The notes below the pieces were generated by a model, which had not been told where the DNA came from, ran no database searches, and saw only the letters and a program-made list of their open reading frames with translations. Position numbers and translations under genes: made by a program. DNA of 64,000 bases from a virus. Every line of letters begins with the position of its first letter. Within the stretch, counting starts at the first letter, position 1. This document shows positions 1 through 64,000 of this stretch, piece by piece. Where the stretch lies: positions 43,582 to 107,581 of the IMG/VR virus record IMGVR_UViG_3300042923_001092, one strand, 5' to 3'.

Positions 1-993
1 AGAGAGATAGCTGAAAATACAAGTAAAGCAAATATGTTATCTGGTATAGATTTAAGAAAAGGTTGGTGGAAAGATTATCAACAAAGAAAGAAAGAATCTA
101 TATATACTCCAACTGGAATAAGTGGCCTTGATAGAAGATTAACAGAAGGATTGGCTAGAACAAAATGTTCTATATGGTCTGCTAGGCCAGGTATGGGGAA
201 AACAACTACAATGGCAAATATAGCATTAAGATTATCAACTGGATTAGATTATAATGGTATTCAGTTGTGCGAGCCAAAAAAAGTTTTATTAGTACCTTTG
301 GAAACTGGTTATGTATCATATATTGATATTATGGTTTCAATGTTAGTTAAACAAAAAATAAAGAAAGAACTTGAACAAAAAAGCGAAATAATGCCAAATG
401 GTACTTATGGAATAAAATTAGAAAAACTTGTAAGATATACTGATCAAATAACAGTAGAAGAAGATAAATATATTAAATGGGCATTAGATCAAATATTTTG
501 TAATAACAATTTAGTAGTTACAGATAATCCAAGCATGAAATTAAGTGAATGCGAAACTATACTTGAGGAGAATAATTTTGATATCTGTATAATGGATTTA
601 TGGGAAAAGTTTACAGATATCAAAATAGATGCAGCAAGCATTGCTGAAAAACTCAATAAAACTCAAGCTATAGCCAAGGAATGTAATACACATATGGCTA
701 TAGTTCAACAGATAAAAAGAAGTGAAGATAAAAAAGGTAAAAAAAATAAGAGACCAACTATAGATATGCTTAAAAATTCTGGTGGATATGAAGAAATTGC
801 CGATTTGATTATCATGATGCATAGAGAAAGATATTATGATCCAGAAATTGATGACGATATTATTGAATATATTATAGGTAAGCAAAGACGAGGTGCTATG
901 AATAAGACAGCATATCATATATTTGATGCAGATTATGGTATAATTGGAGATTATGTTAAAGCATACTCTAATAACAATGACGATGTATTTTAG
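1..993 (+). CDS. DnaB-type replicative helicase, RecA-fold core (5' partial)
   Basis: The reading frame is open back to base 1, so the true start lies upstream and the first Met at 34 is only an internal candidate. Counting from that Met, the P-loop ARPGMGKTT (residues 50-58) is the DnaB Walker A. An acidic Walker B-like strand (ICIMDLWEKF) and the C-terminal block NSGGYEEIADLIIMMHRE, which matches the DnaB SGSIEQDADVV region, complete a RecA/DnaB ATPase core. The protein would unwind the phage fork. The next genes are a glycosylase and a primase, so helicase and primase are separate but linked. No DnaB N-terminal domain is visible. Firm as a helicase of this superfamily. Confidence 0.85.
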   Translation, partial: REIAENTSKANMLSGIDLRKGWWKDYQQRKKESIYTPTGISGLDRRLTEGLARTKCSIWSARPGMGKTTTMANIALRLSTGLDYNGIQLCEPKKVLLVPLETGYVSYIDIMVSMLVKQKIKKELEQKSEIMPNGTYGIKLEKLVRYTDQITVEEDKYIKWALDQIFCNNNLVVTDNPSMKLSECETILEENNFDICIMDLWEKFTDIKIDAASIAEKLNKTQAIAKECNTHMAIVQQIKRSEDKKGKKNKRPTIDMLKNSGGYEEIADLIIMMHRERYYDPEIDDDIIEYIIGKQRRGAMNKTAYHIFDADYGIIGDYVKAYSNNNDDVF

Positions 994-1001
994 GTGATAA
1001 T

Positions 1002-1835
1002 ATGAAAATAAGAAAAGGCAATGATTATATTGATTTAATTGGATTAAATAATTTTTCATTAAAAGATACATTTGAATGTGGTCAATGTTTTAGATGGAAA
1101 TTAATATCTGAGAATTTGTATCATGGGATAGCATATGGAAAGCCTTTAATAATTGAGCAAAAAGATGATTTTATTAGACTGTATACTAGCGGTAATGAAT
1201 TTAGAAAATTCTGGAAAGATTATTTTGATCTTGATAGAGATTATAATAATATACGTAAAAAGATTCAATATGACAAATTCTTAAAAAAAGCTTCTCATTA
1301 TGGAAAAGGTATTAAGATATTAAAACAAGAACCATGGGAAGTACTTTGTTCATTTATTATATCGCAGCAAAATAATATTCCAAGAATCAAAAATATAGTA
1401 GAAAGAATTTCAGAAAAACATGGTGAAGTAATATATAAATATAATACAAAATTTTATGCCTTTCCAACACCGGAAAAAATTATAGAACTTGGAATAGTTG
1501 GACTTAAAGAATTTGGTTTGGGTTATAGAGACACATATTTAATAGATGCTGCTTATGCTGTATTTAACAAAGAAATTGACTTAGAAAATCTTAAATATAT
1601 ATCTTCTGAACAATCTTTAAAAGAATTAATGAAACTTAGAGGAGTAGGAACTAAAGTAGCAAATTGCGTTAACTTATTTGGATTACAACATATAGATTCA
1701 TTTCCAATTGATGTTTGGATTCAAAGAGTCATTGACGTTTATTATAATGGTCATATTGATATTATACCATATAAGGAAGTTGCTGGAATAGTACAACAAT
1801 ATATGTTTTATTATATTAGAAATAAAGAGGTATAA
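1002..1835 (+). CDS. ogg: 8-oxoguanine DNA glycosylase (OGG1/HhH-GPD family)
   Basis: The order is an OGG_N-type N-terminal domain (QCFRW, residues 28-32), a helical core with SQQNN (121-125), then a helix-hairpin-helix GVGTKVANC with the expected Schiff-base lysine Lys218, and FPIDVW with catalytic Asp237. This is the bifunctional base-excision enzyme that removes oxidised guanine. At 277 aa it fits the short bacterial/archaeal OGG1 group. It starts 8 bases after the helicase stop and sits between helicase and primase, an unusual place for a repair enzyme and probably one operon with them. Confidence 0.85.
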   Translation: MKIRKGNDYIDLIGLNNFSLKDTFECGQCFRWKLISENLYHGIAYGKPLIIEQKDDFIRLYTSGNEFRKFWKDYFDLDRDYNNIRKKIQYDKFLKKASHYGKGIKILKQEPWEVLCSFIISQQNNIPRIKNIVERISEKHGEVIYKYNTKFYAFPTPEKIIELGIVGLKEFGLGYRDTYLIDAAYAVFNKEIDLENLKYISSEQSLKELMKLRGVGTKVANCVNLFGLQHIDSFPIDVWIQRVIDVYYNGHIDIIPYKEVAGIVQQYMFYYIRNKEV

Positions 1836-1838
1836 AGC

Positions 1839-3098
1839 ATGTCTGATATTATGAACAATATAGTTAAAAGAGGTAAACTTAAAAAAATTAAAAAAATGAT
1901 AAATATGAAAGTGCTTCTTAAAGCAATTAATGTCACAACTAAATCAGCAAATATATATGGAGAGGAGTTATATGATTTATGTCCAGATCCAAAACATAAA
2001 GATTCATCTCCAAGTTGGTCTATAAATATTGAGCCAGAAAGTGAAAAGTTTGGTGTTCACAGTTGCTTTAGTTGTGGATATCGTGGCAACTTTATAACAT
2101 TGACAAGAGATAAACTGTCTCAATCCACCGGTAAGAAATTAACAAATGCAGATGCTATAGAATTTATTGTCAAATTATTCTCATTAGGAGATATTGATGA
2201 AGATTCGTTATATGGATTAATACTTGATGAAAGAGAACAGATGTTGGAAGATTTTGAAAAAGAGCCAGAAGGTCCTAAAGAGTCAAGCTTACCAAATGAT
2301 GAAAAATCAGGTTTTTTTAAACTTTTAAAACCTGAAAATAAATTATATTGGAATTACCTTACGAAGCCTATTTTAGAGGGCGGTAGAGGCATACCTGCCA
2401 ACTTAATTGATAAATATCATATTGGATTTTGTGATAGTGGTCTATATAGGAAAAGAATTATAATACCTTTTTGGCAAGAAGGTAAATTAATATCATTTCT
2501 TGCAAGAAGTGTATTACCAACTATAAAATCTCAAAAGAAAAATGGAGAAGATTTTATAATTTGTCCAGAGTGTGGTAAATTAAATGCTTTTATAAATAAA
2601 GAATGTACGAAGTGCGATTGTATTTTAACCGGATATGTTGTTAAGAAAGCTAGATCAAGATATCCAAAAGGAAGTACAATGGAATATATGCTTTGGGCAT
2701 ATGATGAGTTAGATTATAGTTTAGATTATGTAATTCTTTGTGAAGGGGCTATGGATAAACTAAGATTAGAAAGTCTTGGTTATAAAAATGTAATGTGCGT
2801 ATTTGGAAATAAAATATCAGATTTTCAAGTAGAACTTCTTAAAAAGTTTGAACAAAAGATAGGTAAAAAATTAAGAGTTTTTTTATTTCCAGATGCTGAC
2901 GAAGGTGGAGATATTTTAATAGATTTTGCTAACCAGAAAATAAAATATTTATTTCAAGCATTTGTTATAGAATTACCATGGATTGAGTCTAATCCATTAG
3001 ATCCAGGAAGCGCAACAGAAAAGCAAATACGTATAGCAGTTAATACTTGTGAAAAATTATATAAAGTTTATATGAGAAAATTTGAAAAAAATTACTAG
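1839..3098 (+). CDS. DnaG-type DNA primase
   Basis: The N-terminal zinc site has the CHC2 arrangement: Cys48, His53, Cys76, Cys79 (CPDPKH...CFSC). A second four-Cys zinc ribbon (CPEC...CTKC, about residues 240-260) is inserted before the Toprim domain. The Toprim motifs are CEGAMD (Glu302) and DAD (Asp352 and Asp354). The product would lay RNA primers at the fork with the upstream DnaB-type helicase. The extra zinc ribbon within the catalytic half is a difference from cellular DnaG. Start ATG 1839 follows GAGG and lies 3 bases after the previous stop. Confidence 0.88.
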   Translation: MSDIMNNIVKRGKLKKIKKMINMKVLLKAINVTTKSANIYGEELYDLCPDPKHKDSSPSWSINIEPESEKFGVHSCFSCGYRGNFITLTRDKLSQSTGKKLTNADAIEFIVKLFSLGDIDEDSLYGLILDEREQMLEDFEKEPEGPKESSLPNDEKSGFFKLLKPENKLYWNYLTKPILEGGRGIPANLIDKYHIGFCDSGLYRKRIIIPFWQEGKLISFLARSVLPTIKSQKKNGEDFIICPECGKLNAFINKECTKCDCILTGYVVKKARSRYPKGSTMEYMLWAYDELDYSLDYVILCEGAMDKLRLESLGYKNVMCVFGNKISDFQVELLKKFEQKIGKKLRVFLFPDADEGGDILIDFANQKIKYLFQAFVIELPWIESNPLDPGSATEKQIRIAVNTCEKLYKVYMRKFEKNY

Positions 3099-3104
3099 GT
3101 CTAC

Positions 3105-3133
3105 ATTTATTTTTAAATTTCTTAGGATATAAT
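3105..3133 (+). promoter_or_regulatory. Class A-like promoter (ATTTAT-N17-TATAAT)
   Basis: A -35-like ATTTAT at 3105 and TATAAT at 3128 have the same 17-base spacing as the GTTWAT promoters, with one mismatch in the -35 box. It would serve the small genes from 3155. Confidence 0.45.
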
Positions 3134-3154
3134 ATAATTAAGGTGGTATTTCAA

Positions 3155-3355
3155 ATGCGAAATATAGTAAGTTTTAAAATGAAGGATGGTACTATAAAAT
3201 ATAAATTTAGTTGGGTCGATTTAACAAGTGATTCTGAAGAACCTATAGTTGAATGGGCAACTGAAGAAGAATTTTGGTCGATGATGGATACAGCATCTTT
3301 CCAAGAATATGCATGGATAAAGTTTTGGCCAGTTTGTACTAAATGTAGAAAATAG
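3155..3355 (+). CDS. Small hypothetical protein, 66 aa
   Basis: I do not recognise this protein. Start ATG 3155 is preferred over an in-frame GTG at 3143 because that GTG lies inside the ribosome site AGGTGG. It is rich in Trp/Phe and acidic residues, and ends with a CTKCRK Cys pair. It is the first gene after a probable promoter and the primase gene. Confidence 0.75.
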   Translation: MRNIVSFKMKDGTIKYKFSWVDLTSDSEEPIVEWATEEEFWSMMDTASFQEYAWIKFWPVCTKCRK

Positions 3356-3365
3356 GGGGTAATAA

Positions 3366-3668
3366 ATGTATTCTTTAGAACAAATTAATAATTTATCTGA
3401 TACTATAGTTAAAGAATTTTATGATATGAATGATCAGCAAAGATGGTTTATATCATCACTTGTACAAAATGAAAAATTAAAATGGACTAGAATAGAATTA
3501 ATGAAGATGCTTATGATTTTTAATTATTCTGTAGAAATAAAATGCGATATTGCTTCAGAAGAAGTAAATCAGCTTTCTAAATTTATTGATGATAATTCTA
3601 AAATAATAAGTGATATTTTTAGTCTTTCAGATAATAAATTTAGAAAAGAGCATGGAGCTTATAATTAA
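3366..3668 (+). CDS. Hypothetical protein, 100 aa
   Basis: Unrecognised helical, acidic protein with no Cys cluster or membrane segment. The ribosome site GGGGG precedes ATG 3366. It is the second of four small genes between the primase and the helicase UvrD. Confidence 0.75.
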   Translation: MYSLEQINNLSDTIVKEFYDMNDQQRWFISSLVQNEKLKWTRIELMKMLMIFNYSVEIKCDIASEEVNQLSKFIDDNSKIISDIFSLSDNKFRKEHGAYN

Positions 3669-3677
3669 GGAGAAAAT

Positions 3678-3926
3678 ATGGTTAAAAAATGTGGGGTTTT
3701 TAAATGTAATAATAAAATTGATTTTAGTGTATTATGCTTAAGCTGCGTTACAAAAGACAATATTGTATGTAATATTAAAAATCAGTGTAATTATTGTAAA
3801 CAAAAATCGTATTGTACATTTAAATGTATCGTTTGTCCGGAATGTGGAGAAGAGTTTCATAAATCTCCTATAATGAATAAGTTCGAATGTCCAAATTGTA
3901 AAAAGGAGCTTAATGATGGAATATAA
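3678..3926 (+). CDS. Cys-rich zinc-ribbon protein, 82 aa
   Basis: Thirteen Cys residues, including CNYCK, CIVCPECG and CPNCKK, indicate two or more zinc ribbons. The C-terminal CPECGEEF...CPNCK is a standard rubredoxin-like knuckle. The function is unknown. Its last 14 bases overlap the start of the YyaC-like gene, so the two are probably translationally coupled. Confidence 0.78.
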   Translation: MVKKCGVFKCNNKIDFSVLCLSCVTKDNIVCNIKNQCNYCKQKSYCTFKCIVCPECGEEFHKSPIMNKFECPNCKKELNDGI

Positions 3927-4539
3927 ATATAATAGTACATATAAGGTATTGAAAACAATTTCTTTTACTAAAGAAATAAGTACAACAAGAATTTTTAAAA
4001 ATGATAAAAATTATAAAGAGACAATAAATAATACACTATATTCTTTAATAAGTTCATTAGGTAAAGAATATAATAAAATATGTATTGTTTGTATAGGATC
4101 TGATAGAGCAACAGGAGATTGTCTAGGTCCTATTGTTGGAAAGTTTTTAAGTGAAAAATTTGAAGACGATGATTTTATAAAAGTGTATGGAACTTTATTA
4201 AATCCTATTCATGCAAAAAATATTGAAGAACTAATGGATTCGTTAGATTATTCTAATTCATTAGTAATAGCGATCGATGCTTCTGTAGGAGATGACCAAA
4301 ATCCTTTGCATGAAGTTGGTAGTATAATTATAAGAGATGCTGCATTAATGCCTGGTAAAGGTTGTGGTAAAGATCTTGGTCATATAGGAGATATCTCAAT
4401 CACTGGTATTACTACACATAATGCTTTTTATTTAAGAGATGTAAGACTATTATATGTTTTTGATATGGCAGAAAAGATTTATAAAGGATTAAAACCAGTA
4501 TTAAATACTTTAAAGAAAGAATTTGTTTTAAGGGGATAA
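3913..4539 (+). CDS. yyaC: YyaC-like sporulation protein (DUF1256 family)
   Basis: The protein matches the YyaC family along its whole length: IVCIGSDRATGDCLGPIVG (near residues 58-76), a YGTLLNPIHAKN loop, the IAIDASVG strand, and MPGKGCGKDLGHIGDISITG. YyaC is a sporulation-associated protein related in fold to the GPR germination protease that degrades SASPs. The conserved acidic strand residues are present, and whether it is a peptidase is not known. A phage copy is notable because the same window encodes a SASP (39181-39384). Tandem ATG codons follow AAAAGGAG, and the first is chosen. Confidence 0.85.
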   Translation: MMEYKYNSTYKVLKTISFTKEISTTRIFKNDKNYKETINNTLYSLISSLGKEYNKICIVCIGSDRATGDCLGPIVGKFLSEKFEDDDFIKVYGTLLNPIHAKNIEELMDSLDYSNSLVIAIDASVGDDQNPLHEVGSIIIRDAALMPGKGCGKDLGHIGDISITGITTHNAFYLRDVRLLYVFDMAEKIYKGLKPVLNTLKKEFVLRG

Positions 4540-4541
4540 AT

Positions 4542-4715
4542 ATGAAAAGCTCAAAATCTTATTTTAAATTATCTAAACAAGAAAATGTCTTTTGTCCTAA
4601 ATGTAATAAAGTAGTATATAGGCTTTCAGACGACAAAAGACAAGATAGTCCAAAATTTTATATATGTTTTGATTGCAAATTTATTGGACATATTGGAGTT
4701 GGCCAAGTCACTTAA
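4542..4715 (+). CDS. Tiny zinc-ribbon protein, 57 aa
   Basis: A short reading frame starts 2 bases after the YyaC-like stop with AGGGG upstream. It has one four-Cys zinc ribbon: CPKC near residue 19 and CFDC near residue 45. No other domain is visible. The function is unknown, and it is probably co-translated with the preceding gene. Confidence 0.72.
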   Translation: MKSSKSYFKLSKQENVFCPKCNKVVYRLSDDKRQDSPKFYICFDCKFIGHIGVGQVT

Positions 4716-4752
4716 ATCAAAGAGTAATATGATTCAAAATAAACGTTCTTTT

Positions 4753-4781
4753 GTTAAAAAAAGAAATTATTTTGATATTAT
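4753..4781 (+). promoter_or_regulatory. Class A promoter (GTTAAA-N17-TATTAT)
   Basis: GTTAAA at 4753 and TATTAT at 4776 are 17 bases apart, 30 bases before the start of the UvrD-type helicase gene. Confidence 0.6.
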
Positions 4782-4810
4782 TATATTAGGTTATAAAAAG
4801 GAGTGACGAA

Positions 4811-6712
4811 ATGGCTGTAAAATTATTAAAACAAAAAAAAGAATTTAATGAACAGCAACAAGAAGTAATAAACCATAATTATGGGGCATGTGTAGTAGTA
4901 GCCGTTGCTGGAGCTGGTAAAACTACAGCTGTTGTTGAAAGAATAAATAGAATGTTAAGAAATGGAATAGCAAGACCAAGTCAGATTTGTGCTACTACAT
5001 TTACGAAAAAAGCTGCTGGTGAAATGAATGACAGACTTAAAGCTTTAGGTGTAGATACTGACGAAATGCAAGTTTCTACTTTTCATTCAATTTGTTATAA
5101 AATAATGCTCGAGGAGCTTAAAAAAGTCAAAGCCAAATACGATTTAGATGCCACTGGAAGTAAGTCTAAAGCGCTTTTAAAATATGTATTGGGTTATCAA
5201 TGTATGGATTGGAAAACAGCTAATATCAGTGAAGTAGATATGTTTATATCCAATTGTAAAAATTCATTATTAAGACCTAAAGATTTAGATATAAATGTAT
5301 GTGGTTATTATTTAAAACAAGCATATGAGTTATATGAAAAAAATAGAGAAGAAAGACAATTTTTAACATTTGACGATATGCTTATTAGATGTTGGGAAAT
5401 ATTTGATGAACATCCAGAAATTTTAAAATATTGGCAATCTAAATTTAAATTTGTAATTGTAGATGAGTTTCAAGATACTAATAAGGCACAATATGAAATA
5501 ATGAAAATGCTATCATATCCGGAAAATAATTTAATGGTGGTTGGCGATGATGACCAGTCTATATATAAGTTCAGAGGAGCAGTACCAGAATATATGATTA
5601 ATTTTGAAAATGATTTTAATGCTAGAGTAATAAGGATGGAAAAAAACTATAGATGCCCTCAAATTATTGGTAAATTAGCTAATCCTCTTATTTCTAATAA
5701 TGAAAAAAGATTAATTAAAGTTCTTTCTGCACAAAAACAAAATGAAGGCAATTTAAAAATTATAGATTGTTATGATTTTGACGAGGAAGCTGCTATGGTA
5801 ACTGAATATATAAAATCGTTACCCGAATTTATAAATAAACAGTATGGAAAAATATCAGTTCTATATCGTGCTAATGCCCAATCTAGGGCGATCGAAGATA
5901 TGCTTATAATGGAAAATATACCTTACGAATTAGTTGGTGGTATGAACTTCTATCAAAGAAAAGAAATAAAAGATATATTACATTATTTTTATGCAGCATT
6001 TGATTCTCAAGGCAGGGGCGAGGAGGGATATGAAAGAATTATAAATGTCCCTTTTAGATATATAGGCAAAGCATTTATGGAAGATTTACAAAAATTTAGA
6101 AAAAATACTGGATGTAGCTTTGAAAGAGCCTTAAAAGATATGAGAATGACTCCAAATCAAGAAAGATCTATAGATAGTCTTTTAGATGTTATAGATACTA
6201 TAAGAAAAAGAAAGCAAGAAAATCCTCAAATATTGATTTCCTGGTTAGTAAATGAGATTGGCTATTATGATTATCTCGTTAAACAAGAAGGTGATAAAGA
6301 AGAAGAAAGTAGTAGATCTTCTAATATAAAAGAATTGATACGTGCATCTGGTAAATTTAGTACTGTAGAAAAATTTATAGAATATATAGATATGTTAAAT
6401 ACTAAGAAAAAGAAAAATGGTCCAAAAAATAAAGTTATACTTTCTACTATACATAGATCAAAAGGGCTTGAATGGGATAATGTAATTATAATAGGATTAA
6501 ACGAATTATTACTCCCACATAGCAGGAGTTTAGATCCAGAATCTATTGAAGAAGAAAGAAGACTTGCATATGTAGCTATAACAAGATCAAAAGAAAGACT
6601 ATTATTAAGTTTTGTTCAAACTGCATCTGTTGGTGGAGGAATTAGAGAATTAAAGCCTAGTAGATTTATTTCGGAAATGGGATTAGCTGGTAAAGGTAAA
6701 TATTTATATTAA
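4811..6712 (+). CDS. UvrD/PcrA/Rep-family superfamily 1 DNA helicase
   Basis: All SF1A helicase motifs are present: Q motif (FNEQQQEVI), Walker A AGAGKT (33-38), motif Ia TTFTKKAAGEM, Walker B FVIVDEFQDT, motif III GDDDQSIYKFRGA, motif IV YRANAQSR, motif V TIHRSKGLEWD and motif VI RLAYVAITRSKERL. The 633 aa length is slightly shorter than cellular PcrA. It would be a 3'-5' helicase for repair, recombination or fork restart. A class A promoter lies immediately upstream and a noncoding gap follows. Confidence 0.92.
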   Translation: MAVKLLKQKKEFNEQQQEVINHNYGACVVVAVAGAGKTTAVVERINRMLRNGIARPSQICATTFTKKAAGEMNDRLKALGVDTDEMQVSTFHSICYKIMLEELKKVKAKYDLDATGSKSKALLKYVLGYQCMDWKTANISEVDMFISNCKNSLLRPKDLDINVCGYYLKQAYELYEKNREERQFLTFDDMLIRCWEIFDEHPEILKYWQSKFKFVIVDEFQDTNKAQYEIMKMLSYPENNLMVVGDDDQSIYKFRGAVPEYMINFENDFNARVIRMEKNYRCPQIIGKLANPLISNNEKRLIKVLSAQKQNEGNLKIIDCYDFDEEAAMVTEYIKSLPEFINKQYGKISVLYRANAQSRAIEDMLIMENIPYELVGGMNFYQRKEIKDILHYFYAAFDSQGRGEEGYERIINVPFRYIGKAFMEDLQKFRKNTGCSFERALKDMRMTPNQERSIDSLLDVIDTIRKRKQENPQILISWLVNEIGYYDYLVKQEGDKEEESSRSSNIKELIRASGKFSTVEKFIEYIDMLNTKKKKNGPKNKVILSTIHRSKGLEWDNVIIIGLNELLLPHSRSLDPESIEEERRLAYVAITRSKERLLLSFVQTASVGGGIRELKPSRFISEMGLAGKGKYLY

Positions 6713-6741
6713 AATAAATGATAATATTTTGTCAAAATGGG

Positions 6742-6770
6742 TTTACAAATTGTTTCTTATTAATTATAAT
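6742..6770 (+). promoter_or_regulatory. Class B promoter (TTTACA-N17-TATAAT)
   Basis: TTTACA at 6742 and TATAAT at 6765 precede the zinc-finger sigma-like gene. This is the only class B promoter seen in the first 40 kb. Its -35 region is the left arm of an imperfect inverted repeat (6742-6761 with 6819-6836) whose right arm lies just before the ribosome site. Confidence 0.72.
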
Positions 6771-6851
6771 AATATTATAAATTTAAATTATAACCAAATA
6801 GATAATACATTATAACGAAATAAGAAAATTTGTAAATTTGGGAGGTTACAT

Positions 6852-7592
6852 ATGGAGGAGAAGAAATTTGACGAGTCTAAAATTCTTTTATATAAAGAGA
6901 CTGGAGACGAGTCAATATTTGAAGAAATTATTTCAAATAAAGATATAAAGAAATATATATATTCAGTATGTCATGACAAAATGAGGAATTATCCTAGTTC
7001 TTTAATGGGATTTGATGATTTCGAAAGTCAAGCTTATTTAGTGTTATGGCAATGTATTAAGAAATATAAATTTCGATGTCCAATATGTGGTATTCAAGCT
7101 AAAACCGAATCGGTATATAAACTTCATATGCTAACAAAACACAATGAATATCGAGAACCAGCAACGAGTATATCTAAATACATAAAGTTTAATCTCGGTG
7201 CATATCTTCAAAATGAATTAAGGAAAGAATATAGTGAAGAAAGAAAGTCTAATATAATGACTGTTAGTATTTATTCCGGCCAAAACAGTGAAGAAAAAGA
7301 TGAGACTATTAATGATAGAGTTGAATTTGAATTTTGTCAATCAAATGGTTTTGAAGATGATGTTGTTTTTAAACAATTTTTGAATGATCTTGTCGATAAA
7401 TTTGATTCTCAAACAAAAGAGATTTTTATAATGATGTTTTTAGAAAATATGAAACAAATAGATATAGCTAATACTTTATATAGACAAGGAAGATATGCAA
7501 GCGAACAATCGGCTTCTGTAGTAGTCTCTAGGACTATAAAAACTAAAATATATCCTGCTATAACTGAGATATATAGCAAGACTAATATTTAG
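6852..7592 (+). CDS. Sigma-70-like factor with inserted C2H2 zinc finger
   Basis: The N-terminal half resembles sigma region 2 (FDDFESQAYLVLWQCIKKYKF, then SISKYIKFNLGAYLQNELRK). The C-terminal third resembles region 4 (FDSQTKEIFIMMFLENMKQIDIA, then a helix SVVVSRTIKTKI). Between the two parts of region 2 lies a perfect C-x2-C-x12-H-x4-H finger: Cys76, Cys79, His92, His97. At 246 aa it has the size of a group 3/ECF-like factor. It would redirect host RNA polymerase to a phage promoter class. Its own promoter is class B. The assignment to the sigma superfamily is by motif pattern only, and another HTH regulator is possible. Confidence 0.6.
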   Translation: MEEKKFDESKILLYKETGDESIFEEIISNKDIKKYIYSVCHDKMRNYPSSLMGFDDFESQAYLVLWQCIKKYKFRCPICGIQAKTESVYKLHMLTKHNEYREPATSISKYIKFNLGAYLQNELRKEYSEERKSNIMTVSIYSGQNSEEKDETINDRVEFEFCQSNGFEDDVVFKQFLNDLVDKFDSQTKEIFIMMFLENMKQIDIANTLYRQGRYASEQSASVVVSRTIKTKIYPAITEIYSKTNI

Positions 7593-7637
7593 TATTATTG
7601 TTAGTTTTGTATAATATAAATTTTTTTACTAAAAATC

Positions 7638-7666
7638 GTTTATTTTTGTAGTTAAGATGATATATT
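7638..7666 (+). promoter_or_regulatory. Class A promoter (GTTTAT-N17-TATATT)
   Basis: GTTTAT followed by TTTTG at 7638 and TATATT at 7661, 54 bases upstream of the next gene start. Confidence 0.65.
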
Positions 7667-7719
7667 ATTAATATACGGAAATAAACACGTAAATTCCAAA
7701 TTTAAAAGGAGATTTCAAA

Positions 7720-8568
7720 ATGGGAAAAATTACTGTATCAGCTTTGCAGGAAGGATGCAAAGAATTAGGAATTGAAACAAATTCTAAAAAGTTAAAAGAG
7801 TTAGAGACTCTTATCGACAAAAAACTTTTTGAAACTGAACTCGGTTACGAATGCCCATCTTGTGGCAAGGATATTCCGGATGTTAAAAAATGCCCGTATT
7901 GTGGAGAGTCTTTTGAAGAAGCTGAAGATGAAGAAGTAGTTGAAGAAAATGATGAAACAGCTGAAGAAAATGATGAAGCAGAAAACGACACAGCTGAAGA
8001 AGATGAAGAAAATGATGAAGCTGATGACAATGAAGATGGCGATGCCACAGATGCAGAGAGCGATGCCGATGAAGAAATTAAAAAAGCAGCAGAAGAGGTT
8101 GCTGGAAAAGTAGTTGACAAAAAAGGCAAATCATCTGATAAAAAAGAAGACAAAAAGGCCGATAAAAAAGAAGACAAAAAGGCCGATAAAAAAGAAGACA
8201 AAAAGGCTGAGAAAAAGGGCCGTCCTGAAGGGACTTCTGCGGATACTCAGAAGAAAAATGAAGAATTTGAACAGCTTGTTGCAGAGATTGATAAAGTTAT
8301 CGGTAAAGATTTTGAAAAAAGAGAAAGAAAAACCGGTATTACTTATGTCAAAGATGGCAAGAGAATCCTCAAAGCTGTAAAAACTGGTAAAGTTCTGGTA
8401 GTTGAATTTAATGCCGAAGTTGAATCCGATGTTGATGGCTTAACTAAATATACCGAGGAACAGGCAAAGCAGAAACACCTCGGAACTACAAAAGCAGTTT
8501 ATGATGGCGGCGACACCAAAGTTGTTACAAAGTTAGTTAAAGAAGCTTTAAAGAACTTTGGTAAATAA
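7720..8568 (+). CDS. Zinc-ribbon / Lys-Asp-rich linker protein with conserved C-terminal domain (paralogue 1 of 3)
   Basis: The order is an N-terminal helical segment (1-35), a zinc ribbon CPSCG...CPYCG (about 45-62), a long acidic stretch, a Lys/Asp linker with three near-perfect KKEDKKAD repeats (near 145-165), and a C-terminal domain of about 95 residues. That domain, with KHLGTTKAVYDGG and LVKEALKNF, recurs at 41095 and 60869. Codon use is richer in GC and in C/G-ending codons than neighbouring genes, which suggests high expression. I infer an abundant DNA- or RNA-associated protein. The biochemical role is unknown. A class A promoter and a strong terminator make it a single-gene unit. 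Confidence 0.82.
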   Translation: MGKITVSALQEGCKELGIETNSKKLKELETLIDKKLFETELGYECPSCGKDIPDVKKCPYCGESFEEAEDEEVVEENDETAEENDEAENDTAEEDEENDEADDNEDGDATDAESDADEEIKKAAEEVAGKVVDKKGKSSDKKEDKKADKKEDKKADKKEDKKAEKKGRPEGTSADTQKKNEEFEQLVAEIDKVIGKDFEKRERKTGITYVKDGKRILKAVKTGKVLVVEFNAEVESDVDGLTKYTEEQAKQKHLGTTKAVYDGGDTKVVTKLVKEALKNFGK

Positions 8569-8588
8569 TATATTTCTTCTCCTTAATT

Positions 8589-8614
8589 AAGGGAGGCACC
8601 AGGCCTCCCTTTTT
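8589..8614 (+). terminator. Rho-independent terminator
   Basis: AAGGGAGGC pairs with GCCTCCCTT around a 5-base loop and is followed by a T run. It ends the transcript of the preceding gene. Confidence 0.9.
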
Positions 8615-8657
8615 GAATGTTTAAGCATCTACATATAATAAATTTTATTTGCTCAAC

Positions 8658-8686
8658 GTTAATAAATGACAAATGAATAATATTAT
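8658..8686 (+). promoter_or_regulatory. Class A promoter (GTTAAT-N17-TATTAT)
   Basis: GTTAATAAATGA at 8658 and TATTAT at 8681. It starts the FAD oxidoreductase/nucleotide gene cluster. Confidence 0.7.
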
Positions 8687-8711
8687 AATATTATATAAAG
8701 GAGGTTAAAAC

Positions 8712-9629
8712 GTGTCTAAATACATAATTGGTGGTGGAATAACTGGATTAATAGCTTCTTTTTATAATCCAGACTATCGAATTATAACAGATAAAATTGG
8801 TGGCCAGATGGCTGCTAATACTGCTGGTCCTAGGATTCTTGAAGTAAATGAATATTCAAGAATGTTTTTAAAAGATTTGGGATTTGAAAACGTAAATACT
8901 AAATTTGCTAAGATTGGATATAAAGTAAGAGGCAAGATAGTAGATTCTATAAGTAAAAGCTTAAGAAATAAATATTATTTAAAATCAAGATGCCTTGATG
9001 ACGCCAATTTAATACCAAATTCTATAATGTCAGACGGAAAGAATACTATTGAATATTTTGATATAAGTTGGGATGAAATAATTGAAAGACTTATATCAAA
9101 TATCAAAAAGCCAGTAATTAATAAAATAACTTCAATAGACACTGAAGAAAAAATAATCGTTTTAGATGGTCTTCCATTTAGATATGAAAAATTAATATCG
9201 ACAATTCCTGCACCGGCTTTTTTTAAAGCATCTAAGCTTAATCCAGAAAAAGAGCTAAAATTTATTCAAAAGGTATTTATCATAGTAGATAGTAGTACCA
9301 TTGATATGAGAGAATATGAATATATTTATTATCCAGAATGTCAATACCCATATCATAGGATATCGAAAGTTGGTTCTAATAAGCTTTCGATAGAATTTAC
9401 TACTAATGAAGATACATCTAAGATACTTAATTATTGGAAACATATTTCCATACAAAATATAATTATACCAATAGGTCAGATACAATCTGGAATGATTAGT
9501 AAAGTTAAAGATATATCTTTTTTTGGCAGATACGCTTGCTGGGATCATGATTTAAAAGTTGATGATGTTATTAGGCAGAGCATAGACTATAATGATACAG
9601 AAAGGAAAAATATTTATGATGGAATATAA
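8712..9629 (+). CDS. FAD/NAD(P)-dependent oxidoreductase, amine-oxidase/UDP-galactopyranose-mutase-like
   Basis: A GTG start follows AAAGGAGG. The N-terminus is a Rossmann dinucleotide-binding motif (GGGITG, residues 7-12), followed by the loop GGQMAANTAG, typical of FAD enzymes of the protoporphyrinogen oxidase/UGM group. A C-terminal motif FFGRYACWDHD resembles the second FAD-contact region. The 305 aa length is short for the family. It is the first gene of the cluster with a dUTPase-like/HAD enzyme, a dNMP kinase, an AKR and a radical SAM enzyme, so a role in making a modified nucleotide is plausible but unproven. Confidence 0.75.
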   Translation: MSKYIIGGGITGLIASFYNPDYRIITDKIGGQMAANTAGPRILEVNEYSRMFLKDLGFENVNTKFAKIGYKVRGKIVDSISKSLRNKYYLKSRCLDDANLIPNSIMSDGKNTIEYFDISWDEIIERLISNIKKPVINKITSIDTEEKIIVLDGLPFRYEKLISTIPAPAFFKASKLNPEKELKFIQKVFIIVDSSTIDMREYEYIYYPECQYPYHRISKVGSNKLSIEFTTNEDTSKILNYWKHISIQNIIIPIGQIQSGMISKVKDISFFGRYACWDHDLKVDDVIRQSIDYNDTERKNIYDGI

Positions 9630-10569
9630 AGATAAGCTTAAACATATATGGGATGTTCAATTAGACTTTAATAAAAAGTTTTATAAGTCTAAAATAGGTA
9701 AAGATATGAATGATATGACTATGGAAGAAAAGGTATTTTGGTCAAAAAATCAATTACTTTCTATAGTTAAAGAATCTATGGAAGTACTTGATGAAATTCC
9801 TAATTGGAAGGAGCATAGAAACATAGCTACAGAATTTATACCATCAAATCTTTTTGAAGAGATTATCGATGTTAATAAGTTCTCTTTAGGGCTTGCTCAA
9901 ATATGGGGTATGACTTTCGAGGATTATTATAAAGAATACCTTAGAAAAAGTTGGGTTGTTGATCAGCGTTGGACTCAAGAACATGACTTAAAATCTATAA
10001 ACGAAGACGATAAGATTGTTGGAATAGATATTGATGGAATATTAGGAGATTATCCAAAATGGTTTCTTAAATTTGTTTATGAAAAAACTGGTAAAGAGTT
10101 TAATACACTTGAGCAAGTTAAAAATTGTTTCGGTACTTCGGAATATGAGGGATTAAAGTCTTTATACAGACAGTCAGGATGGAAAGCAACAATGCCTGTT
10201 TGTGAACATGCATCTGAATTTACAAATCTTCTTCATAACAAAGGATATAAAATAATAATACTTACAGCTAGACCTTATAAGGATTATTATACTATTTATC
10301 CGGATACATTACAATTTCTTAAAGAAAATGAAATATATTTTGATGCTATAATTTGGGATGAAGAAAAACATTTAAGGATTATTAAAGAATTTCCGAAAAT
10401 GCTTTTTATGATTGATGATACACTTGAAGTGGCAGAAGCAGTTGCAGCAGAAGGATATGTTGTATTTTTAAAACAGACAGAGCCTTTTGTCAATATCGAT
10501 CCTAAATTTTGGGATAAAATTATTACATTTAGTGACCTATTAGAAATACCCGAAAAATGGAATATATAA
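9616..10569 (+). CDS. Fusion: all-alpha dUTPase-like NTP pyrophosphatase + HAD 5'(3')-nucleotidase
   Basis: Start ATG 9616 is chosen over 9592 because AAAGGA lies 10 bases upstream. It overlaps the previous gene by 14 bases. Residues 1-115 look like the all-alpha (MazG/dUTPase-2) fold: metal-binding Glu53 and Glu56 in the KESMEVLDEIP helix, EEIIDVNKF (81-90), then YLRKSWVVDQRW. Residues 130-317 are a HAD phosphatase: DIDGI (Asp138, Asp140), ILTARPY, and FMIDDTLEVAEA. One polypeptide could convert a dNTP to dNMP and then to the nucleoside, removing an unwanted pyrimidine from the pool. The substrate is not determined. Confidence 0.78.
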   Translation: MMEYKDKLKHIWDVQLDFNKKFYKSKIGKDMNDMTMEEKVFWSKNQLLSIVKESMEVLDEIPNWKEHRNIATEFIPSNLFEEIIDVNKFSLGLAQIWGMTFEDYYKEYLRKSWVVDQRWTQEHDLKSINEDDKIVGIDIDGILGDYPKWFLKFVYEKTGKEFNTLEQVKNCFGTSEYEGLKSLYRQSGWKATMPVCEHASEFTNLLHNKGYKIIILTARPYKDYYTIYPDTLQFLKENEIYFDAIIWDEEKHLRIIKEFPKMLFMIDDTLEVAEAVAAEGYVVFLKQTEPFVNIDPKFWDKIITFSDLLEIPEKWNI

Positions 10570-10591
10570 ACCATTAGGTGCATTATTTTGA

Positions 10592-10627
10592 GCTGTCTAT
10601 AAAGGTTCTAAATAGGTTAAATTTATT
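10592..10627 (+). repeat. Dispersed intergenic repeat, copy 1
   Basis: GCTGTCTAT followed by TTCTAAATAGGTTAAAT. Similar blocks occur at 40946-40970, 48626-48660 and 59998-60038. This copy lies just upstream of the dNMP kinase ribosome site, where no TATAAT-type promoter is visible. Confidence 0.55.
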
Positions 10628-10645
10628 ATTGGAAGGGGTTTTAAA

Positions 10646-11092
10646 ATGGCTATTTTATTTTTTGTAGGTGTTGATAAAACAGGTAAAACTACTTTATTAA
10701 AAAATGTTTTAAAAGAAACTAATCGTCATATATGTATTGATAGATTTACTCCATGTCAAGTAGTATACGGAAGAATACATGATAAAAAAGACACACCAAA
10801 AGTTAAAGAATTTAGAGAATTAGAAACATTTTTACGATATTCTCCTATACCAGCTGCATTTGTTTATGTGTCAGCAGAGACAGATATGATAATAAAAAGA
10901 TTTAAGCAGCATGATGAAAAAGATATAGATATTAGTCAAATAAGTATTGTTAAAATTTTATATGATCAGTACTTAAGTTCATCTCCGCTACCATGTTTAC
11001 GTATTGATACAACCGGAGACTCAATAGAAAAATGCACTAATACGATTATCGAGTTTGCAGATAGGCTTGATAGAAAGGAGATTTATATATGA
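10646..11092 (+). CDS. P-loop deoxynucleoside monophosphate kinase-like protein
   Basis: The P-loop GVDKTGKTT (residues 8-16) is the thymidylate-kinase type. IDRFTPCQVVYG carries the DR motif that binds the nucleotide, and VSAETDMIIKRFKQHDE resembles the LID region. At 148 aa it is shorter than cellular TMK, and a second, complete TMK is at 30439. It may therefore phosphorylate a special or modified dNMP. Its stop overlaps the AKR start (ATGA). The kinase fold is firm and the substrate is inferred. Confidence 0.78.
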   Translation: MAILFFVGVDKTGKTTLLKNVLKETNRHICIDRFTPCQVVYGRIHDKKDTPKVKEFRELETFLRYSPIPAAFVYVSAETDMIIKRFKQHDEKDIDISQISIVKILYDQYLSSSPLPCLRIDTTGDSIEKCTNTIIEFADRLDRKEIYI

Positions 11093-12105
11093 AAGCAAAA
11101 TTAGGGCTTGGTGGATATTTTACAGACACCAAAGACAATCCAGCTTCCATTATAAGATATGCTTATGATTTTGGTGGAGTAAGATTTTTTGATACTTCAC
11201 CAGTATATGGAACTAGTGAGCAAATTTTTGGACATGCACTAAAAGATTATCCAAGAGAATCTTATGAACTTTCAACAAAAACAAAAGCTAAAACTGTTGA
11301 AGAGCTTCATTCTTCGTTTTTACAAAGCTTATTTAATCTTAACACTAATTATATAGATATGTATTTTGGTCATTCAGCTATAGATGATGATAATACATGG
11401 AAAGATTTTCAAAAGATAATAAATGAACTTTTAAGATTAAAGTCAATCAATTATATCAAAAAGATTGGAGTATCTGGACATTCTGTTTCTGCAGCTATAA
11501 AAGCGATAAACAGTGGTTTGATTGATGTTATAATGGTACCTCATTCTATAATGTACAGAAAATTTGAAGGAGTGATTCAATTAGCTAAGTCCAAAAACAT
11601 AGAAGTAATTACTATGAAAAACTTTGCTAGTGGAATATTGCTTGGTGGTCCGGATACTAATGAATATAAAAAAGACGTATCAATGCAGGATATTATCAAT
11701 TTTTCTTCTTATTGCGGAGATATAATAATACCAACTCCAAGATCTATTAATCAATTTAAAGAAATAAGTAACTGTTATCTAAATGCAGCTGAACTTAATA
11801 CATCTAAATTAATTAATATAGAAAGTAAGATAATAAAACATCTTGGCACGGATTTTTGCAGATTTTGTAATGAATGCAGACCCTGCCCTAAGCATGGATG
11901 GCAAATGTCACAACCAAGCATCTTAAAGGCAATGTTATATCAGTCAAAGTTAGGAATAGATGGAAAAGAAAGATATTCTAATTTTGCTTATAATGTAAAT
12001 CATTGCGAAGGATGTGATAGCGAATGCTCGCATATGTGCCCTTTTGGTATAGATATTAAAGAAAAAATGCAAAATGCACACAACATTTTTACAGGAGGAA
12101 AATAA
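11089..12105 (+). CDS. Aldo/keto reductase with C-terminal 4Fe-4S cysteine clusters
   Basis: The TIM-barrel AKR tetrad is recognisable: Asp35 (FFDTS), Tyr40 (VYGTSE), Lys64 (STKTK) and His95 (FGHSA). A C-terminal extension holds two Cys groups, CRFCNECRPCP and CEGCDSECSHMCPFG, as in the AKR subgroup that carries ferredoxin-like iron-sulfur clusters. It would be an NAD(P)H-dependent carbonyl reductase with electron-transfer centres. It is translationally linked to the kinase before it and abuts the radical SAM gene, a partner that itself needs electrons. The substrate is unknown. Confidence 0.85.
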   Translation: MKAKLGLGGYFTDTKDNPASIIRYAYDFGGVRFFDTSPVYGTSEQIFGHALKDYPRESYELSTKTKAKTVEELHSSFLQSLFNLNTNYIDMYFGHSAIDDDNTWKDFQKIINELLRLKSINYIKKIGVSGHSVSAAIKAINSGLIDVIMVPHSIMYRKFEGVIQLAKSKNIEVITMKNFASGILLGGPDTNEYKKDVSMQDIINFSSYCGDIIIPTPRSINQFKEISNCYLNAAELNTSKLINIESKIIKHLGTDFCRFCNECRPCPKHGWQMSQPSILKAMLYQSKLGIDGKERYSNFAYNVNHCEGCDSECSHMCPFGIDIKEKMQNAHNIFTGGK

Positions 12106-13173
12106 ATGGATGTAGTTAATGAAAAAGCAGCTAAAAAAATATTGCCATATGTAAAGTCAATAGAAAATGGTACTATAAAAGGCCCAATTTCGTTGCACTT
12201 ATTAATAACTGACTTTTGTGTTAATAAGTGCAACATGTGTGGACATTGGAAGACTAAATGCAAAAAAAGTTTAAGTCTTGATGTTATAAAAAACATTTGG
12301 TCAGAGATGAACGAAAATGATTGTGAATCAGTTTGTCTTACTGGCGGAGATCCAATTTTGCATCCAAATTTTGAGGAAATATTAGATCTTAAAAGAAATT
12401 TTGACCTTGGTGTTATTTGTACCGGAAATTTTAATCCAAAATTTGATTTTGAAAAGCTTTCCAAACTTAAATGGTTACGCTTTTCTATTGATTCTTTAAA
12501 CCTTGATAGATATATGGAAATAAGAGGTTTGAGTAATTTATATTCAGTTATAATTCCTAATCTTATAAAGGCTAAGAATTATATAGATCAGGTCGGTATA
12601 AATTTCACTATACAAAAGAAAAATATTATGGATGTAAGAGATATTGTAAAATTTGCTTATAATGAAGAAATTTATAGACTTATGATATATCCAATGCATG
12701 GTGATAGTGACTTATGCTTAAATTCTGAAGATATTAAAGTTGTTTTAGAACAATTAAGAGAAGTAATTAAGTACGGATTTCATAAAGAAATACCAGAAAA
12801 TAATATTGTATTTTTGTATCAAAGTTTAAAAGCAGCTTTAGAAAAAGACACTGAAGTAAGAAAAGCAGTTTTTGATTATTCTAAATATCCTTGTATTATA
12901 AATAAAATACATTTATCTGTAGGTTCTGATGGAAATGTATTTCCTTGTGAAATGATTGCAGATGATACAGATGCATATGGAGAAAGAGATTTTTGGGATA
13001 CACATTCACATTATAATAGTCTTGGAAACGTGAATGAAGAAAGTTTGATGAAAATATGGAAAAATAATTTTGACAACTCCTTTTGTTCCGGAAAATGTGA
13101 AAATTGCTTCAGTAGATATTTACCTATTAATAAAGCTTATTATGAAAATATTGGAAAGAGGATATTTATATGA
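12106..13173 (+). CDS. Radical SAM enzyme with SPASM-type C-terminal domain
   Basis: The radical SAM cluster motif CxxxCxxC is Cys38, Cys42, Cys45 (CVNKCNMC), preceded by the TIM-barrel strand LHLLITDF. The GGDP motif (LTGGDPILHP) binds SAM methionine. The C-terminal part (CIINKIHLSVGSDGNVFPCE... CSGKCENCFSRY) has the SPASM/twitch Cys arrangement for auxiliary clusters. The ATG directly follows the AKR stop. SPASM enzymes act on peptides, sugars or nucleotides. The neighbouring nucleotide enzymes favour a nucleotide or sugar substrate, but a peptide maturation role cannot be excluded. Confidence 0.87.
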   Translation: MDVVNEKAAKKILPYVKSIENGTIKGPISLHLLITDFCVNKCNMCGHWKTKCKKSLSLDVIKNIWSEMNENDCESVCLTGGDPILHPNFEEILDLKRNFDLGVICTGNFNPKFDFEKLSKLKWLRFSIDSLNLDRYMEIRGLSNLYSVIIPNLIKAKNYIDQVGINFTIQKKNIMDVRDIVKFAYNEEIYRLMIYPMHGDSDLCLNSEDIKVVLEQLREVIKYGFHKEIPENNIVFLYQSLKAALEKDTEVRKAVFDYSKYPCIINKIHLSVGSDGNVFPCEMIADDTDAYGERDFWDTHSHYNSLGNVNEESLMKIWKNNFDNSFCSGKCENCFSRYLPINKAYYENIGKRIFI

Positions 13174-13472
13174 GAATAACAGGTATATATAGTCCATTAA
13201 AAATATATTTTGATCTTGGTGGCCAGATGGCTGGTAAGAGATGTTTTACATTATGCAAAGATACTTATTCTGAAAACGACAGGTATACTATTTGGCTTGA
13301 TGGTTCCAGATTAAAATGCAAAAGAGAACAGATAATAGATACAATGAATGAACATTTAAGAATAATTGACAAAAATGTTAAATTGTCTAATGAACAAATT
13401 GACTTTATTAATGAAATAATAAAAAATCATAAATTCGAAATGAATTATTATTTTGCGATAGAAACAATTTAA
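13170..13472 (+). CDS. Hypothetical protein, 100 aa, last gene of the radical SAM operon
   Basis: The ATGA overlap with the radical SAM gene shows tight coupling. No known domain is recognised. The N-terminal half is beta-rich with a GGQMAG loop, echoing GGQMAA in the FAD enzyme at 8712, though this may be chance. It could be a substrate, carrier or small partner of the radical SAM enzyme. Confidence 0.75.
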   Translation: MRITGIYSPLKIYFDLGGQMAGKRCFTLCKDTYSENDRYTIWLDGSRLKCKREQIIDTMNEHLRIIDKNVKLSNEQIDFINEIIKNHKFEMNYYFAIETI

Positions 13473-13480
13473 TTTTAGAC

Positions 13481-13509
13481 GTTAATAAATGATTCTAATA
13501 TGATATAAT
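13481..13509 (+). promoter_or_regulatory. Class A promoter (GTTAAT-N17-TATAAT)
   Basis: GTTAATAAATGATTC at 13481 and TATAAT at 13504. It is one of the best class A matches and nearly identical to the minus-strand SASP promoter. Confidence 0.75.
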
Positions 13510-13538
13510 ATTATTATAAAACAATAAAGGAGGAAATA

Positions 13539-14585
13539 ATGGAAAACTCAATTCAAAAAATAAATGAATTAAGAAGTGTTATGGGAACTTTACCAGATCA
13601 GGACCCGCAGCTTAAAACTGAATTTATTAAGGGCGTTACTGGAATTTCAGTTGAACTTATCGGAACAGTAGAAAATCCGTATAAGCCGATGTTTATATTA
13701 GGGACTACATGCTGGGGTAAGAAAGTTAATAAATGGGAAGAAACATTACCCGAACACAGGTTTGAAGTAGTAAAGGCGGCTTTAAGGGGTCAGGCATTAC
13801 CTCTTGCATTGGAAACTCCTCAGTTTTCATTTGCTATTGAAGGTCCATCAAGAGCGGCATTTGATCAGATTGCAAGAGCAAGGCTTGGTGTTGTATTTTC
13901 TGCCAGAGGTATGAGAGATAATAATTGGAAAGACGCTTCAATTCGTATTCCGACTTCTTTGTGGCCTACAAAAAAAGAAGATATTTTGCATGATGAATAT
14001 CTTCTTGATGGCAAAAGAAGCGATGAACATAATAATGCTTATATAAAGGTTGAAAACTTTAAAAATATAGAAATTACAATGCTTGAAGTAAAACAACTTT
14101 ACGCTGATATTGTAGATGTTGGAAAAGGTTCTTGGCAGGCTGCAAGGAGCGTATTGCCTTTATATGTAGTTTATGGTTTTTCAATGGGAATTAATTTCCA
14201 AGCATTAAGAAGCTTATGCAGCTCAAGAATGAAATTTTGCGAAATGGAAGATACAGTTGCAGTAGCATGGCTTTTAGCAAAAGCAGTATCTGAAAAATTC
14301 CCTTTACTTGGTTCTTATTTAAGACCCGGATGTGACTGGTCTGGTAAATGTCAGTACCATAAAGCTTATTCTTTATCTGAAATGTTCGGTTGTTTATTTA
14401 AAGAATGTGGCAGAAACGAATGCACCGATACAAATGATTATGCAGAATTTAATGAAACATGTACAAATTATCGTGATCTTGAGGAACAGCTTGGTATTCA
14501 TATTACAAGGCCAAATGAGTGGCCTAAATTTGAAAATTTCGATGATTTGTCGGATATAGATAAAGCATTATTTATGCAGGATTAA
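13539..14585 (+). CDS. Divergent ThyX-superfamily protein (altered active site)
   Basis: Residues 91-127 align with the ThyX signature region: LETPQFSFAIEGPSRAAFDQ is the counterpart of EHxxFTFxIEGVSRAxxHQ, but the RHRX7S motif has become RAR at 113-115 and the catalytic-region His is Ala114. The C-terminal block QAARSVLPLYVVYGFSMGIN followed by LRSLCSSRMKFCEMEDTVAVA matches the ThyX dUMP-binding helices. A Cys-rich tail (PGCDWSGKC, KECGRNEC) is extra. At 348 aa it is larger than the 234-aa canonical ThyX at 18998, so it is unlikely to be the ordinary dTMP synthase. I infer a flavin-dependent pyrimidine-modifying enzyme. Codon use suggests strong expression. Confidence 0.82.
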   Translation: MENSIQKINELRSVMGTLPDQDPQLKTEFIKGVTGISVELIGTVENPYKPMFILGTTCWGKKVNKWEETLPEHRFEVVKAALRGQALPLALETPQFSFAIEGPSRAAFDQIARARLGVVFSARGMRDNNWKDASIRIPTSLWPTKKEDILHDEYLLDGKRSDEHNNAYIKVENFKNIEITMLEVKQLYADIVDVGKGSWQAARSVLPLYVVYGFSMGINFQALRSLCSSRMKFCEMEDTVAVAWLLAKAVSEKFPLLGSYLRPGCDWSGKCQYHKAYSLSEMFGCLFKECGRNECTDTNDYAEFNETCTNYRDLEEQLGIHITRPNEWPKFENFDDLSDIDKALFMQD

Positions 14586-14587
14586 TT

Positions 14588-14629
14588 TTAAGGTGTGGCT
14601 ATAGATTAATAGTTTATACCACACCTTAA
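14588..14629 (+). terminator. Hairpin terminator after ThyX-like gene
   Basis: TTAAGGTGTGG pairs with CCACACCTTAA around a 20-base loop. No long T run follows. The right arm overlaps the next, longer inverted repeat, so the two hairpins exclude each other in part. Confidence 0.6.
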
Positions 14630-14696
14630 TTAACTTATTATAGAAGATTAGTCGCTTTATTTTAATAGTATTAATCTTCTATAATAAGTTAATTAA
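14626..14696 (+). repeat. Perfect 25-bp inverted repeat in the leader of the ThyA-like gene
   Basis: Bases 14626-14650 are the exact reverse complement of 14672-14696, separated by 21 bases. It lies between the terminator hairpin and the ribosome site of the gene at 14721. It could be an RNase III site, a transcription switch or a protein-bound palindrome. No promoter is visible inside it. Confidence 0.85.
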
Positions 14697-14720
14697 AATA
14701 AAGAAATGGAGAAATAGATT

Positions 14721-15269
14721 ATGCATGGATTAGGTTTAAGACAAATGATAGAAAATCTTGAAACTTTTATAGTTGAAAAAGGAAAACCTGTTGTTGTAGA
14801 CAATCAGGGAACTATAGAAGTTTTAAATCATAGTTTCAATATTACTTATAATAGTATTATTGATATTGAAGATATACAAAAGCATATGAAAGATTATTAT
14901 GACGTAAATGGTATTGATTATTCTAAAATTGAGGAACTTGAAAAAAATGAATATTCGTTAATCGAAAACGAACTTTATAGCAAGTTTGCTTTATTCAATG
15001 ATGATATTCATTCAAGAAGGGTCCTTTGGTCTGATGATTGCTGTATCAGTTTAATTCATTATCTCATCCGGGATAAGAAAATCTATTGCTTTGTTCATTT
15101 AAGAAGTTCTGACATCGTAAATAAGTTATTTTCTGATCTATTTTTAATTCATAAGATAACAAGGCAACTTCAGGATGATCTTGATATTAAAGATGTTAAT
15201 ATTTGTGTAAACGGTCACAGCATGCACAAGCTGGTATTAAACAATATGAACAAGTGTAAAAATGAGTAA
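14721..15269 (+). CDS. Short ThyA-superfamily protein, predicted dCMP-type hydroxymethylase-like
   Basis: The order of ThyA landmarks is kept in only 182 aa: SRR (98-100, phosphate contact), Cys108 in DDCCISLIHYLIRDKKIY aligned with the catalytic PCxxxxQFxVRDGKL cysteine, RSSD (128-131), and a C-terminal VNGHSMHKL replacing GSAHIYxxH. At the place of the dUMP-selecting Asn177 of E. coli ThyA there is Asp139 (KLFSDL), the change known from dCMP hydroxymethylases. The usual folate-contact Gln is His113. It sits between the divergent ThyX and the DNA polymerase. Family membership is likely. Cytosine specificity and hydroxymethylation are inference. Confidence 0.72.
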   Translation: MHGLGLRQMIENLETFIVEKGKPVVVDNQGTIEVLNHSFNITYNSIIDIEDIQKHMKDYYDVNGIDYSKIEELEKNEYSLIENELYSKFALFNDDIHSRRVLWSDDCCISLIHYLIRDKKIYCFVHLRSSDIVNKLFSDLFLIHKITRQLQDDLDIKDVNICVNGHSMHKLVLNNMNKCKNE

Positions 15270-18200
15270 GTTCTGCCCAAAAATTAATGGCCCTGTAGTC
15301 TATCTCGATTGCCTTGAGTGTGACTACAGGGTTTGTGTTAAAGGAGGAAAAGAATTGGCAAAGATAATAAAAAAAATAAAACAACCAGAACAAGAGGTAC
15401 CAGACAAAAAGGTAAAAAAAATTAAATCGTCTGAAATAGATGAACAAGTAAAAGAAGCTAAAAAAAATATTCGACAAAAATCAGTACCTGTTATGGAGTC
15501 AAAATATTCTGGTATAATAAAACCAAGAAATGTGGCTATCCCAACTCGAGACCTAATTCAATTTATTCCGGAACATATACATACAGATTATTCAACAAAA
15601 GATGCTGCTATGTCTATTGATGAATATATTGAGTCACTTAAAGAAATGGGATTTAAAGGTGGTACAATTACTGAACATGGAAATATGTCAAGTTCAGTAA
15701 AGTTTTATAAAGCTATGAAGGCTAATGGGCTTAAACCTATTTTAGGTAATGAAATCTATACGGATGATAATATCGAGCTTAAAATAGAGGCTTCATTAGA
15801 AAGGTCAAAGAGGAAAAAGGACGATGAGGCAGCAGAAGGTGGATATTTGGATGATGAGTATGGTCATCTTGTAGTATTAGCTCCAACTAATGAAGCTTAT
15901 AATGAATTATTATTAACTACTGCTAAAGGATTTAGAGATGGTTTTTATAAGAGGCCAAGAGTTACACACGAATGGATTTTAAATGAAGCTTCAAAACACC
16001 AGATTACCACTACAGCCTGCCTTGCATCGAAGTTTAATTATTATATAAGGTGCGGCCAGGATAAGGAGGCTAAACAGCTTCTTAGTGATTATAAGTCAGC
16101 TTTTGGTGATAGGTTTTATGCTGAACTTCATTTTAATGAATTAGAAATACAAAGATATTGTACTAATAAGTTATTAGAATTTTGCAAAGAACTTAAAATA
16201 CCTTGGATGATTGGTCTTGATGCACATTATGCAAAAAAAGAACATGCTGAGTATCATGACTATATGAAAGATATGTTTTATAAGGGTTCATTATCTAAAC
16301 CATCTTCTTTAAGATATAATACTAGAGAATTATATCTTAAAAATTCAAATGAAGTTCTTCATTCAGCACTAAAATGGGACTATGGAATTGATCAAAAAGA
16401 TATAATAATTGGATTGAATAGAACTAATGAATTATACGATAGAACAACATTTGAAATGGAAATGGGAAAGTTAAGGTTTCCAAAATTTAGTAATGATCCT
16501 AATTTTGATCCAGTAGCAGAGTTAAAAAAGAAATGTATAAGAGGATATAATAAAAGAAAGAAACAAGGATTACTTCCTGCACCGGGATATGCAGATCAAG
16601 ACTATAAGGATAGGTTTAATAAAGAATTTCCAGTAATAGTTAGTAAAGGTTATGCTGATTACTTTTTAATAGTTTCTGAATATACAGATTATTGTGTACA
16701 GACTGAATTATTTAAAGGTCCCGGAAGAGGTAGTGCTGCAGGTGCTTTGATTTCTTGGTTGCTTGATATTACTAAGATTGACCCTATAAGATATGGACTA
16801 TTCTTTGAAAGGTTTCTTAATGAAGAACGTGCTGATCCACCAGATATTGACCTCGATTTTGATTCTGAAAGAAGATTTGAAATTGAAGAACTTTTAATAA
16901 GAAAAAATGGTCCAGAAAAGGTTGCTCACATTATGTCATTTGGTACATGGGGATGTAAAAGTATTCTTGGAGAATTATCAAAAGTATTTGAACTTCCTTG
17001 GGGTGTTGTAGATAAACTTAAAAAATTATGTAATGATGATCAATCGCTGCAGGAAAATATTGATAGAATATTAGGAATAAAGCCAGTTAAAAAGATAAAG
17101 AAAGATGGTACAGTGCAAGAAATATTTGAAATACCATCTCCAGATATAAAGGAGTTTATTGAGAATAATGAAAAATTCTTTACTGTATGTAAATTTTTTG
17201 AAGGTAAAGTTAGGAACTATTCAATGCATGCTTCTGGTGTAGTTGTAACTCCAGGACCTATGGAAGAACTTGCTCCAATAAACAGAGCTTCTGGGCAAAT
17301 AGTTACTGGTCTTCAAGAAGGTGGAGATATAAGAGAAATATCAGATATAGGGTTACTTAAATTTGATATTTTGGGTCTTAATAACTGTACTATAGTTAAT
17401 AGGACTTTAAAGTCTATTAAAAGAAGAAAAGGCATAACCATTGATATAGATGCTATTGATCTTGAAGACGATAATTTATTAGAAAGATTTAGAAAAGGGC
17501 ATACAACGGGAATATTTCAGTTTGAGTCTACCGGTATTACTAAATTTATGAAAGATATTCAGCCACAAAGACTTGAAGATTTAATTATAGTTAATGCTGC
17601 TTATCGACCAGGTACATTAAGAGCTGGTGGTGTTGATGCTATCATAGAAAATAGGCATTCAGATAATATTGATTATATGCATCCAGCTATTGAAGAAGTT
17701 TTAGGTCCAACATATAATGTTTTAGTTTATCAAGAACAGCAGATGGCTTTAATGGCTCAAGTTGGTGGATTTACAATGGTTGAAGCTGATAAATCTAGGA
17801 AGACTATTAAGTTAATTAATAAAGCTTCTACTGCTTCACCAGAACAGTTAAAGAAATTTTATGATATGATCGAGCATTTTAAGCAAGGTGCTCATGAAAA
17901 AACTGGACTCTCGCATGAAAAATTACAAAAGCTTGTTGATGCAATGGCTGCGGCTGCTGACTATTCATTTAATAAATCTCATAGTTGTAGTTATGCTATT
18001 ATAGCAATGCAGGATATGTATTTGAAGCATTATTATCCAGCTGACTATGCAGCTGCTTTCCTAAGTAGGACTAAAAATGAAGAAAAGAAAGGTAAAGCAG
18101 GACATAAGACTGGGGAGAACAAAATTGAAAAATATGTAAAAATGGCAATAATTGAAATGGATTTAAACATTGCTCCTCCGGATGTTTCAATTTCTGGAGT

Positions 18201-18951
18201 AGATTGGATACCTAAAGACGATAAGACTATAATACCTTCATTAACTTTTATTAAAGGTGTTGGTGAAGCTGCAGTTCCTCAAATTGTTAAGCACCAGCCA
18301 TATGCCACTTTAGAGTCATTCTTTGAATGTGATATGGATTGGAGGTTAGTTAATAAAAGGGTTGTTGAAGCATTAATCCAGACAGGGTCTTTTAACAATC
18401 TATATCCGTATAGGAAAACATTATTGGAGGTATATACAAAGTGGAATGCTGCTGGTAAAAAGAACTTTTCAAAAATACTTGAAAAAGTAGAAAATGAAAT
18501 GGGTCAAGTTGATATAGACTTTGACGAGGGAATGATTATTGAAAAAGAATTATTTGGATTTTATTTCAGTGCTAATCCATTAGACAAATATAAAGAAATT
18601 GTAAAAGAAAGAGAAATAAAAGAAGTAAGTGACTTAGCAAAAGGTAAGAAATGGAAAAAAGGGACACTTTATGGAATAATTACTAAAGCATTTCCATATA
18701 AGATTGCAAAAGGTAACATGTGTTTTGTAGATATACAAGGAAAAGATGAAACAAAAGCAAATATTACAGTTTGGCCAGAAATATATGAACAATATAAAGA
18801 TATTATAAAAGAAGGAAATGTAGTCGCTATAAAAGTCAAACCCGGTAAAGGTAAAAATGATGAACCTTGTTTTTATGTTGATGAAAGCGACGAGCGAAAG
18901 AAGGTAATCTTAATGGAGCAATTATTAAAAATTAAATCAAAGCAACGTTAA
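15262..18951 (+). CDS. dnaE: DNA polymerase III alpha subunit (DnaE-type replicase)
   Basis: The N-terminus carries a Cys knuckle (CPKINGPVVYLDCLECDYRVC) and a Lys-rich linker, then the PHP domain (HIHTDYSTKDAAM; TEHGNMSS). The C-family palm follows: PGRGSAAGALISW and PPDIDLDFDSE with the catalytic Asp pair, then the KSHSCSYAIIA region, HhH and a C-terminal OB domain (GTLYGIITKAF). The 1229 aa length fits DnaE. ATG 15262 overlaps the previous gene but has a weak ribosome site. An in-frame TTG at 15355 has an ideal AAAGGAGG and would remove the Cys knuckle. Conserved-looking Cys spacing favours the longer form. Confidence 0.93.
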   Translation: MSKFCPKINGPVVYLDCLECDYRVCVKGGKELAKIIKKIKQPEQEVPDKKVKKIKSSEIDEQVKEAKKNIRQKSVPVMESKYSGIIKPRNVAIPTRDLIQFIPEHIHTDYSTKDAAMSIDEYIESLKEMGFKGGTITEHGNMSSSVKFYKAMKANGLKPILGNEIYTDDNIELKIEASLERSKRKKDDEAAEGGYLDDEYGHLVVLAPTNEAYNELLLTTAKGFRDGFYKRPRVTHEWILNEASKHQITTTACLASKFNYYIRCGQDKEAKQLLSDYKSAFGDRFYAELHFNELEIQRYCTNKLLEFCKELKIPWMIGLDAHYAKKEHAEYHDYMKDMFYKGSLSKPSSLRYNTRELYLKNSNEVLHSALKWDYGIDQKDIIIGLNRTNELYDRTTFEMEMGKLRFPKFSNDPNFDPVAELKKKCIRGYNKRKKQGLLPAPGYADQDYKDRFNKEFPVIVSKGYADYFLIVSEYTDYCVQTELFKGPGRGSAAGALISWLLDITKIDPIRYGLFFERFLNEERADPPDIDLDFDSERRFEIEELLIRKNGPEKVAHIMSFGTWGCKSILGELSKVFELPWGVVDKLKKLCNDDQSLQENIDRILGIKPVKKIKKDGTVQEIFEIPSPDIKEFIENNEKFFTVCKFFEGKVRNYSMHASGVVVTPGPMEELAPINRASGQIVTGLQEGGDIREISDIGLLKFDILGLNNCTIVNRTLKSIKRRKGITIDIDAIDLEDDNLLERFRKGHTTGIFQFESTGITKFMKDIQPQRLEDLIIVNAAYRPGTLRAGGVDAIIENRHSDNIDYMHPAIEEVLGPTYNVLVYQEQQMALMAQVGGFTMVEADKSRKTIKLINKASTASPEQLKKFYDMIEHFKQGAHEKTGLSHEKLQKLVDAMAAAADYSFNKSHSCSYAIIAMQDMYLKHYYPADYAAAFLSRTKNEEKKGKAGHKTGENKIEKYVKMAIIEMDLNIAPPDVSISGVDWIPKDDKTIIPSLTFIKGVGEAAVPQIVKHQPYATLESFFECDMDWRLVNKRVVEALIQTGSFNNLYPYRKTLLEVYTKWNAAGKKNFSKILEKVENEMGQVDIDFDEGMIIEKELFGFYFSANPLDKYKEIVKEREIKEVSDLAKGKKWKKGTLYGIITKAFPYKIAKGNMCFVDIQGKDETKANITVWPEIYEQYKDIIKEGNVVAIKVKPGKGKNDEPCFYVDESDERKKVILMEQLLKIKSKQR
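15291..15331 (+). repeat. Perfect 10-bp hairpin inside the DnaE 5' end
   Basis: CCCTGTAGTC pairs exactly with GACTACAGGG around 21 bases. It lies just upstream of the AAAGGAGG that would serve the alternative TTG start at 15355. It could tune which start is used. Confidence 0.6.
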
Positions 18952-18975
18952 TTTTTGAATCTATACCAATATAAT
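18947..18975 (+). promoter_or_regulatory. Class A promoter (GTTAAT-N17-TATAAT)
   Basis: GTTAATTTTTGAATCT at 18947 begins at the DnaE stop codon. TATAAT is at 18970. It drives thyX and the following genes. Confidence 0.72.
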
Positions 18976-18997
18976 AATATTATAAAGGAGGTATAAA

Positions 18998-19702
18998 ATG
19001 CGAGTTATTAAACCATCGTTTGAAATTAAACGCAATTTGAGTGGGGAAGAAATTTTAAAGAATATTGAAAGAGCTGGCAGGATTTGTTATAAATCCGAAG
19101 ATTTAATAACTTCAGATTCTGCAAAAAAATTTGTAAAAGGCCTTTTAAATAGAGGCCATGAAGCAATGATCGAACATGCTTTTGCTACCGTTATTATAGT
19201 TTGTGATAGAGGAGTTTCTCATGAAATTGTTCGCCATAGAGTTGCATCATATGCTCAGGAAAGTACAAGATATTGCAATTATGGAAAAGAAAAACATGAT
19301 CAGGAATTGAAATTTATTGATATAGGACCAGTTATTGATAGTAAAATTGGTACTACAGTAAAAGATTCAAATGGTGAAAATGTTCTGGTAACAGGTGATT
19401 TAGCAGCTTCATGGATTATAAGCTGGCTTGATTCAATAGCTGATTCAGAAATAGCATACATGAATATGGTAAATTCAGGATGTCCTGCAGAACTTGCAAG
19501 ATCAGTTCTTCCTAATTCAATAAAAACAGAAATAGTTGTCACAATGAATTTAAGAGAATGGCGACATTTCTTTAAGCTTAGGGCTATAGGTACAACGGGA
19601 AAACCTCATCCTCAAATGGTAGAAATAGCTAAACCTTTATTAAGGGAAATGGCTGAATACATACCAGTTGTATTTGACGATCTTATTGAATTGATTAGTT
19701 AG
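18998..19702 (+). CDS. thyX: Flavin-dependent thymidylate synthase ThyX (canonical)
   Basis: The signature RHRX7S is intact: Arg79, His80, Arg81 and Ser89 in VRHRVASYAQESTRY. The C-terminal PAELARSVLPNSIKTEIVVTMNLREWRHFFKLR block is the usual dUMP/FAD-binding element. At 234 aa the length is normal. It makes dTMP from dUMP with methylene-tetrahydrofolate and NADPH, supplied by the dCMP deaminase at 33612. It shows that the other ThyX-like protein (13539) is not needed for ordinary dTMP. Confidence 0.95.
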   Translation: MRVIKPSFEIKRNLSGEEILKNIERAGRICYKSEDLITSDSAKKFVKGLLNRGHEAMIEHAFATVIIVCDRGVSHEIVRHRVASYAQESTRYCNYGKEKHDQELKFIDIGPVIDSKIGTTVKDSNGENVLVTGDLAASWIISWLDSIADSEIAYMNMVNSGCPAELARSVLPNSIKTEIVVTMNLREWRHFFKLRAIGTTGKPHPQMVEIAKPLLREMAEYIPVVFDDLIELIS

Positions 19703-19712
19703 GAGAAGTCAT

Positions 19713-20393
19713 ATGGGCGAAGTCATAATTGGTAGTAAAACTAAAAAGGTAATTAAAAGAAGCGACTCAACCATTGAAAAGGAAGAAAAAGACTGGGATG
19801 AAGTTACACCAGAGGATGAGTATCATTATTATCAAACTGATTTAGATAATGAAGATCTTGATGCACCGGTAACTAAGTTTGGGTTTTTAACTAAAGACTT
19901 AAATAATCTTGATATTGAAGATATTTATAAGCATTTAAAAAAGAATATGAAAGTTGGAAAAGATAGATTGGATCCAGATGTATTATCTGAAGCAATTGAT
20001 TCTGCTCCAGAATGGTCTTTTAAGGCAACTCAAATTTATCTTATAGCAAAAGAAAGATTGGCAAAGTTTAATGATCTTACCTTTAAAGTTAAATATGCTG
20101 ACTTATCCAATAAAGCATCTGACGAGTTAGAAAAAATGCGTAAAGATAAAAAGTTAAATGGCCAAATAACTAAGGAAAAAATTGAAAACTGGATTGTTGC
20201 TAATGTACCAGAATATAAAAAGTTACTTAGAGAAAAAAGGGAACTTGAAACTGCAGTTGAACTTCTTAAATCTTTAGCAGCTCAGTTTGAAAGTAAAAAA
20301 TCAATGCTTCAAACACAAGGACGTTTAGCTGAAAAGAAAAAGTTTGTTGTAACACCAAAAGGAGGTGAGAAAAATAGAGAAGAAGAAGATTAA
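19713..20393 (+). CDS. Hypothetical acidic/coiled-coil protein in replication cluster, 226 aa
   Basis: Not recognised. It has an acidic N-terminus (residues 15-60), helical charged middle segments and a C-terminal coiled coil (near 150-215) ending in a charged tail. It lies between ThyX and the probable ssDNA-binding protein, so an accessory replication role such as a helicase loader or clamp-associated factor is possible but not shown. Confidence 0.78.
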   Translation: MGEVIIGSKTKKVIKRSDSTIEKEEKDWDEVTPEDEYHYYQTDLDNEDLDAPVTKFGFLTKDLNNLDIEDIYKHLKKNMKVGKDRLDPDVLSEAIDSAPEWSFKATQIYLIAKERLAKFNDLTFKVKYADLSNKASDELEKMRKDKKLNGQITKEKIENWIVANVPEYKKLLREKRELETAVELLKSLAAQFESKKSMLQTQGRLAEKKKFVVTPKGGEKNREEED

Positions 20394-20628
20394 AGCGGTG
20401 GTTAATCCAGATAAGGAAATGGTAGATGAATATACCCCTTCGTTTGGAGAAACTCAGCCTGATATAACTTTAGTAAAATCTCAATCTTCTGTTCAAATTG
20501 AGACTGATTCTAAAGGCATTAAAAAGTATTCAGTCAAGGTTTATGCAGATAATGCAATGGAAGCTGCTAATAAGGCTTTAGAAATTTCTGAAATGGTTGA
20601 ACAAAGAATAAATAAGAAAGAGGATTAA
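20365..20628 (+). CDS. Small hypothetical protein, about 85 aa, ambiguous start
   Basis: The frame is clearly coding, but no ordinary start fits. GTG 20365 lies inside the ribosome site AAAGGAGGTG, the next codon at good spacing is ATA 20374, and the next GTG is at 20398. An ATA or other rare start is possible. The C-terminal half (KKYSVKVYADNAMEAANKALEISEMVEQ) looks like a small alpha/beta domain. It overlaps the previous gene by 29 bases and precedes the ssDNA-binding candidate. Confidence 0.65.
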   Translation: MRKIEKKKIKAVVNPDKEMVDEYTPSFGETQPDITLVKSQSSVQIETDSKGIKKYSVKVYADNAMEAANKALEISEMVEQRINKKED

Positions 20629-20632
20629 AACT

Positions 20633-21844
20633 ATGGCACAAAAATCATTGGGCATGAAAGAATTTATGAAAGATACTAAACCAAAAGGCGGAGATATGGA
20701 AAGCCTTGATTTGAGAGAAAGGGGTAAAGTTACTGTCTGGCTTCATCCTGAAAGCGGAATTTATAAAAGAGATGCACATTATTTTCCGGTTTATGCTACA
20801 GTAATGGACAATGATAAAAAAGTTAAAAAGGTTTACAATGCCATGGTTATCCATGAAGATGTAAAAAGCTGCTTGATCTGTCAGCTTAGAAAAGCCCTTA
20901 GAGACGACGAAGATATCGATATGGATGAAATTATACTTCGTGTTGGAGAAGATGACGAAGAAGTCGAATATAATAAAGGTGAAATTATTGGGGCAGAAGG
21001 CTATGGCTGGAAGAAAAACCTTTCTTATAAAACTGAATACTTATTCGGTGTAATTGATAATGATAAGCCGGATAAAGTGTTGAGGTTAACAGCTCCAAAG
21101 TCTTTAGGTAAGAAAATTACTAAAGTAATTGAGGATCAGATCGAAGAAGAAGGAGAAACTGATGGTAATCCTTTTGAAAATCCTTATGCTTTCAAACTTT
21201 CTTATGATAAAGATGCTGATCAGGCGAGCAATATGTACAATGCAATATGGAACAAAGCAAAGTATACAGAAGAAATTCAGGAAATATTAGAGGGCGAAGG
21301 TCTTGATCTTTCTATATTAACTGAAGTTACACCTGAGGCTAAAGTTGCTTATATCATAAGAGAAGCTTTGGTAATTGATCCGGATGACTTAGGTTTAGAT
21401 CTTTCGGCTGCAGATGACTTTGACCCTAAAGAACTTGACAGAGTAGGAAATTCAGAAAAGGAAGAAGTATCTGACAAAAAGGAGTCTAAAGATTCTAAGG
21501 AAGATAAAAAACAAACTAAGGACAATAAAAAAGTTACAAAAGATAAGAAAGTAACTAAAAAAGATAAAGATGATGAAGAAGACGATGATGAAAAAGAGGA
21601 GCCTAAGGAAGATAAAAAGCCTGCTCCCAGCAATAAGAAAGTAATGAAAAGTAAAGTTGCAAAAAAACCTCAGATTGATTGCCCTAATTGCGGAAAAAAG
21701 ATTGATGAAGATGCTACTGAATGCCCGCATTGTGGAGTTGAATTTGAAGATGAAGAAATGATTGAATGCCCATCTTGCGGCAAGGATATTGCAGCTGACA
21801 GTCAAAAATGCCCACATTGTGGTGACGATGTAAGTCCTTTTTAA
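20633..21844 (+). CDS. Probable single-stranded DNA-binding protein (gp32-like) with zinc-ribbon tail
   Basis: Residues 1-250 resemble phage gp32-type proteins: a WLHPESGIYKRDAHYFPVYA strand set, a CLICQLRKAL zinc-like pair, then Asp-rich loops and NPFENPYAFKL. Residues 270-345 form a Lys/Asp/Glu linker. The C-terminus has two zinc ribbons (CPNCGKK...CPHCG and CPSCGKD...CPHCG). Codon use is of the highly expressed type, as expected for a stoichiometric ssDNA binder, and RecA lies close downstream. The call rests on composition, weak motif likeness and context. Another nucleic-acid scaffold role is possible. Confidence 0.55.
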   Translation: MAQKSLGMKEFMKDTKPKGGDMESLDLRERGKVTVWLHPESGIYKRDAHYFPVYATVMDNDKKVKKVYNAMVIHEDVKSCLICQLRKALRDDEDIDMDEIILRVGEDDEEVEYNKGEIIGAEGYGWKKNLSYKTEYLFGVIDNDKPDKVLRLTAPKSLGKKITKVIEDQIEEEGETDGNPFENPYAFKLSYDKDADQASNMYNAIWNKAKYTEEIQEILEGEGLDLSILTEVTPEAKVAYIIREALVIDPDDLGLDLSAADDFDPKELDRVGNSEKEEVSDKKESKDSKEDKKQTKDNKKVTKDKKVTKKDKDDEEDDDEKEEPKEDKKPAPSNKKVMKSKVAKKPQIDCPNCGKKIDEDATECPHCGVEFEDEEMIECPSCGKDIAADSQKCPHCGDDVSPF

Positions 21845-21867
21845 TAAGTTTCGGTTCAGTTATTACA

Positions 21868-21893
21868 AAGCCCCTGAAATATGGGGCTTTTTT
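21868..21893 (+). terminator. Rho-independent terminator
   Basis: AAGCCCC pairs with GGGGCTT around an 8-base loop, with a following T run. The T run directly abuts the next promoter. Confidence 0.9.
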
Positions 21894-21895
21894 AC

Positions 21896-21924
21896 GTTAA
21901 TAAGAGACTTATTAATGATATAAT
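21896..21924 (+). promoter_or_regulatory. Class A promoter (GTTAAT-N17-TATAAT)
   Basis: GTTAAT at 21896, immediately after the terminator, and TATAAT at 21919. It serves the Acb2-like and RecA genes. Confidence 0.72.
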
Positions 21925-21945
21925 ATAAATAAAGGAGGTAGTTAT

Positions 21946-22254
21946 ATGTGTATTTGTAATCCAAATAATAGAACACCATTTTGTGGTAAACCCGGATGTG
22001 AAATGCCTGAGCGAGAAGCTGGTTGTCTAGAACCAAAGAAGTATGATATTTCAGAAGATCTAGAAAATAGATTTTCTTATCATTCTCCAAAGCCCGATCA
22101 AATAGGTAAATACGAAAGAATAAGAGATATGGCTAAAGAATTTGCTTACCTAATAAGAGATAATTGCCCAGATTCTAGAGAAGCATCTTTAGCAATTACT
22201 AAAATAGAAGAATCTGTATTTTGGGCTAACGCCAGTATAGCGAGGGAAAAATAA
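21946..22254 (+). CDS. Acb2-like anti-CBASS cyclic-oligonucleotide sponge
   Basis: Residues 42-63 (RFSYHSPKPDQIGKYERIR and following) and 74-100 (CPDSREASLAITKIEES then VFWANASIAR) match the Acb2/T4 Vs.4 family core, including the SRE-S-A-T-LEE-WAN pattern. Acb2 forms a hexamer that sequesters the cyclic nucleotides made by CBASS and related defence systems. This copy has an extra N-terminal Cys-rich arm (Cys2, 4, 13, 18, 27), which is not part of the usual short Acb2. Its stop codon overlaps the RecA start. Recognition is by motif, and function is inferred from the family. Confidence 0.75.
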   Translation: MCICNPNNRTPFCGKPGCEMPEREAGCLEPKKYDISEDLENRFSYHSPKPDQIGKYERIRDMAKEFAYLIRDNCPDSREASLAITKIEESVFWANASIAREK

Positions 22255-23474
22255 TGGCTGCACCAGTTAAGAAAAAACCAACTACAAAAGCAACAAAACC
22301 AGCTGCAAAACCTACTGTTAAAACTGCTTCAGCTATGGTTAAAAAGCAGGTTAATAATAGTGATCAATTGGATATGCTCAAAATGATAGCTGGAGATATA
22401 AAAGGGAATATGACTTTTGAAGAAAAAGAAGAGATAAAGTTCATACCAGCTAATTTACTTTCTTATAATAGAGCATCAGTATTTGGAGGTTATCCCACCG
22501 GTGGTATTTATGAATTACATGGCCCTAATGGCGGAGGTAAGACAGCATTAGGTATTGAAATTCTTAGTTCAGCTCAGAAAGCTGGTCATTTAACAGTAAT
22601 GTACGATCATGAAAGAGCAGCTAATGATAAATCTTGGATTGAAAATTTAGGATTAGATCTCAAGAACTGTTTATACAGAAATAAAGCTTTAGATGGAAAG
22701 TCAATAATGACTTTAGAGGAGAGTGCACAAGAAATTAATGATATGATTATTAATTTCAATGAAAAAAAGCAAAAAAAATTAATACCACAGCATGTGCTTT
22801 TATATATTTTGTTTGACTCTGTAGCTTCAGCAGTTCCTAAAGCGAAACTTGAAAAAGGCGCTAAAGTTGGTGATGCTAATTATGGTTTAACCGCAAGATT
22901 AATGTCAGATTGGCTTCAAACATTAAATGCTTTAGTTGGTGGTAGTGATGTTGCTGTCATTTTTATTAATCAGGAAAGAGTGAATGTTGGAGCTAAACCT
23001 TGGGAACAAAAATTCAAATCTTTTGGTGGAGAAGCATTACAGTTTTATGCATCAGTAAGAATAAGAGTTAATTATTCCGGTGCTACTAAAGAAAAAGTCA
23101 ATTCTGTAGAAATTCAGGTTGGGAAAGAACATAAGTTTAAGCTTGAAAAAAATAAGCTTGGTTATCCTATGCAGGAAGGCTATTTTTATACTTCAAATGG
23201 ACTTGGTGAATGCAATATTGGTTTTGATGATGTAAGAGCAACTATTACAGAAGCCATTTTGCAGAATTTAATTACCAAGGAAGGAACAAGGTTTAATTGT
23301 GAGTTTTTCGATGAAATAAATGGTGAGAAAAAATTAAGAGCATACTTAAGAAATAATCCAGATACCCTTGAAAAAATTAAAGAAAAGGGTTATAATCAAA
23401 TAGTTGAAGGCAAAATAAATATGACTGACACAAAATCTGGAGATGATGATATAACATCAGATGATGAAGAATAA
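22254..23474 (+). CDS. recA: RecA/UvsX recombinase
   Basis: A Lys/Ala-rich N-terminal tail (1-40) is followed by the RecA core: Walker A GPNGGGKT (90-97), MYDHERAAND in the MAW-like region, Walker B YILFDSVAS, the ANYGLTARLMSDWL helix before loop L2, and INQERVNVG...GGEALQFYASVRIRV. At 406 aa it is somewhat longer than RecA. It would drive recombination-dependent replication with the SbcCD-like nuclease and RuvC-like resolvase downstream. The C-terminus is acidic, as in RecA. Confidence 0.93.
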   Translation: MAAPVKKKPTTKATKPAAKPTVKTASAMVKKQVNNSDQLDMLKMIAGDIKGNMTFEEKEEIKFIPANLLSYNRASVFGGYPTGGIYELHGPNGGGKTALGIEILSSAQKAGHLTVMYDHERAANDKSWIENLGLDLKNCLYRNKALDGKSIMTLEESAQEINDMIINFNEKKQKKLIPQHVLLYILFDSVASAVPKAKLEKGAKVGDANYGLTARLMSDWLQTLNALVGGSDVAVIFINQERVNVGAKPWEQKFKSFGGEALQFYASVRIRVNYSGATKEKVNSVEIQVGKEHKFKLEKNKLGYPMQEGYFYTSNGLGECNIGFDDVRATITEAILQNLITKEGTRFNCEFFDEINGEKKLRAYLRNNPDTLEKIKEKGYNQIVEGKINMTDTKSGDDDITSDDEE

Positions 23475-23485
23475 TATTTAAAATT

Positions 23486-23513
23486 AAGGCTCTGTTGATT
23501 AAAACAGGGCTTT
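23486..23513 (+). terminator. Probable terminator hairpin after recA
   Basis: AAGGCTCTGTT pairs with AACAGGGCTTT (two G-T pairs) around a 6-base loop, followed by TAATTTTG. Confidence 0.75.
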
Positions 23514-23519
23514 AATTTT

Positions 23520-23548
23520 GTTAATTTGTTGTTGTCTATTGATATTAT
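23520..23548 (+). promoter_or_regulatory. Class A promoter (GTTAAT-N17-TATTAT)
   Basis: GTTAATTTGTTG at 23520 and TATTAT at 23543, right behind the recA terminator. Confidence 0.68.
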
Positions 23549-23582
23549 AATATTATATAGGATAAATAAAAGGAGAATAGCT

Positions 23583-24062
23583 ATGGAAATTGAAATCTTA
23601 GGTTCGAATAAGTCTATTAACAAAAACAGGATAATCAAAACTAATATAGGTTATTTCTGTAAGGAGTCTGAAAATTTAATTACAGATGATATTACAAGAA
23701 GTACTTTACTTGGAGCTGTTGAAGCTGCATCGTATGTTTATGCTATATCAAATGATATTTCAACTCGCAACCATTGTAAAGTAGAAGCTGAAGTAGTTAT
23801 ATATAACGGCTTTAGATTTGAGATTGGAAAATATTATATTAATACAAATGGACTTAAAGTTCATGTACTTTGCTCTGCTAAAACTACTTCTTATGGAAAA
23901 TGTTTTATAGCAGAGTCCAATATTGATGATATGCTTTTACCATTAAGAATGACTGAAGAAGGTACAATAGGCTTTAGAGAAATTACTAAAGAAGATTGGT
24001 TAGTAGATTTTGCCATACCTTCGGCGGCACCAATAATAACGAAAGGAGAAGGAGATGCCTAA
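23583..24062 (+). CDS. Hypothetical protein, 159 aa
   Basis: ATG 23583 follows AAAAGGAG. Longer in-frame TTG starts would run through the promoter. The sequence is beta-rich without recognised motifs (CKVEAEVVIYNGFRFEIGKYY). It is the first gene of an operon leading to a DUF2786-type protein and SbcD, so it may serve recombination or repair. Confidence 0.78.
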   Translation: MEIEILGSNKSINKNRIIKTNIGYFCKESENLITDDITRSTLLGAVEAASYVYAISNDISTRNHCKVEAEVVIYNGFRFEIGKYYINTNGLKVHVLCSAKTTSYGKCFIAESNIDDMLLPLRMTEEGTIGFREITKEDWLVDFAIPSAAPIITKGEGDA

Positions 24063-24759
24063 GTTTATTTCAGACCAAAATGAAAACATTGTAAATAAAA
24101 TTAGACAGTGTATGGAACTGTCTAGAAAAGCTGGTACTCCAGAAGAAAGTCAAGGGGCCTTATTAAAGGCTCAAGAACTTATGGTTAAATATAACATAGA
24201 TCTCGAAGGAATAAAGGAATCTGAAAAAGAAAAAGAAGTAAAAGAAATAATCGATGAAGAATTTACACCAATAAAAAGAAATCACTGGTGGGTGAAACAA
24301 TTGGCATATATTATTGCTGAAAATTTTAAATGCACTTCGTATATTGTAAATTTTTATAATGCTAATTGTATTCATATGATAGGATTAAAAGAAGACGTCG
24401 AAATTGCAAGAGAAGTATTTAGTTACGCCGGATTCGAAATTGATAAGTTTTCAAAACAATACGCTAAAGAAAAAGCAGACTCTTCATTCTTTTTTAATGA
24501 TAGATCATTTAAAAACGGTATTATAAATGATTATATAAAGGGCTATTTAAATGGTCTTAATAAAAAGTTTAAATCGCAAGTTGAAGAAAATGGGTGGGGA
24601 TTAATTATAGTAAAAGATGCTTTAGTAGTAAGAGCAGTTGAAGATTTAAGTTTGGCTAAACCTTCAAAACCTGCTCCAGTAAATAGGACTGGAAATAAAG
24701 ACGCTTATAGGACTGGTCTTAAAGATGGTCAAAATTTTGGAAGAAAGATAGGTGATTAA
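24055..24759 (+). CDS. DUF2786-type domain protein
   Basis: The N-terminus (KIRQCMELSRKAGTPEESQGALLKAQELMVKYNID) matches the DUF2786 helical repeat. The middle is a globular domain with the sequence HWWVKQLAYIIAENFKC, and the C-terminus (AYRTGLKDGQNFGRKIGD) is the GxxxG-type tail common in phage and mobile-element members. The function of this family is unknown. Overlaps at both ends (8 bases each) show coupling with its neighbours. Confidence 0.8.
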   Translation: MPKFISDQNENIVNKIRQCMELSRKAGTPEESQGALLKAQELMVKYNIDLEGIKESEKEKEVKEIIDEEFTPIKRNHWWVKQLAYIIAENFKCTSYIVNFYNANCIHMIGLKEDVEIAREVFSYAGFEIDKFSKQYAKEKADSSFFFNDRSFKNGIINDYIKGYLNGLNKKFKSQVEENGWGLIIVKDALVVRAVEDLSLAKPSKPAPVNRTGNKDAYRTGLKDGQNFGRKIGD

Positions 24760-25537
24760 ATTGCTTGAGCCTATTCATTTAATTTTCGCTGGAGACAATC
24801 ATTACGATCTTAAAACTGAAGGTATCGATAGAAATATCGACATTAGCAATGCTAAGCAACAAGCTATAAAATATGCTGTTGAATTAAAAGAGTCAGGAGT
24901 TGAAGTATATTTTATAGAACCAGGAGATATATTTCATGGCGTAAGACCTAGAGCTGAATCTATTGCATTAGCTATTTCAGATTATAAGCAATTAGATTCT
25001 GAAGGGATTCCAACTTACCTTGTTGCTGGTAATCACGATGTAATTGATGAACGTGGTAAAACATCCGCTTTAGAACCTATTATAGCAGCTCAATTTTCAA
25101 TGCTTAATGTATATCATGACATCGAATTAGTTAAAATTAGAGAAGGTCTAAATTTAATAACATTGCCTCATATATCAAAAGCTCGAGCTGCTGAGGAAGG
25201 TTATAAAAATGTTCAAGAATTTATTGATCATAAATCTGCTTTAATAGAAAAACGTCTTAATCCAGAAGAGTATAATATTGTAATAGGACATCTTAATATT
25301 ACCGGTGCTACAGTCGGAACTGAAGAATTTATGATAAAAGGTGCTCATGAAGATTTTCCCAATGTTTTAAGAAAAAGCTCAAAAATAAGTTATATTTTTA
25401 ATGGACATTATCATAAAGCACAGATTATATCTAATCCAGATGGTGCTCCAATTATAATTACTGGAAGTATATCAATTAATGACTTTGGAGAAAGGACTGA
25501 GACTAAAGCATTTTTTGATTTAGAGGTAGAAATATGA
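24752..25537 (+). CDS. sbcD: SbcD/Mre11-like recombination nuclease (T4 gp47-like)
   Basis: Calcineurin-type metallophosphoesterase motifs are in order: FAGDNHYD (first metal site), EPGDIFHG, VAGNHDV, IVIGHLNI and NGHYHK. The 261 aa length fits a minimal phage gp47. With the SbcC-like protein at 26360 it would process DNA ends. The annotated start is GTG 24752. TTG 24761, with AGGTGA at 5-base spacing, is equally possible. Confidence 0.9.
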   Translation: MIKLLEPIHLIFAGDNHYDLKTEGIDRNIDISNAKQQAIKYAVELKESGVEVYFIEPGDIFHGVRPRAESIALAISDYKQLDSEGIPTYLVAGNHDVIDERGKTSALEPIIAAQFSMLNVYHDIELVKIREGLNLITLPHISKARAAEEGYKNVQEFIDHKSALIEKRLNPEEYNIVIGHLNITGATVGTEEFMIKGAHEDFPNVLRKSSKISYIFNGHYHKAQIISNPDGAPIIITGSISINDFGERTETKAFFDLEVEI

Positions 25538-25719
25538 TAAATGTCGGAGACAAAGTAATTATAAATTTCAAAGGTAAGAGAAGGGACAAATCTTATAATG
25601 GTATAGTTATTGCTTTAGTTTTAAACGATTATTTGATTTATAGTAATGGATTCACATGTTTATATAGTAAAAGCTCTCGTCATTATAAGGTTGAGAAATT
25701 AGGTGAAGACAATGGCTGA
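25534..25719 (+). CDS. Small SH3-like protein, 61 aa
   Basis: GDKVIINFKGKRRDKSYNGIVIALVLNDYLIY resembles a small SH3/KOW-like barrel. The ATG overlaps the SbcD stop. Function unknown. Confidence 0.7.
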   Translation: MINVGDKVIINFKGKRRDKSYNGIVIALVLNDYLIYSNGFTCLYSKSSRHYKVEKLGEDNG

Positions 25720-26185
25720 AAAATTAATTAAGAAAGTCAAAAAAACTATTGCAAAACCATCTCAAGAAAAAGGATTAATTGATGTATCAGTAATTCCAGG
25801 ATTAAAGGCAATAGAAATAAGTACAAGAAAATTTACTCAATATGATTTAGATTTCACATATCCGGGATGTAAAATTGAATTTCCAGTCATAAGAGATTAC
25901 GATTTAATAGATGCAATAGTTAAAGTAAATATTAAAATAAAAAGTGATGATATACATAAGATTAATATTAAAGAATTTGAAGAAATGCTAAAAGAAAAGG
26001 CATATGTAGTGAAACCTATAGTACCTCAGATATTAAAAACAAGAAGGGTCAGAATTAAAAAGCTTACTGCAGACTTACCACCTATAAAAGCAGTTGAAGT
26101 TTGGTTAATTGAAAAAGGTCATAAAGATGCTGATCAAATACTTTCTATTGCAGATGATATAATAAGAAAGATTGGTACTGTATGA
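25712..26185 (+). CDS. Hypothetical protein, 157 aa
   Basis: ATG 25712 with AGGTGA upstream is preferred over GTG 25703. Lys-rich N-terminus (1-25), then an alpha/beta body and a PxxPPIKAVEVWLIEKG segment. Unrecognised. Located between SbcD and SbcC genes. Confidence 0.75.
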   Translation: MAEKLIKKVKKTIAKPSQEKGLIDVSVIPGLKAIEISTRKFTQYDLDFTYPGCKIEFPVIRDYDLIDAIVKVNIKIKSDDIHKINIKEFEEMLKEKAYVVKPIVPQILKTRRVRIKKLTADLPPIKAVEVWLIEKGHKDADQILSIADDIIRKIGTV

Positions 26186-26358
26186 TAAGAAAAATAATTA
26201 AGAAAATAATAAAATCTTTTCAATGGCCTTGTAAAGACTGCGGTCATACTATCATAAAAGAAGAAAAATGGCTATGCACTGTGGCTAAAGGATGCTGTAG
26301 GAGAGATAATAATTTTGCTTGTTTTATAGATAAAGAAAAAATTTTACGGAGGTTATAA
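26182..26358 (+). CDS. Small Cys-rich protein, 58 aa
   Basis: ATG 26182 overlaps the preceding stop (ATGA). A basic first 13 residues precede CKDCGH (18-21) and CTVAKGCCRRDNNFACF, a likely zinc site. It ends one base before the SbcC GTG start. Confidence 0.7.
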   Translation: MIRKIIKKIIKSFQWPCKDCGHTIIKEEKWLCTVAKGCCRRDNNFACFIDKEKILRRL

Positions 26359-26359
26359 A

Positions 26360-28516
26360 GTGGATCTCAAAAGAATAGGTTGTCAATATTTTCTTCATTT
26401 TGGAGAATGGAGTGAAATAGTTTTTAACGAAGATCAGAATATAATTTCTATAATTGGAGAATGGCATAAAGAACCAAAAAGATCTAATCGATCTGGTAAA
26501 TCCTCATTTGTAGAAATTATATTATATGTTCTTTATGGAAAAACAAGAGCTAAAAAAGAGATATCTTTAATAAATAAGAATTATCCAAATGAAAATATGT
26601 TTTGTGAGTTAGAGTTTGATGATGGTAATATCATTAAAAGAGGTAGAACACCAAGTAATGAAATAATTCTTGATTTTACCGGTTTCGAAGGCGCAGATAA
26701 AAAAGTTATTCAAGAAGAGATTGAAAAATATGTTGGTATGAATTATGAAGATTTTATAATGACTTCATTTTTTTTGCAAGGCGATATTCATACTTTTATG
26801 AATGCTGGACCAACTGGACAAAAGCAAATAATATCTAAATGGCTTGAAAAATCTTATTGGAAAAATTTTGAAAATGAAGCAAAAAATCGCTTGGAGGAAA
26901 TACAAAAAGATATTAATAAACTTCAGCTTGTTATAGATGATAAGCCAGACCCTGATAGAGACGATCAAATAAAGGATCGAATTAATATATTAAAAAACGA
27001 TTTGGAGTTGATAGAAAAGCAATTAGAAACCCTTAATAAGGCTATGGAGGGTTTAAATATTAAAATCCAAAAATATAATGATATAACAAATATACAAAAG
27101 TCTATCAAATCAATTAAGTCTGAAATTAGATCAATATCTAATGAGATTGATGAGTTTAATGAAGATATTGATGAAAAGAAAAAAGATGTACTTAAGGCAG
27201 AAAATAATGAGAAAAGATTATTAGAACTTAAAGATATAAATTCAGACTGTTTAAGTGATGCTAAAGATTCATTAGATATTGCTAATAAAAAACTTAAAGA
27301 AAAAAATCAAGAACTAGCCACTGCTAAAGCTGAATTTATATCCTTAAAAAATCAACATGATAATATAGATAAATTCGATAATATATGTCCTATTACAAAA
27401 AATCAGTGTACATCTTTAGATACTATTAAATCTTCTAAAAATGATTTAAGAAAAAAAGGTATTGCTAAAAATTTAGAAATTAAAAATATTGAATCTAAAA
27501 TAGAAGTTTTAACAGGGAAATTGCAGGAAGAGCAAGAAAAATACGATGAAATTAAAGAACAATTACAAGAGATAAAATTAAGACAAAAAGAACCAACTAA
27601 AAAAGAAATATTAGATAAGATTAAATCTTTAAAAGATAAAATTGGTGCCAAAGAAAATTTGAAAAAACAAAAAGAATCTTTACTAAAAGAAGAAGAAGAA
27701 AAATTAAGTGAACTTGAGCAAATTGATATAGACAAATTAAAAAACGAAAAAAGTGTTACAAATTCAAAAATAGCTGATAATAAAAGCTCTCTTAATGATA
27801 TTATAAATAATATAGCAAGGCAAGAAGCAGAGTTAAATATACTTAAGCAAAAGAGGCAAACTGCAATAAAAGCTGAAAAAGATATGAAAGAGCTATTGAA
27901 AAAGTATAGCATTCATAAATATGTTACATACATGTTTGGAAAAAATGGTATACCTTCAAATCAAATAGAGGCTTCATTTAATGAAATTGAAGAAGAAGCT
28001 AATTTGATTTTAGAAAAAATAAGTTCTGATATATCTTTAGAATTTACACCTGATAGAGAATTAGATTCATGGGAACCAAATTGCTTAGTTTGTGGAACAC
28101 CTTTTCCTAAAAATTATAGAAAAACAACATGTCCTGAATGTGAAAATGAAAGACAAAGAAAAAAGAAAGATGAACTTGGTATAATTATTACCACCGGTGG
28201 AAATGAGATAGATTTTAATCTTGAATCTGGTGGAGGTCAAGTATTAATTTCAATTTCTATAAGATTAGCTTTTGTAAGATTGTTGCAAAGAAGAATTGGT
28301 GTTAATCTTAAATTAGTAGTTTTTGATGAAATATTTGGAATGCTTGATGAAGTTAACAGGCAACATATATTTAAACTTCTTGCAAAAACTTTAATTGATG
28401 ATTTTGGTTTTAGTCAAATATTGGCAATATCTCATGAAGCTGAAATTAGGGATTCATTACCTTATGTGATTAAAGTTACAAAGTACGATAATTATTCTAC
28501 ATTCAATTGGGATTGA
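26360..28516 (+). CDS. sbcC: SbcC/Rad50-like recombination ATPase (T4 gp46-like)
   Basis: The GTG start follows CGGAGG. Walker A RSNRSGKSS (residues 41-49), a QGDIHTFMNAG Q-loop, long coiled coils (about 180-320 and 370-530), the central CPITKNQC (near 345) at the position of a zinc hook, signature SGGGQ (near 627) and Walker B KLVVFDEIFGMLDE are present. A four-Cys ribbon (CLVCG...CPEC, near 575-595) is inserted just before the signature. With SbcD it forms the end-resection complex. The hook is not a plain CxxC, and the extra ribbon is unusual. Confidence 0.92.
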   Translation: MDLKRIGCQYFLHFGEWSEIVFNEDQNIISIIGEWHKEPKRSNRSGKSSFVEIILYVLYGKTRAKKEISLINKNYPNENMFCELEFDDGNIIKRGRTPSNEIILDFTGFEGADKKVIQEEIEKYVGMNYEDFIMTSFFLQGDIHTFMNAGPTGQKQIISKWLEKSYWKNFENEAKNRLEEIQKDINKLQLVIDDKPDPDRDDQIKDRINILKNDLELIEKQLETLNKAMEGLNIKIQKYNDITNIQKSIKSIKSEIRSISNEIDEFNEDIDEKKKDVLKAENNEKRLLELKDINSDCLSDAKDSLDIANKKLKEKNQELATAKAEFISLKNQHDNIDKFDNICPITKNQCTSLDTIKSSKNDLRKKGIAKNLEIKNIESKIEVLTGKLQEEQEKYDEIKEQLQEIKLRQKEPTKKEILDKIKSLKDKIGAKENLKKQKESLLKEEEEKLSELEQIDIDKLKNEKSVTNSKIADNKSSLNDIINNIARQEAELNILKQKRQTAIKAEKDMKELLKKYSIHKYVTYMFGKNGIPSNQIEASFNEIEEEANLILEKISSDISLEFTPDRELDSWEPNCLVCGTPFPKNYRKTTCPECENERQRKKKDELGIIITTGGNEIDFNLESGGGQVLISISIRLAFVRLLQRRIGVNLKLVVFDEIFGMLDEVNRQHIFKLLAKTLIDDFGFSQILAISHEAEIRDSLPYVIKVTKYDNYSTFNWD

Positions 28517-28525
28517 GGTGATTAG

Positions 28526-28693
28526 GTGTCAAAAAGAGGCTTTAAATGGGGAGTTAGTTTAAATTCAAACTATGGTGCTTTTTTATTAGGAGCTAATATT
28601 CATATTGGTAAATATAATAAAGGCGAAAGATATGGTTATATAACTATCTATTTAGGCTTTAAAACAGTGGTAGTTGGAAAGGATTATTTTTAA
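28526..28693 (+). CDS. Small hypothetical protein, 55 aa
   Basis: GTG 28526 follows AGGTGATTAG. The sequence is beta- and Gly-rich (SKRGFKWGVSLNSNYGAFLLGANIHIG). The stop shares one base with the next ATG. Unrecognised. Confidence 0.65.
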   Translation: MSKRGFKWGVSLNSNYGAFLLGANIHIGKYNKGERYGYITIYLGFKTVVVGKDYF

Positions 28694-29361
28694 TGGGATC
28701 TAAATTAATCAAAGAAAAAACGCAAGTTGTTGAGAAAGTATCTCCAGAAAAAGCAATAATTTTAGCTATAGACCCAAGTCTTAATGGTGCTGGTTTTATC
28801 AAAATGAAAAATTTTGAAGTTCTAGATTATTGGTTTTTCACTAATGTGGTAAAAAACAGTAAAGATCCACATGCGAGATTTAATAAAGAATTTGGTAGCA
28901 AAAGATTAAACAATATTTATGAATTTTACGAAGGATTACTTAAAAATCATAAATTTGATTATTGTGCTATTGAAGACTATGCATATGGTGCAAAATCAAA
29001 TTCTGTATTTCAAATAGGTGGTCTTGGAGAAATGATAAGATTATCGACGTATCGTTCCGGAATACCTTATCGGGATTATGAACCTTCTAAAGTTAAAAAG
29101 TTTGCTACAGAAAAAGGAAACGCAGAAAAGTCGGAGATGGTTTTAGCAGCTTATAAAGCTGGATTTGATGTTGGAATGTACGGAAAAAATGGAGAAGATT
29201 TAGCTGACGCTTATTGGATAGGGGCTATGCTAACTACAGAATTATTTTTGCATAAAAATAAAGACTATATAGGAAGATTTACAAGAAAGCAGCAAGAAGT
29301 TTTTAGTGAAACATCTAAAGCTTATCCAATACCGCTTCTCAGTAGGCCTTTCTATAAATAA
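28693..29361 (+). CDS. RuvC-like Holliday junction resolvase (RNase H fold)
   Basis: RNase H-fold acidic residues occur at the RuvC positions: Asp27 in LAIDPSLNGAG, Glu in CAIEDYAYG (near 98) and Asp in EDLADAYWIG (near 175). GKSNSVFQIGGLGEMIR is the helix following the second strand. At 222 aa it has the size of phage RuvC-like enzymes. It would resolve recombination intermediates made by RecA before packaging. Confidence 0.85.
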   Translation: MGSKLIKEKTQVVEKVSPEKAIILAIDPSLNGAGFIKMKNFEVLDYWFFTNVVKNSKDPHARFNKEFGSKRLNNIYEFYEGLLKNHKFDYCAIEDYAYGAKSNSVFQIGGLGEMIRLSTYRSGIPYRDYEPSKVKKFATEKGNAEKSEMVLAAYKAGFDVGMYGKNGEDLADAYWIGAMLTTELFLHKNKDYIGRFTRKQQEVFSETSKAYPIPLLSRPFYK

Positions 29362-29378
29362 TTTGGGGGCAAAATGAT

Positions 29379-29900
29379 ATGGCAAGGAAATGGTTTGTTG
29401 GTTATTTCTATAGTGGATATTTAGATCAGCTTATGAAGATATTTAATAGAAAAGAAGAATTTAGCGACGTTAGGATATGGAATCCACAGACTTATGAAGT
29501 GGTCGTTAAAGACGGTAAGAAGATTGAAATAACTTCCAATATGTTTGACAGCTATATACTTTTTGAATTTGAAGAAGGCTCTTTAATTTGGAAAAAGATA
29601 ATAAAGTCAACGCCAATAATATCATTTCTTACCGATGACTCAAATAACCCTATTCCAATTACAGAGCAAGAAGTAATTCATATAAAGGAGATAGAATGTA
29701 CAAGCAAAGTGGTTGATTATACTATACTTATTAATAAAAAAGTTATTGTTACGGCTGGACCTTTTGCAAATTTTACCGGAATGTGTAAGACAATAATAAA
29801 AAACAAATATAAAGCTAGGGTTTTCATAGAGATGTTTGGAATGGTTGAAAGAAGTGTCGAGATAAATCTTGAAGATCTTAAGTTAGCAGATCAGGAGTAG
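29379..29900 (+). CDS. NusG-like transcription factor (NGN + KOW)
   Basis: The N-terminus KWFVGYFYSGYLDQLMKIF resembles the first strand/helix of the NGN domain (WYVVQTYSGYE type). The C-terminal 60 residues form a KOW domain: NKKVIVTAGPFANFTGMCKTIIKNKYKARVFIEMFG matches the NusG GPFxGxxG...V.V.MFGR pattern. At 173 aa it is NusG-sized. A phage copy could act as an antitermination or elongation factor on long phage operons. The NGN part is divergent, so full NusG function is inferred. Confidence 0.7.
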   Translation: MARKWFVGYFYSGYLDQLMKIFNRKEEFSDVRIWNPQTYEVVVKDGKKIEITSNMFDSYILFEFEEGSLIWKKIIKSTPIISFLTDDSNNPIPITEQEVIHIKEIECTSKVVDYTILINKKVIVTAGPFANFTGMCKTIIKNKYKARVFIEMFGMVERSVEINLEDLKLADQE

Positions 29901-29902
29901 TT

Positions 29903-30211
29903 ATGTCATGTGGAATATATGCTATAAAGTGCGTAGTAAATGGTAAAGCATATGTAGGAAGCAGTAAAAATATAGAGAGAAGATGGAAAGAGCATAAAGT
30001 ATCTCTTAATAAGCAAGATAAAAAGAAATGCAATAAACTTCTTCTCTCTGATTGGATACGATATGGGCAAGATAAATTTACGTTAGAAATACTAGAAGAA
30101 TGTTTGCCTCAATTTATCTTTAAAAAAGAAAATAACTGGATTGGTAAGCTAAATAGCAGAAGAGAAGGGTATAATATAAATGTAGCATATAATAATCGTC
30201 ATAAAAAATAA
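29903..30211 (+). CDS. GIY-YIG endonuclease domain protein
   Basis: GIY (4-6), YVG (17-19), Arg27 and His31 are in the family order, followed by a Lys-rich helix and a C-terminal YNIN motif. At 102 aa it is just the catalytic domain with no DNA-binding NUMOD module, so a homing, repair or host-degrading nuclease are all possible. It starts 2 bases after the NusG-like stop. Confidence 0.85.
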   Translation: MSCGIYAIKCVVNGKAYVGSSKNIERRWKEHKVSLNKQDKKKCNKLLLSDWIRYGQDKFTLEILEECLPQFIFKKENNWIGKLNSRREGYNINVAYNNRHKK

Positions 30212-30221
30212 GGGGATAGTT

Positions 30222-30458
30222 ATGGCAAAATATTGTATTCATCCAGGAGTTACTATTAGCAAGAATGATGGTCAATTTCATTATATTTCTTCATCAAGAC
30301 TTATAAGTTTATATGGGGTAAATCCATCCGATTGTATTATAAGTTCATGTGATGAAAGAAACCCCAAAAGATATCCAGAAAATATAATTCATTTATATCC
30401 AGATTATAAAGGTAATTATGATTTAAAGGAGGTTTTACGTGAAAATAATAGTCCTTGA
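30222..30458 (+). CDS. Hypothetical protein, 78 aa
   Basis: Resembles small phage proteins with an N-terminal HPGVTISKNDGQFHYISSSRL segment. Function unknown. It overlaps the TMK start by 20 bases, and its last codons contain the TMK ribosome site AAAGGAGG. Confidence 0.72.
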   Translation: MAKYCIHPGVTISKNDGQFHYISSSRLISLYGVNPSDCIISSCDERNPKRYPENIIHLYPDYKGNYDLKEVLRENNSP

Positions 30459-31059
30459 AGGGATTGATAAATGTGGAAAAGCTACACAAACAAAAGAATT
30501 AGCTTTAAGATTGAGTCAAGCAGGATTTAAAACGCAAGCATCTGAATTTCATAGATATGATACACAGACCGGAAAAATGATTCAAGATTGGCTATTTGGA
30601 AAGTTTGAATGTGATACTTATACTATGGAATTAATTATGGCTGCAGACAAACAACTTCAACAGTATTGGTTTAATGAACTTGAAAATCAAGGATATGACT
30701 TTCTTATATTAGATAGGTATACATTAAGTCAAGAGATTTATGCAACATATAAAAAAGTAAATCAAATATGGTTATATTCTATAATGACATATTTGAAAAA
30801 ACCTTATGCTGAAATATTAATAGATATTCCTGCTGAACTAAGTATGTCCAGAAAACCCAAATATGGTACCAATAATAATATTCAGGATGACAGGCATGAA
30901 AAGGATTATAATTTGCTAAACAGCGTTAGAGATCTTTATTTAAAGGCTTGTAATCATAATCATTTCGATATAAAACGGACAATAATTGATGGAACTCAGA
31001 CAGTTGACAATGTCAGCGATGATATTTGGAATTATGTTAAAAATTTATTCAAAATATAA
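30439..31059 (+). CDS. tmk: Thymidylate kinase
   Basis: GTG 30439 follows AAAGGAGG. P-loop EGIDKCGKATQ (7-17), FHRYDTQTGKMIQDWL, the DR(Y) motif ILDRYTLSQ, and DIPAELSMSRK before a short LID are all TMK features. At 206 aa it is full length. It phosphorylates dTMP made by ThyX. The phage therefore has two dNMP-kinase-like genes (see 10646). Confidence 0.92.
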   Translation: MKIIVLEGIDKCGKATQTKELALRLSQAGFKTQASEFHRYDTQTGKMIQDWLFGKFECDTYTMELIMAADKQLQQYWFNELENQGYDFLILDRYTLSQEIYATYKKVNQIWLYSIMTYLKKPYAEILIDIPAELSMSRKPKYGTNNNIQDDRHEKDYNLLNSVRDLYLKACNHNHFDIKRTIIDGTQTVDNVSDDIWNYVKNLFKI

Positions 31060-31066
31060 AATACGC

Positions 31067-31095
31067 GTTTACTTTTGCCAAAAACGTGATATTAT
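31067..31095 (+). promoter_or_regulatory. Class A promoter (GTTTAC-N17-TATTAT)
   Basis: GTTTACTTTTG at 31067 and TATTAT at 31090. The transcript would begin near 31102 and include the structured region at 31112-31260. Confidence 0.68.
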
Positions 31096-31111
31096 TATAT
31101 TATAACCACGG

Positions 31112-31260
31112 ATTATTACCTTAACAGGCTGTCCAATATCCAAAGTGGATTAGCTACCCACGAATAATGGCATTCCTAGGTTGCATGGCTAAAGAGTCAC
31201 TCGGCTCGAAAAGGTTCGAATCCTTTACATTAGTATTGGATAACCTGTTAAGGTAATAAT
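31112..31260 (+). ncRNA. Structured leader or ncRNA with a tRNA-like T-arm
   Basis: Bases 31112-31128 pair perfectly over 17 bp with 31244-31260, and 31132-31138 pair over 7 bp with 31234-31240. Inside is a 5-bp stem with the loop TTCGAAT at 31210-31226, an exact T-arm consensus. Other short stems (GAAT/ATTC at 31162-31175) can form. I could not fold a complete cloverleaf with a plausible anticodon arm, so this is not called a tRNA. It begins about 10 bases after a class A promoter and ends 38 bases before the HU-like gene, so it may be a cis-regulatory leader or a processed small RNA. Confidence 0.6.
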
Positions 31261-31297
31261 ACCAAAAAAATAATTTATTTTATAGGAGGATTTTATT

Positions 31298-31666
31298 ATG
31301 GCAGGTATCGGTGATATCGCAAAGGCTGCTGGAGTTAAGTATGAGGCAGTATCCGCAACAATCGAAGGAATTAGATCTTTATTAATGCAGGGAGAAAAAA
31401 TTACACTTCAGGATTTCGGTACATTTTATATCGATGTTCAGGACAAAAAAGTTGCTCGCAAGGTTGCTACCAGCGAAAAGATTGATGTTCCGGAGAAGTC
31501 CGTTCCCAAGTTCAGATTTAATTACACTTTCAAAGCAAAAGTCGCTGAAAAGGTTAAAGTCGATAAGGAAAAGCTTCAGAAGAAGAGGGAACGTAAAGCT
31601 AAGTATGATGCCAAGATGGCTGAAAAAGCCGGCACTAAGGCACCGACTGGTAAAAAATCTAAATAA
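31298..31666 (+). CDS. HU/IHF-like DNA-binding protein with Lys-rich tail
   Basis: The N-terminal 85 residues follow the HU fold: helical IGDIAKAAGVKYEAVSATIEGI, then QGEKITLQDFGTFYID like the HU GxxVxLxGFGTF strand pair. The C-terminal 40 residues are a Lys/Arg/Ala-rich tail, as in histone-like extensions. Codons are of the highly expressed type. The role is likely genome architecture or compaction in the infected cell. Single-gene unit between a class A promoter and a strong terminator. Confidence 0.85.
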   Translation: MAGIGDIAKAAGVKYEAVSATIEGIRSLLMQGEKITLQDFGTFYIDVQDKKVARKVATSEKIDVPEKSVPKFRFNYTFKAKVAEKVKVDKEKLQKKRERKAKYDAKMAEKAGTKAPTGKKSK

Positions 31667-31688
31667 TTAAATAGCAGCAGGCCCACTT

Positions 31689-31720
31689 AAGGAGGTTGGT
31701 TATAGTACTAACCTCCTTTT
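31689..31720 (+). terminator. Rho-independent terminator
   Basis: AAGGAGGTT pairs with AACCTCCTT around a 12-base loop and runs into T5. Confidence 0.88.
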
Positions 31721-31747
31721 TGCTTGTTAAATTTTGCCTAATAATAT

Positions 31748-31776
31748 GTTTATTTTTGTCGTCAAAATGATATTAT
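31748..31776 (+). promoter_or_regulatory. Class A promoter (GTTTAT-N17-TATTAT)
   Basis: GTTTATTTTTG at 31748 and TATTAT at 31771, after the HU-like gene terminator. Confidence 0.7.
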
Positions 31777-31810
31777 TATATTAGGACAAAAATAATTTAA
31801 GGATGGAATT

Positions 31811-32014
31811 ATGACAAACTGGGACAAGAAAATTAGAAAAACAAATAGAAGAAAAGAAGCTAAAAATAAAAGGGCTTTATTTAATAAGAAATTTGATGAA
31901 AAATTTTATAAAATATACTCTAAATTATTAAAGATTTATTTTATAATAGTCTTTCTTATAATTTTATATATTGTATTTATTTCATTAGCTGGTGAGGCAA
32001 AGCTTGGTTTTTAA
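31811..32014 (+). CDS. Small membrane protein, 67 aa
   Basis: A highly basic N-terminal 40 residues (many Lys/Arg) precedes one hydrophobic helix (FIIVFLIILYIVFISLAG). Probably an inner-membrane protein with a cytoplasmic basic tail. Function unknown. Confidence 0.72.
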   Translation: MTNWDKKIRKTNRRKEAKNKRALFNKKFDEKFYKIYSKLLKIYFIIVFLIILYIVFISLAGEAKLGF

Positions 32015-32028
32015 ATGGAGGATATAAA

Positions 32029-32967
32029 GTGGAGAAAAAATATGATGTTGCAATAATAGATGGAAACAATTTATTTTTTAAAGCATTTTCTGTTCATAAA
32101 GACTTTTCTGTAAAAATTTCAGGTAAAAAGGTTTTTACGGGTGGGACATATGGACTAATAGATATGTTAATAAATGTTAAGAAAAATTATTTAAAAGAAG
32201 ATTCTATAATAATAGTTTGTTGGGATAAAGGTCACAAAAGAAGATCTCTTATTTATCCGGAATACAAAGCTAATAGAAACAAAGATGAGTGGGAAGATTA
32301 TGAAAATTTTAAAACTCAGATGGCACAAGCAAAATATGTATTGAGTTTTTTAGGAATACGCCAAGCTTCTAAAGATGGAGAAGAAGCAGACGATGTTTGT
32401 GGAACCCTGTCTAAGCTCCAAAAGGAAGCTGGCAAGGAAGTTATATTGGTAAGTGCTGATAAGGATTACCAGCAGCTTCTAGATGACTCTGTCGACCTTT
32501 TGGCTAATAAAGGTCAAGGAAATATTAAACTTTGGGATGTTGAATCTTGGGAAAGATCTAAAGGGTATAATCCTAAATATTTTTCATATTTCTTAGCCTT
32601 AAGAGGAGATGATGGTGATAACATTCCGGGAGTAAAAGGCATAGGAGAAAAAACAGCAGATAAGTTTTTAAAAGAGAATTTTGAACTTATAGAAGCAATG
32701 ATAGATCCTTCTAAAAAGTTTTTTCAAAGTGGAGCTACATACGAGGAACTTATACCAGAAAAGCAGTCTGCAGCTATGAAAAAACTTTTAGAAAATGTGG
32801 AAGATTTAAAACTGTCTTATGAATTAGCACTTATAGATAAGAATATAGAAGGTATTAAAGTTAAGAAAATCAAAAAAGATATGGATAAAATAGAGGAAAT
32901 ATTTGAAACTCTTAAATTTAATAGCTTTTTAGATCATAAATATTGGAGCATATTGGAGGTGTTATAA
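32029..32967 (+). CDS. 5'-3' exonuclease / flap endonuclease (FEN/PIN family)
   Basis: GTG 32029 follows ATGGAGG. Metal-binding motifs are IIDGNNLFFKAF, VCWDKGHKRRSLIYPEYKANR, DGEEADDVCG, LVSADKDYQQLL and the H3TH region LALRGDDGDNIPGVKGIGEKTA. At 312 aa it matches stand-alone Pol I 5' exonuclease or T4 RNase H. It would remove RNA primers and flaps before sealing by the ligase at 37258. Confidence 0.92.
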   Translation: MEKKYDVAIIDGNNLFFKAFSVHKDFSVKISGKKVFTGGTYGLIDMLINVKKNYLKEDSIIIVCWDKGHKRRSLIYPEYKANRNKDEWEDYENFKTQMAQAKYVLSFLGIRQASKDGEEADDVCGTLSKLQKEAGKEVILVSADKDYQQLLDDSVDLLANKGQGNIKLWDVESWERSKGYNPKYFSYFLALRGDDGDNIPGVKGIGEKTADKFLKENFELIEAMIDPSKKFFQSGATYEELIPEKQSAAMKKLLENVEDLKLSYELALIDKNIEGIKVKKIKKDMDKIEEIFETLKFNSFLDHKYWSILEVL

Positions 32968-33611
32968 TGCAAACAGTTTCTTCAAAGAATTTCGCAACAA
33001 AAGGAGATCTTGGATACATACCTTTAGAGGAAGCATTAGAACAATATAGTTTTGAAAGTCTTATTTTTTATGATAATGAAGACGAAGATGAAGAAACTAA
33101 GGAACAAAGATATAAATTGTTCCAAGAAATTGATGAATTAGCAAATAAGTATCTTAATATTAAAGAGCTATGCATTTATAATTTAGTAATACATGAAAAC
33201 AAAAAAACTTCAGATATTGTAGAAATAATGAATTATAATAGCTGGAGAACGACTCAAAATTCTATTGAAAGAGTTTTTAAGATTTTAAAATTATATTATG
33301 AATTTTCAAAAATTGATCAAGAAGATTTGTCGTATGAAATTACTAGAAATTTTAGTAAATTTGAACAAAAGATTTTAAAATTTCTTGAAGATAGACTGAC
33401 AATACAACAAATAAATGAAAAATTAGGAAAGAAAAAGTTTTGCTATACTAAAACACATTCTTTAATTAAAAACATAATGAGCAGGCTAGATGATATGGGC
33501 GGTAGCTGCAGACAGTTTTATAATTTCTTAAGTGAAATAAGAAAATTTAAAGATTCGTGTAATTTTGATGAAAAAGTTGATAATATCAAAATATTAAATG
33601 GAGGTAAATAG
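32967..33611 (+). CDS. Protein with two HTH-like segments, 214 aa
   Basis: ATG 32967 overlaps the previous TAA and has TTGGAGGTG upstream. Two similar helical blocks, near residues 68-110 (CIYNLVIHENKKTSDIVEIM) and 135-170 (ILKFLEDRLTIQQINEKLG), each look like a region 4 or LuxR-type HTH. An acidic segment precedes them. It could be a transcription regulator or a sigma-like remnant. No family was recognised with confidence. Confidence 0.7.
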   Translation: MQTVSSKNFATKGDLGYIPLEEALEQYSFESLIFYDNEDEDEETKEQRYKLFQEIDELANKYLNIKELCIYNLVIHENKKTSDIVEIMNYNSWRTTQNSIERVFKILKLYYEFSKIDQEDLSYEITRNFSKFEQKILKFLEDRLTIQQINEKLGKKKFCYTKTHSLIKNIMSRLDDMGGSCRQFYNFLSEIRKFKDSCNFDEKVDNIKILNGGK

Positions 33612-34097
33612 ATGGAAGAAAGAATAAGCTGGGATAATTATTTCTTATTAATTTCTAAAGTAGTTTCCTCTAGAGCAACATGTTTTAGTGAACCTAAAGG
33701 AGCAGTAATTGTCGTAAATAAGAATATTGTATCTACCGGATATAATGGGGCTCCTAGCGGTATTAAAGATTGTAAGTATGGATATAAAGAGTGTAAAAAA
33801 AGATCATTAGGTTATGGTCATGGTACTGGGCATCATATATGTCTCGCGTCACATGCTGAAGCAAACGCAATTGATCATGCAGCTAAAAATGGAATTTCTA
33901 TAAATGGTGGCACGCTATATTGCACTCATAAACCATGTTCTGAATGTGCAAAACACATTATTAATTCCGGAATAATAAGAGTAGTTTATATTAATGAATA
34001 CGAATCAAACGCTTTTGAACTTTTTAATGAAGCCGGTATTGATTGTGTAAAGTCTAAAGATTTTGATTTAATTGAAATGTTAAATCAAATCAAATAA
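33612..34097 (+). CDS. dCMP deaminase
   Basis: Zinc site His81-Ala-Glu83 (SHAEANAI) and Cys109-x2-Cys112 (KPCSEC), with the N-terminal substrate-binding GYNGAPSG. Additional Cys/His residues (Cys54, Cys61, His70) match the ComE/T4-type second zinc site. It converts dCMP to dUMP for ThyX and so lowers dCMP. The start directly follows the previous stop. Confidence 0.92.
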   Translation: MEERISWDNYFLLISKVVSSRATCFSEPKGAVIVVNKNIVSTGYNGAPSGIKDCKYGYKECKKRSLGYGHGTGHHICLASHAEANAIDHAAKNGISINGGTLYCTHKPCSECAKHIINSGIIRVVYINEYESNAFELFNEAGIDCVKSKDFDLIEMLNQIK

Positions 34098-34113
34098 ATT
34101 AATGGAGGTAATT

Positions 34114-34773
34114 ATGGAAGTTGTAAAGAATTTTAGTGTAGTAACTCTTTGTGGAAGTACTAGATTTAAAGCGGAGTTTGCCGAAGTAGCAAAAAGGCTT
34201 ACTTTAGCTGGAAATGTTGTTTTGATGCCAATATGTTATGAACATGCAGATGGTCTTGTTTATTCGGATCAAAATATTAAAAAGATGTTAACTAAGATGC
34301 ATGCTCAAATGATTGATATGGCAGATGCTATTTTTGTCATAGACCCAGGTAACTATATTGGAGAATCAACAAAAGAAGAAATAGAATATGCCATCAGAAA
34401 TAACAAAAAGATAATTTATTATTCAGCTATTTTTGATCAGAATGATGTAGATAAAATGTATAAATCAGGTAAAAGTCCTACTGAAGGAGGTTGCTGGTTT
34501 TGCAGTAACACTAAGAACGAAACTGAAAATTTATTATTTTCATTTGAGTTTGATACTTATGTACATGCTTCTTGTGTGCTTGAAAAAGAAAAAGAAGGCA
34601 ATGGAGAAGCAGAAATAATTGCAAAAGAACTTAATCTTCCGGATATAAAAGCTGACGTAAAGCATGAATGCCATTGCTGCAGACGCAAAGAGGATTGTAC
34701 AGAAGATGAAAAAGATTATGGAACTCAGCACGATAATAATGAATGCTTTGAAGATGAAGAGGAGGATGTTTAA
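34114..34773 (+). CDS. Nucleoside 2-deoxyribosyltransferase-like protein with Cys-rich tail
   Basis: ATG 34114 is chosen because ATG 34102 is part of its ribosome site. Residues 1-115 match the nucleoside 2-deoxyribosyltransferase-like/DUF4406 Rossmann-type fold: LCGSTRFKAEFAEVAKRL, ADAIFVIDPGNYIGESTKEEIEYA (with the catalytic-type Glu). The C-terminal 100 residues have CWFC...HASC and CHCCRRKEDC groups and an acidic end, probably a zinc-binding module. It may cleave or exchange nucleobases. Activity is not established. Confidence 0.75.
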   Translation: MEVVKNFSVVTLCGSTRFKAEFAEVAKRLTLAGNVVLMPICYEHADGLVYSDQNIKKMLTKMHAQMIDMADAIFVIDPGNYIGESTKEEIEYAIRNNKKIIYYSAIFDQNDVDKMYKSGKSPTEGGCWFCSNTKNETENLLFSFEFDTYVHASCVLEKEKEGNGEAEIIAKELNLPDIKADVKHECHCCRRKEDCTEDEKDYGTQHDNNECFEDEEEDV

Positions 34774-35318
34774 TGAAAAGAAAAAGTATTATAGCATTAA
34801 GTGTAGTAGGTATTTTAGTCCTAATGTTATTCATTGGTTTAGCTGAAACTTGGTCACACAGAAATATTGCAGTAGACCTTGAAGAAAGAATTGCTGCTCA
34901 GTACAAATCAAATCAAAACAGTTATGATTCTATGTGGAAGAAATTCAAAGAATTGACTCAAGTAACAGAGCTTCAGGCAGATCAAATGAAAGATGTATAT
35001 ACTGATCTTATTTCGGGAAGGTATGAAGATTCTGATGTCTTGTTTAAAATGGTGACTGAAGATAATCCTGACATTAATACTTCAGTTTATACTCAGCTCC
35101 AACAGCAGATAGAAGCTGGCAGAAATTCATTTAAAAATGATCAGGATAAGATATTGGACATTATAAGAGAATATAATTCTAAAGTAAGAAAGTGGATTAT
35201 AATGTCTGCAATTACCGGACGTACTAGAATCGATGAAAATAAATATATAGTTACTTCTAAGGAAACTCAAAATGCTTTTGATGAAAAACAAGCAGACGTT
35301 ATTGATTTAACAGATTAG
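34773..35318 (+). CDS. LemA-like membrane-anchored protein
   Basis: One N-terminal transmembrane helix (residues 5-25) is followed by a long helical domain (EERIAAQYKSNQNSYDSMWKKFKELTQVTELQADQMKDVY) resembling the LemA fold. The 181 aa length fits. The start shares its base with the previous stop. With the next membrane protein it likely forms an envelope-associated pair. The function of LemA in phages is unknown. Confidence 0.7.
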   Translation: MKRKSIIALSVVGILVLMLFIGLAETWSHRNIAVDLEERIAAQYKSNQNSYDSMWKKFKELTQVTELQADQMKDVYTDLISGRYEDSDVLFKMVTEDNPDINTSVYTQLQQQIEAGRNSFKNDQDKILDIIREYNSKVRKWIIMSAITGRTRIDENKYIVTSKETQNAFDEKQADVIDLTD

Positions 35319-35326
35319 GAGGGTTT

Positions 35327-36388
35327 ATGGTATTTATACCTTTTATTCTATTTTTATTGATTTTGATATTCTGCTTAATAAAGCTTAGTCTTAAGATTGA
35401 GTATTTTATAGGTGGGATTATTCTCGGTTTGATTCTTTTATTTGCCGTAATTGCTGCAGATGAAGTTGCTCAAACTACGGATACAGAAGTTTGGTCTGGA
35501 TCAGTTATAGACTGGAAGCATACTGAAGAGTACGATGAAAAGGTTTACGAAAAGGATAAAGATGGAAATGTAACTGGATATCATTATGATCATCATTATG
35601 CTGAAAATAAGATTAAAACTTCAGATAATGGGTGGATAACTGTTAAAAAGTCTCCAGATGGTAAGAAATTTACAGATAAATGGCCAAACAAAACTTCTGA
35701 ACTTAAGGAAATCTGGCCAGAAGGAACACCTACAGCATCATCTCATACTTATGTAAATAAAATTCAAGCTTCATATTCTATATATAAACACGAAGAAATT
35801 GATTTGGATCAATATAAAGATTTACCAAAATATCCAGATAAAACATATGATTATTTATATATAGATAGAATTGTTGGAGATTTTCCTAATGAACTTGAAT
35901 CTAGAAAGCTTCTAGATCAATGGAATACTGAGTTAAATAAGTTTATCCCTGATCCTGAAAAACCCGGTAAGAATAGGTCTTGGAAGCAAGTAAACATTAT
36001 ATTTGTAAATGTTGGTCCTGGTAAATCAGTTGATTACGGATTCGCTCTCCAAGATTATTGGGAAGGTGGAAATAAAAATGATTTTGTAGTATCATTAAGT
36101 ATGGAAAAAGATGGTACTATAAATTGGGTTTACCCCTTTAGCTGGAGTGAAGTAGAAATATTAAAAATAGAAGTTAGGGATTATATAACTAATTTAAAAG
36201 TAATTAATGATTTAAGTCCAATAATTGATAAAGTGAGTCAAATGGTTGCAGATAAATTCGAAAGAAAACAATTTGCTGATTATAATTATTTAAATATAGA
36301 TGTAAGTAATGGTGCAATAGTTAGTATTTGGGTTTTATTTATTATTTTGTCTTTAGGAGCTATTACTATTTCGGTAAGAGAGTTTTAG
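35327..36388 (+). CDS. Membrane protein, 353 aa, partner of LemA-like protein
   Basis: Two N-terminal hydrophobic helices (1-20 and 24-45), a 280-residue soluble domain rich in Lys, Asp, Tyr and His (GYHYDHHYAENK), and a C-terminal helix (near 328-350). The soluble part is probably outside the cytoplasm or forms a membrane-linked domain. Nothing enzymatic is recognised. Confidence 0.75.
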   Translation: MVFIPFILFLLILIFCLIKLSLKIEYFIGGIILGLILLFAVIAADEVAQTTDTEVWSGSVIDWKHTEEYDEKVYEKDKDGNVTGYHYDHHYAENKIKTSDNGWITVKKSPDGKKFTDKWPNKTSELKEIWPEGTPTASSHTYVNKIQASYSIYKHEEIDLDQYKDLPKYPDKTYDYLYIDRIVGDFPNELESRKLLDQWNTELNKFIPDPEKPGKNRSWKQVNIIFVNVGPGKSVDYGFALQDYWEGGNKNDFVVSLSMEKDGTINWVYPFSWSEVEILKIEVRDYITNLKVINDLSPIIDKVSQMVADKFERKQFADYNYLNIDVSNGAIVSIWVLFIILSLGAITISVREF

Positions 36389-36422
36389 CATTTAAAGTTT
36401 ATATAGATCTTATTATAAAATA

Positions 36423-36502
36423 AAATTTCCTCTAATAGTTAATTTTTGAATCTTAATTGATATAATAAAATTAGGTCCAAATATAATTATTAGAGGAAAT
36501 TT
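36423..36502 (+). repeat. 15-bp inverted repeat enclosing a class A promoter
   Basis: AAATTTCCTCTAATA at 36423-36437 is exactly complementary to 36488-36502. The left arm lies directly upstream of the promoter and the right arm in the leader before the HIRAN gene. Only read-through RNA from upstream could form this hairpin. Confidence 0.75.
36438..36466 (+). promoter_or_regulatory. Class A promoter (GTTAAT-N17-TATAAT)
   Basis: GTTAATTTTTGAATCTTAA at 36438 shares 16 consecutive -35/spacer bases with the thyX promoter at 18947. TATAAT is at 36461. Confidence 0.75.
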
Positions 36503-36529
36503 AGACTAAATACTAAATGGAGGTGCTAA

Positions 36530-36865
36530 ATGTCAATATTAGATAGTAATAAGATGGTTAAGTACAGGGTTGTTGGAACTACACATAAAAACCCCAATGG
36601 TACTTCAAGGCAAGAAATTATTTCGCATTTGACCAAAGCTTCAAAAATTACTTTAGTAAGAGAGCCGGATAATGAGTATGATAAAAATGCTATTGCAGTC
36701 TATGCTAATGAAAAACAGATTGGATATTTAAGTTCTGCTTATGCAGCAACATTTGCTCCAAAAATTGATGCTGGAAGAAGATTCGAAGTAAATGTTGATA
36801 CAATCGGGAGTAGAACAAGCAAGAAAAATGGACAATCTTGGTATATCAGTATAGAAATTAGATAA
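36530..36865 (+). CDS. HIRAN-domain protein
   Basis: The small beta-domain pattern is visible: VGTTHKN, LTLVREPDNEYDKNAIAVY, IGYLSSAYAATFAPKI. HIRAN domains bind 3' ends or damaged DNA at stalled forks. Here the domain stands alone (111 aa), so it may be an adaptor to the phage replication machinery. Confidence 0.85.
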   Translation: MSILDSNKMVKYRVVGTTHKNPNGTSRQEIISHLTKASKITLVREPDNEYDKNAIAVYANEKQIGYLSSAYAATFAPKIDAGRRFEVNVDTIGSRTSKKNGQSWYISIEIR

Positions 36866-36922
36866 GCAGCTAAGTCAAGTCGCAAGTGAAAATTTGAGCA
36901 ATTTGAATTGGAGGAAAATAAA

Positions 36923-37255
36923 ATGTATAATTTTGTAAGAGTAAAAGATATCTTAGGAAAATGCAGAGAGTATGAAAAGACTCTTAACGAGTTTGAAAAC
37001 GTTATAAGAATACAACTTAAGATGGCTGGCTCTAGTGAAAAAAGAGACTGGAAAGAAGCTGCTGTAAAATCTGAAAGTTCAGTGGTTAAGTGCTTATTTG
37101 AGGAATATAAATCTGTAAAAAGATTTTATCAGTTGTTTCTCGAGTCAGAATATACTGATAAAGATCAGCTTCTTCCGTGCTATCCTGAAGATGGAAATGA
37201 AAATGCAAATAGTGAGCAGTCTACATTAAATGGAACTTTAGAAACAGGAGAATAA
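36923..37255 (+). CDS. Hypothetical helical protein, 110 aa
   Basis: ATG 36923 follows TTGGAGG. Helical and charged, with an acidic C-terminus. Unrecognised. Three bases separate it from the ligase gene. Confidence 0.75.
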   Translation: MYNFVRVKDILGKCREYEKTLNEFENVIRIQLKMAGSSEKRDWKEAAVKSESSVVKCLFEEYKSVKRFYQLFLESEYTDKDQLLPCYPEDGNENANSEQSTLNGTLETGE

Positions 37256-37257
37256 TA

Positions 37258-38490
37258 ATGGCACAAAAAATTGTTAAAGCTAAAAGTAATTTAGACTTAT
37301 TATCCTGGAGGCCTTTTATACCAATGGGTGCAGTTAAAGAACCATTGGATAAGTTAGATGCTTACATTGATAATCCGGACTATATAGCTGAAATTAAATA
37401 TGACGGCTATAGAATGCCTTCATGGTTTTACCCTGATGTTATAAGGTTTACGACAAGAAGCATAGGCATAGAAACAGTTAGAAACGGTTCTCCATGGCCT
37501 ACAGAAAGAACTGATAATATTCCACATTTAAAAATACTTAAGCATAATCATTATGGAACAATGCCAGATGGTGAGATATGGAAACCAAATAGTAGATCGC
37601 ACGATATGACATCTATGATCGGAGGCCTGCCTGAAACATCATTGAATAATCAGATTGAAAAAGGTTTTGTTCATTATATGATGTATGATATAATACAGTA
37701 TAAAGGTAAAGATCTTAGAGAAACTGGTTATTCTGAAAGAAGAAAAATTCTTGAAGATTTTTATCATGAAATGCTTCATATTAATCGTGATTGGTATTTT
37801 GAACATCCGGTAACTAAAGAAATACTTTGTAATAATATAGAAGATTATCTTCATATATCTCAGATAGTTTCATTTGAAGATAGAAGAGAAATTTGGGAAT
37901 CTATTGTTGCAGCTGGAGGTGAAGGTATGGTTCTTAAACACAAGGATTCTTTATATTATGAAGGAAAAATAAGAGATGGTAAAGGCGAGCCTGCTAAAGT
38001 AAAAGCAAATAAAAAGAAAGGCATTCCTTTCACTCCTTGGGTCAAATGGAAGAAATATGATACATTCGATGTAGTAATCAAAGGATTTGAACCAGCAACT
38101 GTTGAATATACTGGTAAAGATCCTGCTAATCATCAATATTGGATGTCAGAATCTGGACATAAATTTCTTACAACTGGTTCGGAGGAGGCATATGATAGGG
38201 CTACATCTTATGGCGAACCAGTTAAGCCTATAACTAAATTTCACTTTTATGGCTGGATTGGTTCTATTATTTTTGGTCAATATAAAGGCGAAGAACTTAT
38301 AGAAGTTGGAAATACTTCTGGTATTACAGACGAAATGAGAGAAGAATTTACTAAAAATCCTGATAAATATATTGGTTTAGTTGCTGAAGTTGGAGCTATG
38401 GAAAGAGTACCAAAAACTGGAGCTTTACGTGAACCAAGATTTTTAAGGATACGTGATGATAAAAATGCCTTTGAATGTATAATTGAATAG
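37258..38490 (+). CDS. ATP-dependent DNA ligase
   Basis: Nucleotidyltransferase motifs: I EIKYDGYR with adenylated Lys47, III PDGEIW, IIIa MMYDIIQYKG, IV GEGMVLK, V VKWKKYDTFDVVI. A C-terminal OB-like domain follows. The stretch KVKANKKKGIPFTP is inserted between motifs IV and V. At 410 aa it is a compact phage ligase that seals nicks after primer removal. Confidence 0.9.
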   Translation: MAQKIVKAKSNLDLLSWRPFIPMGAVKEPLDKLDAYIDNPDYIAEIKYDGYRMPSWFYPDVIRFTTRSIGIETVRNGSPWPTERTDNIPHLKILKHNHYGTMPDGEIWKPNSRSHDMTSMIGGLPETSLNNQIEKGFVHYMMYDIIQYKGKDLRETGYSERRKILEDFYHEMLHINRDWYFEHPVTKEILCNNIEDYLHISQIVSFEDRREIWESIVAAGGEGMVLKHKDSLYYEGKIRDGKGEPAKVKANKKKGIPFTPWVKWKKYDTFDVVIKGFEPATVEYTGKDPANHQYWMSESGHKFLTTGSEEAYDRATSYGEPVKPITKFHFYGWIGSIIFGQYKGEELIEVGNTSGITDEMREEFTKNPDKYIGLVAEVGAMERVPKTGALREPRFLRIRDDKNAFECIIE

Positions 38491-38498
38491 GAGGAAAT

Positions 38499-38894
38499 AT
38501 GATAGAATTTAGATTTACTTGTGAAGGCAAAAATGATTTTGCAAAAGACAGAATAGATTTTAGACTTGAACCAGTGATGGAAGGAAGTATAGAAAATAAT
38601 TATTTATTTGTAGGACCTCCAAAAGGTATGTTTAGATTATTTTCAGTCAATCCAGAAATTTCTGAACATATACAGATTGGTAAAGAATATATTGTATCTA
38701 TATTGCCGGAAGAGCGAAGCATTGGAACTTGCAAACTTATGAAAAGACTTTTAGAAGTTCCAGGAGTGGAAGGTCTTCCAGATGATTCGATTGAAGAGTT
38801 GAGGCGGATTATTTGTGGAGAACATAATGGAAGTTGTGATGAGAGATATTCTGGTATTAAAAATTATATTCAAAAGGAGGTTAATCAATGTTAG
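38499..38894 (+). CDS. Hypothetical protein, 131 aa
   Basis: Beta-rich N-terminal half (FRFTCEGKNDFAKDRIDFRLEPV, then YLFVGPPKGMFRLFSV). Not recognised. It follows the ligase gene by 8 bases and overlaps the next gene by 7, so it belongs to the same operon. Confidence 0.75.
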   Translation: MIEFRFTCEGKNDFAKDRIDFRLEPVMEGSIENNYLFVGPPKGMFRLFSVNPEISEHIQIGKEYIVSILPEERSIGTCKLMKRLLEVPGVEGLPDDSIEELRRIICGEHNGSCDERYSGIKNYIQKEVNQC

Positions 38895-39136
38895 AAAATC
38901 TCCTTTTTAGGAATGGATCTAAAAGAAAATTTGTAGTACTTAAGATAGCAGATCTTTTAAAATATATAAATTCACCTTTTAAACTTGCTATGCTAGAAAA
39001 TGATATGCTTGATATTGTTGAAGGCAGAAAAAAAGATGGAAAGAATCCAGAAAATGAATATATTATAATAAATACAGACGAACCATATGCTAATGAAGTT
39101 ATTGAAATTTTAAAAAAGAATGGGCATTGGGGATAA
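38888..39136 (+). CDS. Hypothetical protein, 82 aa
   Basis: Unrecognised mixed alpha/beta protein ending in VIEILKKNGHWG. Last plus-strand gene before the two-way terminator. Confidence 0.73.
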   Translation: MLENLLFRNGSKRKFVVLKIADLLKYINSPFKLAMLENDMLDIVEGRKKDGKNPENEYIIINTDEPYANEVIEILKKNGHWG

Positions 39137-39155
39137 TAAATATAAAATAGTATGT

Positions 39156-39178
39156 AAAGGCCTCGTACGAGGCCTTTT
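39156..39178. terminator. Bidirectional terminator between convergent genes
   Basis: The palindrome AAAGGCCTCGTACGAGGCCT lies between the plus-strand gene ending at 39136 and the minus-strand SASP ending at 39181. It has a T run on the plus side and a shorter A/T tract on the other. Confidence 0.88.
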
Positions 39179-39180
39179 GA

Positions 39181-39384
39181 TTATTTGCTAGCCATTTGCT
39201 CCTGAGCTTGTTTGATCATTTTTCTGACCATGTTTCCACCAATATAGCCATTCTCTCTAGCAGTAAGGTTTCCCTTATCAATCTTGTCGTAATCTGTTAT
39301 TCCTAACTCATTGGCAATTTCAAGTTTCATTTTGTTTAAAGCTTCTCTTGCTTCAGGAATTTCAACTCTGTTTCTGCTTGACAT
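39181..39384 (-). CDS. Alpha/beta-type small acid-soluble spore protein (SASP)
   Basis: 67 aa. LEIANELG (residues 21-28) contains the GPR protease site (Glu22-Ile23), and NLTARENGYIGGNMVRKMI is the conserved C-terminal DNA-binding block of alpha/beta SASPs. In spores these proteins coat DNA in an A-like form and protect it from UV. It is the only minus-strand gene I accept in the window, with its own ribosome site (AAGGAGGG), class A promoter and a shared terminator, which is the layout of an independently acquired moron gene. Together with the YyaC homologue and SigF/G-like factor it suggests carriage of phage DNA in spores. Confidence 0.93.
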   Translation of the reverse strand: MSSRNRVEIPEAREALNKMKLEIANELGITDYDKIDKGNLTARENGYIGGNMVRKMIKQAQEQMASK

Positions 39385-39426
39385 AGTTTAAACCCTCCTT
39401 GAATTTAGTTATATGATTACGATAAT

Positions 39427-39455
39427 ATTATATCCTATATGAATCATTAATAAAC
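39427..39455 (-). promoter_or_regulatory. Class A promoter for SASP (minus strand)
   Basis: On the minus strand, GTTTAT at 39455-39450 and TATAAT at 39432-39427, 17 bases apart, very close to the 13481 promoter. Confidence 0.72.
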
Positions 39456-39602
39456 TAGTAAAATTTGGTAAATTTATACCTGAAAGGCAACAAAATAACA
39501 ATCGAGTTTCCTTATATTATATACGCGTTAAAATCGAATATCTGAACGCAGACTTAATGGAGATAAAAAGTATCAATCTTTAAAAATTGTTTTTAATAAA
39601 GG

Positions 39603-39631
39603 TTTTAATATTGACTCAATGATGATATAAT
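39603..39631 (+). promoter_or_regulatory. Variant promoter (TTTTAA-N17-TATAAT)
   Basis: TATAAT at 39626 with the standard 17-base spacer, but the -35 box TTTTAA is between the two classes. Upstream, 39456-39602 is noncoding and AT-rich with no other feature seen. Confidence 0.5.
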
Positions 39632-39662
39632 ATAAATAAATTAATAAATGGAGGATTTAAAG

Positions 39663-39953
39663 ATGAGTTATATACAGCAAAAATTATTAGCAAGAGATAG
39701 TGATGAATGTAAGTTAATAAGCTTTACAGATTGGCTTGCTAATAACATAGAAAAGATGGGGGTCCAGGTTAACGAAAGTGATTTTATTGATGGAACTTAT
39801 GATTTATCGTTTCAGGAAAAAACAAATTCGTTTGTTTTAGAAATAAACACACCTAACGAAGAATTTGCAAATGAAGCTAAAATAGAATTACAAAGACTAA
39901 GTGTTGATGAAATTAGGATGCTTGGTGTTGTAAAAGAACTAGGAGTGGTTTGA
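39663..39953 (+). CDS. Hypothetical protein, 96 aa
   Basis: ATG 39663 is used because ATG 39648 overlaps the ribosome site ATGGAGG. Small alpha/beta protein. Its stop overlaps the next ATG. Function unknown. Confidence 0.73.
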   Translation: MSYIQQKLLARDSDECKLISFTDWLANNIEKMGVQVNESDFIDGTYDLSFQEKTNSFVLEINTPNEEFANEAKIELQRLSVDEIRMLGVVKELGVV

Positions 39954-40378
39954 TGAAATATTGTGCAGAGCTTAGTTGGCTAGAAATTATAACGACACAT
40001 CAATTTCTAGCCATGTTATATAAGAAAAAATATAAAATCGAAAGTATCCCAGAAAGAGATATACCAAAATTTACATCAAAAAAGATGATGTTTGTATATC
40101 AAGCTTTTGCAGATGCTTGTACATTTTATGATATAACCGGATTAGAATATTTAAACATTAAAAAAATTAAAGCAGAAGAAAAAAATGGTATTTGGAACTT
40201 TAAATACAAATATAAAAAAGGATTATTTGCTGAATATAATGAGATAAAAGATTATGATGAAAATTGGGAAGAAAAAATAAAGGAAGAAGAACTTAAAAGA
40301 AAAGAAGCTAAAAAAGAACAAGAAAGAAAAAGAAAAGAAGATGAAAGAAGAATAAAAAGAATATCGAGAGGAAGATAA
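39953..40378 (+). CDS. Hypothetical protein with charged C-terminal helix, 141 aa
   Basis: ATG 39953 overlaps the TGA of the upstream gene, after AGGAG. A globular N-terminal part with aromatic residues (MMFVYQAFADACTFYDI) is followed by a Lys/Glu/Arg coiled coil from about residue 100. Unrecognised. Confidence 0.73.
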   Translation: MKYCAELSWLEIITTHQFLAMLYKKKYKIESIPERDIPKFTSKKMMFVYQAFADACTFYDITGLEYLNIKKIKAEEKNGIWNFKYKYKKGLFAEYNEIKDYDENWEEKIKEEELKRKEAKKEQERKRKEDERRIKRISRGR

Positions 40379-40379
40379 G

Positions 40380-40865
40380 ATGTTAATGATCGAAGAAATT
40401 AAAAACGGAGAAAATGAAGAAATAGATAATTTGAAAAGTATGTTTAAAGATAATTTCGGAAAACTTTCAAATAATGATGAAAAAACTATTGAATTTTATT
40501 ATAATATGGGATTGGTGAGGGGAATTAATGCTTATACATATATTGAAGAAGCTATAAAAAGAGCATCAATGAAACAAAACCTTTCTAAACCAATCAGCTA
40601 TATAGCAAGTCTTTGCAAGAGCTTTTATAAGCATGGTCTATTTTATCAACCTTCAAATGAAGAAACAGATATCATTAATTATATCGAGAGCAAAATTGGT
40701 GAAATAAGCAATGACAATAAAAAATTAATACAAACAGCTATTTCAACATCCGGATGTGTAAGAGTAATGTCTGGAGCTTCTGAAGTTCTTAATAATTCAA
40801 AATTGCAAAATATGATTATTGAAGAAATTTTACTGAAAGTTGTAGAAATTTGGGAAAATAAATAA
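40380..40865 (+). CDS. Hypothetical protein, 161 aa, weakly DnaD-like
   Basis: LSNNDEKTIEFYYNMGLVRGINAYTYIEEAIKRASMKQN and PISYIASLCKSFYKHGL recall the helical DnaD/DnaB-II domain used by Firmicute and phage primosome loaders, but the likeness is weak and the conserved YxxxILxxW end is missing. Alternatively an unrelated helical protein. Confidence 0.7.
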   Translation: MLMIEEIKNGENEEIDNLKSMFKDNFGKLSNNDEKTIEFYYNMGLVRGINAYTYIEEAIKRASMKQNLSKPISYIASLCKSFYKHGLFYQPSNEETDIINYIESKIGEISNDNKKLIQTAISTSGCVRVMSGASEVLNNSKLQNMIIEEILLKVVEIWENK

Positions 40866-40945
40866 TGATGCTTTAGACAGTCATTAGAACTTTTATTTTA
40901 TTTATGGTATTTTTACCTTAAAGCATAATTTAAATACTCTATTTA

Positions 40946-40970
40946 GGGTCTAAAATAGGCTTAATTATAT
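40946..40970 (+). repeat. Dispersed intergenic repeat, copy 2
   Basis: GGGTCTAAAATAGGCTTAAT matches the second half of the repeat, and its first half (GCTTTAGACAGTC) occurs separately at 40869-40882. The surrounding noncoding gap 40866-41026 holds these pieces and a pairing of ATACTCTATTT (40935-40945) with AAATAGAGTAT across the next promoter. Confidence 0.5.
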
Positions 40971-41026
40971 CAATAATTAGTTTTTATAAACATTAAATAT
41001 AATTTTTAATTCTGAATAAAAAGATA

Positions 41027-41055
41027 TTTACAAATAGAGTATAGAATATTATAAT
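41027..41055 (+). promoter_or_regulatory. Class B promoter (TTTACA-N17-TATAAT)
   Basis: TTTACA at 41027 and TATAAT at 41050, 40 bases before the second paralogue gene. Confidence 0.75.
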
Positions 41056-41094
41056 TAAACTGTAAGGTTAAATAAATCAAATGGAGGTTATTAA

Positions 41095-41742
41095 ATGGCT
41101 AATACTAAAGCAACAAATAAAAGTAATAAAGCTAAAGCAAATACCAATCAGAAAAAGCAAGAATCTAAAGAAGTAATTAAACCTGCAGATCAATCTTTAG
41201 AATCTAAAGAGGTTGTAGAAGAAGTTACAAAAGAGGTTACAGAAGTTAAAGAAGAAATTGTAGAAGAAAAGAAAGATACTGAGACTAAAACTGATAACAA
41301 AAAATTAACAGAAGAAGAAAAAGAGAAAGTCAAAAAGGAAGCAGAAGCTGCTCAAAAACTATATGATGCTATTCTTTTGGAAATTGAAAAAATTATTCCA
41401 AAAGATAAGTTTAAAAGCAAAACAAATAATTCTGGAGTAACATTCTTTGGTACTGAAGGTACTAGGGCATTTAAAGTAGTAAAAGCAAAGAAAGGTGTTA
41501 AGCTTGAACTTAATGTTCCGGTATCTAAAGTTGAAAACTTAACAATATTAACAGAAAAAGAGGCTTCTGAAAAGCATATGGGAACTTGTAGATGGATTTA
41601 TATTGGAGATGATATCAAAACTATAAAAAATCTAATAAAGGAAGCTGTTGAAAAATACGAACCTAAAAAACGTTCTGATTCTAAAGAAGAAAAGGATAAA
41701 AGGGAAGCTAAAGAAAAAGAAACTAAAGAAAGTAAAGAATAA
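41095..41742 (+). CDS. Lys/Glu-rich protein with conserved C-terminal domain (paralogue 2 of 3)
   Basis: Residues 1-80 are a low-complexity Lys/Asn/Glu/Val-rich arm. Residues 85-190 are the domain shared with 7720 and 60869: KSKTNNSGVTFFGTEGTRAFKVVKAKKGVKLELNV, then KHMGTCRWIYIGDD and LIKEAVEKY. A charged tail follows. It lacks the zinc ribbon of paralogue 1. Probably an abundant nucleic-acid- or chromatin-like protein. The function is not known. Confidence 0.8.
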   Translation: MANTKATNKSNKAKANTNQKKQESKEVIKPADQSLESKEVVEEVTKEVTEVKEEIVEEKKDTETKTDNKKLTEEEKEKVKKEAEAAQKLYDAILLEIEKIIPKDKFKSKTNNSGVTFFGTEGTRAFKVVKAKKGVKLELNVPVSKVENLTILTEKEASEKHMGTCRWIYIGDDIKTIKNLIKEAVEKYEPKKRSDSKEEKDKREAKEKETKESKE

Positions 41743-41748
41743 ATATAA

Positions 41749-41846
41749 GGGCTGTGTTATCGAGGAGCATTCCTCAATTGTAAACATTCAATTTTTCTTC
41801 TTAAAGTCCAAGAGAATTTGGTCAATGCTCTTGGATAACACAGCCC
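41749..41846 (+). repeat. Long imperfect hairpin downstream of paralogue 2
   Basis: GGGCTGTGTTATC pairs with GATAACACAGCCC (13 bp), and GAGCATT/AATGCTC continues the stem inside. A competing inner hairpin CCAAGAG/CTCTTGG also exists. No gene lies inside. It is probably a processed RNA 3' end. Confidence 0.7.
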
Positions 41847-41853
41847 AAATTTT

Positions 41854-41878
41854 AAGGTCTATTTAATGGACCTTTTTA
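41854..41878 (+). terminator. Rho-independent terminator
   Basis: AAGGTC pairs with GACCTT around a 9-base loop and is followed by T-rich sequence. Confidence 0.72.
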
Positions 41879-41885
41879 TTTTTGA

Positions 41886-41914
41886 GTTAATTTGTATTTT
41901 CTATATGATATAAT
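41886..41914 (+). promoter_or_regulatory. Class A promoter of a tandem A+B pair
   Basis: GTTAAT at 41886 and TATAAT at 41909. A class B promoter follows 52 bases downstream, so the next gene can be read in both programmes. Confidence 0.7.
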
Positions 41915-41937
41915 ATAAAATAGGTGATTAAAAGTAT

Positions 41938-41966
41938 TTTACAATTTGAGAATAGAATGGTATAAT
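41938..41966 (+). promoter_or_regulatory. Class B promoter of the tandem pair
   Basis: TTTACA at 41938 and TATAAT at 41961. The whole promoter from TTTTACA to ATATAT is identical to that at 51965. Confidence 0.8.
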
Positions 41967-41996
41967 TTATATATAAACTTAAGGAGGAATTTAAAA

Positions 41997-42392
41997 TTGA
42001 GTGATGTTTTAAAAGAAACATTCGATAATTTATTTAATAATCTTGATACTTATGAAGTAATGCCTAAAATGGTAGAAAAAGTAACAAGTGATGTTATTCA
42101 TTCTGAATTTGATGGAATGAAAGAACATAGTATTTGTTACCATATATCCGGAATGGTAGATATAATTTTAGCTGCTAAACAGTCATTAAGTTTATTAGTT
42201 ATAGAATCAAAAATATTAGATATAGATTTAGAATCCGAAATGGATGCAGAACAGTATCTAAAATTAACAAAACTGATTGATGCATTTAAAAAGAATGATT
42301 GCATTTGTGAAAATGTAGAATCAAAAGAAATTTCAAATGGTTATTTCGAAGTAAGATGTAAAGACTGTGGCCGAACTTGGGTTGATGGTTGA
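41997..42392 (+). CDS. Hypothetical protein with C-terminal zinc ribbon, 131 aa
   Basis: TTG 41997 is taken as start because AAGGAGG lies 9 bases upstream and any earlier start would precede the transcript. Helical body, then CICENV...VRCKDCGRTWVDG, a zinc ribbon. Function unknown. Confidence 0.74.
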   Translation: MSDVLKETFDNLFNNLDTYEVMPKMVEKVTSDVIHSEFDGMKEHSICYHISGMVDIILAAKQSLSLLVIESKILDIDLESEMDAEQYLKLTKLIDAFKKNDCICENVESKEISNGYFEVRCKDCGRTWVDG

Positions 42393-42420
42393 ACATAGAA
42401 AAAATAATAGGAGGTATAAG

Positions 42421-42870
42421 ATGGTAAAGAAAATTTTAATTGCACCTCATCCAATCCTTAAAAAAGTATGCGAAGAAGTACAGGATTTTAATGAGGAAGT
42501 AAAAACCGAAGCATTAGATTTAGAGGAAACATTAAAAGCTAACTTAAGAAAAGCAGTAGGACTTGCAGCCAGTCAAATAGGTTATATACATAGAATCATA
42601 GCATTTATGGATCTTAAAGATGGAAATGTAATATCTATGATTAATCCGGTAATAACTTATTATTCTAAAGATGATATGATTCATGAATTTGAAGCCTGTG
42701 TGAGTTATCCAGGCAAGAGGAAAAAGATATATAGAGCTAAAGAAATTGTAGTTGAAGGATATTCTCATTCTGGTGTTCCAATCAAATATTCAATGGAAGA
42801 TTTACAGGCCAGGATAATACAGCATGAGGTTGATCATTTAAACGGCAAATGTAGAGTGTCTATGAGATAA
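42421..42870 (+). CDS. def: Peptide deformylase
   Basis: ATG 42421 follows AGGAGG. Motif 1 is GLAASQIG (47-54), motif 2 EACVS with metal ligand Cys93 (family usual EGCLS), motif 3 QHEVDHLNG with His135, Glu136, His139. At 149 aa it is a minimal, C-terminally trimmed type as found in phages. It removes the formyl group from nascent proteins and may replace host deformylase during infection. Confidence 0.9.
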   Translation: MVKKILIAPHPILKKVCEEVQDFNEEVKTEALDLEETLKANLRKAVGLAASQIGYIHRIIAFMDLKDGNVISMINPVITYYSKDDMIHEFEACVSYPGKRKKIYRAKEIVVEGYSHSGVPIKYSMEDLQARIIQHEVDHLNGKCRVSMR

Positions 42871-42880
42871 GGAGGCAGCA

Positions 42881-42943
42881 ATGAGAGTAAGTGGTAGAAT
42901 GAAGAAAATTAAAAAGGAGGAGAAAAAGAATGCCAAGATTTGA
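42881..42943 (+). CDS. Possible 20-aa basic peptide
   Basis: ATG 42881 has a good AAGGAGG, and the frame gives a Lys/Arg-rich peptide whose stop overlaps the next gene by 14 bases. It also contains the next ribosome site, so it may be a coupling leader rather than a functional peptide. Confidence 0.35.
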   Translation: MRVSGRMKKIKKEEKKNAKI

Positions 42944-43220
42944 AAAGAAAAATCGCAATGAGCCTACTGTACAAGAGCTTAAAGATTTATTTGAAAGAAT
43001 GATTGATGATGGTATGGGAGATCATACAGTAAGACTATGGCATCAACCAAGCTGGCCATTTTTATTAAGTATTGGTAAAGTAGCTACAGTTTATGAAGAA
43101 GAGTTGGATGAAGATGATCCAGAGTATGATGAAAATGCAAATAAGTTTGTTTATCTTTGTGAAGGAAGACAGTTATGCTACGGACCTAAAAAAGATGAAC
43201 TTGAAGAATATGGGGGTTGA
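42930..43220 (+). CDS. Hypothetical acidic protein, 96 aa
   Basis: PTVQELKDLFERMIDDGMGDHTVRLWHQPSWPFLLSIGKVATVYEE: helical then beta, ending in an acidic segment and a Cys/Tyr-rich strand. Similar short proteins are common in large phages, but I cannot name the family. Confidence 0.75.
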   Translation: MPRFEKKNRNEPTVQELKDLFERMIDDGMGDHTVRLWHQPSWPFLLSIGKVATVYEEELDEDDPEYDENANKFVYLCEGRQLCYGPKKDELEEYGG

Positions 43221-43222
43221 TT

Positions 43223-43483
43223 ATGCAAAAAATCAAAAAACAAACTATGTCACAGCCAGTACAAGTAGCTCAACAAAAGAAATCGTCAGCAATCAATAGA
43301 TCTGAAAGGCCTACTGCTAAATCAAGTGGCTCTCTTTCTGGTTTGATTGATAACGCAAAGAAAGCTTTAAAAAAGGCCGGTTTCAAGGCACAAGCTGATG
43401 AAATGGAAGACAGGTGCTTAGATTCTGGAGACTATGATGAAGTGCTTTCTATCTTAAATGAATATGTAATTATTGATGATTAA
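43223..43483 (+). CDS. Small hypothetical protein, 86 aa
   Basis: ATG 43223 follows GGGGG. The N-terminal 40 residues are Gln/Ser/Lys-rich and probably disordered. The C-terminal half (LIDNAKKALKKAGFKAQADEMEDRCLDSGDYDEVLSILNEYV) is a compact helical domain of a type common in phage proteins. Function unknown. Confidence 0.75.
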   Translation: MQKIKKQTMSQPVQVAQQKKSSAINRSERPTAKSSGSLSGLIDNAKKALKKAGFKAQADEMEDRCLDSGDYDEVLSILNEYVIIDD

Positions 43484-43489
43484 TAATCT

Positions 43490-43520
43490 AAGGATTGGCT
43501 AACAACCAATCCTTTCTTTT
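43490..43520 (+). terminator. Rho-independent terminator
   Basis: AAGGATTGG pairs with CCAATCCTT around a 7-base loop, followed by TCTTTTT. Confidence 0.88.
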
Positions 43521-43530
43521 TAAAAAGTAA

Positions 43531-43559
43531 TTTACAAAATGATTCTATTATATTATAAT
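43531..43559 (+). promoter_or_regulatory. Class B promoter (TTTACA-N17-TATAAT)
   Basis: TTTACA at 43531 and TATAAT at 43554, just after the terminator, in front of the SSB gene. Confidence 0.78.
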
Positions 43560-43595
43560 TATATTATAAACAAAGGAAAGGAAAGGTATAAGATA

Positions 43596-44234
43596 ATGGG
43601 AAATTACGAAGCAGTTATTTTTAAAAACAATCAAGTAAGAATGGTAGGGGAGGTGATATCTGATTTTAGTTATAGTCATGTAACATTTGGTGAAGGTTTT
43701 TATGTAGTTAATGTAGCCGTTGAAAGATTAAGTACATATGTGGATATTATACCGGTTATGGTATCTGAGCGGTTAGTAGATATAAAAAATGACTTTAAAG
43801 GTCTTTGGGTAGAAATTACCGGACAGTTTAGATCTTACAGTAACCATGAAGATGGTAAAAATAAGTTAGTTCTTTCAGTATTTGCCAGAGAGTTTAAAGA
43901 GGCGGCTGAGGAGCTTAAAGTTGCTAATTCAATTTTTATAGATGGGTTTGTCTGCAAGCCTCCTATTTATAGAAAGACTCCTCTTGGAAGAGAAATTTCT
44001 GACTTGTTAATTGCGGTTAACAGGCCTTATGGTAAAAGTGATTATATTCCATGTGTCTGCTGGGGAAGAGATGCAAGATTTGCGGAAAATCTTATAGTTG
44101 GTGACAGGATAGCAGTAAATGGAAGAATCCAATGCAGAGAATATATTAAAAAACTTGAGAATGACATTGCAGAAACAAGAATAGCTTATGAAGTATCAGC
44201 GGCTACTATTGCATATTCTGTTGGAGAGGAGTAA
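43596..44234 (+). CDS. Single-stranded DNA-binding protein with two OB folds (clostridial type)
   Basis: Two tandem OB folds: residues 10-95 (NQVRMVGEVISDFSYSHV, WVEITGQFRSYSNHEDGKNKLVLSVFA) and 108-185 (IFIDGFVCKPPIYRKTPLGREISDLLIAVNR, YIPCVCWGRDARFAENL, GRIQCREY). This arrangement is the chromosomal SSB-like protein typical of Lachnospiraceae and related Clostridia, so it was probably captured from a host. It is separate from the gp32-like candidate at 20633. Confidence 0.85.
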   Translation: MGNYEAVIFKNNQVRMVGEVISDFSYSHVTFGEGFYVVNVAVERLSTYVDIIPVMVSERLVDIKNDFKGLWVEITGQFRSYSNHEDGKNKLVLSVFAREFKEAAEELKVANSIFIDGFVCKPPIYRKTPLGREISDLLIAVNRPYGKSDYIPCVCWGRDARFAENLIVGDRIAVNGRIQCREYIKKLENDIAETRIAYEVSAATIAYSVGEE

Positions 44235-44235
44235 C

Positions 44236-44652
44236 ATGGAAGGTGATTTTCTTTGGGAGCAATGGTGTATTAAAAACAATCTCCCTAAAACTTATGAAGA
44301 AATGAAAAAGTCTTATTGTAATATATCTACTGAACTTGCTGATGAAGTTTGGGATAGCCAGTTAGATAAATATGCAAGAGATGGTTCTAAAAAAATAATA
44401 AGGTATTGTGATTCTGATCATCTTGCTTTTGTTTATGATTTATATAAAACTACAGAAAAGGCTGGAATATCTGTAATCACAATAGACGATAAAAATCTTT
44501 GCAAGTATTTTGTCGTTGCAACTCTAAATAATGAGAGTTTTGTAATCAACATTACAGATATGGATGCAATCGATAAACCAAGGTTTATAGCTGGTGTATT
44601 ATCAAATAATTTTACCGGAATTGATGGCATAGAAATTTATAAAAAGATATAG
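44236..44652 (+). CDS. Hypothetical protein, 138 aa
   Basis: ATG 44236 follows GAGAGGAG, one base after the SSB stop. N-terminal WEQWCIKNNLPKTYEEM, then an alpha/beta domain. Unrecognised. Likely co-expressed with SSB. Confidence 0.75.
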   Translation: MEGDFLWEQWCIKNNLPKTYEEMKKSYCNISTELADEVWDSQLDKYARDGSKKIIRYCDSDHLAFVYDLYKTTEKAGISVITIDDKNLCKYFVVATLNNESFVINITDMDAIDKPRFIAGVLSNNFTGIDGIEIYKKI

Positions 44653-44660
44653 GAGGGATT

Positions 44661-44798
44661 ATGGAAGTTTTATTAGCAATATTTTTCGCATTCATAATAG
44701 CTTTAGTATTTGGATATATTGCTAGTAGCATCGCAAGAGTATGGGGTCATATTAAATCTAGTGACCCCGACGGTGCTTCTGATGAATATATTGAATAA
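44661..44798 (+). CDS. Single-pass membrane peptide, 45 aa
   Basis: ATG 44661 follows AGGAGGG. Residues 3-25 form one hydrophobic helix, with a short polar, acidic tail. Function unknown. Confidence 0.68.
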   Translation: MEVLLAIFFAFIIALVFGYIASSIARVWGHIKSSDPDGASDEYIE

Positions 44799-44814
44799 TT
44801 AATGCATTGCAGGA

Positions 44815-44843
44815 GTTAATTTTAATTGTCTTGTTAATATAAT
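44815..44843 (+). promoter_or_regulatory. Class A promoter (GTTAAT-N17-TATAAT)
   Basis: GTTAATTTTAATTG at 44815 and TATAAT at 44838, upstream of the MazF-like and sigma genes. It is the rightmost class A site seen. Confidence 0.68.
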
Positions 44844-44861
44844 AATATTTAGGAGGATAAA

Positions 44862-45878
44862 ATGTCGAAAAGAATAGTAGAAGGTAGTATCTGTCAGAGA
44901 GGACAAGTATGGTGGATACCTGAAAATGAAAACGAAACAAGGAATGCTATAAATAATCCAAATAATAGTGTTACAGCAAAATCAAGAACATATCTTATAG
45001 TTTCTTGTAAAGAAAATAATGAAATGTCAACTACTATAAATTGTGTAGTGGTATCAACAAAAGCATTTGATTATTATCCTATGCATGTACCTTTTGAGTT
45101 TGGTGGTGTTCAGCAGATGGTACAATGTGAGCAGATAAGAACATTTGATATAAGAGAATTTACAAGATTAAAAGCATATTATAAATTCTCTTTAACACAA
45201 GCTTTAATGGATAGAGTTAATATTGCATTAATCGGTCAGCTTGAACTAAATAATTGCATCCCCGGTTATTCATCAATTATGAGCATGATCGAAAATATAG
45301 CTAAGATTAAAGCTGAGGAAATGAAGAATATGTACAGACAAGCAACTGAAGATGACGTTGCTGATCTTGCTGCTAAGGTTGAATCGATGCTTAAACCATC
45401 TGCAAATGATATTGTCAAAAAACCAGAAACCAAACCAGATGCTGTTTATGCTTCAAATAGCAGCAATAAAAGTGCTATCGAATATTCCAATTCAAAACAT
45501 CAAACTAAGTCTGTATCAGGGTCTAACAATGTAACAAACAGGCAAAATCAGGTTGATAAGTTTAATAACAAATATGATAAGTCAAATAATGGAAATATCC
45601 AAAGCAGAGGTTTTAACACTGTTTTGCCTCCCGGATTTAAGCTGGAACCAGAAACAAAAACAGTAGAAACTAAAAAGCCTGAATCTATCCAAAAACAAAC
45701 AGAAGAGAAAAAAGTTTCTAAACCTAATGGGAGAAATAGTTGGGATGAAAAAACCGTCAAACAATTCTTGGCAGACTGCGAAAAACTTTCTCCAGAAGAA
45801 ATAGCTAGTACTTATAACTTAAAAGATAAAAAGACTGTATATCAATACAAGTATAAGTTTCAGCAGTTACAATTCTAG
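44862..45878 (+). CDS. MazF/PemK-like domain fused to linker and C-terminal HTH
   Basis: Residues 8-130 follow the MazF/PemK fold: QRGQVWWIP, SRTYLIVSCKENNEMSTTINCVVVSTKA, HVPFEFGGVQQMVQCEQIRTFDIREF. The usual RPxLIVS strand is SRTYLIVS. A disordered Ser/Asn/Lys linker (about 175-290) leads to a C-terminal helical element EEIASTYNLKDKKTVYQYKYKF, like a small HTH. No antitoxin gene adjoins it; instead a sigma factor gene follows. It may be a regulatory RNA endonuclease or a repurposed, non-toxic DNA-binding protein. Confidence 0.72.
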   Translation: MSKRIVEGSICQRGQVWWIPENENETRNAINNPNNSVTAKSRTYLIVSCKENNEMSTTINCVVVSTKAFDYYPMHVPFEFGGVQQMVQCEQIRTFDIREFTRLKAYYKFSLTQALMDRVNIALIGQLELNNCIPGYSSIMSMIENIAKIKAEEMKNMYRQATEDDVADLAAKVESMLKPSANDIVKKPETKPDAVYASNSSNKSAIEYSNSKHQTKSVSGSNNVTNRQNQVDKFNNKYDKSNNGNIQSRGFNTVLPPGFKLEPETKTVETKKPESIQKQTEEKKVSKPNGRNSWDEKTVKQFLADCEKLSPEEIASTYNLKDKKTVYQYKYKFQQLQF

Positions 45879-45895
45879 CAAAGGAGGAGGTTAAG

Positions 45896-46615
45896 ATGAA
45901 CCTCAGTCTACCAAAGGACAAACAACATCTAGTTATTAACAATATGCAACTAGTTTATCATATTGCAAGAAAGAATATTAAACCTCCACAAGATGAGTTT
46001 GAAGATTATGTTCAGGAGGGTATGATTGGTTTAATAAAAAGCGCTATAAGATTTGATGAATCGAGAGGTTATAGCTTCAGTACATATGCTTTTCCAGTAA
46101 TTATAGGAGCTATGAAAAGATACAGAAGAGATAATACAATGGTAAGTATGCCAAGGAATCATTATTCAGATTATATTAGGATTGTTACTTATAAAAATTC
46201 TCATAAAGATGCACAAAAAGATGAAATAATTAAAGAACTTGGTTTAACAACATATAAATTTAAAGCAGCAATGCAATATTTTGACTGTGACAGTCTTGAT
46301 AGAAATGTGAGCGATGATCTTAATAGTCCTGTAAGCATTGTTGATACAATATCAGGAGAAGATGCATATGAAGCTCTTCACGGGATGCTAGTTGAAGAAA
46401 GTATTATAGAGATATTAGAAAAAACTTTAAAATTTGCTTCAAAACAGCACAGAGCAGTATATGAAGAATTTTTCTATCCATTACTATTTGGAGAAAAGGT
46501 TTCTCAGATGGACATAGGAGCCAAATATGGAATATCCCAAGTTCAAGTCTCTAGAATAATTAATAAATATAATGAACTGCTTAAACAACATCTTGTATTT
46601 AATGAAATTTTATAA
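45896..46615 (+). CDS. SigF/SigG/SigB-type sigma factor
   Basis: Region 2 is clear: FEDYVQEGMIGLIKSAIRFDESRGYSFSTYAFPVIIGAMKRYRRDN, with a following MVSMPRNHYSDY region 3 start. Region 4 has the HTH VSQMDIGAKYGISQVQVSRIINKYNELL. The 239 aa size matches the sporulation sigma factors SigF and SigG. It would redirect RNA polymerase during infection or sporulation. It follows the MazF-HTH gene by 17 bases with an AGGAGGAGG site. Confidence 0.88.
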   Translation: MNLSLPKDKQHLVINNMQLVYHIARKNIKPPQDEFEDYVQEGMIGLIKSAIRFDESRGYSFSTYAFPVIIGAMKRYRRDNTMVSMPRNHYSDYIRIVTYKNSHKDAQKDEIIKELGLTTYKFKAAMQYFDCDSLDRNVSDDLNSPVSIVDTISGEDAYEALHGMLVEESIIEILEKTLKFASKQHRAVYEEFFYPLLFGEKVSQMDIGAKYGISQVQVSRIINKYNELLKQHLVFNEIL

Positions 46616-46625
46616 GGAGGCGGGT

Positions 46626-46961
46626 ATGAAATTATTTAAGATTTTATATCTAAAAAAATGGTCTAAACCATATAAAACAGATATGTATATGTGGAAAAGT
46701 TTCTTTATATTAAAAAAGAAAGACAAAACTCCAAAGATAAATAGTAAGAAATATAAGAAATTCGAGAAACAGTTAACAAAATATGGATACGTTCTTGAAC
46801 CAGTTATTGTTTCTCGCGAATCATTTTCATCAAGATATGTAATAAGAAATAATGTTGAAATTTATCATCTTCTTGCTAGTAAGGGCTTTGCAAAAATACC
46901 TATAAAAATAAAGAATAAAGAAAGGAATTCAAAATATGATCGAATCTATTCAGTTTATTAA
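46626..46961 (+). CDS. ParB-N-like small protein, 111 aa
   Basis: ATG 46626 follows AAGGAGG. YVLEPVIVSRESFSSRYVIRNNVEIYHLLASKGFAKIPIKI resembles the ParB/Srx-type nucleotide-binding fold (PIxVxxxxxxYxIxDGxHRxxAxxxxGxxxIPV), but the catalytic DGxHR is replaced by RNNVE. Probably a degenerate or altered ParB-like domain. Confidence 0.62.
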   Translation: MKLFKILYLKKWSKPYKTDMYMWKSFFILKKKDKTPKINSKKYKKFEKQLTKYGYVLEPVIVSRESFSSRYVIRNNVEIYHLLASKGFAKIPIKIKNKERNSKYDRIYSVY

Positions 46962-47259
46962 TTTCAAGGATAAAATAGAAGGTAAAGAAGGTATTGTAAT
47001 TCTTGGAGCAGGAGGAGAATTACAAGAATGGGTTTCAGGTATTTGTTCCTTATTAAATGAGTCAGGAGTGACTAATGAAACTAATGAAGATCTCATTTTT
47101 CCGGAACAATACAAGCTTATTACAACCGGTGGCAGAACTGATCTTGCATTAGTAGTAAATTTTGATTTAGTTAGCGCTGGATTAGCAATATGGAGAATTA
47201 AATTTGGTGATTGTAGTTGGATATCTGATTACATCACAAATTATGCAAAACATCATTAA
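46936..47259 (+). CDS. Hypothetical protein, 107 aa
   Basis: GIVILGAGGELQEWVSGICSLLNESG and YKLITTGGRTDLALVVNFD look like a conserved small alpha/beta protein of gut phages and clostridia, but I cannot name the family. It overlaps the previous gene by 26 bases. Confidence 0.75.
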   Translation: MIESIQFINFKDKIEGKEGIVILGAGGELQEWVSGICSLLNESGVTNETNEDLIFPEQYKLITTGGRTDLALVVNFDLVSAGLAIWRIKFGDCSWISDYITNYAKHH

Positions 47260-47269
47260 GGAGGTAATT

Positions 47270-47575
47270 ATGCTTTGGCAATGGACACATCCTGACTTTA
47301 CTTATAGTCATTCTTATGTATATTCGTTGTTATCTATGAAAACAAAATTTATAAAGGAAGGATATGATAAAATGTATACTGTTAAAAATTTTAAAACTAA
47401 AAAAGCACTCAAAGAGGCTGTAGCATCTGGTGAAGAGGTTACGTTATTTGCACCAGGTCTTGGAACTCCAAAAGAAAATGGAACTGAACATGTTGAAGGC
47501 CCTCATTATCCGGCAGCACATTCTTGGTATGCTGAAGTTGAAGTAAAAAATGGAAAGGTTATAAAGGTTAAATAA
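47270..47575 (+). CDS. Small hypothetical protein, 101 or 67 aa
   Basis: ATG 47270 follows AAGGAGG, and an internal ATG 47372 with AAGGAAGG could give the 67-residue form MYTVKNFKTKKALKEAV... which looks like a complete domain by itself. PHYPAAHSWYAEVEVKNGKV is its conserved-looking core. Both starts may be used. Function unknown. Confidence 0.72.
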   Translation: MLWQWTHPDFTYSHSYVYSLLSMKTKFIKEGYDKMYTVKNFKTKKALKEAVASGEEVTLFAPGLGTPKENGTEHVEGPHYPAAHSWYAEVEVKNGKVIKVK

Positions 47576-47932
47576 ATGAAAAATGTAGGAAGACCTAGAA
47601 GATCTAAGTTCGATCCCTACATAGAAGAGATATCAGATCTGTTAAAGACTGGATTAAGTATTAATAAAGTTGCAGATCTGATATCAATTTATTTTGACGA
47701 TCCAGTAGACATGAGTGCACTTTATGCTTTTGCTTATAGTAGAGGTTTGGATCGTAGAGTAACGCAGGGTGGAACTAATAAAAATTATTCAATACCAAAT
47801 TGTAATAAATGTAAAGAATGTATCAAAGTGCTTAATACACATGATAGTGAAATGTTATTATGCTTTAAGGCTAAAAGATTGATTAGTAAAACATGTAAAA
47901 CAAGTCCAATGTGGTGTGATAAAAGAAAATAA
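47576..47932 (+). CDS. HTH and Cys-cluster protein, 118 aa
   Basis: RPRRSKFDPYIEEISDLLKTGLSINKVADLIS resembles a resolvase-type HTH for DNA binding. The C-terminal half has CNKCKEC, CFKAKRLISKTCKTSPMWC, probably a zinc site. It starts directly after the previous stop. Possibly a small transcription regulator. Confidence 0.72.
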   Translation: MKNVGRPRRSKFDPYIEEISDLLKTGLSINKVADLISIYFDDPVDMSALYAFAYSRGLDRRVTQGGTNKNYSIPNCNKCKECIKVLNTHDSEMLLCFKAKRLISKTCKTSPMWCDKRK

Positions 47933-47944
47933 ACTTAACAATTC

Positions 47945-47984
47945 CTAAATTCTATAGGATTTCGTCTTGTCTTATAGAATTTAG
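47945..47984 (+). repeat. 12-bp perfect inverted repeat
   Basis: CTAAATTCTATA (47945-47956) pairs exactly with 47973-47984 around a 16-base loop, followed by TTTATAT. It lies between two genes and may act as a weak terminator or processing site. Confidence 0.65.
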
Positions 47985-48016
47985 TTTATATAGATAATTA
48001 AGATAAGGAGGTTAAA

Positions 48017-48184
48017 ATGAATGTATTAGGAATTATATTAATTATTCTATTTTTTTTAATGATGTTTGTCTATTTATTTGGAGCTGTTGGAGAAAAAGAT
48101 CATGAATTAAGAAGACATTATATAATGGCGACATTAGTAACTGCAGTTATAATACTTATAATCTATTTTTTAGGAGGAAATTAA
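48017..48184 (+). CDS. Two-helix membrane protein, 55 aa
   Basis: ATG 48017 follows AAGGAGG. Hydrophobic helices at about 4-24 and 36-54 with a charged loop EKDHELRRH between. Function unknown. Confidence 0.7.
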   Translation: MNVLGIILIILFFLMMFVYLFGAVGEKDHELRRHYIMATLVTAVIILIIYFLGGN

Positions 48185-48185
48185 C

Positions 48186-48560
48186 ATGGATGGTAATACA
48201 TACCAAGCATTAGCAATGAGAACAAATGATGGTAAAGCAGCAGAAAGGCTAAATGCTTACTTAGATAGTAGTAATTTTACTGATCCTGCCGGAATATTAA
48301 ATGCAGCTCTTGGGTTAACTGGAGAAGTTGGTGAGCTTGAAGATATGATAAAGAAACATATCTTTCATCAAAAGCCTATTGACGAAGATCATGTAAAAAG
48401 AGAGATCGGAGATATTTGTTGGTACATTGCTATGGTATGCGAGTCTGCAGGATATGATTTAGATGAGATTATGCAGATGAATGTTGACAAACTGAGGGCA
48501 AGATATCCAGAGGGCTTTGACGTAGTTAGAGCCAATAACAGGGCTACTACTGATAATTAA
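48186..48560 (+). CDS. MazG-like nucleotide pyrophosphohydrolase
   Basis: The all-alpha NTP pyrophosphatase pattern GLTGEVGELEDMIKKH (ExxE metal pair) and REIGDICWYIAMV (ExxD pair) is complete. At 124 aa it is the short single-domain type common in phages. It hydrolyses NTPs/dNTPs and may lower (p)ppGpp or abnormal nucleotides. Its stop overlaps the regulatory hairpin that follows. Confidence 0.9.
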   Translation: MDGNTYQALAMRTNDGKAAERLNAYLDSSNFTDPAGILNAALGLTGEVGELEDMIKKHIFHQKPIDEDHVKREIGDICWYIAMVCESAGYDLDEIMQMNVDKLRARYPEGFDVVRANNRATTDN

Positions 48561-48670
48561 TTTAGACTGTCAATAGGGCGTTTTAATTTTTAAACGTAAA
48601 TTAATATTACGAATATATTTGAGTTGCTTTAGACAGTCTCTAAAAAGGCTCAAATATATTCTAAATTAAT
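48556..48670 (+). promoter_or_regulatory. Nested, mutually exclusive hairpins (possible RNA switch)
   Basis: Fold 1 pairs ATTAATTTAGA (48556-48566) with 48660-48670 and encloses a perfect 13-bp stem 48611-48623/48649-48661. Fold 2 pairs TTTAGACTGTC (48561-48571) with GACAGTCTCTAAA (48632-48644), which uses the same bases. It lies directly upstream of the next ribosome site, so it could control its translation or transcription. It contains repeat copy 3 (48626-48660). Confidence 0.5.
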
Positions 48671-48683
48671 CAGAGGAGGTTAT

Positions 48684-49004
48684 ATGGAAAAATATATTTT
48701 TGATTATAAGTCTAAGTCGCAGATATTATTCGAACATCCTTTAGATATTATAGTAGTTATAGAAGATTTAGTAAAAGATATTGGTAATTATAATGAAATT
48801 GCTGATTATCTTGATACCATCTACATACACGGTTTAACTTTATTAGAAATGACCTATGTATCCGGAGAAATTGCTAAGTTTCTTTCTCAAAAGAAAGTAT
48901 CTACAGCAAGGATGCAATATATTTTGGAAGATAAATATAAAGATAAGGCAAAGTTAGAAAGTAATAATTATCAAAGTCTTAACCAAAAGTATTTTACAAA
49001 TTGA
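48684..49004 (+). CDS. Hypothetical helical protein, 106 aa
   Basis: ATG 48684 follows AGAGGAGG. Helical, with no recognised motif (DIIVVIEDLVKDIGNYNEIADYL). The last codons overlap the next promoter. Confidence 0.75.
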   Translation: MEKYIFDYKSKSQILFEHPLDIIVVIEDLVKDIGNYNEIADYLDTIYIHGLTLLEMTYVSGEIAKFLSQKKVSTARMQYILEDKYKDKAKLESNNYQSLNQKYFTN

Positions 49005-49021
49005 AAATAGAGTGATATAAT
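48993..49021 (+). promoter_or_regulatory. Class B promoter (TTTACA-N17-TATAAT)
   Basis: TTTACA at 48993, inside the end of the previous gene, and TATAAT at 49016. Confidence 0.78.
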
Positions 49022-49053
49022 TTTATTATAAACAAAGGAAAGGAGATAATATT

Positions 49054-49410
49054 ATGACTAAAAAAGCATATGAAGAAATTATGAAATTGCTTGAAAAAAC
49101 ATGCGGTTTTGATAATCTTATTATTATATATGATAAAATTATCAATTACTATGGTTCAACTGACATTGATGAGACTGGTAAGTTTATTAATGCTAAATTA
49201 AAACTTAATCAAAAAAATGATTTAAAAGAATTTAACGAATATGAAATGACTATAATGTATGATGGTGGTTATTTGTATTCGGTAATGAGCTGTGAATTCG
49301 GTTATCAGTCAAAAGATAAATTTATAGATAAGCTTGATTTTATTTTAAGAAAATATAATCTTTGCTATGAAGAATATGATAATGTTTCGTTAGTTGTTTG
49401 TAAGAATTAG
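49054..49410 (+). CDS. Hypothetical protein, 118 aa
   Basis: Alpha/beta protein with MKLLEKTCGFDNLIIIYDKIINYYGS and a beta-rich middle. Unrecognised. First gene after a class B promoter. Confidence 0.75.
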   Translation: MTKKAYEEIMKLLEKTCGFDNLIIIYDKIINYYGSTDIDETGKFINAKLKLNQKNDLKEFNEYEMTIMYDGGYLYSVMSCEFGYQSKDKFIDKLDFILRKYNLCYEEYDNVSLVVCKN

Positions 49411-49421
49411 GAGGTTAATAT

Positions 49422-49847
49422 ATGACACCACATGATAAGGAAAAGATGCTTTTAAAAGCTAAAAATGTAAAGGCATGCGATTTAGTTTTAGATACTTTAG
49501 ATCTTGATGAATCTAAAGAAATTATCAAATTACTTTTATCAAGAATAAATTTATTTAATATTGCTAATGATATTTCAAACAAAAGAGTAGCATTAAATCA
49601 TACTGCTATTGAATTGGAAGGACTTCCATATCCTGAAGAAATTATGGGACTAGTAAGGCAGGCATTAGGAGTCCCTGAAGATGATGACTCTAAAGATGAA
49701 AGAATTAAAAAAATGACAAAACACAATGTTTTTAGAAAAATACTTCAATGGGAAGGGATTGTAGGATATGAGTTTTATATTAAATCTTGGATAGAACAGA
49801 TTTGGAATATCAGTTTTGACAGTCTGGAGGTATCTGATGAAAGGTAA
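49422..49847 (+). CDS. Hypothetical protein, 141 aa
   Basis: Helical protein with a LPYPEEIMGLVRQALGVPEDDDSKDERI segment. No family recognised. It overlaps the following gene by 11 bases. Confidence 0.75.
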   Translation: MTPHDKEKMLLKAKNVKACDLVLDTLDLDESKEIIKLLLSRINLFNIANDISNKRVALNHTAIELEGLPYPEEIMGLVRQALGVPEDDDSKDERIKKMTKHNVFRKILQWEGIVGYEFYIKSWIEQIWNISFDSLEVSDER

Positions 49848-50019
49848 AGCGGATGAGCCAGTAAAAGGTATTAGAGAATGTAAAGTTTGTGGAATGCCTA
49901 TTTTAGCTAGAGGTAATACTCAGTATTGCGATAAGCATGGAGATAGTAGAAGAAAGAGCAGGAAAGCTGCAAGGGAGGCTAAGAAAAATGAAATATTTCA
50001 AAGTAAGGAAAAAAGATAA
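49837..50019 (+). CDS. Small zinc-finger protein, 60 aa
   Basis: ATG 49837 follows CTGGAGG. CKVCGMPILARGNTQYCDKHG is a treble-clef type zinc finger like those of HNH or RNA-binding proteins, followed by an Arg/Lys-rich helix. Probably binds nucleic acid. Confidence 0.75.
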   Translation: MKGKADEPVKGIRECKVCGMPILARGNTQYCDKHGDSRRKSRKAAREAKKNEIFQSKEKR

Positions 50020-50257
50020 ATCTGAGGTTCCTACGTATTATAAATTTGAAGATAAACTTGAAGTTACTAAAGAAGATTTAGAAGATATATGGGGAAAAGA
50101 TTATGAAGTAAGAGAAATAGATGAAGATGTTTATAATGCTGGGCAGTTAATTGTTGAGCAAGGTCTTCAAAACTATGTAGATCTTGCAAATGATCTTGCA
50201 AAAGGTACTGCAAAACAAGTAACTATTGGTATAGACTTGGGGGTGCTTAATGATTAA
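49988..50257 (+). CDS. Hypothetical protein, 89 aa
   Basis: ATG 49988 follows AAGGGAGG. Acidic, with EDLEDIWGKDYEVREID and a C-terminal helix. Overlaps both neighbours (32 and 8 bases). Function unknown. Confidence 0.72.
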   Translation: MKYFKVRKKDKSEVPTYYKFEDKLEVTKEDLEDIWGKDYEVREIDEDVYNAGQLIVEQGLQNYVDLANDLAKGTAKQVTIGIDLGVLND

Positions 50258-50408
50258 TCATTTAGTTGAAAGATGGGATTTAGTAGGTAATTGGTATATT
50301 ATACCTCAGATATTATTAGAAGGATTCTTACTAGGGATGACTTTCTACTGTATGTACATACTGACTGCAAAATTAATAAAGAAAATTAAAGAAAAGAGGA
50401 GTAAATAA
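50250..50408 (+). CDS. Single-pass membrane protein, 52 aa
   Basis: ATG 50250 follows GGGGG and overlaps the previous gene by 8 bases. One hydrophobic helix (residues 18-40), then a Lys-rich tail. Its stop shares a base with the next ATG. Confidence 0.65.
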   Translation: MINHLVERWDLVGNWYIIPQILLEGFLLGMTFYCMYILTAKLIKKIKEKRSK

Positions 50409-50932
50409 TGCTAAAGTACTATTTGTTTGAAGTCGATGAGTATGAAGGAGTAGATTTTGTATCCGAACCACATGCATCTTATAAAGGTAAAAGAATTGAT
50501 ATTGATGCAGTTCCGGAAAGATCAATTACACTAGAGGAGTGGAAAGATGTAAGGGCTAATACTTGGGGTTTTGAAAAATTATATTCAAAACTATCAGATT
50601 CTGCATTCTTTGATGTTCTTGATAATCATTTAAAAAACTCATCTGGAAAAGCCTGTGGAACTTATGATTATTCAATTGAAAACAATTTGATACCAGAAAT
50701 GAGGCATAGAATGGAATTATATTCTATGAAGAAAGCTTTTGATAAAACATGCAGAAGGATTGTAGGGGTAATAATGATGCAAGTTCCTATTATAATCTTA
50801 ACAAGAGCTATATTAGAAATGCATCAAAGCCTACTAAGATCAGTTATAGAAATTGGTTCTGCAGTATTAATATATTTCTTGTTAGACTTAAGACAATATT
50901 TGAAAGGTAGATTTAGAAAATGGAAGAAATAA
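50408..50932 (+). CDS. Membrane protein, 174 aa
   Basis: Residues 1-110 are soluble (an ITLEEWKDVRANTWGF segment), then two hydrophobic helices (near 116-135 and 145-163) and a basic tail. Unknown. It overlaps the ART-like gene by 13 bases. Confidence 0.73.
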   Translation: MLKYYLFEVDEYEGVDFVSEPHASYKGKRIDIDAVPERSITLEEWKDVRANTWGFEKLYSKLSDSAFFDVLDNHLKNSSGKACGTYDYSIENNLIPEMRHRMELYSMKKAFDKTCRRIVGVIMMQVPIIILTRAILEMHQSLLRSVIEIGSAVLIYFLLDLRQYLKGRFRKWKK

Positions 50933-51264
50933 AAATACCAGAAATTTTGTATCATGCAACCTGGGAAGAAAATGTTATGTCTATATTCTTAGAAGGTTTG
51001 AAGCCAGGATTTGATGGTTTAAATTATCTATGCGATAAGCAAGAAGATGCTGCTAAATTTTTAGTATTAAAAATACAGCCTGGAAAACAGCTTGTAGTTC
51101 TTAAAATATATACTAAAAATTTAGATAAAGAATTATTTGACTATGGGTTTGATCATAATCCTAATTTCTTTGGAAATCTAAATGTATTAACTTATAAAGG
51201 TATTATAAGTAAAGATCATATAAGTTCACTTTATACAAAATATGAATTTGGAGGTAAGAAATGA
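50920..51264 (+). CDS. ADP-ribosyltransferase-like fold protein (KptA/DarT-like start)
   Basis: ILYHATWEENVMSIFLEGLKPGFDGLNYL (residues 9-37) resembles the first NAD-binding element of KptA/DarT/ART folds (YHxT...NLxSIxxxGL), and later strands (LVVLKIYTKNL; VLTYKGIISKDHIS) fit the small ART core. At 114 aa it is minimal. A catalytic Glu is not obvious, so activity is uncertain. Its stop overlaps the start of a NADAR gene (ATGA), and NADAR enzymes remove ADP-ribose from guanine bases. This gives an ADP-ribosylation/de-ADP-ribosylation pair. Confidence 0.6.
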   Translation: MEEIKIPEILYHATWEENVMSIFLEGLKPGFDGLNYLCDKQEDAAKFLVLKIQPGKQLVVLKIYTKNLDKELFDYGFDHNPNFFGNLNVLTYKGIISKDHISSLYTKYEFGGKK

Positions 51265-51920
51265 TAAATAATTTTAGAGGAAATTATGGCTTTTTAAGTA
51301 ATTTTTACAAAGGAAAAGTAATGTTTGAAGGTTTAGAATATGATTGCAGAGAAAATGCATTTCAAGCTTCTAAAACTACAGATGAAGAAAAAAGAAAGTC
51401 ATTACAACATGTTAATCCAGTTGTAGCAAAGCGGTTTGGTAGAGTAGTTAAGCTCAGACAAAATTGGGAAAGAATAAAGTATAGAAATATGTATCTTATA
51501 GTATTTGACTGTTTTAAAAGGAATGATAACTTAAGACAATTACTTATTGATACCGGTGATGAAGAGCTGGTTGAAGAAAATACTTGGGGAGATACTTATT
51601 GGGGAGTTTGTAATGGCAAAGGTGAAAACAAACTTGGTGAAATACTAATGAGAGTTAGAGATTATCATAATGGATTGATTGACTTTAAGTTCATTGATGA
51701 TGAACTTAACTATGTCAATAGTTGCTGGCCGTCAGAACCATTATTACATAGGGTAAAAGATGATAGAAAATATTTATCAAGGTCTGAATCTTTTACCCTA
51801 ATTGATAGAAAATGTAAATCAAGAGTTATTGCATTTGAAGAAATAGATGCCTGGTTTCATGATGAGAATTATATTGATTGTGGGCATGATTGTGATATAT
51901 GTTTGACTCCAATTTGCTAA
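51261..51920 (+). CDS. NADAR-domain (YbiA-like) protein with C-terminal extension
   Basis: Residues 1-140 match NADAR: NFRGNYGFLSNFYKGKVMFEG, CRENAFQASKT with the catalytic-type Glu31, and NTWGDTYWGVCNGKGENKLGEILMRVR. NADAR enzymes are N-glycosidases that process ADP-ribosylated nucleotides or guanine, also known as antitoxins of DarT-like toxins. The 75-residue tail with CGHDCDIC is additional and may bind zinc. Coupled to the ART-like gene upstream. Confidence 0.88.
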   Translation: MINNFRGNYGFLSNFYKGKVMFEGLEYDCRENAFQASKTTDEEKRKSLQHVNPVVAKRFGRVVKLRQNWERIKYRNMYLIVFDCFKRNDNLRQLLIDTGDEELVEENTWGDTYWGVCNGKGENKLGEILMRVRDYHNGLIDFKFIDDELNYVNSCWPSEPLLHRVKDDRKYLSRSESFTLIDRKCKSRVIAFEEIDAWFHDENYIDCGHDCDICLTPIC

Positions 51921-51933
51921 ACAGAACCTCTAA

Positions 51934-52000
51934 ATATAAATTATACCATTCTAATAATATTTGATTTTACAATTTGAGAATAGAATGGTATAATTTATAT
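51934..52000 (+). repeat. 20-bp perfect inverted repeat overlapping a class B promoter
   Basis: Bases 51934-51953 are the exact reverse complement of 51981-52000. The right arm contains the -10 box TATAAT, so the left arm carries the same box on the minus strand. The spacer holds the -35 box. Confidence 0.8.
51966..51994 (+). promoter_or_regulatory. Class B promoter (TTTACA-N17-TATAAT)
   Basis: TTTACA at 51966 and TATAAT at 51989, the same sequence as the promoter at 41938. Confidence 0.8.
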
Positions 52001-52023
52001 ATAATAATTAAGGAGGTTGTAAA

Positions 52024-52260
52024 ATGAGCATTGATGATATTTTAGAAAATTTCTTTGAAGAAGAGGTTGAGATTAAAAAAAGCTTATCACAAGAAGAAGT
52101 AAAAAAAGCTTATAATAAAAGTACTAATATAAAGTTTTATAAAGGAGAACGTAAAGATTTAACTTATATAGGTTTAATTTTTGAGACTTATCAAGATATA
52201 AATATTTACGTTGATCAAGAAAATAACTACTGGGCTGATTATTTTAGTATAGGAGATTAA
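52024..52260 (+). CDS. Hypothetical acidic protein, 78 aa
   Basis: Acidic N-terminal helix (DDILENFFEEEVEIKKSL), then beta strands. Unrecognised. First gene behind the palindromic promoter, with AAGGAGG upstream. Confidence 0.74.
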   Translation: MSIDDILENFFEEEVEIKKSLSQEEVKKAYNKSTNIKFYKGERKDLTYIGLIFETYQDINIYVDQENNYWADYFSIGD

Positions 52261-52271
52261 GGAGGTACTGT

Positions 52272-52631
52272 ATGACTAATAAAGAAATTTATGCTGAAAG
52301 ATTAGCAGATGGTATGAGAAGTGCAGGCCAAGAAAATTGGTCAAAAAATGATATTCAAGATTTATGTGAATTAGCTGGTATGTGGGATGAATGGTTAAAA
52401 GCAGAAACAACTGAGCAGGAACAAGAACTTGCTATAAAAGCTGCTAAAAAGCTAAATGTTAAGATTAGGCATTATGTTTTAATATGCAATAAATGTAAGA
52501 AAGAATTATCAAATAATGACAAAGTATTTTCTGCAGTTGGAGTTCATTTGTGCGAAAAATGTAATTCTGAATCTAATAGCAGAGTAAGTTTAGATATGAT
52601 TTTAAGCAAAATAGAGAAAGGAACAATCTAA
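52272..52631 (+). CDS. Zinc-ribbon protein, 119 aa
   Basis: Helical N-terminal domain (LADGMRSAGQENWSKNDIQDLCELAGMWDEWLKA), then CNKCKKEL...LCEKC zinc ribbon near residues 72-98. Function unknown. One base shared with the following ATG. Confidence 0.75.
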   Translation: MTNKEIYAERLADGMRSAGQENWSKNDIQDLCELAGMWDEWLKAETTEQEQELAIKAAKKLNVKIRHYVLICNKCKKELSNNDKVFSAVGVHLCEKCNSESNSRVSLDMILSKIEKGTI

Positions 52632-52756
52632 TGAAAATAAAACCAATGTTTGCATGGTATGATTTTTGGATCGGTTTATTCTATGATAAAAATAAAAAAA
52701 TTCTTTATGTATTCCCAATACCAATGTTTGGCATAAAGATAGAGTTTAGGAGATAA
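52631..52756 (+). CDS. Small aromatic peptide, 41 aa
   Basis: ATG 52631 overlaps the previous stop (ATGA-type). MKIKPMFAWYDFWIGLFYDKN followed by KILYVFPIPMFGIKIEF: amphipathic and aromatic, common in phage small-gene regions. Function unknown. Confidence 0.6.
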   Translation: MKIKPMFAWYDFWIGLFYDKNKKILYVFPIPMFGIKIEFRR

Positions 52757-52757
52757 T

Positions 52758-53099
52758 ATGCTAAGTATAAATTTACCATGTCTTGGATATAGAGCTGACT
52801 TTGGACCAGATGGTTATGAATATGATTGTGAGTATGGAACTGGTATTCCATGTGAAGATTGTGTTTGTTGTCTTGATGCTTGTGGCTATACAGATCCAAG
52901 AAATGATAAAGAAATAAATTTTCTATTCAAAATTATTCAAAGAAGAAGATCTAAAAAATATTGGAAAATCAAAAAGGAAGGAGTATATGATGATATTTTC
53001 GGAGATAATAAAAACTTCAGTAAAATCACAAGAAAGTATTTACAACCTAGTAAGCAAGGTAGAAGAAGAATGCAACTCTTTAAAAGAACAAGGAAATAG
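52758..53099 (+). CDS. Cys-rich small protein, 113 aa, with basic tail
   Basis: An N-terminal half with nine Cys (PCLGYRADF, CEYGTGIPCEDCVCCLDACG) suggests a metal-binding domain. The last 40 residues are Lys/Arg-rich and overlap the next gene by 113 bases in another frame, so this tail may be an extension after loss of an earlier stop. Confidence 0.65.
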   Translation: MLSINLPCLGYRADFGPDGYEYDCEYGTGIPCEDCVCCLDACGYTDPRNDKEINFLFKIIQRRRSKKYWKIKKEGVYDDIFGDNKNFSKITRKYLQPSKQGRRRMQLFKRTRK

Positions 53100-53565
53100 G
53101 ATAATATCTATAAGTATTCAAGGAAGCAGGGCAATAATATTTGCAGAAAAAGAAGAGGAACTATATCATCCGGCAACTAGGTTCGATTTATTTAAAGAAA
53201 ATATGTCTAAGCTTCTTGATAAATGGAGAAAGGAGAAGAAAATCAATTTTGAAGTAGAAAATTATGTCGAAATGCTTGACATATTAAGAAATGTAATTGA
53301 AGTTGAGAAGCTTGTATACATACAAACTGAACGCTGGCAAGATAGATGCAGCTCTTGTTTCTCATTTGAATTAAAATCTTGCAGATGTAAGAATATAGCA
53401 AGTAAGTATTATATGATGTTTATAGATGAGCCATATAATACTAATTGTGATGGTTATTCATTTGTTTGTTCCCGGCATGATAAGATCTGTAAATATGCTG
53501 TTTATCAAAGTGGTCAATATACATGTGGAGCTAAAGCTGGTAATACAAAACCTTGTGGAAGATAA
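52987..53565 (+). CDS. Hypothetical protein, 192 aa, C-terminal Cys cluster
   Basis: ATG 52987 follows AAGGAAGGAG. N-terminal helical part, then CSSCFSFELKSCRCKNIA and CSRHDKICKYAVYQSGQYTCGAKAGNTKPC, a likely multi-zinc or disulfide region. Unrecognised. The start lies inside the previous gene. Confidence 0.75.
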   Translation: MMIFSEIIKTSVKSQESIYNLVSKVEEECNSLKEQGNRIISISIQGSRAIIFAEKEEELYHPATRFDLFKENMSKLLDKWRKEKKINFEVENYVEMLDILRNVIEVEKLVYIQTERWQDRCSSCFSFELKSCRCKNIASKYYMMFIDEPYNTNCDGYSFVCSRHDKICKYAVYQSGQYTCGAKAGNTKPCGR

Positions 53566-53647
53566 TAAGCCTGCCAGATAATTTAGAATTTATCAAAGTA
53601 GGTATTATATCAAATATAAAATAAAAGAAATTTTCTAGGAGGTTTTA

Positions 53648-54091
53648 ATGGAAAAAGAATTTGAATGTCCAGTTTGTAAGACTAAAATTACTAAAATTTA
53701 TTACAACGACTTAGGCCATTTAGCAGAGGAGTTTTATTCATGTCATCATTGTGGATACGGATATCAGTATGCATATGGTAGTACTTTAGAATATGTAAAT
53801 GGTAAAGAATTTAATTATGATTATAAAACAGATATAGATGAAAAAGTATTTAAAAACATAGCAGAGGAGATAAAATTATTGAAAACTTTAATAGAAAATC
53901 AAGATGAAGATTTAATTGCAGCTAGCAAATATTGGTCTGAAAAGTTAGAATATGTCAAATCAATTGCTTCAGAAAATAATCTGAATGTAGAAATAACAAA
54001 TGAGTTTCTGTTTGATTTATATGATAATGGAGACAAAGAAGTTACAAAAGATGAAATTTTAAAAGAACTTAAACAAAATAGAAAGGAGTAA
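53648..54091 (+). CDS. Zinc-ribbon protein, 147 aa
   Basis: N-terminal zinc ribbon CPVCKTKI...CHHCGYGY (6-36), then an acidic helical domain. ATG 53648 follows TAGGAGG. The upstream gap 53566-53639 holds only AT-rich DNA. Function unknown. Confidence 0.75.
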   Translation: MEKEFECPVCKTKITKIYYNDLGHLAEEFYSCHHCGYGYQYAYGSTLEYVNGKEFNYDYKTDIDEKVFKNIAEEIKLLKTLIENQDEDLIAASKYWSEKLEYVKSIASENNLNVEITNEFLFDLYDNGDKEVTKDEILKELKQNRKE

Positions 54092-54095
54092 TATA

Positions 54096-54263
54096 ATGGA
54101 TTATATGTATGCCTTGGCAAGTAGCAAAGCACAAGAATTTGAAGAACATACAAACAAAGAAGATTTAGAAGATATTAAAAAAGTGGCTAATAAATTTGAC
54201 GACAATCAAAGACGATTAAAACAAATAAGCTCAAATCTTAATCAAAAGCGTTTTACAAAATGA
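54096..54263 (+). CDS. Small coiled-coil protein, 55 aa
   Basis: ATG 54096 follows AAAGGAG. Charged helix (EEHTNKEDLEDIKKVANKFDDNQRRL). Its stop lies in the following promoter. Function unknown. Confidence 0.68.
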   Translation: MDYMYALASSKAQEFEEHTNKEDLEDIKKVANKFDDNQRRLKQISSNLNQKRFTK

Positions 54264-54280
54264 CTCTATTGTATTATAAT
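54252..54280 (+). promoter_or_regulatory. Class B promoter (TTTACA-N17-TATAAT)
   Basis: TTTACA at 54252, overlapping the end of the upstream gene, and TATAAT at 54275. Closely like the 43531 promoter. Confidence 0.8.
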
Positions 54281-54306
54281 TATATTATAAAATAAAGGAG
54301 GTTAAA

Positions 54307-54525
54307 ATGTACGATCATTATGAAATTAATGTATCACTTCATGGAAGACATTTCTTTGCTACAGCATCAAGATCTATAACAGATACTGCAAAATTAACTG
54401 ATGTTCTTAGTGTATTTGATATTGCTTTTCCAAAAGAATCTGGTTATGAAGTATCAATACATAAAATAGAAACAAGGGGAATACCAGTAAATATTGAAAA
54501 CTTAAGAAAGGTAAAAGGTGAGTAA
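54307..54525 (+). CDS. Hypothetical protein, 72 aa
   Basis: MYDHYEINVSLHGRHFFATASRS reads as a beta-rich small domain, with a helix KLTDVLSVFDIAFP. Function unknown. It precedes the AbrB-like gene by 2 bases. Confidence 0.73.
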   Translation: MYDHYEINVSLHGRHFFATASRSITDTAKLTDVLSVFDIAFPKESGYEVSIHKIETRGIPVNIENLRKVKGE

Positions 54526-54527
54526 TT

Positions 54528-54815
54528 ATGAAATCTACAGGAATTGTAAGAAGAGTAGACGATTTAGGAAGAATCGTTATTCCTAAAGAATTAAGAAGAT
54601 TAATGCTTGTTAAAGAAGGGGATCCTTTAGAAATTTTTACTGATAATGGTATAATATGTATGAGGAAATTCGATCCAATTCCATTATCACCGGACGATAT
54701 TGATTTCATAATGAATGTAGTTTCATATGAAGATGCCGACGTTGATTCAAGAGAAAGAATTTTAAGCTTCCTCAAAAGCTTAAAGGAAAGCTTGATTATT
54801 TCAAACCAATATTGA
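54528..54815 (+). CDS. AbrB/SpoVT-like transition-state regulator
   Basis: The swapped-hairpin DNA-binding domain is exact: MKSTGIVRRVDDLGRIVIPKELRR then LMLVKEGDPLEIFTDNGIICMRKF. A C-terminal 45-residue helical domain replaces the AbrB multimerisation domain. Such proteins control transition-phase and sporulation genes in the host. This one may repress early phage promoters or host sporulation. It ends at a strong hairpin. Confidence 0.92.
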   Translation: MKSTGIVRRVDDLGRIVIPKELRRLMLVKEGDPLEIFTDNGIICMRKFDPIPLSPDDIDFIMNVVSYEDADVDSRERILSFLKSLKESLIISNQY

Positions 54816-54824
54816 TAATTTAAA

Positions 54825-54851
54825 CCAAGGCTAGAATTTTTCTAGCCTTGG
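54825..54851 (+). terminator. Strong hairpin after abrB-like gene
   Basis: CCAAGGCTAGAA pairs perfectly with TTCTAGCCTTGG around three T. There is no T run after it, so termination may be incomplete. A 12-base repeat ATATAAAAGCTT flanks positions 54860-54905. Confidence 0.7.
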
Positions 54852-54941
54852 AACAGCTGCATATAAAAGCTTTTACATATTAATTTACATTCAAATATAA
54901 AAGCTTGTTAGAAAAAGTTCTAGATATTAAGGAGGTATTAT

Positions 54942-55112
54942 ATGACAAGAAAAGAAATTGAAAAATTCGCATTAGGGCATCCATTTCCAACAGACTATGT
55001 AGAGATTCTTCTTAAGAAATATAACTATGATAAAGGCATAGTTAGAAAGATTTTATGTGGTCCTTCTGAAGATGTTATAAAAGAAGTACAGTCTATAATT
55101 AAAGATAAGTAG
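54942..55112 (+). CDS. Small hypothetical protein, 56 aa
   Basis: ATG 54942 follows AAGGAGG. MTRKEIEKFALGHPFPTDYVEILLKKY is helical. Unrecognised. Confidence 0.7.
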   Translation: MTRKEIEKFALGHPFPTDYVEILLKKYNYDKGIVRKILCGPSEDVIKEVQSIIKDK

Positions 55113-55133
55113 TTTAAATATGGGGGATGAGTA

Positions 55134-55337
55134 ATGAAAGAATTCGAAAAGTTTGTTTTAGATAATATTGAGATCATAATGCCTGTAGTTTTGTTTTTAA
55201 TTGCATTTCAGCTTGGTCAAGTAGTAGATATTATATCAGGAGATGAGATAGCTGGATCGATGGTGAGAATTGCTGTAGGGCTTGGTTCGGTTATCGCTTG
55301 GGACAAATATTATAAGAAAAGGAAGGGAAAGAAATGA
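55134..55337 (+). CDS. Membrane protein, 67 aa
   Basis: A hydrophobic helix IIMPVVLFLIAFQLGQVVDII (13-33), a second weaker helix (45-58) and a Lys/Arg tail. Holin-like in shape, but no lysis gene is near. Function unknown. Confidence 0.7.
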   Translation: MKEFEKFVLDNIEIIMPVVLFLIAFQLGQVVDIISGDEIAGSMVRIAVGLGSVIAWDKYYKKRKGKK

Positions 55338-55771
55338 TATTAAGAATATTTTATATAATTAAAGATCTTATAGAAGAAATAGGAAATTTAGATAGGAAGA
55401 TTTATGTATTAGAAAATTCTCCTAAAGATTTTTATATAAGTATTAGAAGTGATGCAACGCCACCCATAAGCGGTTATGAAATTTCTATATTGTTAAAATG
55501 CTATAAAGATATAAAAGAAAGAAAAACAAAAGAACTATACGAAAGATGGCCATCTTATACGGAATACAAGTTTGCAGATGTAGAAGAAATAGTAAATTCT
55601 ATAAATGATTTAGAAGAAAAAATAAATACAATAAAAACATCTGACTATATCAGGTTATTTTGTGATTTTGGTACTGGTAAATTTTTATTCGATAATAAGT
55701 ATTTAGATTTATTAAAAGATGCATTTGAAGCTGAGCAGGCAGAATTAATAAAGAAGCTTAGTTCATATTAA
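55334..55771 (+). CDS. Hypothetical coiled-coil protein, 145 aa
   Basis: ATG overlaps the previous stop. Helical with a charged coiled coil (YIIKDLIEEIGNLDRKIYVLEN; ADVEEIVNSINDLEEKINTI). No motif recognised. Confidence 0.73.
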   Translation: MILRIFYIIKDLIEEIGNLDRKIYVLENSPKDFYISIRSDATPPISGYEISILLKCYKDIKERKTKELYERWPSYTEYKFADVEEIVNSINDLEEKINTIKTSDYIRLFCDFGTGKFLFDNKYLDLLKDAFEAEQAELIKKLSSY

Positions 55772-55798
55772 AAGAAAATGTTCTAGGGAGGTTATGGT

Positions 55799-55987
55799 GT
55801 GTTTAGAAAAGATTATGAGGCTGCAAAAGTAATAATGGATAGAGTTGAACTTCTTGAAAGAAGTATAGATAATTGGGAAAATGCAGTCAAATATAGTAAT
55901 CCGAAATTAGAAAAACTTAAGATGAAAGAAATTGAAAAATGGAAAAAACAAGTTATGATGCTTATTGAAGAGCTTGATGAAATCTAA
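55799..55987 (+). CDS. Small coiled-coil protein, 62 aa
   Basis: GTG 55799 with GGGAGG upstream. A continuous charged helix (AKVIMDRVELLERSIDNWENA). Function unknown. Confidence 0.65.
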   Translation: MFRKDYEAAKVIMDRVELLERSIDNWENAVKYSNPKLEKLKMKEIEKWKKQVMMLIEELDEI

Positions 55988-55999
55988 GGAGGTTAAGAT

Positions 56000-56389
56000 A
56001 TGATAGTAAATTTTTTACCATCACGCAATAAGTCTGAAAATGAAAAAGATTTAAATCGACAGATTAAAAAAGACATGGAAAGGTATATCAAGGATAGAGT
56101 TGACTATCAGAAAAATCATCTTGATACTACTGTAAAAGATTCTACAAGTCATCATTATGAAGAGTGGACTAAAGAAAATCAATCTAAAATAGAATATGCT
56201 CAAAGAATTTTAGATTGCATTACTCTGTATATGGATTCACTGCCAGATGAATGTGGTAATTGTGGAAGAAATTTAGAGGAATGCCAGTACTGTATAAGGA
56301 TAGACAATTATGCAAACAATGGTAATCCGGAATATGAGGATTTATATTTCAGAGACAATGACTATGAAAGGGATGATTATGAAGATTAA
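56000..56389 (+). CDS. Hypothetical protein with CxxC-CxxC knuckle, 129 aa
   Basis: Charged helical N-terminal part, then CGNCGRNLEECQYC near residue 90-103 and an Asp/Tyr-rich tail. ATG 56000 follows AAGGAGG. Function unknown. Confidence 0.73.
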   Translation: MIVNFLPSRNKSENEKDLNRQIKKDMERYIKDRVDYQKNHLDTTVKDSTSHHYEEWTKENQSKIEYAQRILDCITLYMDSLPDECGNCGRNLEECQYCIRIDNYANNGNPEYEDLYFRDNDYERDDYED

Positions 56390-56624
56390 GACAGGGAAAG
56401 CATTTCTATTAGATGGCGACAGATTCCTTTTAGGTACAATCAAAAGAAAAGGATTTAAGAAAGTATTTATGCCGGACCTAAGGTATAAATGTGGATTTGA
56501 TTATCAATATCTTTATAGAGGAGATGTAGGTAGAATTATATTCTATGATGATGCGTTAGTGATAAATCTATCTAATGCTATTTTTGAACATCCAGACTGG
56601 TTCCAAGCAAGGAGGAATAAATAA
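56379..56624 (+). CDS. Hypothetical protein, 81 aa
   Basis: ATG 56379 (or the in-frame ATG 56373) follows AAAGGG inside the end of the previous gene. Basic, beta-rich (KAFLLDGDRFLLGTIKRKGFKKVF). The stop shares its last base with the next ATG. Confidence 0.7.
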   Translation: MKIKTGKAFLLDGDRFLLGTIKRKGFKKVFMPDLRYKCGFDYQYLYRGDVGRIIFYDDALVINLSNAIFEHPDWFQARRNK

Positions 56625-56965
56625 TGTTATCAAATGAAGAAAGAGCTTATTTAATTCATTTAGCAGATTCTGGTAATAAAGCTAATGATGTTATTAGAAA
56701 AGAAAATGATATCAAACAAATGATTGACTTCTTAGAAGGTGCTCTAAAAATAGAACCTCCAGTTTTAGAAGTTACAATAAAATATAAAGGGAGATGTATT
56801 GGGTTATCAAATCTGGTAGATATTCCTTTTGCACATGAAAAGATAAATGAAATAATTTCAAATGAATTAAAGGAATACAAAAGAGAAGATGGTGAACTTA
56901 AAATACCTAAGTCAATTGATCAAGATAGATTAAGGCAATATATTAACTCAATCACGGATAAATAA
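56624..56965 (+). CDS. Hypothetical protein, 113 aa
   Basis: N-terminal helix pair, then beta strands (VLEVTIKYKGRCIGLSNLVDIPF). Unrecognised. Co-operonic with its neighbours. Confidence 0.73.
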   Translation: MLSNEERAYLIHLADSGNKANDVIRKENDIKQMIDFLEGALKIEPPVLEVTIKYKGRCIGLSNLVDIPFAHEKINEIISNELKEYKREDGELKIPKSIDQDRLRQYINSITDK

Positions 56966-56977
56966 AGGAGTAAATAA

Positions 56978-57172
56978 ATGGAATACCAAGAATTAAGATC
57001 TTTAAAAGCTAAGAAAGGAAATGCAGAATTAAAGAAAAGATTCTTAAAACAATGGTCTATAGCACATGGAGCATTACAACTTTGCATTATTCATGACCCT
57101 TATAACGTAAGAGAAGAATTAGAAAAAGAAATGCTTGATTTAGAATTAAAACTAAAACAAATTTGTCATTAA
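56978..57172 (+). CDS. Small helical protein, 64 aa
   Basis: MEYQELRSLKAKKGNAELKKRFLKQWSIAHGALQLCIIHD: basic helical N-terminus. Function unknown. Confidence 0.7.
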   Translation: MEYQELRSLKAKKGNAELKKRFLKQWSIAHGALQLCIIHDPYNVREELEKEMLDLELKLKQICH

Positions 57173-57186
57173 AGGAGAAAGGTTAT

Positions 57187-57426
57187 ATGACATTTGAAGA
57201 TGCTAAGATGCAAGCCCAAAAGATTATCTATGTATATTGTACTAGAAAAGAACTAGAAATATACTGTAAAAGAAAAGGAATCTTAAAGTCATATGACCTT
57301 TCTAAAATAGATATAAAAGTATTACAGAAATATGCAATAAATAGATTCGCTAAGGAAATTCAAATCTATTTTAGAAAGATACAAGAAACTATAACTGTCA
57401 ATCCACCGATAGAATGGAAGGAATAA
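57187..57426 (+). CDS. Small basic protein, 79 aa
   Basis: ATG 57187 follows AAAGGAG. Basic alpha-helical protein (CTRKELEIYCKRKGILKSYDLSK). Function unknown. Confidence 0.7.
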   Translation: MTFEDAKMQAQKIIYVYCTRKELEIYCKRKGILKSYDLSKIDIKVLQKYAINRFAKEIQIYFRKIQETITVNPPIEWKE

Positions 57427-57428
57427 AT

Positions 57429-57845
57429 ATGGAAGAATGTGAAGTATATTACAAACTGAATTGCTCTTGCAAAGATGGACATTGCAAAGAATATAAAGGC
57501 TACTGTGTGTTTGCAATACCAAAAGAAAAATGTAAGGAATGTAAAGAGAATCTAAATAAATGTGTCAATTGTACAAAAGAAGATAAGATACAAGATATAC
57601 AAATTAACAAAGATATAGAAAACCTACAAGATGAATTTGCAGATATCCTATACAATCTTGAATCATCCGGTAAGATGAAAATGGAAGCATTAGATGAGAT
57701 ATTTTCTAAATCTATGGAAATAATCTCTAAATCCTATTGGCTAGGAAGAGAAGATAGACCTAAGATTCGAACTAAAGAATTAAATCTAAAACTGCAGAAT
57801 AACTTCCAATCTGCCATCGTTAATTACCTCAATAAAGGAAGATAA
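57429..57845 (+). CDS. Cys-rich protein, 138 aa
   Basis: ATG 57429 follows GAAGGAATA. Residues 5-50 hold nine Cys (CSCKDGHCKEYKGYCVF, CKECKENLNKCVNC), a likely two-zinc module. The rest is helical. Last gene before the long noncoding region. Confidence 0.73.
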   Translation: MEECEVYYKLNCSCKDGHCKEYKGYCVFAIPKEKCKECKENLNKCVNCTKEDKIQDIQINKDIENLQDEFADILYNLESSGKMKMEALDEIFSKSMEIISKSYWLGREDRPKIRTKELNLKLQNNFQSAIVNYLNKGR

Positions 57846-57910
57846 ATAAATTCTACATTCTACAAATAAAGCTCCAACGCCCCCTTCCCCTCAAAAAAAT
57901 AAAATAAAAA

Positions 57911-57956
57911 GTAGCCCTTCAATATTAATGAATATATAGCAGATATAAAGGGCTAC
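57911..57956 (-). terminator. Hairpin shaped as a minus-strand terminator
   Basis: GTAGCCCTT pairs with AAGGGCTAC. Only on the minus strand is it followed by a long T-rich tract (the complement of 57886-57910), so it would stop leftward transcripts coming out of the GAGCTC-rich block. It may also serve the plus strand weakly. Confidence 0.55.
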
Positions 57957-58605
57957 AATCTATATAATTAATAAATCTAATTCTATAAAACATCTAGACA
58001 TATCAAAGCTAACCATTCTATTCCTCTACAATCTACATAATCAATAACCATAAGCTATAGTAATGATCCTCATGGTAACTAGATATAAGAATCAAATTGC
58101 ATGAGAAAATGAGTATAGAGAACTGCTAGACTAGGTGCGAAGCCTGCGCGCAGAGTAGAGCGCTTTCGCAAGTGTACTACTCATATCCCCGGAGCTCTAG
58201 ACTTCTAGAGCACTTGCGCGAGAGCACTGCGAGTCGCGTTATAGAGAGCTCGGCAATTAGAGCACTTGCGATTAGTCAGGAGTTCCCGTTGCCAGGGCCC
58301 TTATAGATCAGCTCTAAAGCTAATTGCTCTAAATAGATCTAAGCGCACTGCTCAAGTCTTTCTTTAAAAATAAGAACAGAGCTCTAGAATTAGAATTGAG
58401 CTCAAGATTACAGAGCAGCGCTCACGCGTCGCATTAGTGCACTACTCGCAATTTAGAGCTCAGTCATTCTACAGTCTAAGATTCAGTATGAGCTCTAAAA
58501 ATATTGACAGAGCTCTGGACGGTTATAAGAGTGCTATTCTAAACTATGTGCTCTATAGAATTGATTAGAGCTCTGGTGGGCTTATTCAATAGCGTTCTAT
58601 TGTTC

Positions 58606-58647
58606 TAAAAATAAGTATGCGCTCTAGCGAGCAACACCCACCCTGGC
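58606..58647. repeat. Repeat unit: AATAAGTATGCGCTCTAGCG ... ACCCTGGC, copy 1
   Basis: About 40 bases, closely matched at 60059-60099 (copy 2). Its end ACCCTGGC can pair with GCCAGGG near 58290. Confidence 0.65.
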
Positions 58648-58691
58648 CCTATATATGGAAAATCAAAATTTCGACTCTAAAAATAAAGTAT

Positions 58692-58720
58692 TTTACTTTA
58701 GAGGAATAGAATGGTATAAT
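58692..58720 (+). promoter_or_regulatory. Class B promoter (TTTACT-N17-TATAAT)
   Basis: TTTACT at 58692 and TATAAT at 58715 right after the GAGCTC-rich block. Confidence 0.75.
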
Positions 58721-58756
58721 ATATTCATAAGGATAAACCAAGGAGGTAGATATATA

Positions 58757-58939
58757 ATGAAAGAATATGTTATATTTTATCGTAGTAGATATTTTCCTTT
58801 AGAAGGAATTAAAAAGAAGAAAGTTAAGGGATATAAATCTAAGCAAGATATAAGAAATAATTGGCATGATATCATCGGTACAGATGAATATACAATTAAA
58901 AAAATAGAGGAGGTAGATAAATATGGAAACACCATGTGA
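58757..58939 (+). CDS. Small basic protein, 60 aa
   Basis: ATG 58757 with AAGGAGG is used. A longer frame from 58655 would run through the promoter. Basic beta-rich (YVIFYRSRYFPLEGIKKKKVKGY). Function unknown. Confidence 0.72.
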   Translation: MKEYVIFYRSRYFPLEGIKKKKVKGYKSKQDIRNNWHDIIGTDEYTIKKIEEVDKYGNTM

Positions 58940-59189
58940 TTATGGAGATTGCCCATTCAATGCCCAAGGTGGATATGATTGTAGAAACTATTGTGGATTA
59001 GGTGTAGATGAAAATGACTATCCAGAGGAGGAAGAAATAATGTCTAGATGTGATAATTGTGGTGGAGAAGATTGTGCTTGTTGTGAAGTATTTATAGAGG
59101 AGCAAGAAGATATTAGAAGAGGAACTTTTTATGAAGATGGAGATATAGATCCATTCAATTACTTTAACGATAGAGATGATAGATATTAA
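58923..59189 (+). CDS. Cys- and acid-rich protein, 88 aa
   Basis: Eleven Cys (CDYGDCPFNAQGGYDCRNYCG; CDNCGGEDCACC) in a strongly acidic chain suggest metal binding. The start overlaps the previous gene by 17 bases. Function unknown. Confidence 0.72.
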   Translation: METPCDYGDCPFNAQGGYDCRNYCGLGVDENDYPEEEEIMSRCDNCGGEDCACCEVFIEEQEDIRRGTFYEDGDIDPFNYFNDRDDRY

Positions 59190-59203
59190 GGAGGAAGAAG
59201 ATT

Positions 59204-59452
59204 ATGAATAAATTATTGAAGGTAAACGGTAGAGGTAAAAACGAAATGCTTCTTGAAGGTGAATCTATGGCAATGCTTAAGATCTGGGCCATGCAAAACA
59301 CTAAAGGTAAAGCAAAATGCTACATAGCAGATAGTTCTAATAAAGTAGTTATGATTATAAGTGGTGTCCCTGGCAGCTTACCGACTATAGATAAGAATCC
59401 TCCAGAATTGTATCTAGAAAATGAAGACGAACAAGAAAAGGAGAATATATAA
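59204..59452 (+). CDS. Hypothetical protein, 82 aa
   Basis: LLKVNGRGKNEMLLEGESMAMLKIWAMQN: small alpha/beta domain with an acidic end. The stop shares a base with the next ATG. Confidence 0.72.
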   Translation: MNKLLKVNGRGKNEMLLEGESMAMLKIWAMQNTKGKAKCYIADSSNKVVMIISGVPGSLPTIDKNPPELYLENEDEQEKENI

Positions 59453-59952
59453 TGGCAATAGTTGTAGAGGAAATAACTTTAATTAAGCTTCTAAAAAAGT
59501 TTATAAAGAATGCTCCAACTTATAGAAATAGTAGCAGAGTAGGAAATCAAAGATCTGATGCAACACTAGTTGCTACAGAATCATGTATATTCTACAAAGA
59601 AGAATATGACGAAGAAAATGGATTTCATGATGTTGAATATAAGATATTATTTCTATCTTGTTATGGAATAGAAATAAAAATCATGAAACAAAAAGAAGTT
59701 TATATACATGCTTACTGGGATGATGGCTGGAAATATGGAAACACTGAGCATACAAGATATAATGCTGGCAGAAAGTTTTCTAAAATATGTAATCAATTCA
59801 TATTAAATATTTTAGAGACTGCTGAATATGTTTCTACTAATATAGATTCTGCATTCCAGTTTGAAACTAAAGAAGTTGATAAGTTAAAACACTATAAAAA
59901 TGAAAGTCTGAATGATTTAAGCATAGTTAATTCCTCTAACATTTCTAGATAG
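59452..59952 (+). CDS. Hypothetical protein, 166 aa
   Basis: Mixed alpha/beta protein with aromatic strands (VYIHAYWDDGWKYGNTEHTRYNAGRKFS). Unrecognised. Last gene before a terminator. Confidence 0.74.
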   Translation: MAIVVEEITLIKLLKKFIKNAPTYRNSSRVGNQRSDATLVATESCIFYKEEYDEENGFHDVEYKILFLSCYGIEIKIMKQKEVYIHAYWDDGWKYGNTEHTRYNAGRKFSKICNQFILNILETAEYVSTNIDSAFQFETKEVDKLKHYKNESLNDLSIVNSSNISR

Positions 59953-59961
59953 TCGATCAAC

Positions 59962-59990
59962 AGGCATCCATGTTATTTATCAGGATGCCT
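59962..59990 (+). terminator. Rho-independent terminator
   Basis: AGGCATCC pairs with GGATGCCT around a 13-base loop, followed by TTAGTTT. Confidence 0.8.
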
Positions 59991-59997
59991 TTAGTTT

Positions 59998-60038
59998 GGC
60001 TGTCTATCAGAGTTCTAAATAGGCTTAAATATATTGGT
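59998..60038 (+). repeat. Dispersed intergenic repeat, copy 4
   Basis: GGCTGTCTAT then TTCTAAATAGGCTTAAATAT, the clearest match to copy 1 (10592). Confidence 0.55.
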
Positions 60039-60050
60039 AGTCAAGCTTAA

Positions 60051-60099
60051 GCCAGGGTATAAATAAGTATGCGCTCTAGCGACGAACATACACCCTGGC
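60051..60099. repeat. Repeat unit copy 2 with 8-bp stem
   Basis: GCCAGGGT pairs with ACCCTGGC and encloses the TATGCGCTCTAGCG repeat also found at 58606. A GAGCTC follows at 60105. Confidence 0.68.
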
Positions 60100-60128
60100 A
60101 ACTGAGCTCTAGTCTGAAAATAAAGCGA

Positions 60129-60157
60129 TTTACAAAACGTTTCTATTGTGATATAAT
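60129..60157 (+). promoter_or_regulatory. Class B promoter (TTTACA-N17-TATAAT)
   Basis: TTTACA at 60129 and TATAAT at 60152. Confidence 0.8.
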
Positions 60158-60185
60158 TAAACTATAAATAAAGGAGGTGGCATTA

Positions 60186-60575
60186 ATGAAGGTATTTAGA
60201 TCTACAAATGTACTTGGCAAACAAAGTAATTTATATTTAGCGAGTTATGATGATGAAGGAAGAGTAGTCCTTACAAGCAGTATTAATGAGGCAAAGTACT
60301 TTGACTATACAAATGCTGGTCTTGCAAAAGAATATGCAGAAATTATTGGAGGTGTAATTCTTGGAGATGAGGGAATTGTAGTAGATCATATTCAAGAATA
60401 TCAAGTAGTAATTACAGAAACAAGAAAAAGAGTAGTATCAGTATTTGCAGATTCTGAAGAAGTTGCTATAGATCTGGTAGCAAATGATTATGAGGATGAA
60501 AGGTTTGTACTGAATGACCAAGACTATATCGATGATTATACAATAAGAATTAAAGGAAAGGAGACACAGCAATGA
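60186..60575 (+). CDS. Hypothetical protein, 129 aa
   Basis: ATG 60186 with AAGGAGG. Two similar halves, each beta-rich (KVFRSTNVLGKQSNLYLASYDDEGRVV and YQVVITETRKRVVSVFADSEE). Small phage protein of unknown function. It overlaps the next ATG by 4 bases. Confidence 0.74.
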   Translation: MKVFRSTNVLGKQSNLYLASYDDEGRVVLTSSINEAKYFDYTNAGLAKEYAEIIGGVILGDEGIVVDHIQEYQVVITETRKRVVSVFADSEEVAIDLVANDYEDERFVLNDQDYIDDYTIRIKGKETQQ

Positions 60576-60745
60576 AGTATGTAGTCAAATATACGAACCC
60601 TAATAATATTTTTAGAACAGAACCATATACTTTTGAAACAAGATCTAAAAAAGAATATAATGATTTCATTAAAAGAACTAATGAGTATCCAGGCAGCTAC
60701 AATATAATCTCAGATGAAAGAGTTAGTGAAGCTAAAAAGAAATAA
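60572..60745 (+). CDS. Small hypothetical protein, 57 aa
   Basis: ATG 60572 overlaps the previous stop and has AAAGGAG. YVVKYTNPNNIFRTEPYTFETRSKKEYNDFIK, a small alpha/beta domain. Unknown. Confidence 0.7.
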   Translation: MKYVVKYTNPNNIFRTEPYTFETRSKKEYNDFIKRTNEYPGSYNIISDERVSEAKKK

Positions 60746-60781
60746 ATCTGAAAATTCTTTAAATAAAGTTTTAAAAACCTA

Positions 60782-60810
60782 TTTACAAATGTGGAAAGAA
60801 ATGGTATAAT
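60782..60810 (+). promoter_or_regulatory. Class B promoter (TTTACA-N17-TATAAT)
   Basis: TTTACA at 60782 and TATAAT at 60805. Confidence 0.8.
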
Positions 60811-60868
60811 TATATCATAATCAATCAAACAATTATAGGCCAAAGGCCAAGAAAGGTAAGGTATTAAA

Positions 60869-61513
60869 ATGGATAAGAACGGTAAAGGTAAAGCTCAGGT
60901 TAAAGAGGAAGTTAAGAAAATCGAGGACAAATCTTTGGTAGATGCAAAGGCATCTGAAGCAAAACAGGAAGTTAAAGAAGCAGAAAAAGTAGAAGTAAAA
61001 CAGGAAACTGAAACTCCTAATCCTCCGGCTGAAGAGCCTAAGCAGGAGCCCGCTGAACAAGCTCCAGAAAATTCAGATAAAAAATCTGAAGATAAGAAGG
61101 AAAGCCAGAAGCAGGAAGTTAAACCCACACTTACAGAATCAGAAAAAGCCCTCATGGCTATCCAGTCACTGATCAATCGAAATTCTAGTCTTAAGATCGT
61201 TCCTTCAGATTCTAAAACAGGAGTTAGTTACTTCACAGGCAAGAAGAGGCTTTGCAAACTGATCAAAACCAAAAGAGGAGTTACAATCGAAATCAATGTG
61301 GCATTATCCGAAGATCTTAAGAAGCTGCCTGGCATGGAAAATATCTCAGCCACTACTGCATATAAGAAGCATCTCGGAACTATGAAACACATCTACAAGG
61401 CCCCTGATTCTAAGCAGGTATCGGCTATCATGAAAGAAGCCATTGCATTATTCAAAGCAGAGATAGAGGCTGAAAAAGCTAAGGAGCAGGCTCAGGATAC
61501 TAAAACTGCATAA
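60869..61513 (+). CDS. Lys/Glu/Pro-rich protein with conserved C-terminal domain (paralogue 3 of 3)
   Basis: N-terminal 90 residues are Lys/Glu/Pro-rich and disordered. The C-terminal domain (residues 95-205) has KIVPSDSKTGVSYFTGKKRLCKLIKTKRGVTIEINV, KKHLGTMKHIYKAPDSK and MKEAIALFK, as at 7720 and 41095. Codon use is GC-richer than its neighbours and points to strong expression. Single-gene unit between a class B promoter and terminator. Confidence 0.8.
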   Translation: MDKNGKGKAQVKEEVKKIEDKSLVDAKASEAKQEVKEAEKVEVKQETETPNPPAEEPKQEPAEQAPENSDKKSEDKKESQKQEVKPTLTESEKALMAIQSLINRNSSLKIVPSDSKTGVSYFTGKKRLCKLIKTKRGVTIEINVALSEDLKKLPGMENISATTAYKKHLGTMKHIYKAPDSKQVSAIMKEAIALFKAEIEAEKAKEQAQDTKTA

Positions 61514-61527
61514 AGCATTCTAAACTG

Positions 61528-61552
61528 GAAAGCCCGCAAGGGCTTTCTTTTT
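61528..61552 (+). terminator. Rho-independent terminator
   Basis: GAAAGCCC pairs with GGGCTTTC around GCAA (a tetraloop), followed by T5. Confidence 0.93.
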
Positions 61553-61797
61553 ATGAAGAAGATCAGAGCTCGAAGTTTAGAGCCAGAGCCCAAGCGTCGC
61601 ATTAGTAGAGCGCCCGCAATTTAGACGTCTGCTCTGAGTCCTTACAAATTTTGTATCTTTGCAGAGTATGAGCTCTGATTAAATGTATGCGCTCTAAAGT
61701 TATGACAGAGCTCTGGTCTTCTTAGTGCTCTACTTGTGACACCTTCCCTGGAAATGTACGAGCTCTGGAAGCTCTCGAAATTCTTGAAATAAAGAGA
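61553..61797. other. Noncoding GAGCTC-rich block
   Basis: Contains four GAGCTC sites, GCGTCGCATTAGT (also near 58427), GTATGCGCTCTA and CTTCCCTGG, all elements of the 58.1-58.6 kb block. No gene is seen on either strand here that I can support. Confidence 0.65.
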
Positions 61798-61826
61798 TTT
61801 ACAATAGAATGCATAGATGGTATAAT
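61798..61826 (+). promoter_or_regulatory. Class B promoter (TTTACA-N17-TATAAT)
   Basis: TTTACA at 61798 and TATAAT at 61821. Confidence 0.8.
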
Positions 61827-61860
61827 AAGTATATAACCTAATAATAAGGAGGAACCTAAA

Positions 61861-62136
61861 ATGAATGGCAGATATGCAATAGAGGAAGTTAAAAGTGGCA
61901 AGATGTTGACGGTACTCGGAGTTAATGTTGGACCAGGGATAACTAAGATACAGGGTAAGGAATATAATGTAGTTGAGGAGGTTGTTGGTTACCCGCTTGG
62001 AAGTTATGTAGTTAAGTTTTGGATTGATGGTGAAACCCCAGAAATATTGTATGAAATATTGAATCATTCTAAACTTGATAGCAAAGAAAAATGGGCTGAA
62101 GATTTATATGTAATGGAACTCAAAAGATTAAGATAA
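61861..62136 (+). CDS. Hypothetical protein, 91 aa (tandem paralogue a)
   Basis: Beta-rich small protein with IQGKEYNVVEEVVGYPLGSYVVKFWIDGET and a C-terminal ELKRLR. It is homologous to the next gene along its full length. Function unknown. Confidence 0.75.
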   Translation: MNGRYAIEEVKSGKMLTVLGVNVGPGITKIQGKEYNVVEEVVGYPLGSYVVKFWIDGETPEILYEILNHSKLDSKEKWAEDLYVMELKRLR

Positions 62137-62149
62137 GGAGGTACATAAA

Positions 62150-62416
62150 TTGAAAAGTTATTTATTAGATGAAATAGAGGTAGGTGAAGAATTAATCGTC
62201 ATCAGTAGGGTCTCCCAAGGTAAAAGGGAGATCCAAGGCGAGAAATATCTTCTTACACATAAAGTTTATGGACTGCCAATGGCACCTTACATAGCAAAGC
62301 TATGGATAGATGAGCAGACTGTAGTAAAGGCTTATCAGATTCTTGACTATGCAGATATAGACAAGGAATCATGGACTAAAGACTTGATTATACTAAAACT
62401 AAAACGAGTTAAATAG
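62150..62416 (+). CDS. Hypothetical protein, 88 aa (tandem paralogue b)
   Basis: TTG start at 62150 with AAGGAGG. IQGEKYLLTHKVYGLPMAPYIAKLWIDEQT and KLKRVK align with the previous protein, so the pair arose by tandem duplication. Confidence 0.74.
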   Translation: MKSYLLDEIEVGEELIVISRVSQGKREIQGEKYLLTHKVYGLPMAPYIAKLWIDEQTVVKAYQILDYADIDKESWTKDLIILKLKRVK

Positions 62417-62427
62417 GAGGACTTAAT

Positions 62428-62652
62428 ATGTCAACATTAAAAGCACCGGCAAGGAAGATGGTAATAACTGGAATTGGATTTTTCATGGAAAAGAAGACTT
62501 GGGAACAGTGGTATTCAGAACTTCAAAATAAACCTTGTATTAAATGTGGAACTACAAAGAAATTTGTTGATTATATATCAGAAGATGGTAGAAATAATTA
62601 TGTAATTAAATGTTGTCATTGCAATCATAATATAAAAAGTATACCAGATTAA
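62428..62652 (+). CDS. Zinc-ribbon protein, 74 aa
   Basis: CIKCGTTKKF...KCCHCNHN near residues 37-67 forms one zinc ribbon. KKTWEQWYSELQNK precedes it. Function unknown. Confidence 0.72.
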   Translation: MSTLKAPARKMVITGIGFFMEKKTWEQWYSELQNKPCIKCGTTKKFVDYISEDGRNNYVIKCCHCNHNIKSIPD

Positions 62653-62662
62653 TAAAAAGGCA

Positions 62663-62691
62663 TTTACAAAGGTATTCTAATATGATATAAT
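62663..62691 (+). promoter_or_regulatory. Class B promoter (TTTACA-N17-TATAAT)
   Basis: TTTACA at 62663 and TATAAT at 62686. Confidence 0.8.
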
Positions 62692-62719
62692 TATACTATA
62701 AAATAAAGGAGGCAATAAA

Positions 62720-62890
62720 ATGGATAACGTATTAGAGACAATCGATTATGGTGAAATTCCTATCGAAAAAAGTAGAACAATGTTTGATGATGTAATTGAT
62801 GGTATTGATGCAAATGATGGTACTTATACAATTTGCCAAGCTGCAGAAGGATATATCTTTGCAGTAAAGGATAAGGAGGAATTAAAATGA
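62720..62890 (+). CDS. Small acidic protein, 56 aa
   Basis: ATG 62720 follows AAAGGAGG. Acidic (DDVIDGIDANDGTYTICQAAEG). The stop overlaps the next ATG (ATGA). Function unknown. Confidence 0.68.
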   Translation: MDNVLETIDYGEIPIEKSRTMFDDVIDGIDANDGTYTICQAAEGYIFAVKDKEELK

Positions 62891-63042
62891 CAGATAGGGA
62901 ATTAGGCTATAAGTTTATGGAAGATGAAAGAGTTACTAAGTTTCTGGAGGATATGGGATTAGGTCTTGAAACTATAGATCTTGATGAATTTTACAGAGGA
63001 TCTTTTGATAGAATAAAGGAGGCATTAAATGAAAAAGAATAA
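62887..63042 (+). CDS. Small acidic protein, 51 aa
   Basis: ATG 62887 with AAGGAGG. Helical and acidic (MTDRELGYKFMEDERVTKFLED). Overlaps the next start by 14 bases. Function unknown. Confidence 0.68.
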   Translation: MTDRELGYKFMEDERVTKFLEDMGLGLETIDLDEFYRGSFDRIKEALNEKE

Positions 63043-63304
63043 CATAATAAGATTTGCTATCGGTGTTCTGGTAGCTACGGCTTTGATCACTACTCATTAT
63101 GTAAGTGCTAAAGAAAAAGAAATCCATACATTTGAAAATGTAGCAATCTATTACAGCGAAGGTTATATAATCGATGAGGATGGAGATAGATTCGAAGTTA
63201 AGTTCGACTGTCCAAATGATACTGTAATTTCAGTCACCTATGATAACCAAAACACAGTTACAAGATTAGATGATATTCCAATTAGGTTCGAAATATTAAA
63301 ATAA
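63029..63304 (+). CDS. Secreted or membrane-anchored small protein, 91 aa
   Basis: A basic start and hydrophobic segment (MKKNNIIRFAIGVLVATALIT) followed by SAKEKE form a signal peptide or anchor. The rest is a beta-rich domain (YSEGYIIDEDGDRFEVKFDC). Probably acts outside the membrane. Confidence 0.73.
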   Translation: MKKNNIIRFAIGVLVATALITTHYVSAKEKEIHTFENVAIYYSEGYIIDEDGDRFEVKFDCPNDTVISVTYDNQNTVTRLDDIPIRFEILK

Positions 63305-63316
63305 AAAATCTTTGGT

Positions 63317-63340
63317 AGAAGGCTCTTCGGGGCCTTCTTT
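63317..63340 (+). terminator. Rho-independent terminator
   Basis: AGAAGGC pairs with GCCTTCT around an 8-base loop containing CTTCGG, followed by a T run. Confidence 0.88.
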
Positions 63341-63349
63341 TATTATGCT

Positions 63350-63418
63350 AAGAATGAGCTCTGCAGAACGACACCTCCTCTGGCATTAGTGCTCTAGCTT
63401 AGCTAGACACTCTGAAAA
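63350..63418. repeat. Short GAGCTC element
   Basis: GAATGAGCTCTGC, CCTCCTCTGGC and TAGTGCTCTAG repeat elements of the block at 58.1-58.6 kb in a much shortened copy. Confidence 0.55.
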
Positions 63419-63446
63419 TAAAAGATACATATTTTGTAAAAACCTA

Positions 63447-63475
63447 TTTACAATTGTATTCTATTGTTATATAAT
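63447..63475 (+). promoter_or_regulatory. Class B promoter (TTTACA-N17-TATAAT)
   Basis: TTTACA at 63447 and TATAAT at 63470. Confidence 0.8.
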
Positions 63476-63530
63476 ATAATTACCAAATAATGGTAATGGA
63501 ATAAGAATATACATAAGGGGAGAAAAGGAA

Positions 63531-63785
63531 ATGTTTAAATCATTAGTATCAGTATTTTCTAAAAGGAACAACAAGCTCGAGGAGGAGTTAGTAGAAGAGA
63601 CAATCAAATTACTAGGAAATTTATCCGACATGAAGAAGCAAGGGAAAATTACAGAAGCAGTTTATAGAGTGGAAATAGAAAAGAAAATTTCTGCACTCAA
63701 ATCCTTAAACTTAACATACGAAAGAATAATAAACAGTGTTGAGCTTAAGGAGGTAGCTGCGAGCAATGAAAGAGATAATAATTGA
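63531..63785 (+). CDS. Hypothetical helical protein, 84 aa
   Basis: Charged helical protein (KLEEELVEETIKLLGNLSDMKKQGKITEAVYRVEIEKKISALKSL), probably coiled coil. Overlaps the next start by 20 bases. Confidence 0.73.
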   Translation: MFKSLVSVFSKRNNKLEEELVEETIKLLGNLSDMKKQGKITEAVYRVEIEKKISALKSLNLTYERIINSVELKEVAASNERDNN

Positions 63786-64000
63786 TCTTATTAATTCCGG
63801 TGCTAATGGTTTGATCTGGTGTGTAGAAATGGTTGACAAGTTCCTTTTATTCTGTAAGTCAGTACATATTAATTTTACTTTTTATGATGTTATAATGATG
63901 CTTTTGTTAGCAGCTATTGTATATTTTGTAGGCAAAAAGGTAATAATTAAACTATTATCATTTAAATATAAACGATCTAGAAGCAGGTTAGAAGCTCGTA
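63766..64000 (+). CDS. Membrane protein (3' partial)
   Basis: ATG 63766 follows AAGGAGG and runs off the window. One hydrophobic helix (residues 41-60) lies between a polar N-terminus and a Lys/Arg tail. Function unknown. Confidence 0.7.
   Translation, partial: MKEIIIDLINSGANGLIWCVEMVDKFLLFCKSVHINFTFYDVIMMLLLAAIVYFVGKKVIIKLLSFKYKRSRSRLEAR

Follow-up and report, generated by a model that had tools for sequence, protein, structure and literature searches.

A candidate phage nucleotide-modification module containing a divergent ThyX and a minimal ThyA-fold protein

The gene cluster at 8.7–15.3 kb of the window, which is the whole 64,000-nucleotide stretch analysed here (bases 43582–107581 of a 107,581-base IMG/VR virus record), is predicted from sequence comparison, with a probability of about 0.6, to be a pre-replicative module that makes a modified pyrimidine for incorporation into DNA. 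Two of its genes, encoding a ThyX-fold variant (THYX2) and a minimal ThyA-fold protein (THYAS), had been proposed as a pair of candidate base-modification enzymes by a model that read only the letters (the sequence-only reading). Their recurrence within a wider module supports the nucleotide-modifying role, and the unit comprises five to seven genes rather than a pair. By analogy with phages T4 and RB69, the most likely product would be a C5-modified pyrimidine deoxynucleotide, probably derived from dCMP; confidence in any named product is lower than confidence in a DNA-incorporated modified pyrimidine.

Results

A ThyX-fold protein with an altered active site and a cysteine-rich tail

THYX2 (13539..14585, + strand, 348 aa) was proposed to retain the ThyX scaffold, and this is borne out both by its match to Pfam Thy1 (PF02511; E 3.8e-12; 46.8 bits, above the cut-off of 24.8) and by its AF2 model (pLDDT 80, pTM 0.81), for which the best Foldseek matches are all ThyX, led by T. 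maritima ThyX 4gtc (E 4.7e-8) and with PolB also among the matches. The NCBIfam thyX equivalog (TIGR02170) scored 27 bits, under its cut-off of 87.9 and far below the score of a true thyX, and almost no sequence identity to the canonical ThyX at 18998 was detectable (blastp E 0.16). Searched by sequence against the PDB, the single protein gave no match and its profile a chance hit only.

The RHRX7S motif is absent as originally read, and R113-A114-R115 (13875..13883, +) replaces the RHR of canonical ThyX. Among the nine single-gene forms of THYX2, R113 and R115 are invariant, and position 114 is A in seven, T in two and H in none. The alignment further indicated that G124-M-R-D-N128 (13908..13922, +), a G-x-R-D-N loop with one extra residue, replaces the substrate-recognition peptide S-x-R-Y. 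R126, D127 and N128 are kept in 9/9 single-gene forms, and an invariant RDN signature replaces the catalytic-loop residues in the uncultured set. Profile alignment with the ThyX of actinophages placed R113/R115 at the RxR pair, R126 at the substrate-loop Arg, and R203 and R230 at the two downstream Args, all of which THYX2 retains from canonical ThyX together with the fold. Tyr Y91 of ThyX acts in methylene transfer (PMC8316439), and because THYX2 carries Asp in its place, plain methylation is an unlikely reaction for THYX2, the exact chemistry not being predictable from sequence. Asp109 additionally occupies the position of a phosphate-binding Arg of ThyX, and owing to these two replacements a loss of flavin or nucleotide chemistry is possible.

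A further departure from canonical ThyX is the Cys-rich C-terminal extension (C265...C308; 14331..14462, +), a putative metal site that had been noticed from the letters and is conserved among relatives, with C271 and C308 present in 9/9 single-gene forms; in the AF2 model this tail is of low quality, pLDDT falling below 50 in places. No other module protein is as well conserved as THYX2, which shows 63% identity between phages whose THYAS proteins share 21–25%. One ThyX variant (L013:7986-9431) carries an intein-like Hint insertion (Hom_end_hint, E 2.8e-6) at a conserved KFCE site just before the C234 position, consistent with this being a conserved site in the protein.

Reciprocal division of the ThyX-variant active site between two subunits

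The ThyX variant is encoded by two tandem genes in ~15 distinct viruses, each gene lacking the active-site half that its partner retains. Subunit A carries R126, D127, N128 and R203 in 15/15 sequences, and R113, R115, R230 and the Cys tail in none. Reciprocally, subunit B carries Q110, R113, R115, R230 and all five tail Cys in 16/16 sequences, and R126 and R203 in none. PolB, and by homology ThyX, binds the nucleotide through Phe79, Arg82, His83, Arg86 and Arg193 of one monomer, to which another monomer adds Ser96', Arg98' and Arg166' (PMC5003785). The A/B partition matches this two-monomer dUMP site, A corresponding to the primed half and B to the unprimed half. This pattern speaks for selection on the site to bind a nucleotide, and for a multimeric enzyme in nature.

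A minimal ThyA-fold protein with a predicted cytosine-type active site

Profile and structure comparison placed THYAS (14721..15269, +, 182 aa) in the ThyA superfamily, as the sequence-only reading had done. The single sequence gave a weak thymidylate synthase (TS) match (T4 dCMP hydroxymethylase, E 2e-4), and the 13-member family profile matched TS-fold structures with E values of 2.6e-14 for AfhB, 3.8e-13 for T4 dCMP hydroxymethylase and about 5e-12 for E. coli TS, the lead of AfhB over the T4 enzyme being only narrow. The AF2 model is confident (pLDDT 90) and matched 9iqu in Foldseek (E 7e-8). Structure prediction, which had been suggested as a check, returned a ThyX fold for the 13539 protein and a TS fold for the 14721 protein.

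R99, C108, R128-S129, D139 and H169 are invariant in 13/13 THYAS relatives. In the alignments C108 (15042..15044, +) is the equivalent of the TS nucleophile Cys146 (Cys148 of T4 dCMP hydroxymethylase), and by its spacing D139 (15135..15137, +) falls at the cytosine-specifying position, N177 in TS and D179 in T4. The distances along C108-R128-D139-H169 (20, 11 and 30 residues) equal those in E. coli TS (C146-R166-N177-H207). As regards the folate-binding elements of TS (Glu58, Trp80 and the C-terminal segment), alignments read by eye showed a shortened stretch between the first strand and R99 and an end of the protein soon after the His. The L004 module contains two mini-ThyA paralogues (L004:7333-7989 and L004:11097-11687), the first of which still matches Thymidylat_synt (E 1.7e-11).

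Asp at TS position 177 underlies cytosine selection in T4 dCMP hydroxymethylase and MilA, and in a genome-phenome study it marked phages with modified cytosine (PMC6400193, PMC5175136, PMC8670742). The nearest solved relatives of THYAS are proteins of phage HY126, labelled dCMP hydroxylase AfhB / flavin-dependent monooxygenase in their PDB entries, with T4 dCMP hydroxymethylase close behind; two genes downstream of AfhB, HY126 encodes a match to KIN, the kinase of the window module (E 4e-12). In RB69-like phages a TS-family enzyme makes 5-hydroxy-dCMP, which is then arabinosylated (PMC13390438). Because of the Asp at the 177 position, the relatedness to AfhB and the T4 enzyme and the KIN match near AfhB, THYAS most likely acts on a cytosine nucleotide, and dCMP is indicated. 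The initial reading had noted that phage ThyA relatives hydroxymethylate dUMP or dCMP, and for the mini-ThyA it is the dCMP side that Asp139 and these relatives favour.

Recurrence of the module beside replicative polymerases

A set of 23 non-redundant uncultured-virus loci was retrieved with THYX2 as the query, so that all recurrence counts are conditioned on THYX2; most of the carriers are contigs from metagenomes and may be incomplete. FADOX (8712..9629, +) is an FAD/NAD(P)-Rossmann oxidoreductase-like protein with a GxGxxG start, recognized by profile homology, and 16 members compared with Pfam at E<0.01 matched none of its families. It forms one superfamily with FAD2 and aligns with actinophage oxidoreductases (phrog_8720; hhalign prob 98.7, E 2e-16), and one or other of the two oxidoreductases is present in 22/23 loci. 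The gene at 9592..10569 (+) encodes a dUTPase_2/NTP-PPase-like all-alpha domain fused to a HAD phosphatase of the NT5C, pyrimidine deoxynucleotidase type. The window protein matches dUTPase_2 weakly (0.007), NTP-PPase phrog_173 at 1e-5 and HAD phrog_415 at 1e-13, and its relatives match NT5C (1e-5) and, as a stand-alone protein in L004, dUTPase_2 (1e-16). The HAD deoxynucleotidase recurs in 22/23 loci, where it mostly has a dUTPase_2-like domain at its N terminus or as a separate partner; the locus without oxidoreductase and HAD is L032, whose contig ends ~2.3 kb upstream of THYX2.

KIN (10646..11092, +), a thymidylate-kinase-like P-loop kinase (GVDKTGKT), occurs in 23/23 loci and was assigned through Pfam matches of its relatives, 15/16 of which hit Thymidylate_kin at E<0.1 (best 5.6e-12). 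THYAS was found in 20/23 loci, being undetected in L048, L054 and L026 although THYX2 is present there, and an SDR of the RmlD/NDP-sugar-epimerase type in 14/23. Kinase and THYAS are fused into one protein in two lineages (L025/27/28/29/43 and L036). A different fusion, of a KIN-like and a uracil-DNA-glycosylase-like part, was seen at L018:5587-6540 (PF03167, E 1e-12) and apparently at L019:5728-6579 and L051:6852-7751, and stand-alone homologues lie nearby in L021 and L041. An aldo/keto reductase (AKR) with C-terminal Fe-S-like Cys motifs (11089..12105, +; Pfam 2.8e-25) and a radical SAM/SPASM protein (12106..13173, +; Pfam 2.6e-12 and 6.1e-8) were rejected as members of the module core, being found in the window and L003 only, and are regarded as local accessory genes.

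A DnaE-like replicative DNA polymerase, assigned by reading the sequence of its ORF (15262..18951, +), overlaps with its start the end of THYAS, which agrees with the earlier placement of both genes upstream of the phage polymerase. In most of the 23 loci THYX2 has large polymerase-type ORFs as neighbours, DnaE-like in many and PolA-like in L004, L009/L048, L012/L051 and L054. Across the 23 loci, pool-trimming, nucleotide-modifying and kinase genes are linked to replication genes, and this recurrence of dNTP-pool and dNMP-kinase-like genes beside a polymerase supports a nucleotide-modifying role. A search of the virus record for family-2 glycosyltransferases gave none. Elsewhere in the window, the phage encodes an 8-oxoguanine-DNA-glycosylase-like protein (1002-1835, +; OGG_N E 2.7e-25, HhH-GPD 2.4e-7), which is unusual in a phage and possibly tied to the repair of modified or oxidised bases, and a protein with a weak match to nucleoside 2-deoxyribosyltransferase/DUF4406 (34102-34773, +; E 0.007).

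A separate dTMP supply in the same phage

Three thymidylate-synthase-like genes do lie within 6 kb, the third being a fully canonical ThyX at 18998-19702, for which the scores (Thy1 144 bits, TIGR02170 131 bits) and the motif RHR-VASYAQE-S-TRY agree with the initial description. The whole 107.6-kb virus record holds no full-length ThyA and no ThyX-type proteins other than THYX2 and this canonical ThyX. Beyond the module, the genome encodes another dTMP-kinase-like protein (30439-31059) and, at 33612-34097, a dCMP deaminase. Since canonical ThyX, dTMP kinase and dCMP deaminase all lie outside the module, dTMP supply is covered in this phage. With a complete dCMP-dUMP-dTMP-dTDP route encoded, the module would therefore run parallel to dTMP supply. 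A canonical ThyX likewise accompanies the variant in the L003, L004 and L016 contigs; in 20/23 other THYX2 contigs, many of them fragments, no second, canonical ThyX was seen, and full-length ThyA was found in none.

A related block in cultured actinophages

The connection to cultured phages was reached only through structure search and neighbouring genes, since plain tblastn with THYX2 returned from cultured phages one weak archaeal-virus match and nothing else. Structure search led to mycobacteriophage Onyinye, whose block combines a FAD2-homologous oxidoreductase (E 6e-23) and a HAD protein (101 bits) with DnaE and a Cys-tailed ThyX. Homologous oxidoreductase, HAD nucleotidase, DnaE and Cys-tailed ThyX genes also form Troll4 gp61-gp68 (cluster D mycobacteriophage) and the blocks of its Gordonia, Microbacterium, Streptomyces and Nocardia relatives. 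Oxidoreductase, HAD and ThyX are arranged around DnaE in all five blocks read (Troll4, Rumi, P3.1, Gibson and Onyinye; the HAD of P3.1 was assigned on a tblastn match), and a FabG-type SDR is present in three (Troll4, Rumi and P3.1).

The oxidoreductase was found in 120 phage records (Gordonia 46, Microbacterium 36, Mycobacterium 26, Streptomyces 9, Arthrobacter 2, Nocardia 1). The Troll4-type ThyX was found in 107 (Gordonia 46, Microbacterium 36, Mycobacterium 22, Arthrobacter 2, Nocardia 1), to which the Onyinye/Gibson type adds 13 (4 Mycobacterium, 9 Streptomyces). Compared as genus counts, which include some phages under two accessions, the oxidoreductase and Cys-tailed ThyX totals agree exactly genus by genus.

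The module ThyX of the actinophages reads RQR or RSR for RHR, keeps a near-canonical substrate loop (S-x-R) and has a C-x5-C...C tail that is weakly alignable to that of THYX2. As in the uncultured loci, an SDR-type gene is present in some of these blocks; unlike the window module, they have no detected mini-ThyA, a ThyX loop nearer the canonical one and, in some, an added methyltransferase. The oxidoreductase-HAD-ThyX core thus occurs with and without mini-ThyA, and because THYAS is also absent from 3/23 uncultured loci, it is not the sole core enzyme. The methyltransferase-like gene is small (L067:10425-10955, Troll4 gp63; phrog_6636) and absent from the window module.

Two scans of 84,980 genomes found no bacterial or prophage THYX2 relatives, and because such scans rely on short conserved peptides, distant relatives could escape them. 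Literature searches returned no nucleoside analysis for any carrier phage, no ThyX-type DNA base modifier and no work on AfhB/HY126 by name; literature outside a 2013 NAR survey yielded nothing on DNA modification in cluster D phages. That survey, by Iyer et al., reportedly covers predicted base-modification systems and is possibly relevant; it may already mention the actinophage block.

Discussion

The sequence-only reading regarded a ThyX-derived modifier as something new, but for nucleotide modification by such an enzyme PolB is a precedent, this enzyme being a flavin-dependent UMP/dUMP C5-methylase of the ThyX type in polyoxin biosynthesis (PMC5003785). THYX2 would resemble PolB as a ThyX fold recruited to nucleotide modification, with an active site spanning two monomers, whereas PolB is near canonical ThyX, bacterial, without a Cys tail or A/B split, and unlinked to a phage polymerase. 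THYAS resembles AfhB (5-hydroxy-dCMP synthase of the RB69-like phage HY126; PDB 9iqu, 9iqc; PMC13390438) in its TS fold, its Asp at 177 and a nearby KIN-like gene; AfhB, however, has 238 aa and belongs to a phage with arabinose-supply genes, whereas THYAS proteins have 140–220 aa and are found with THYX2, FADOX and SDR. The T4 set of gp42, gp56 dCTPase and gp1 kinase parallels the predicted module pathway in pool trimming, dCMP C5 modification and a dNMP kinase, and in the catalytic Cys and Asp, but part of the TS folate-site region appears to be missing from THYAS. The T4 gp42 pathway is not known to have a ThyX-type member, oxidoreductase or SDR. The logic of the module resembles that of T4; its components do not.

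In the mechanism that we propose, the dUTPase_2-NT5C protein would trim the normal pyrimidine nucleotide pool to dNMP, and THYAS would then activate C5 of a cytosine nucleotide through Cys108, Asp139 selecting cytosine. THYX2, expected to bind flavin, would hold the pyrimidine nucleotide in a two-subunit site and perform or complete a C5 chemistry other than plain dTMP synthesis. The added group may be elaborated by the oxidoreductase, helped by SDR, AKR or radical-SAM enzymes in those modules that have them, after which KIN would phosphorylate the modified dNMP and the adjoining polymerase would incorporate the modified nucleotide; the incorporated base would probably shield virion DNA from host nucleases. 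A more specific proposal, to which we give somewhat less than even chances, is that the ThyX branch is a dedicated folate/flavin-type nucleotide modifier with a metal-binding Cys domain, sometimes an obligate A/B heteromer in which each subunit contributes a half-site, that together with the minimal ThyA-fold enzyme and the oxidoreductase makes an undescribed hypermodified pyrimidine, a related pathway being present in ~120 cultured actinophages.

THYX2 might instead be a divergent thymidylate synthase that supplies phage dTMP among ordinary nucleotide-pool genes. The retained Thy1 fold and the actinophage ThyX, with its near-canonical substrate loop, fit this reading, and because most other carrier contigs show no second ThyX, THYX2 could be the sole thymidylate synthase of those carriers. 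We nevertheless consider it improbable, given the additional canonical ThyX in the window and three further contigs, the RDN replacement in the catalytic loop of the uncultured set, and the fact that dTMP synthesis needs no SDR, oxidoreductase or TS-fold protein with Asp at 177. It is likewise unlikely that the module yields a small molecule outside DNA (a modified nucleotide, a cofactor or a nucleoside-antibiotic-like compound) directed against host defences or competitors. Such a role would fit the nucleotide modifications made by PolB (ThyX-type) and MilA (ThyA-type) in nucleoside-antibiotic pathways (PMC5003785, PMC5175136), as well as the RmlD/epimerase-type SDR and the window AKR and radical SAM proteins, which are common in small-molecule pathways; DNA precursors are favoured, however, by the tight linkage to replicative polymerases of two families, by a dNMP-kinase-like enzyme in every locus and by the dUTPase/deoxynucleotidase genes.

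Less probable still is a modified cytosine (5-hydroxy- or 5-hydroxymethyl-dCMP, as in RB69- or T4-like phages) made by THYAS and KIN only, with THYX2 as a catalytically altered partner or in some other step. The resemblance of THYAS to AfhB and T4 gp42, the KIN homologue in the AfhB neighbourhood and the THYAS-KIN fusions would be expected under it, but THYX2 surpasses THYAS in conservation and is present in the three loci where THYAS is undetected, and the complementary A/B site implies selection on the THYX2 active site. We therefore retain as the preferred reading a module that makes a DNA-incorporated modified pyrimidine.

If this reading is correct, a wide range of phages have turned ThyX chemistry away from making dTMP and towards modifying DNA bases, and the module would represent a novel family of enzymes and probably yield a base new to DNA. 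The two-gene ThyX, with one half of the active site on each subunit, is a clean natural experiment on a composite site. Because homologous modules occur in well-studied, culturable actinophages, including mycobacteriophages of cluster D, the prediction can be tested immediately; a modified base would matter for sequencing, for phage engineering and for resistance to restriction.
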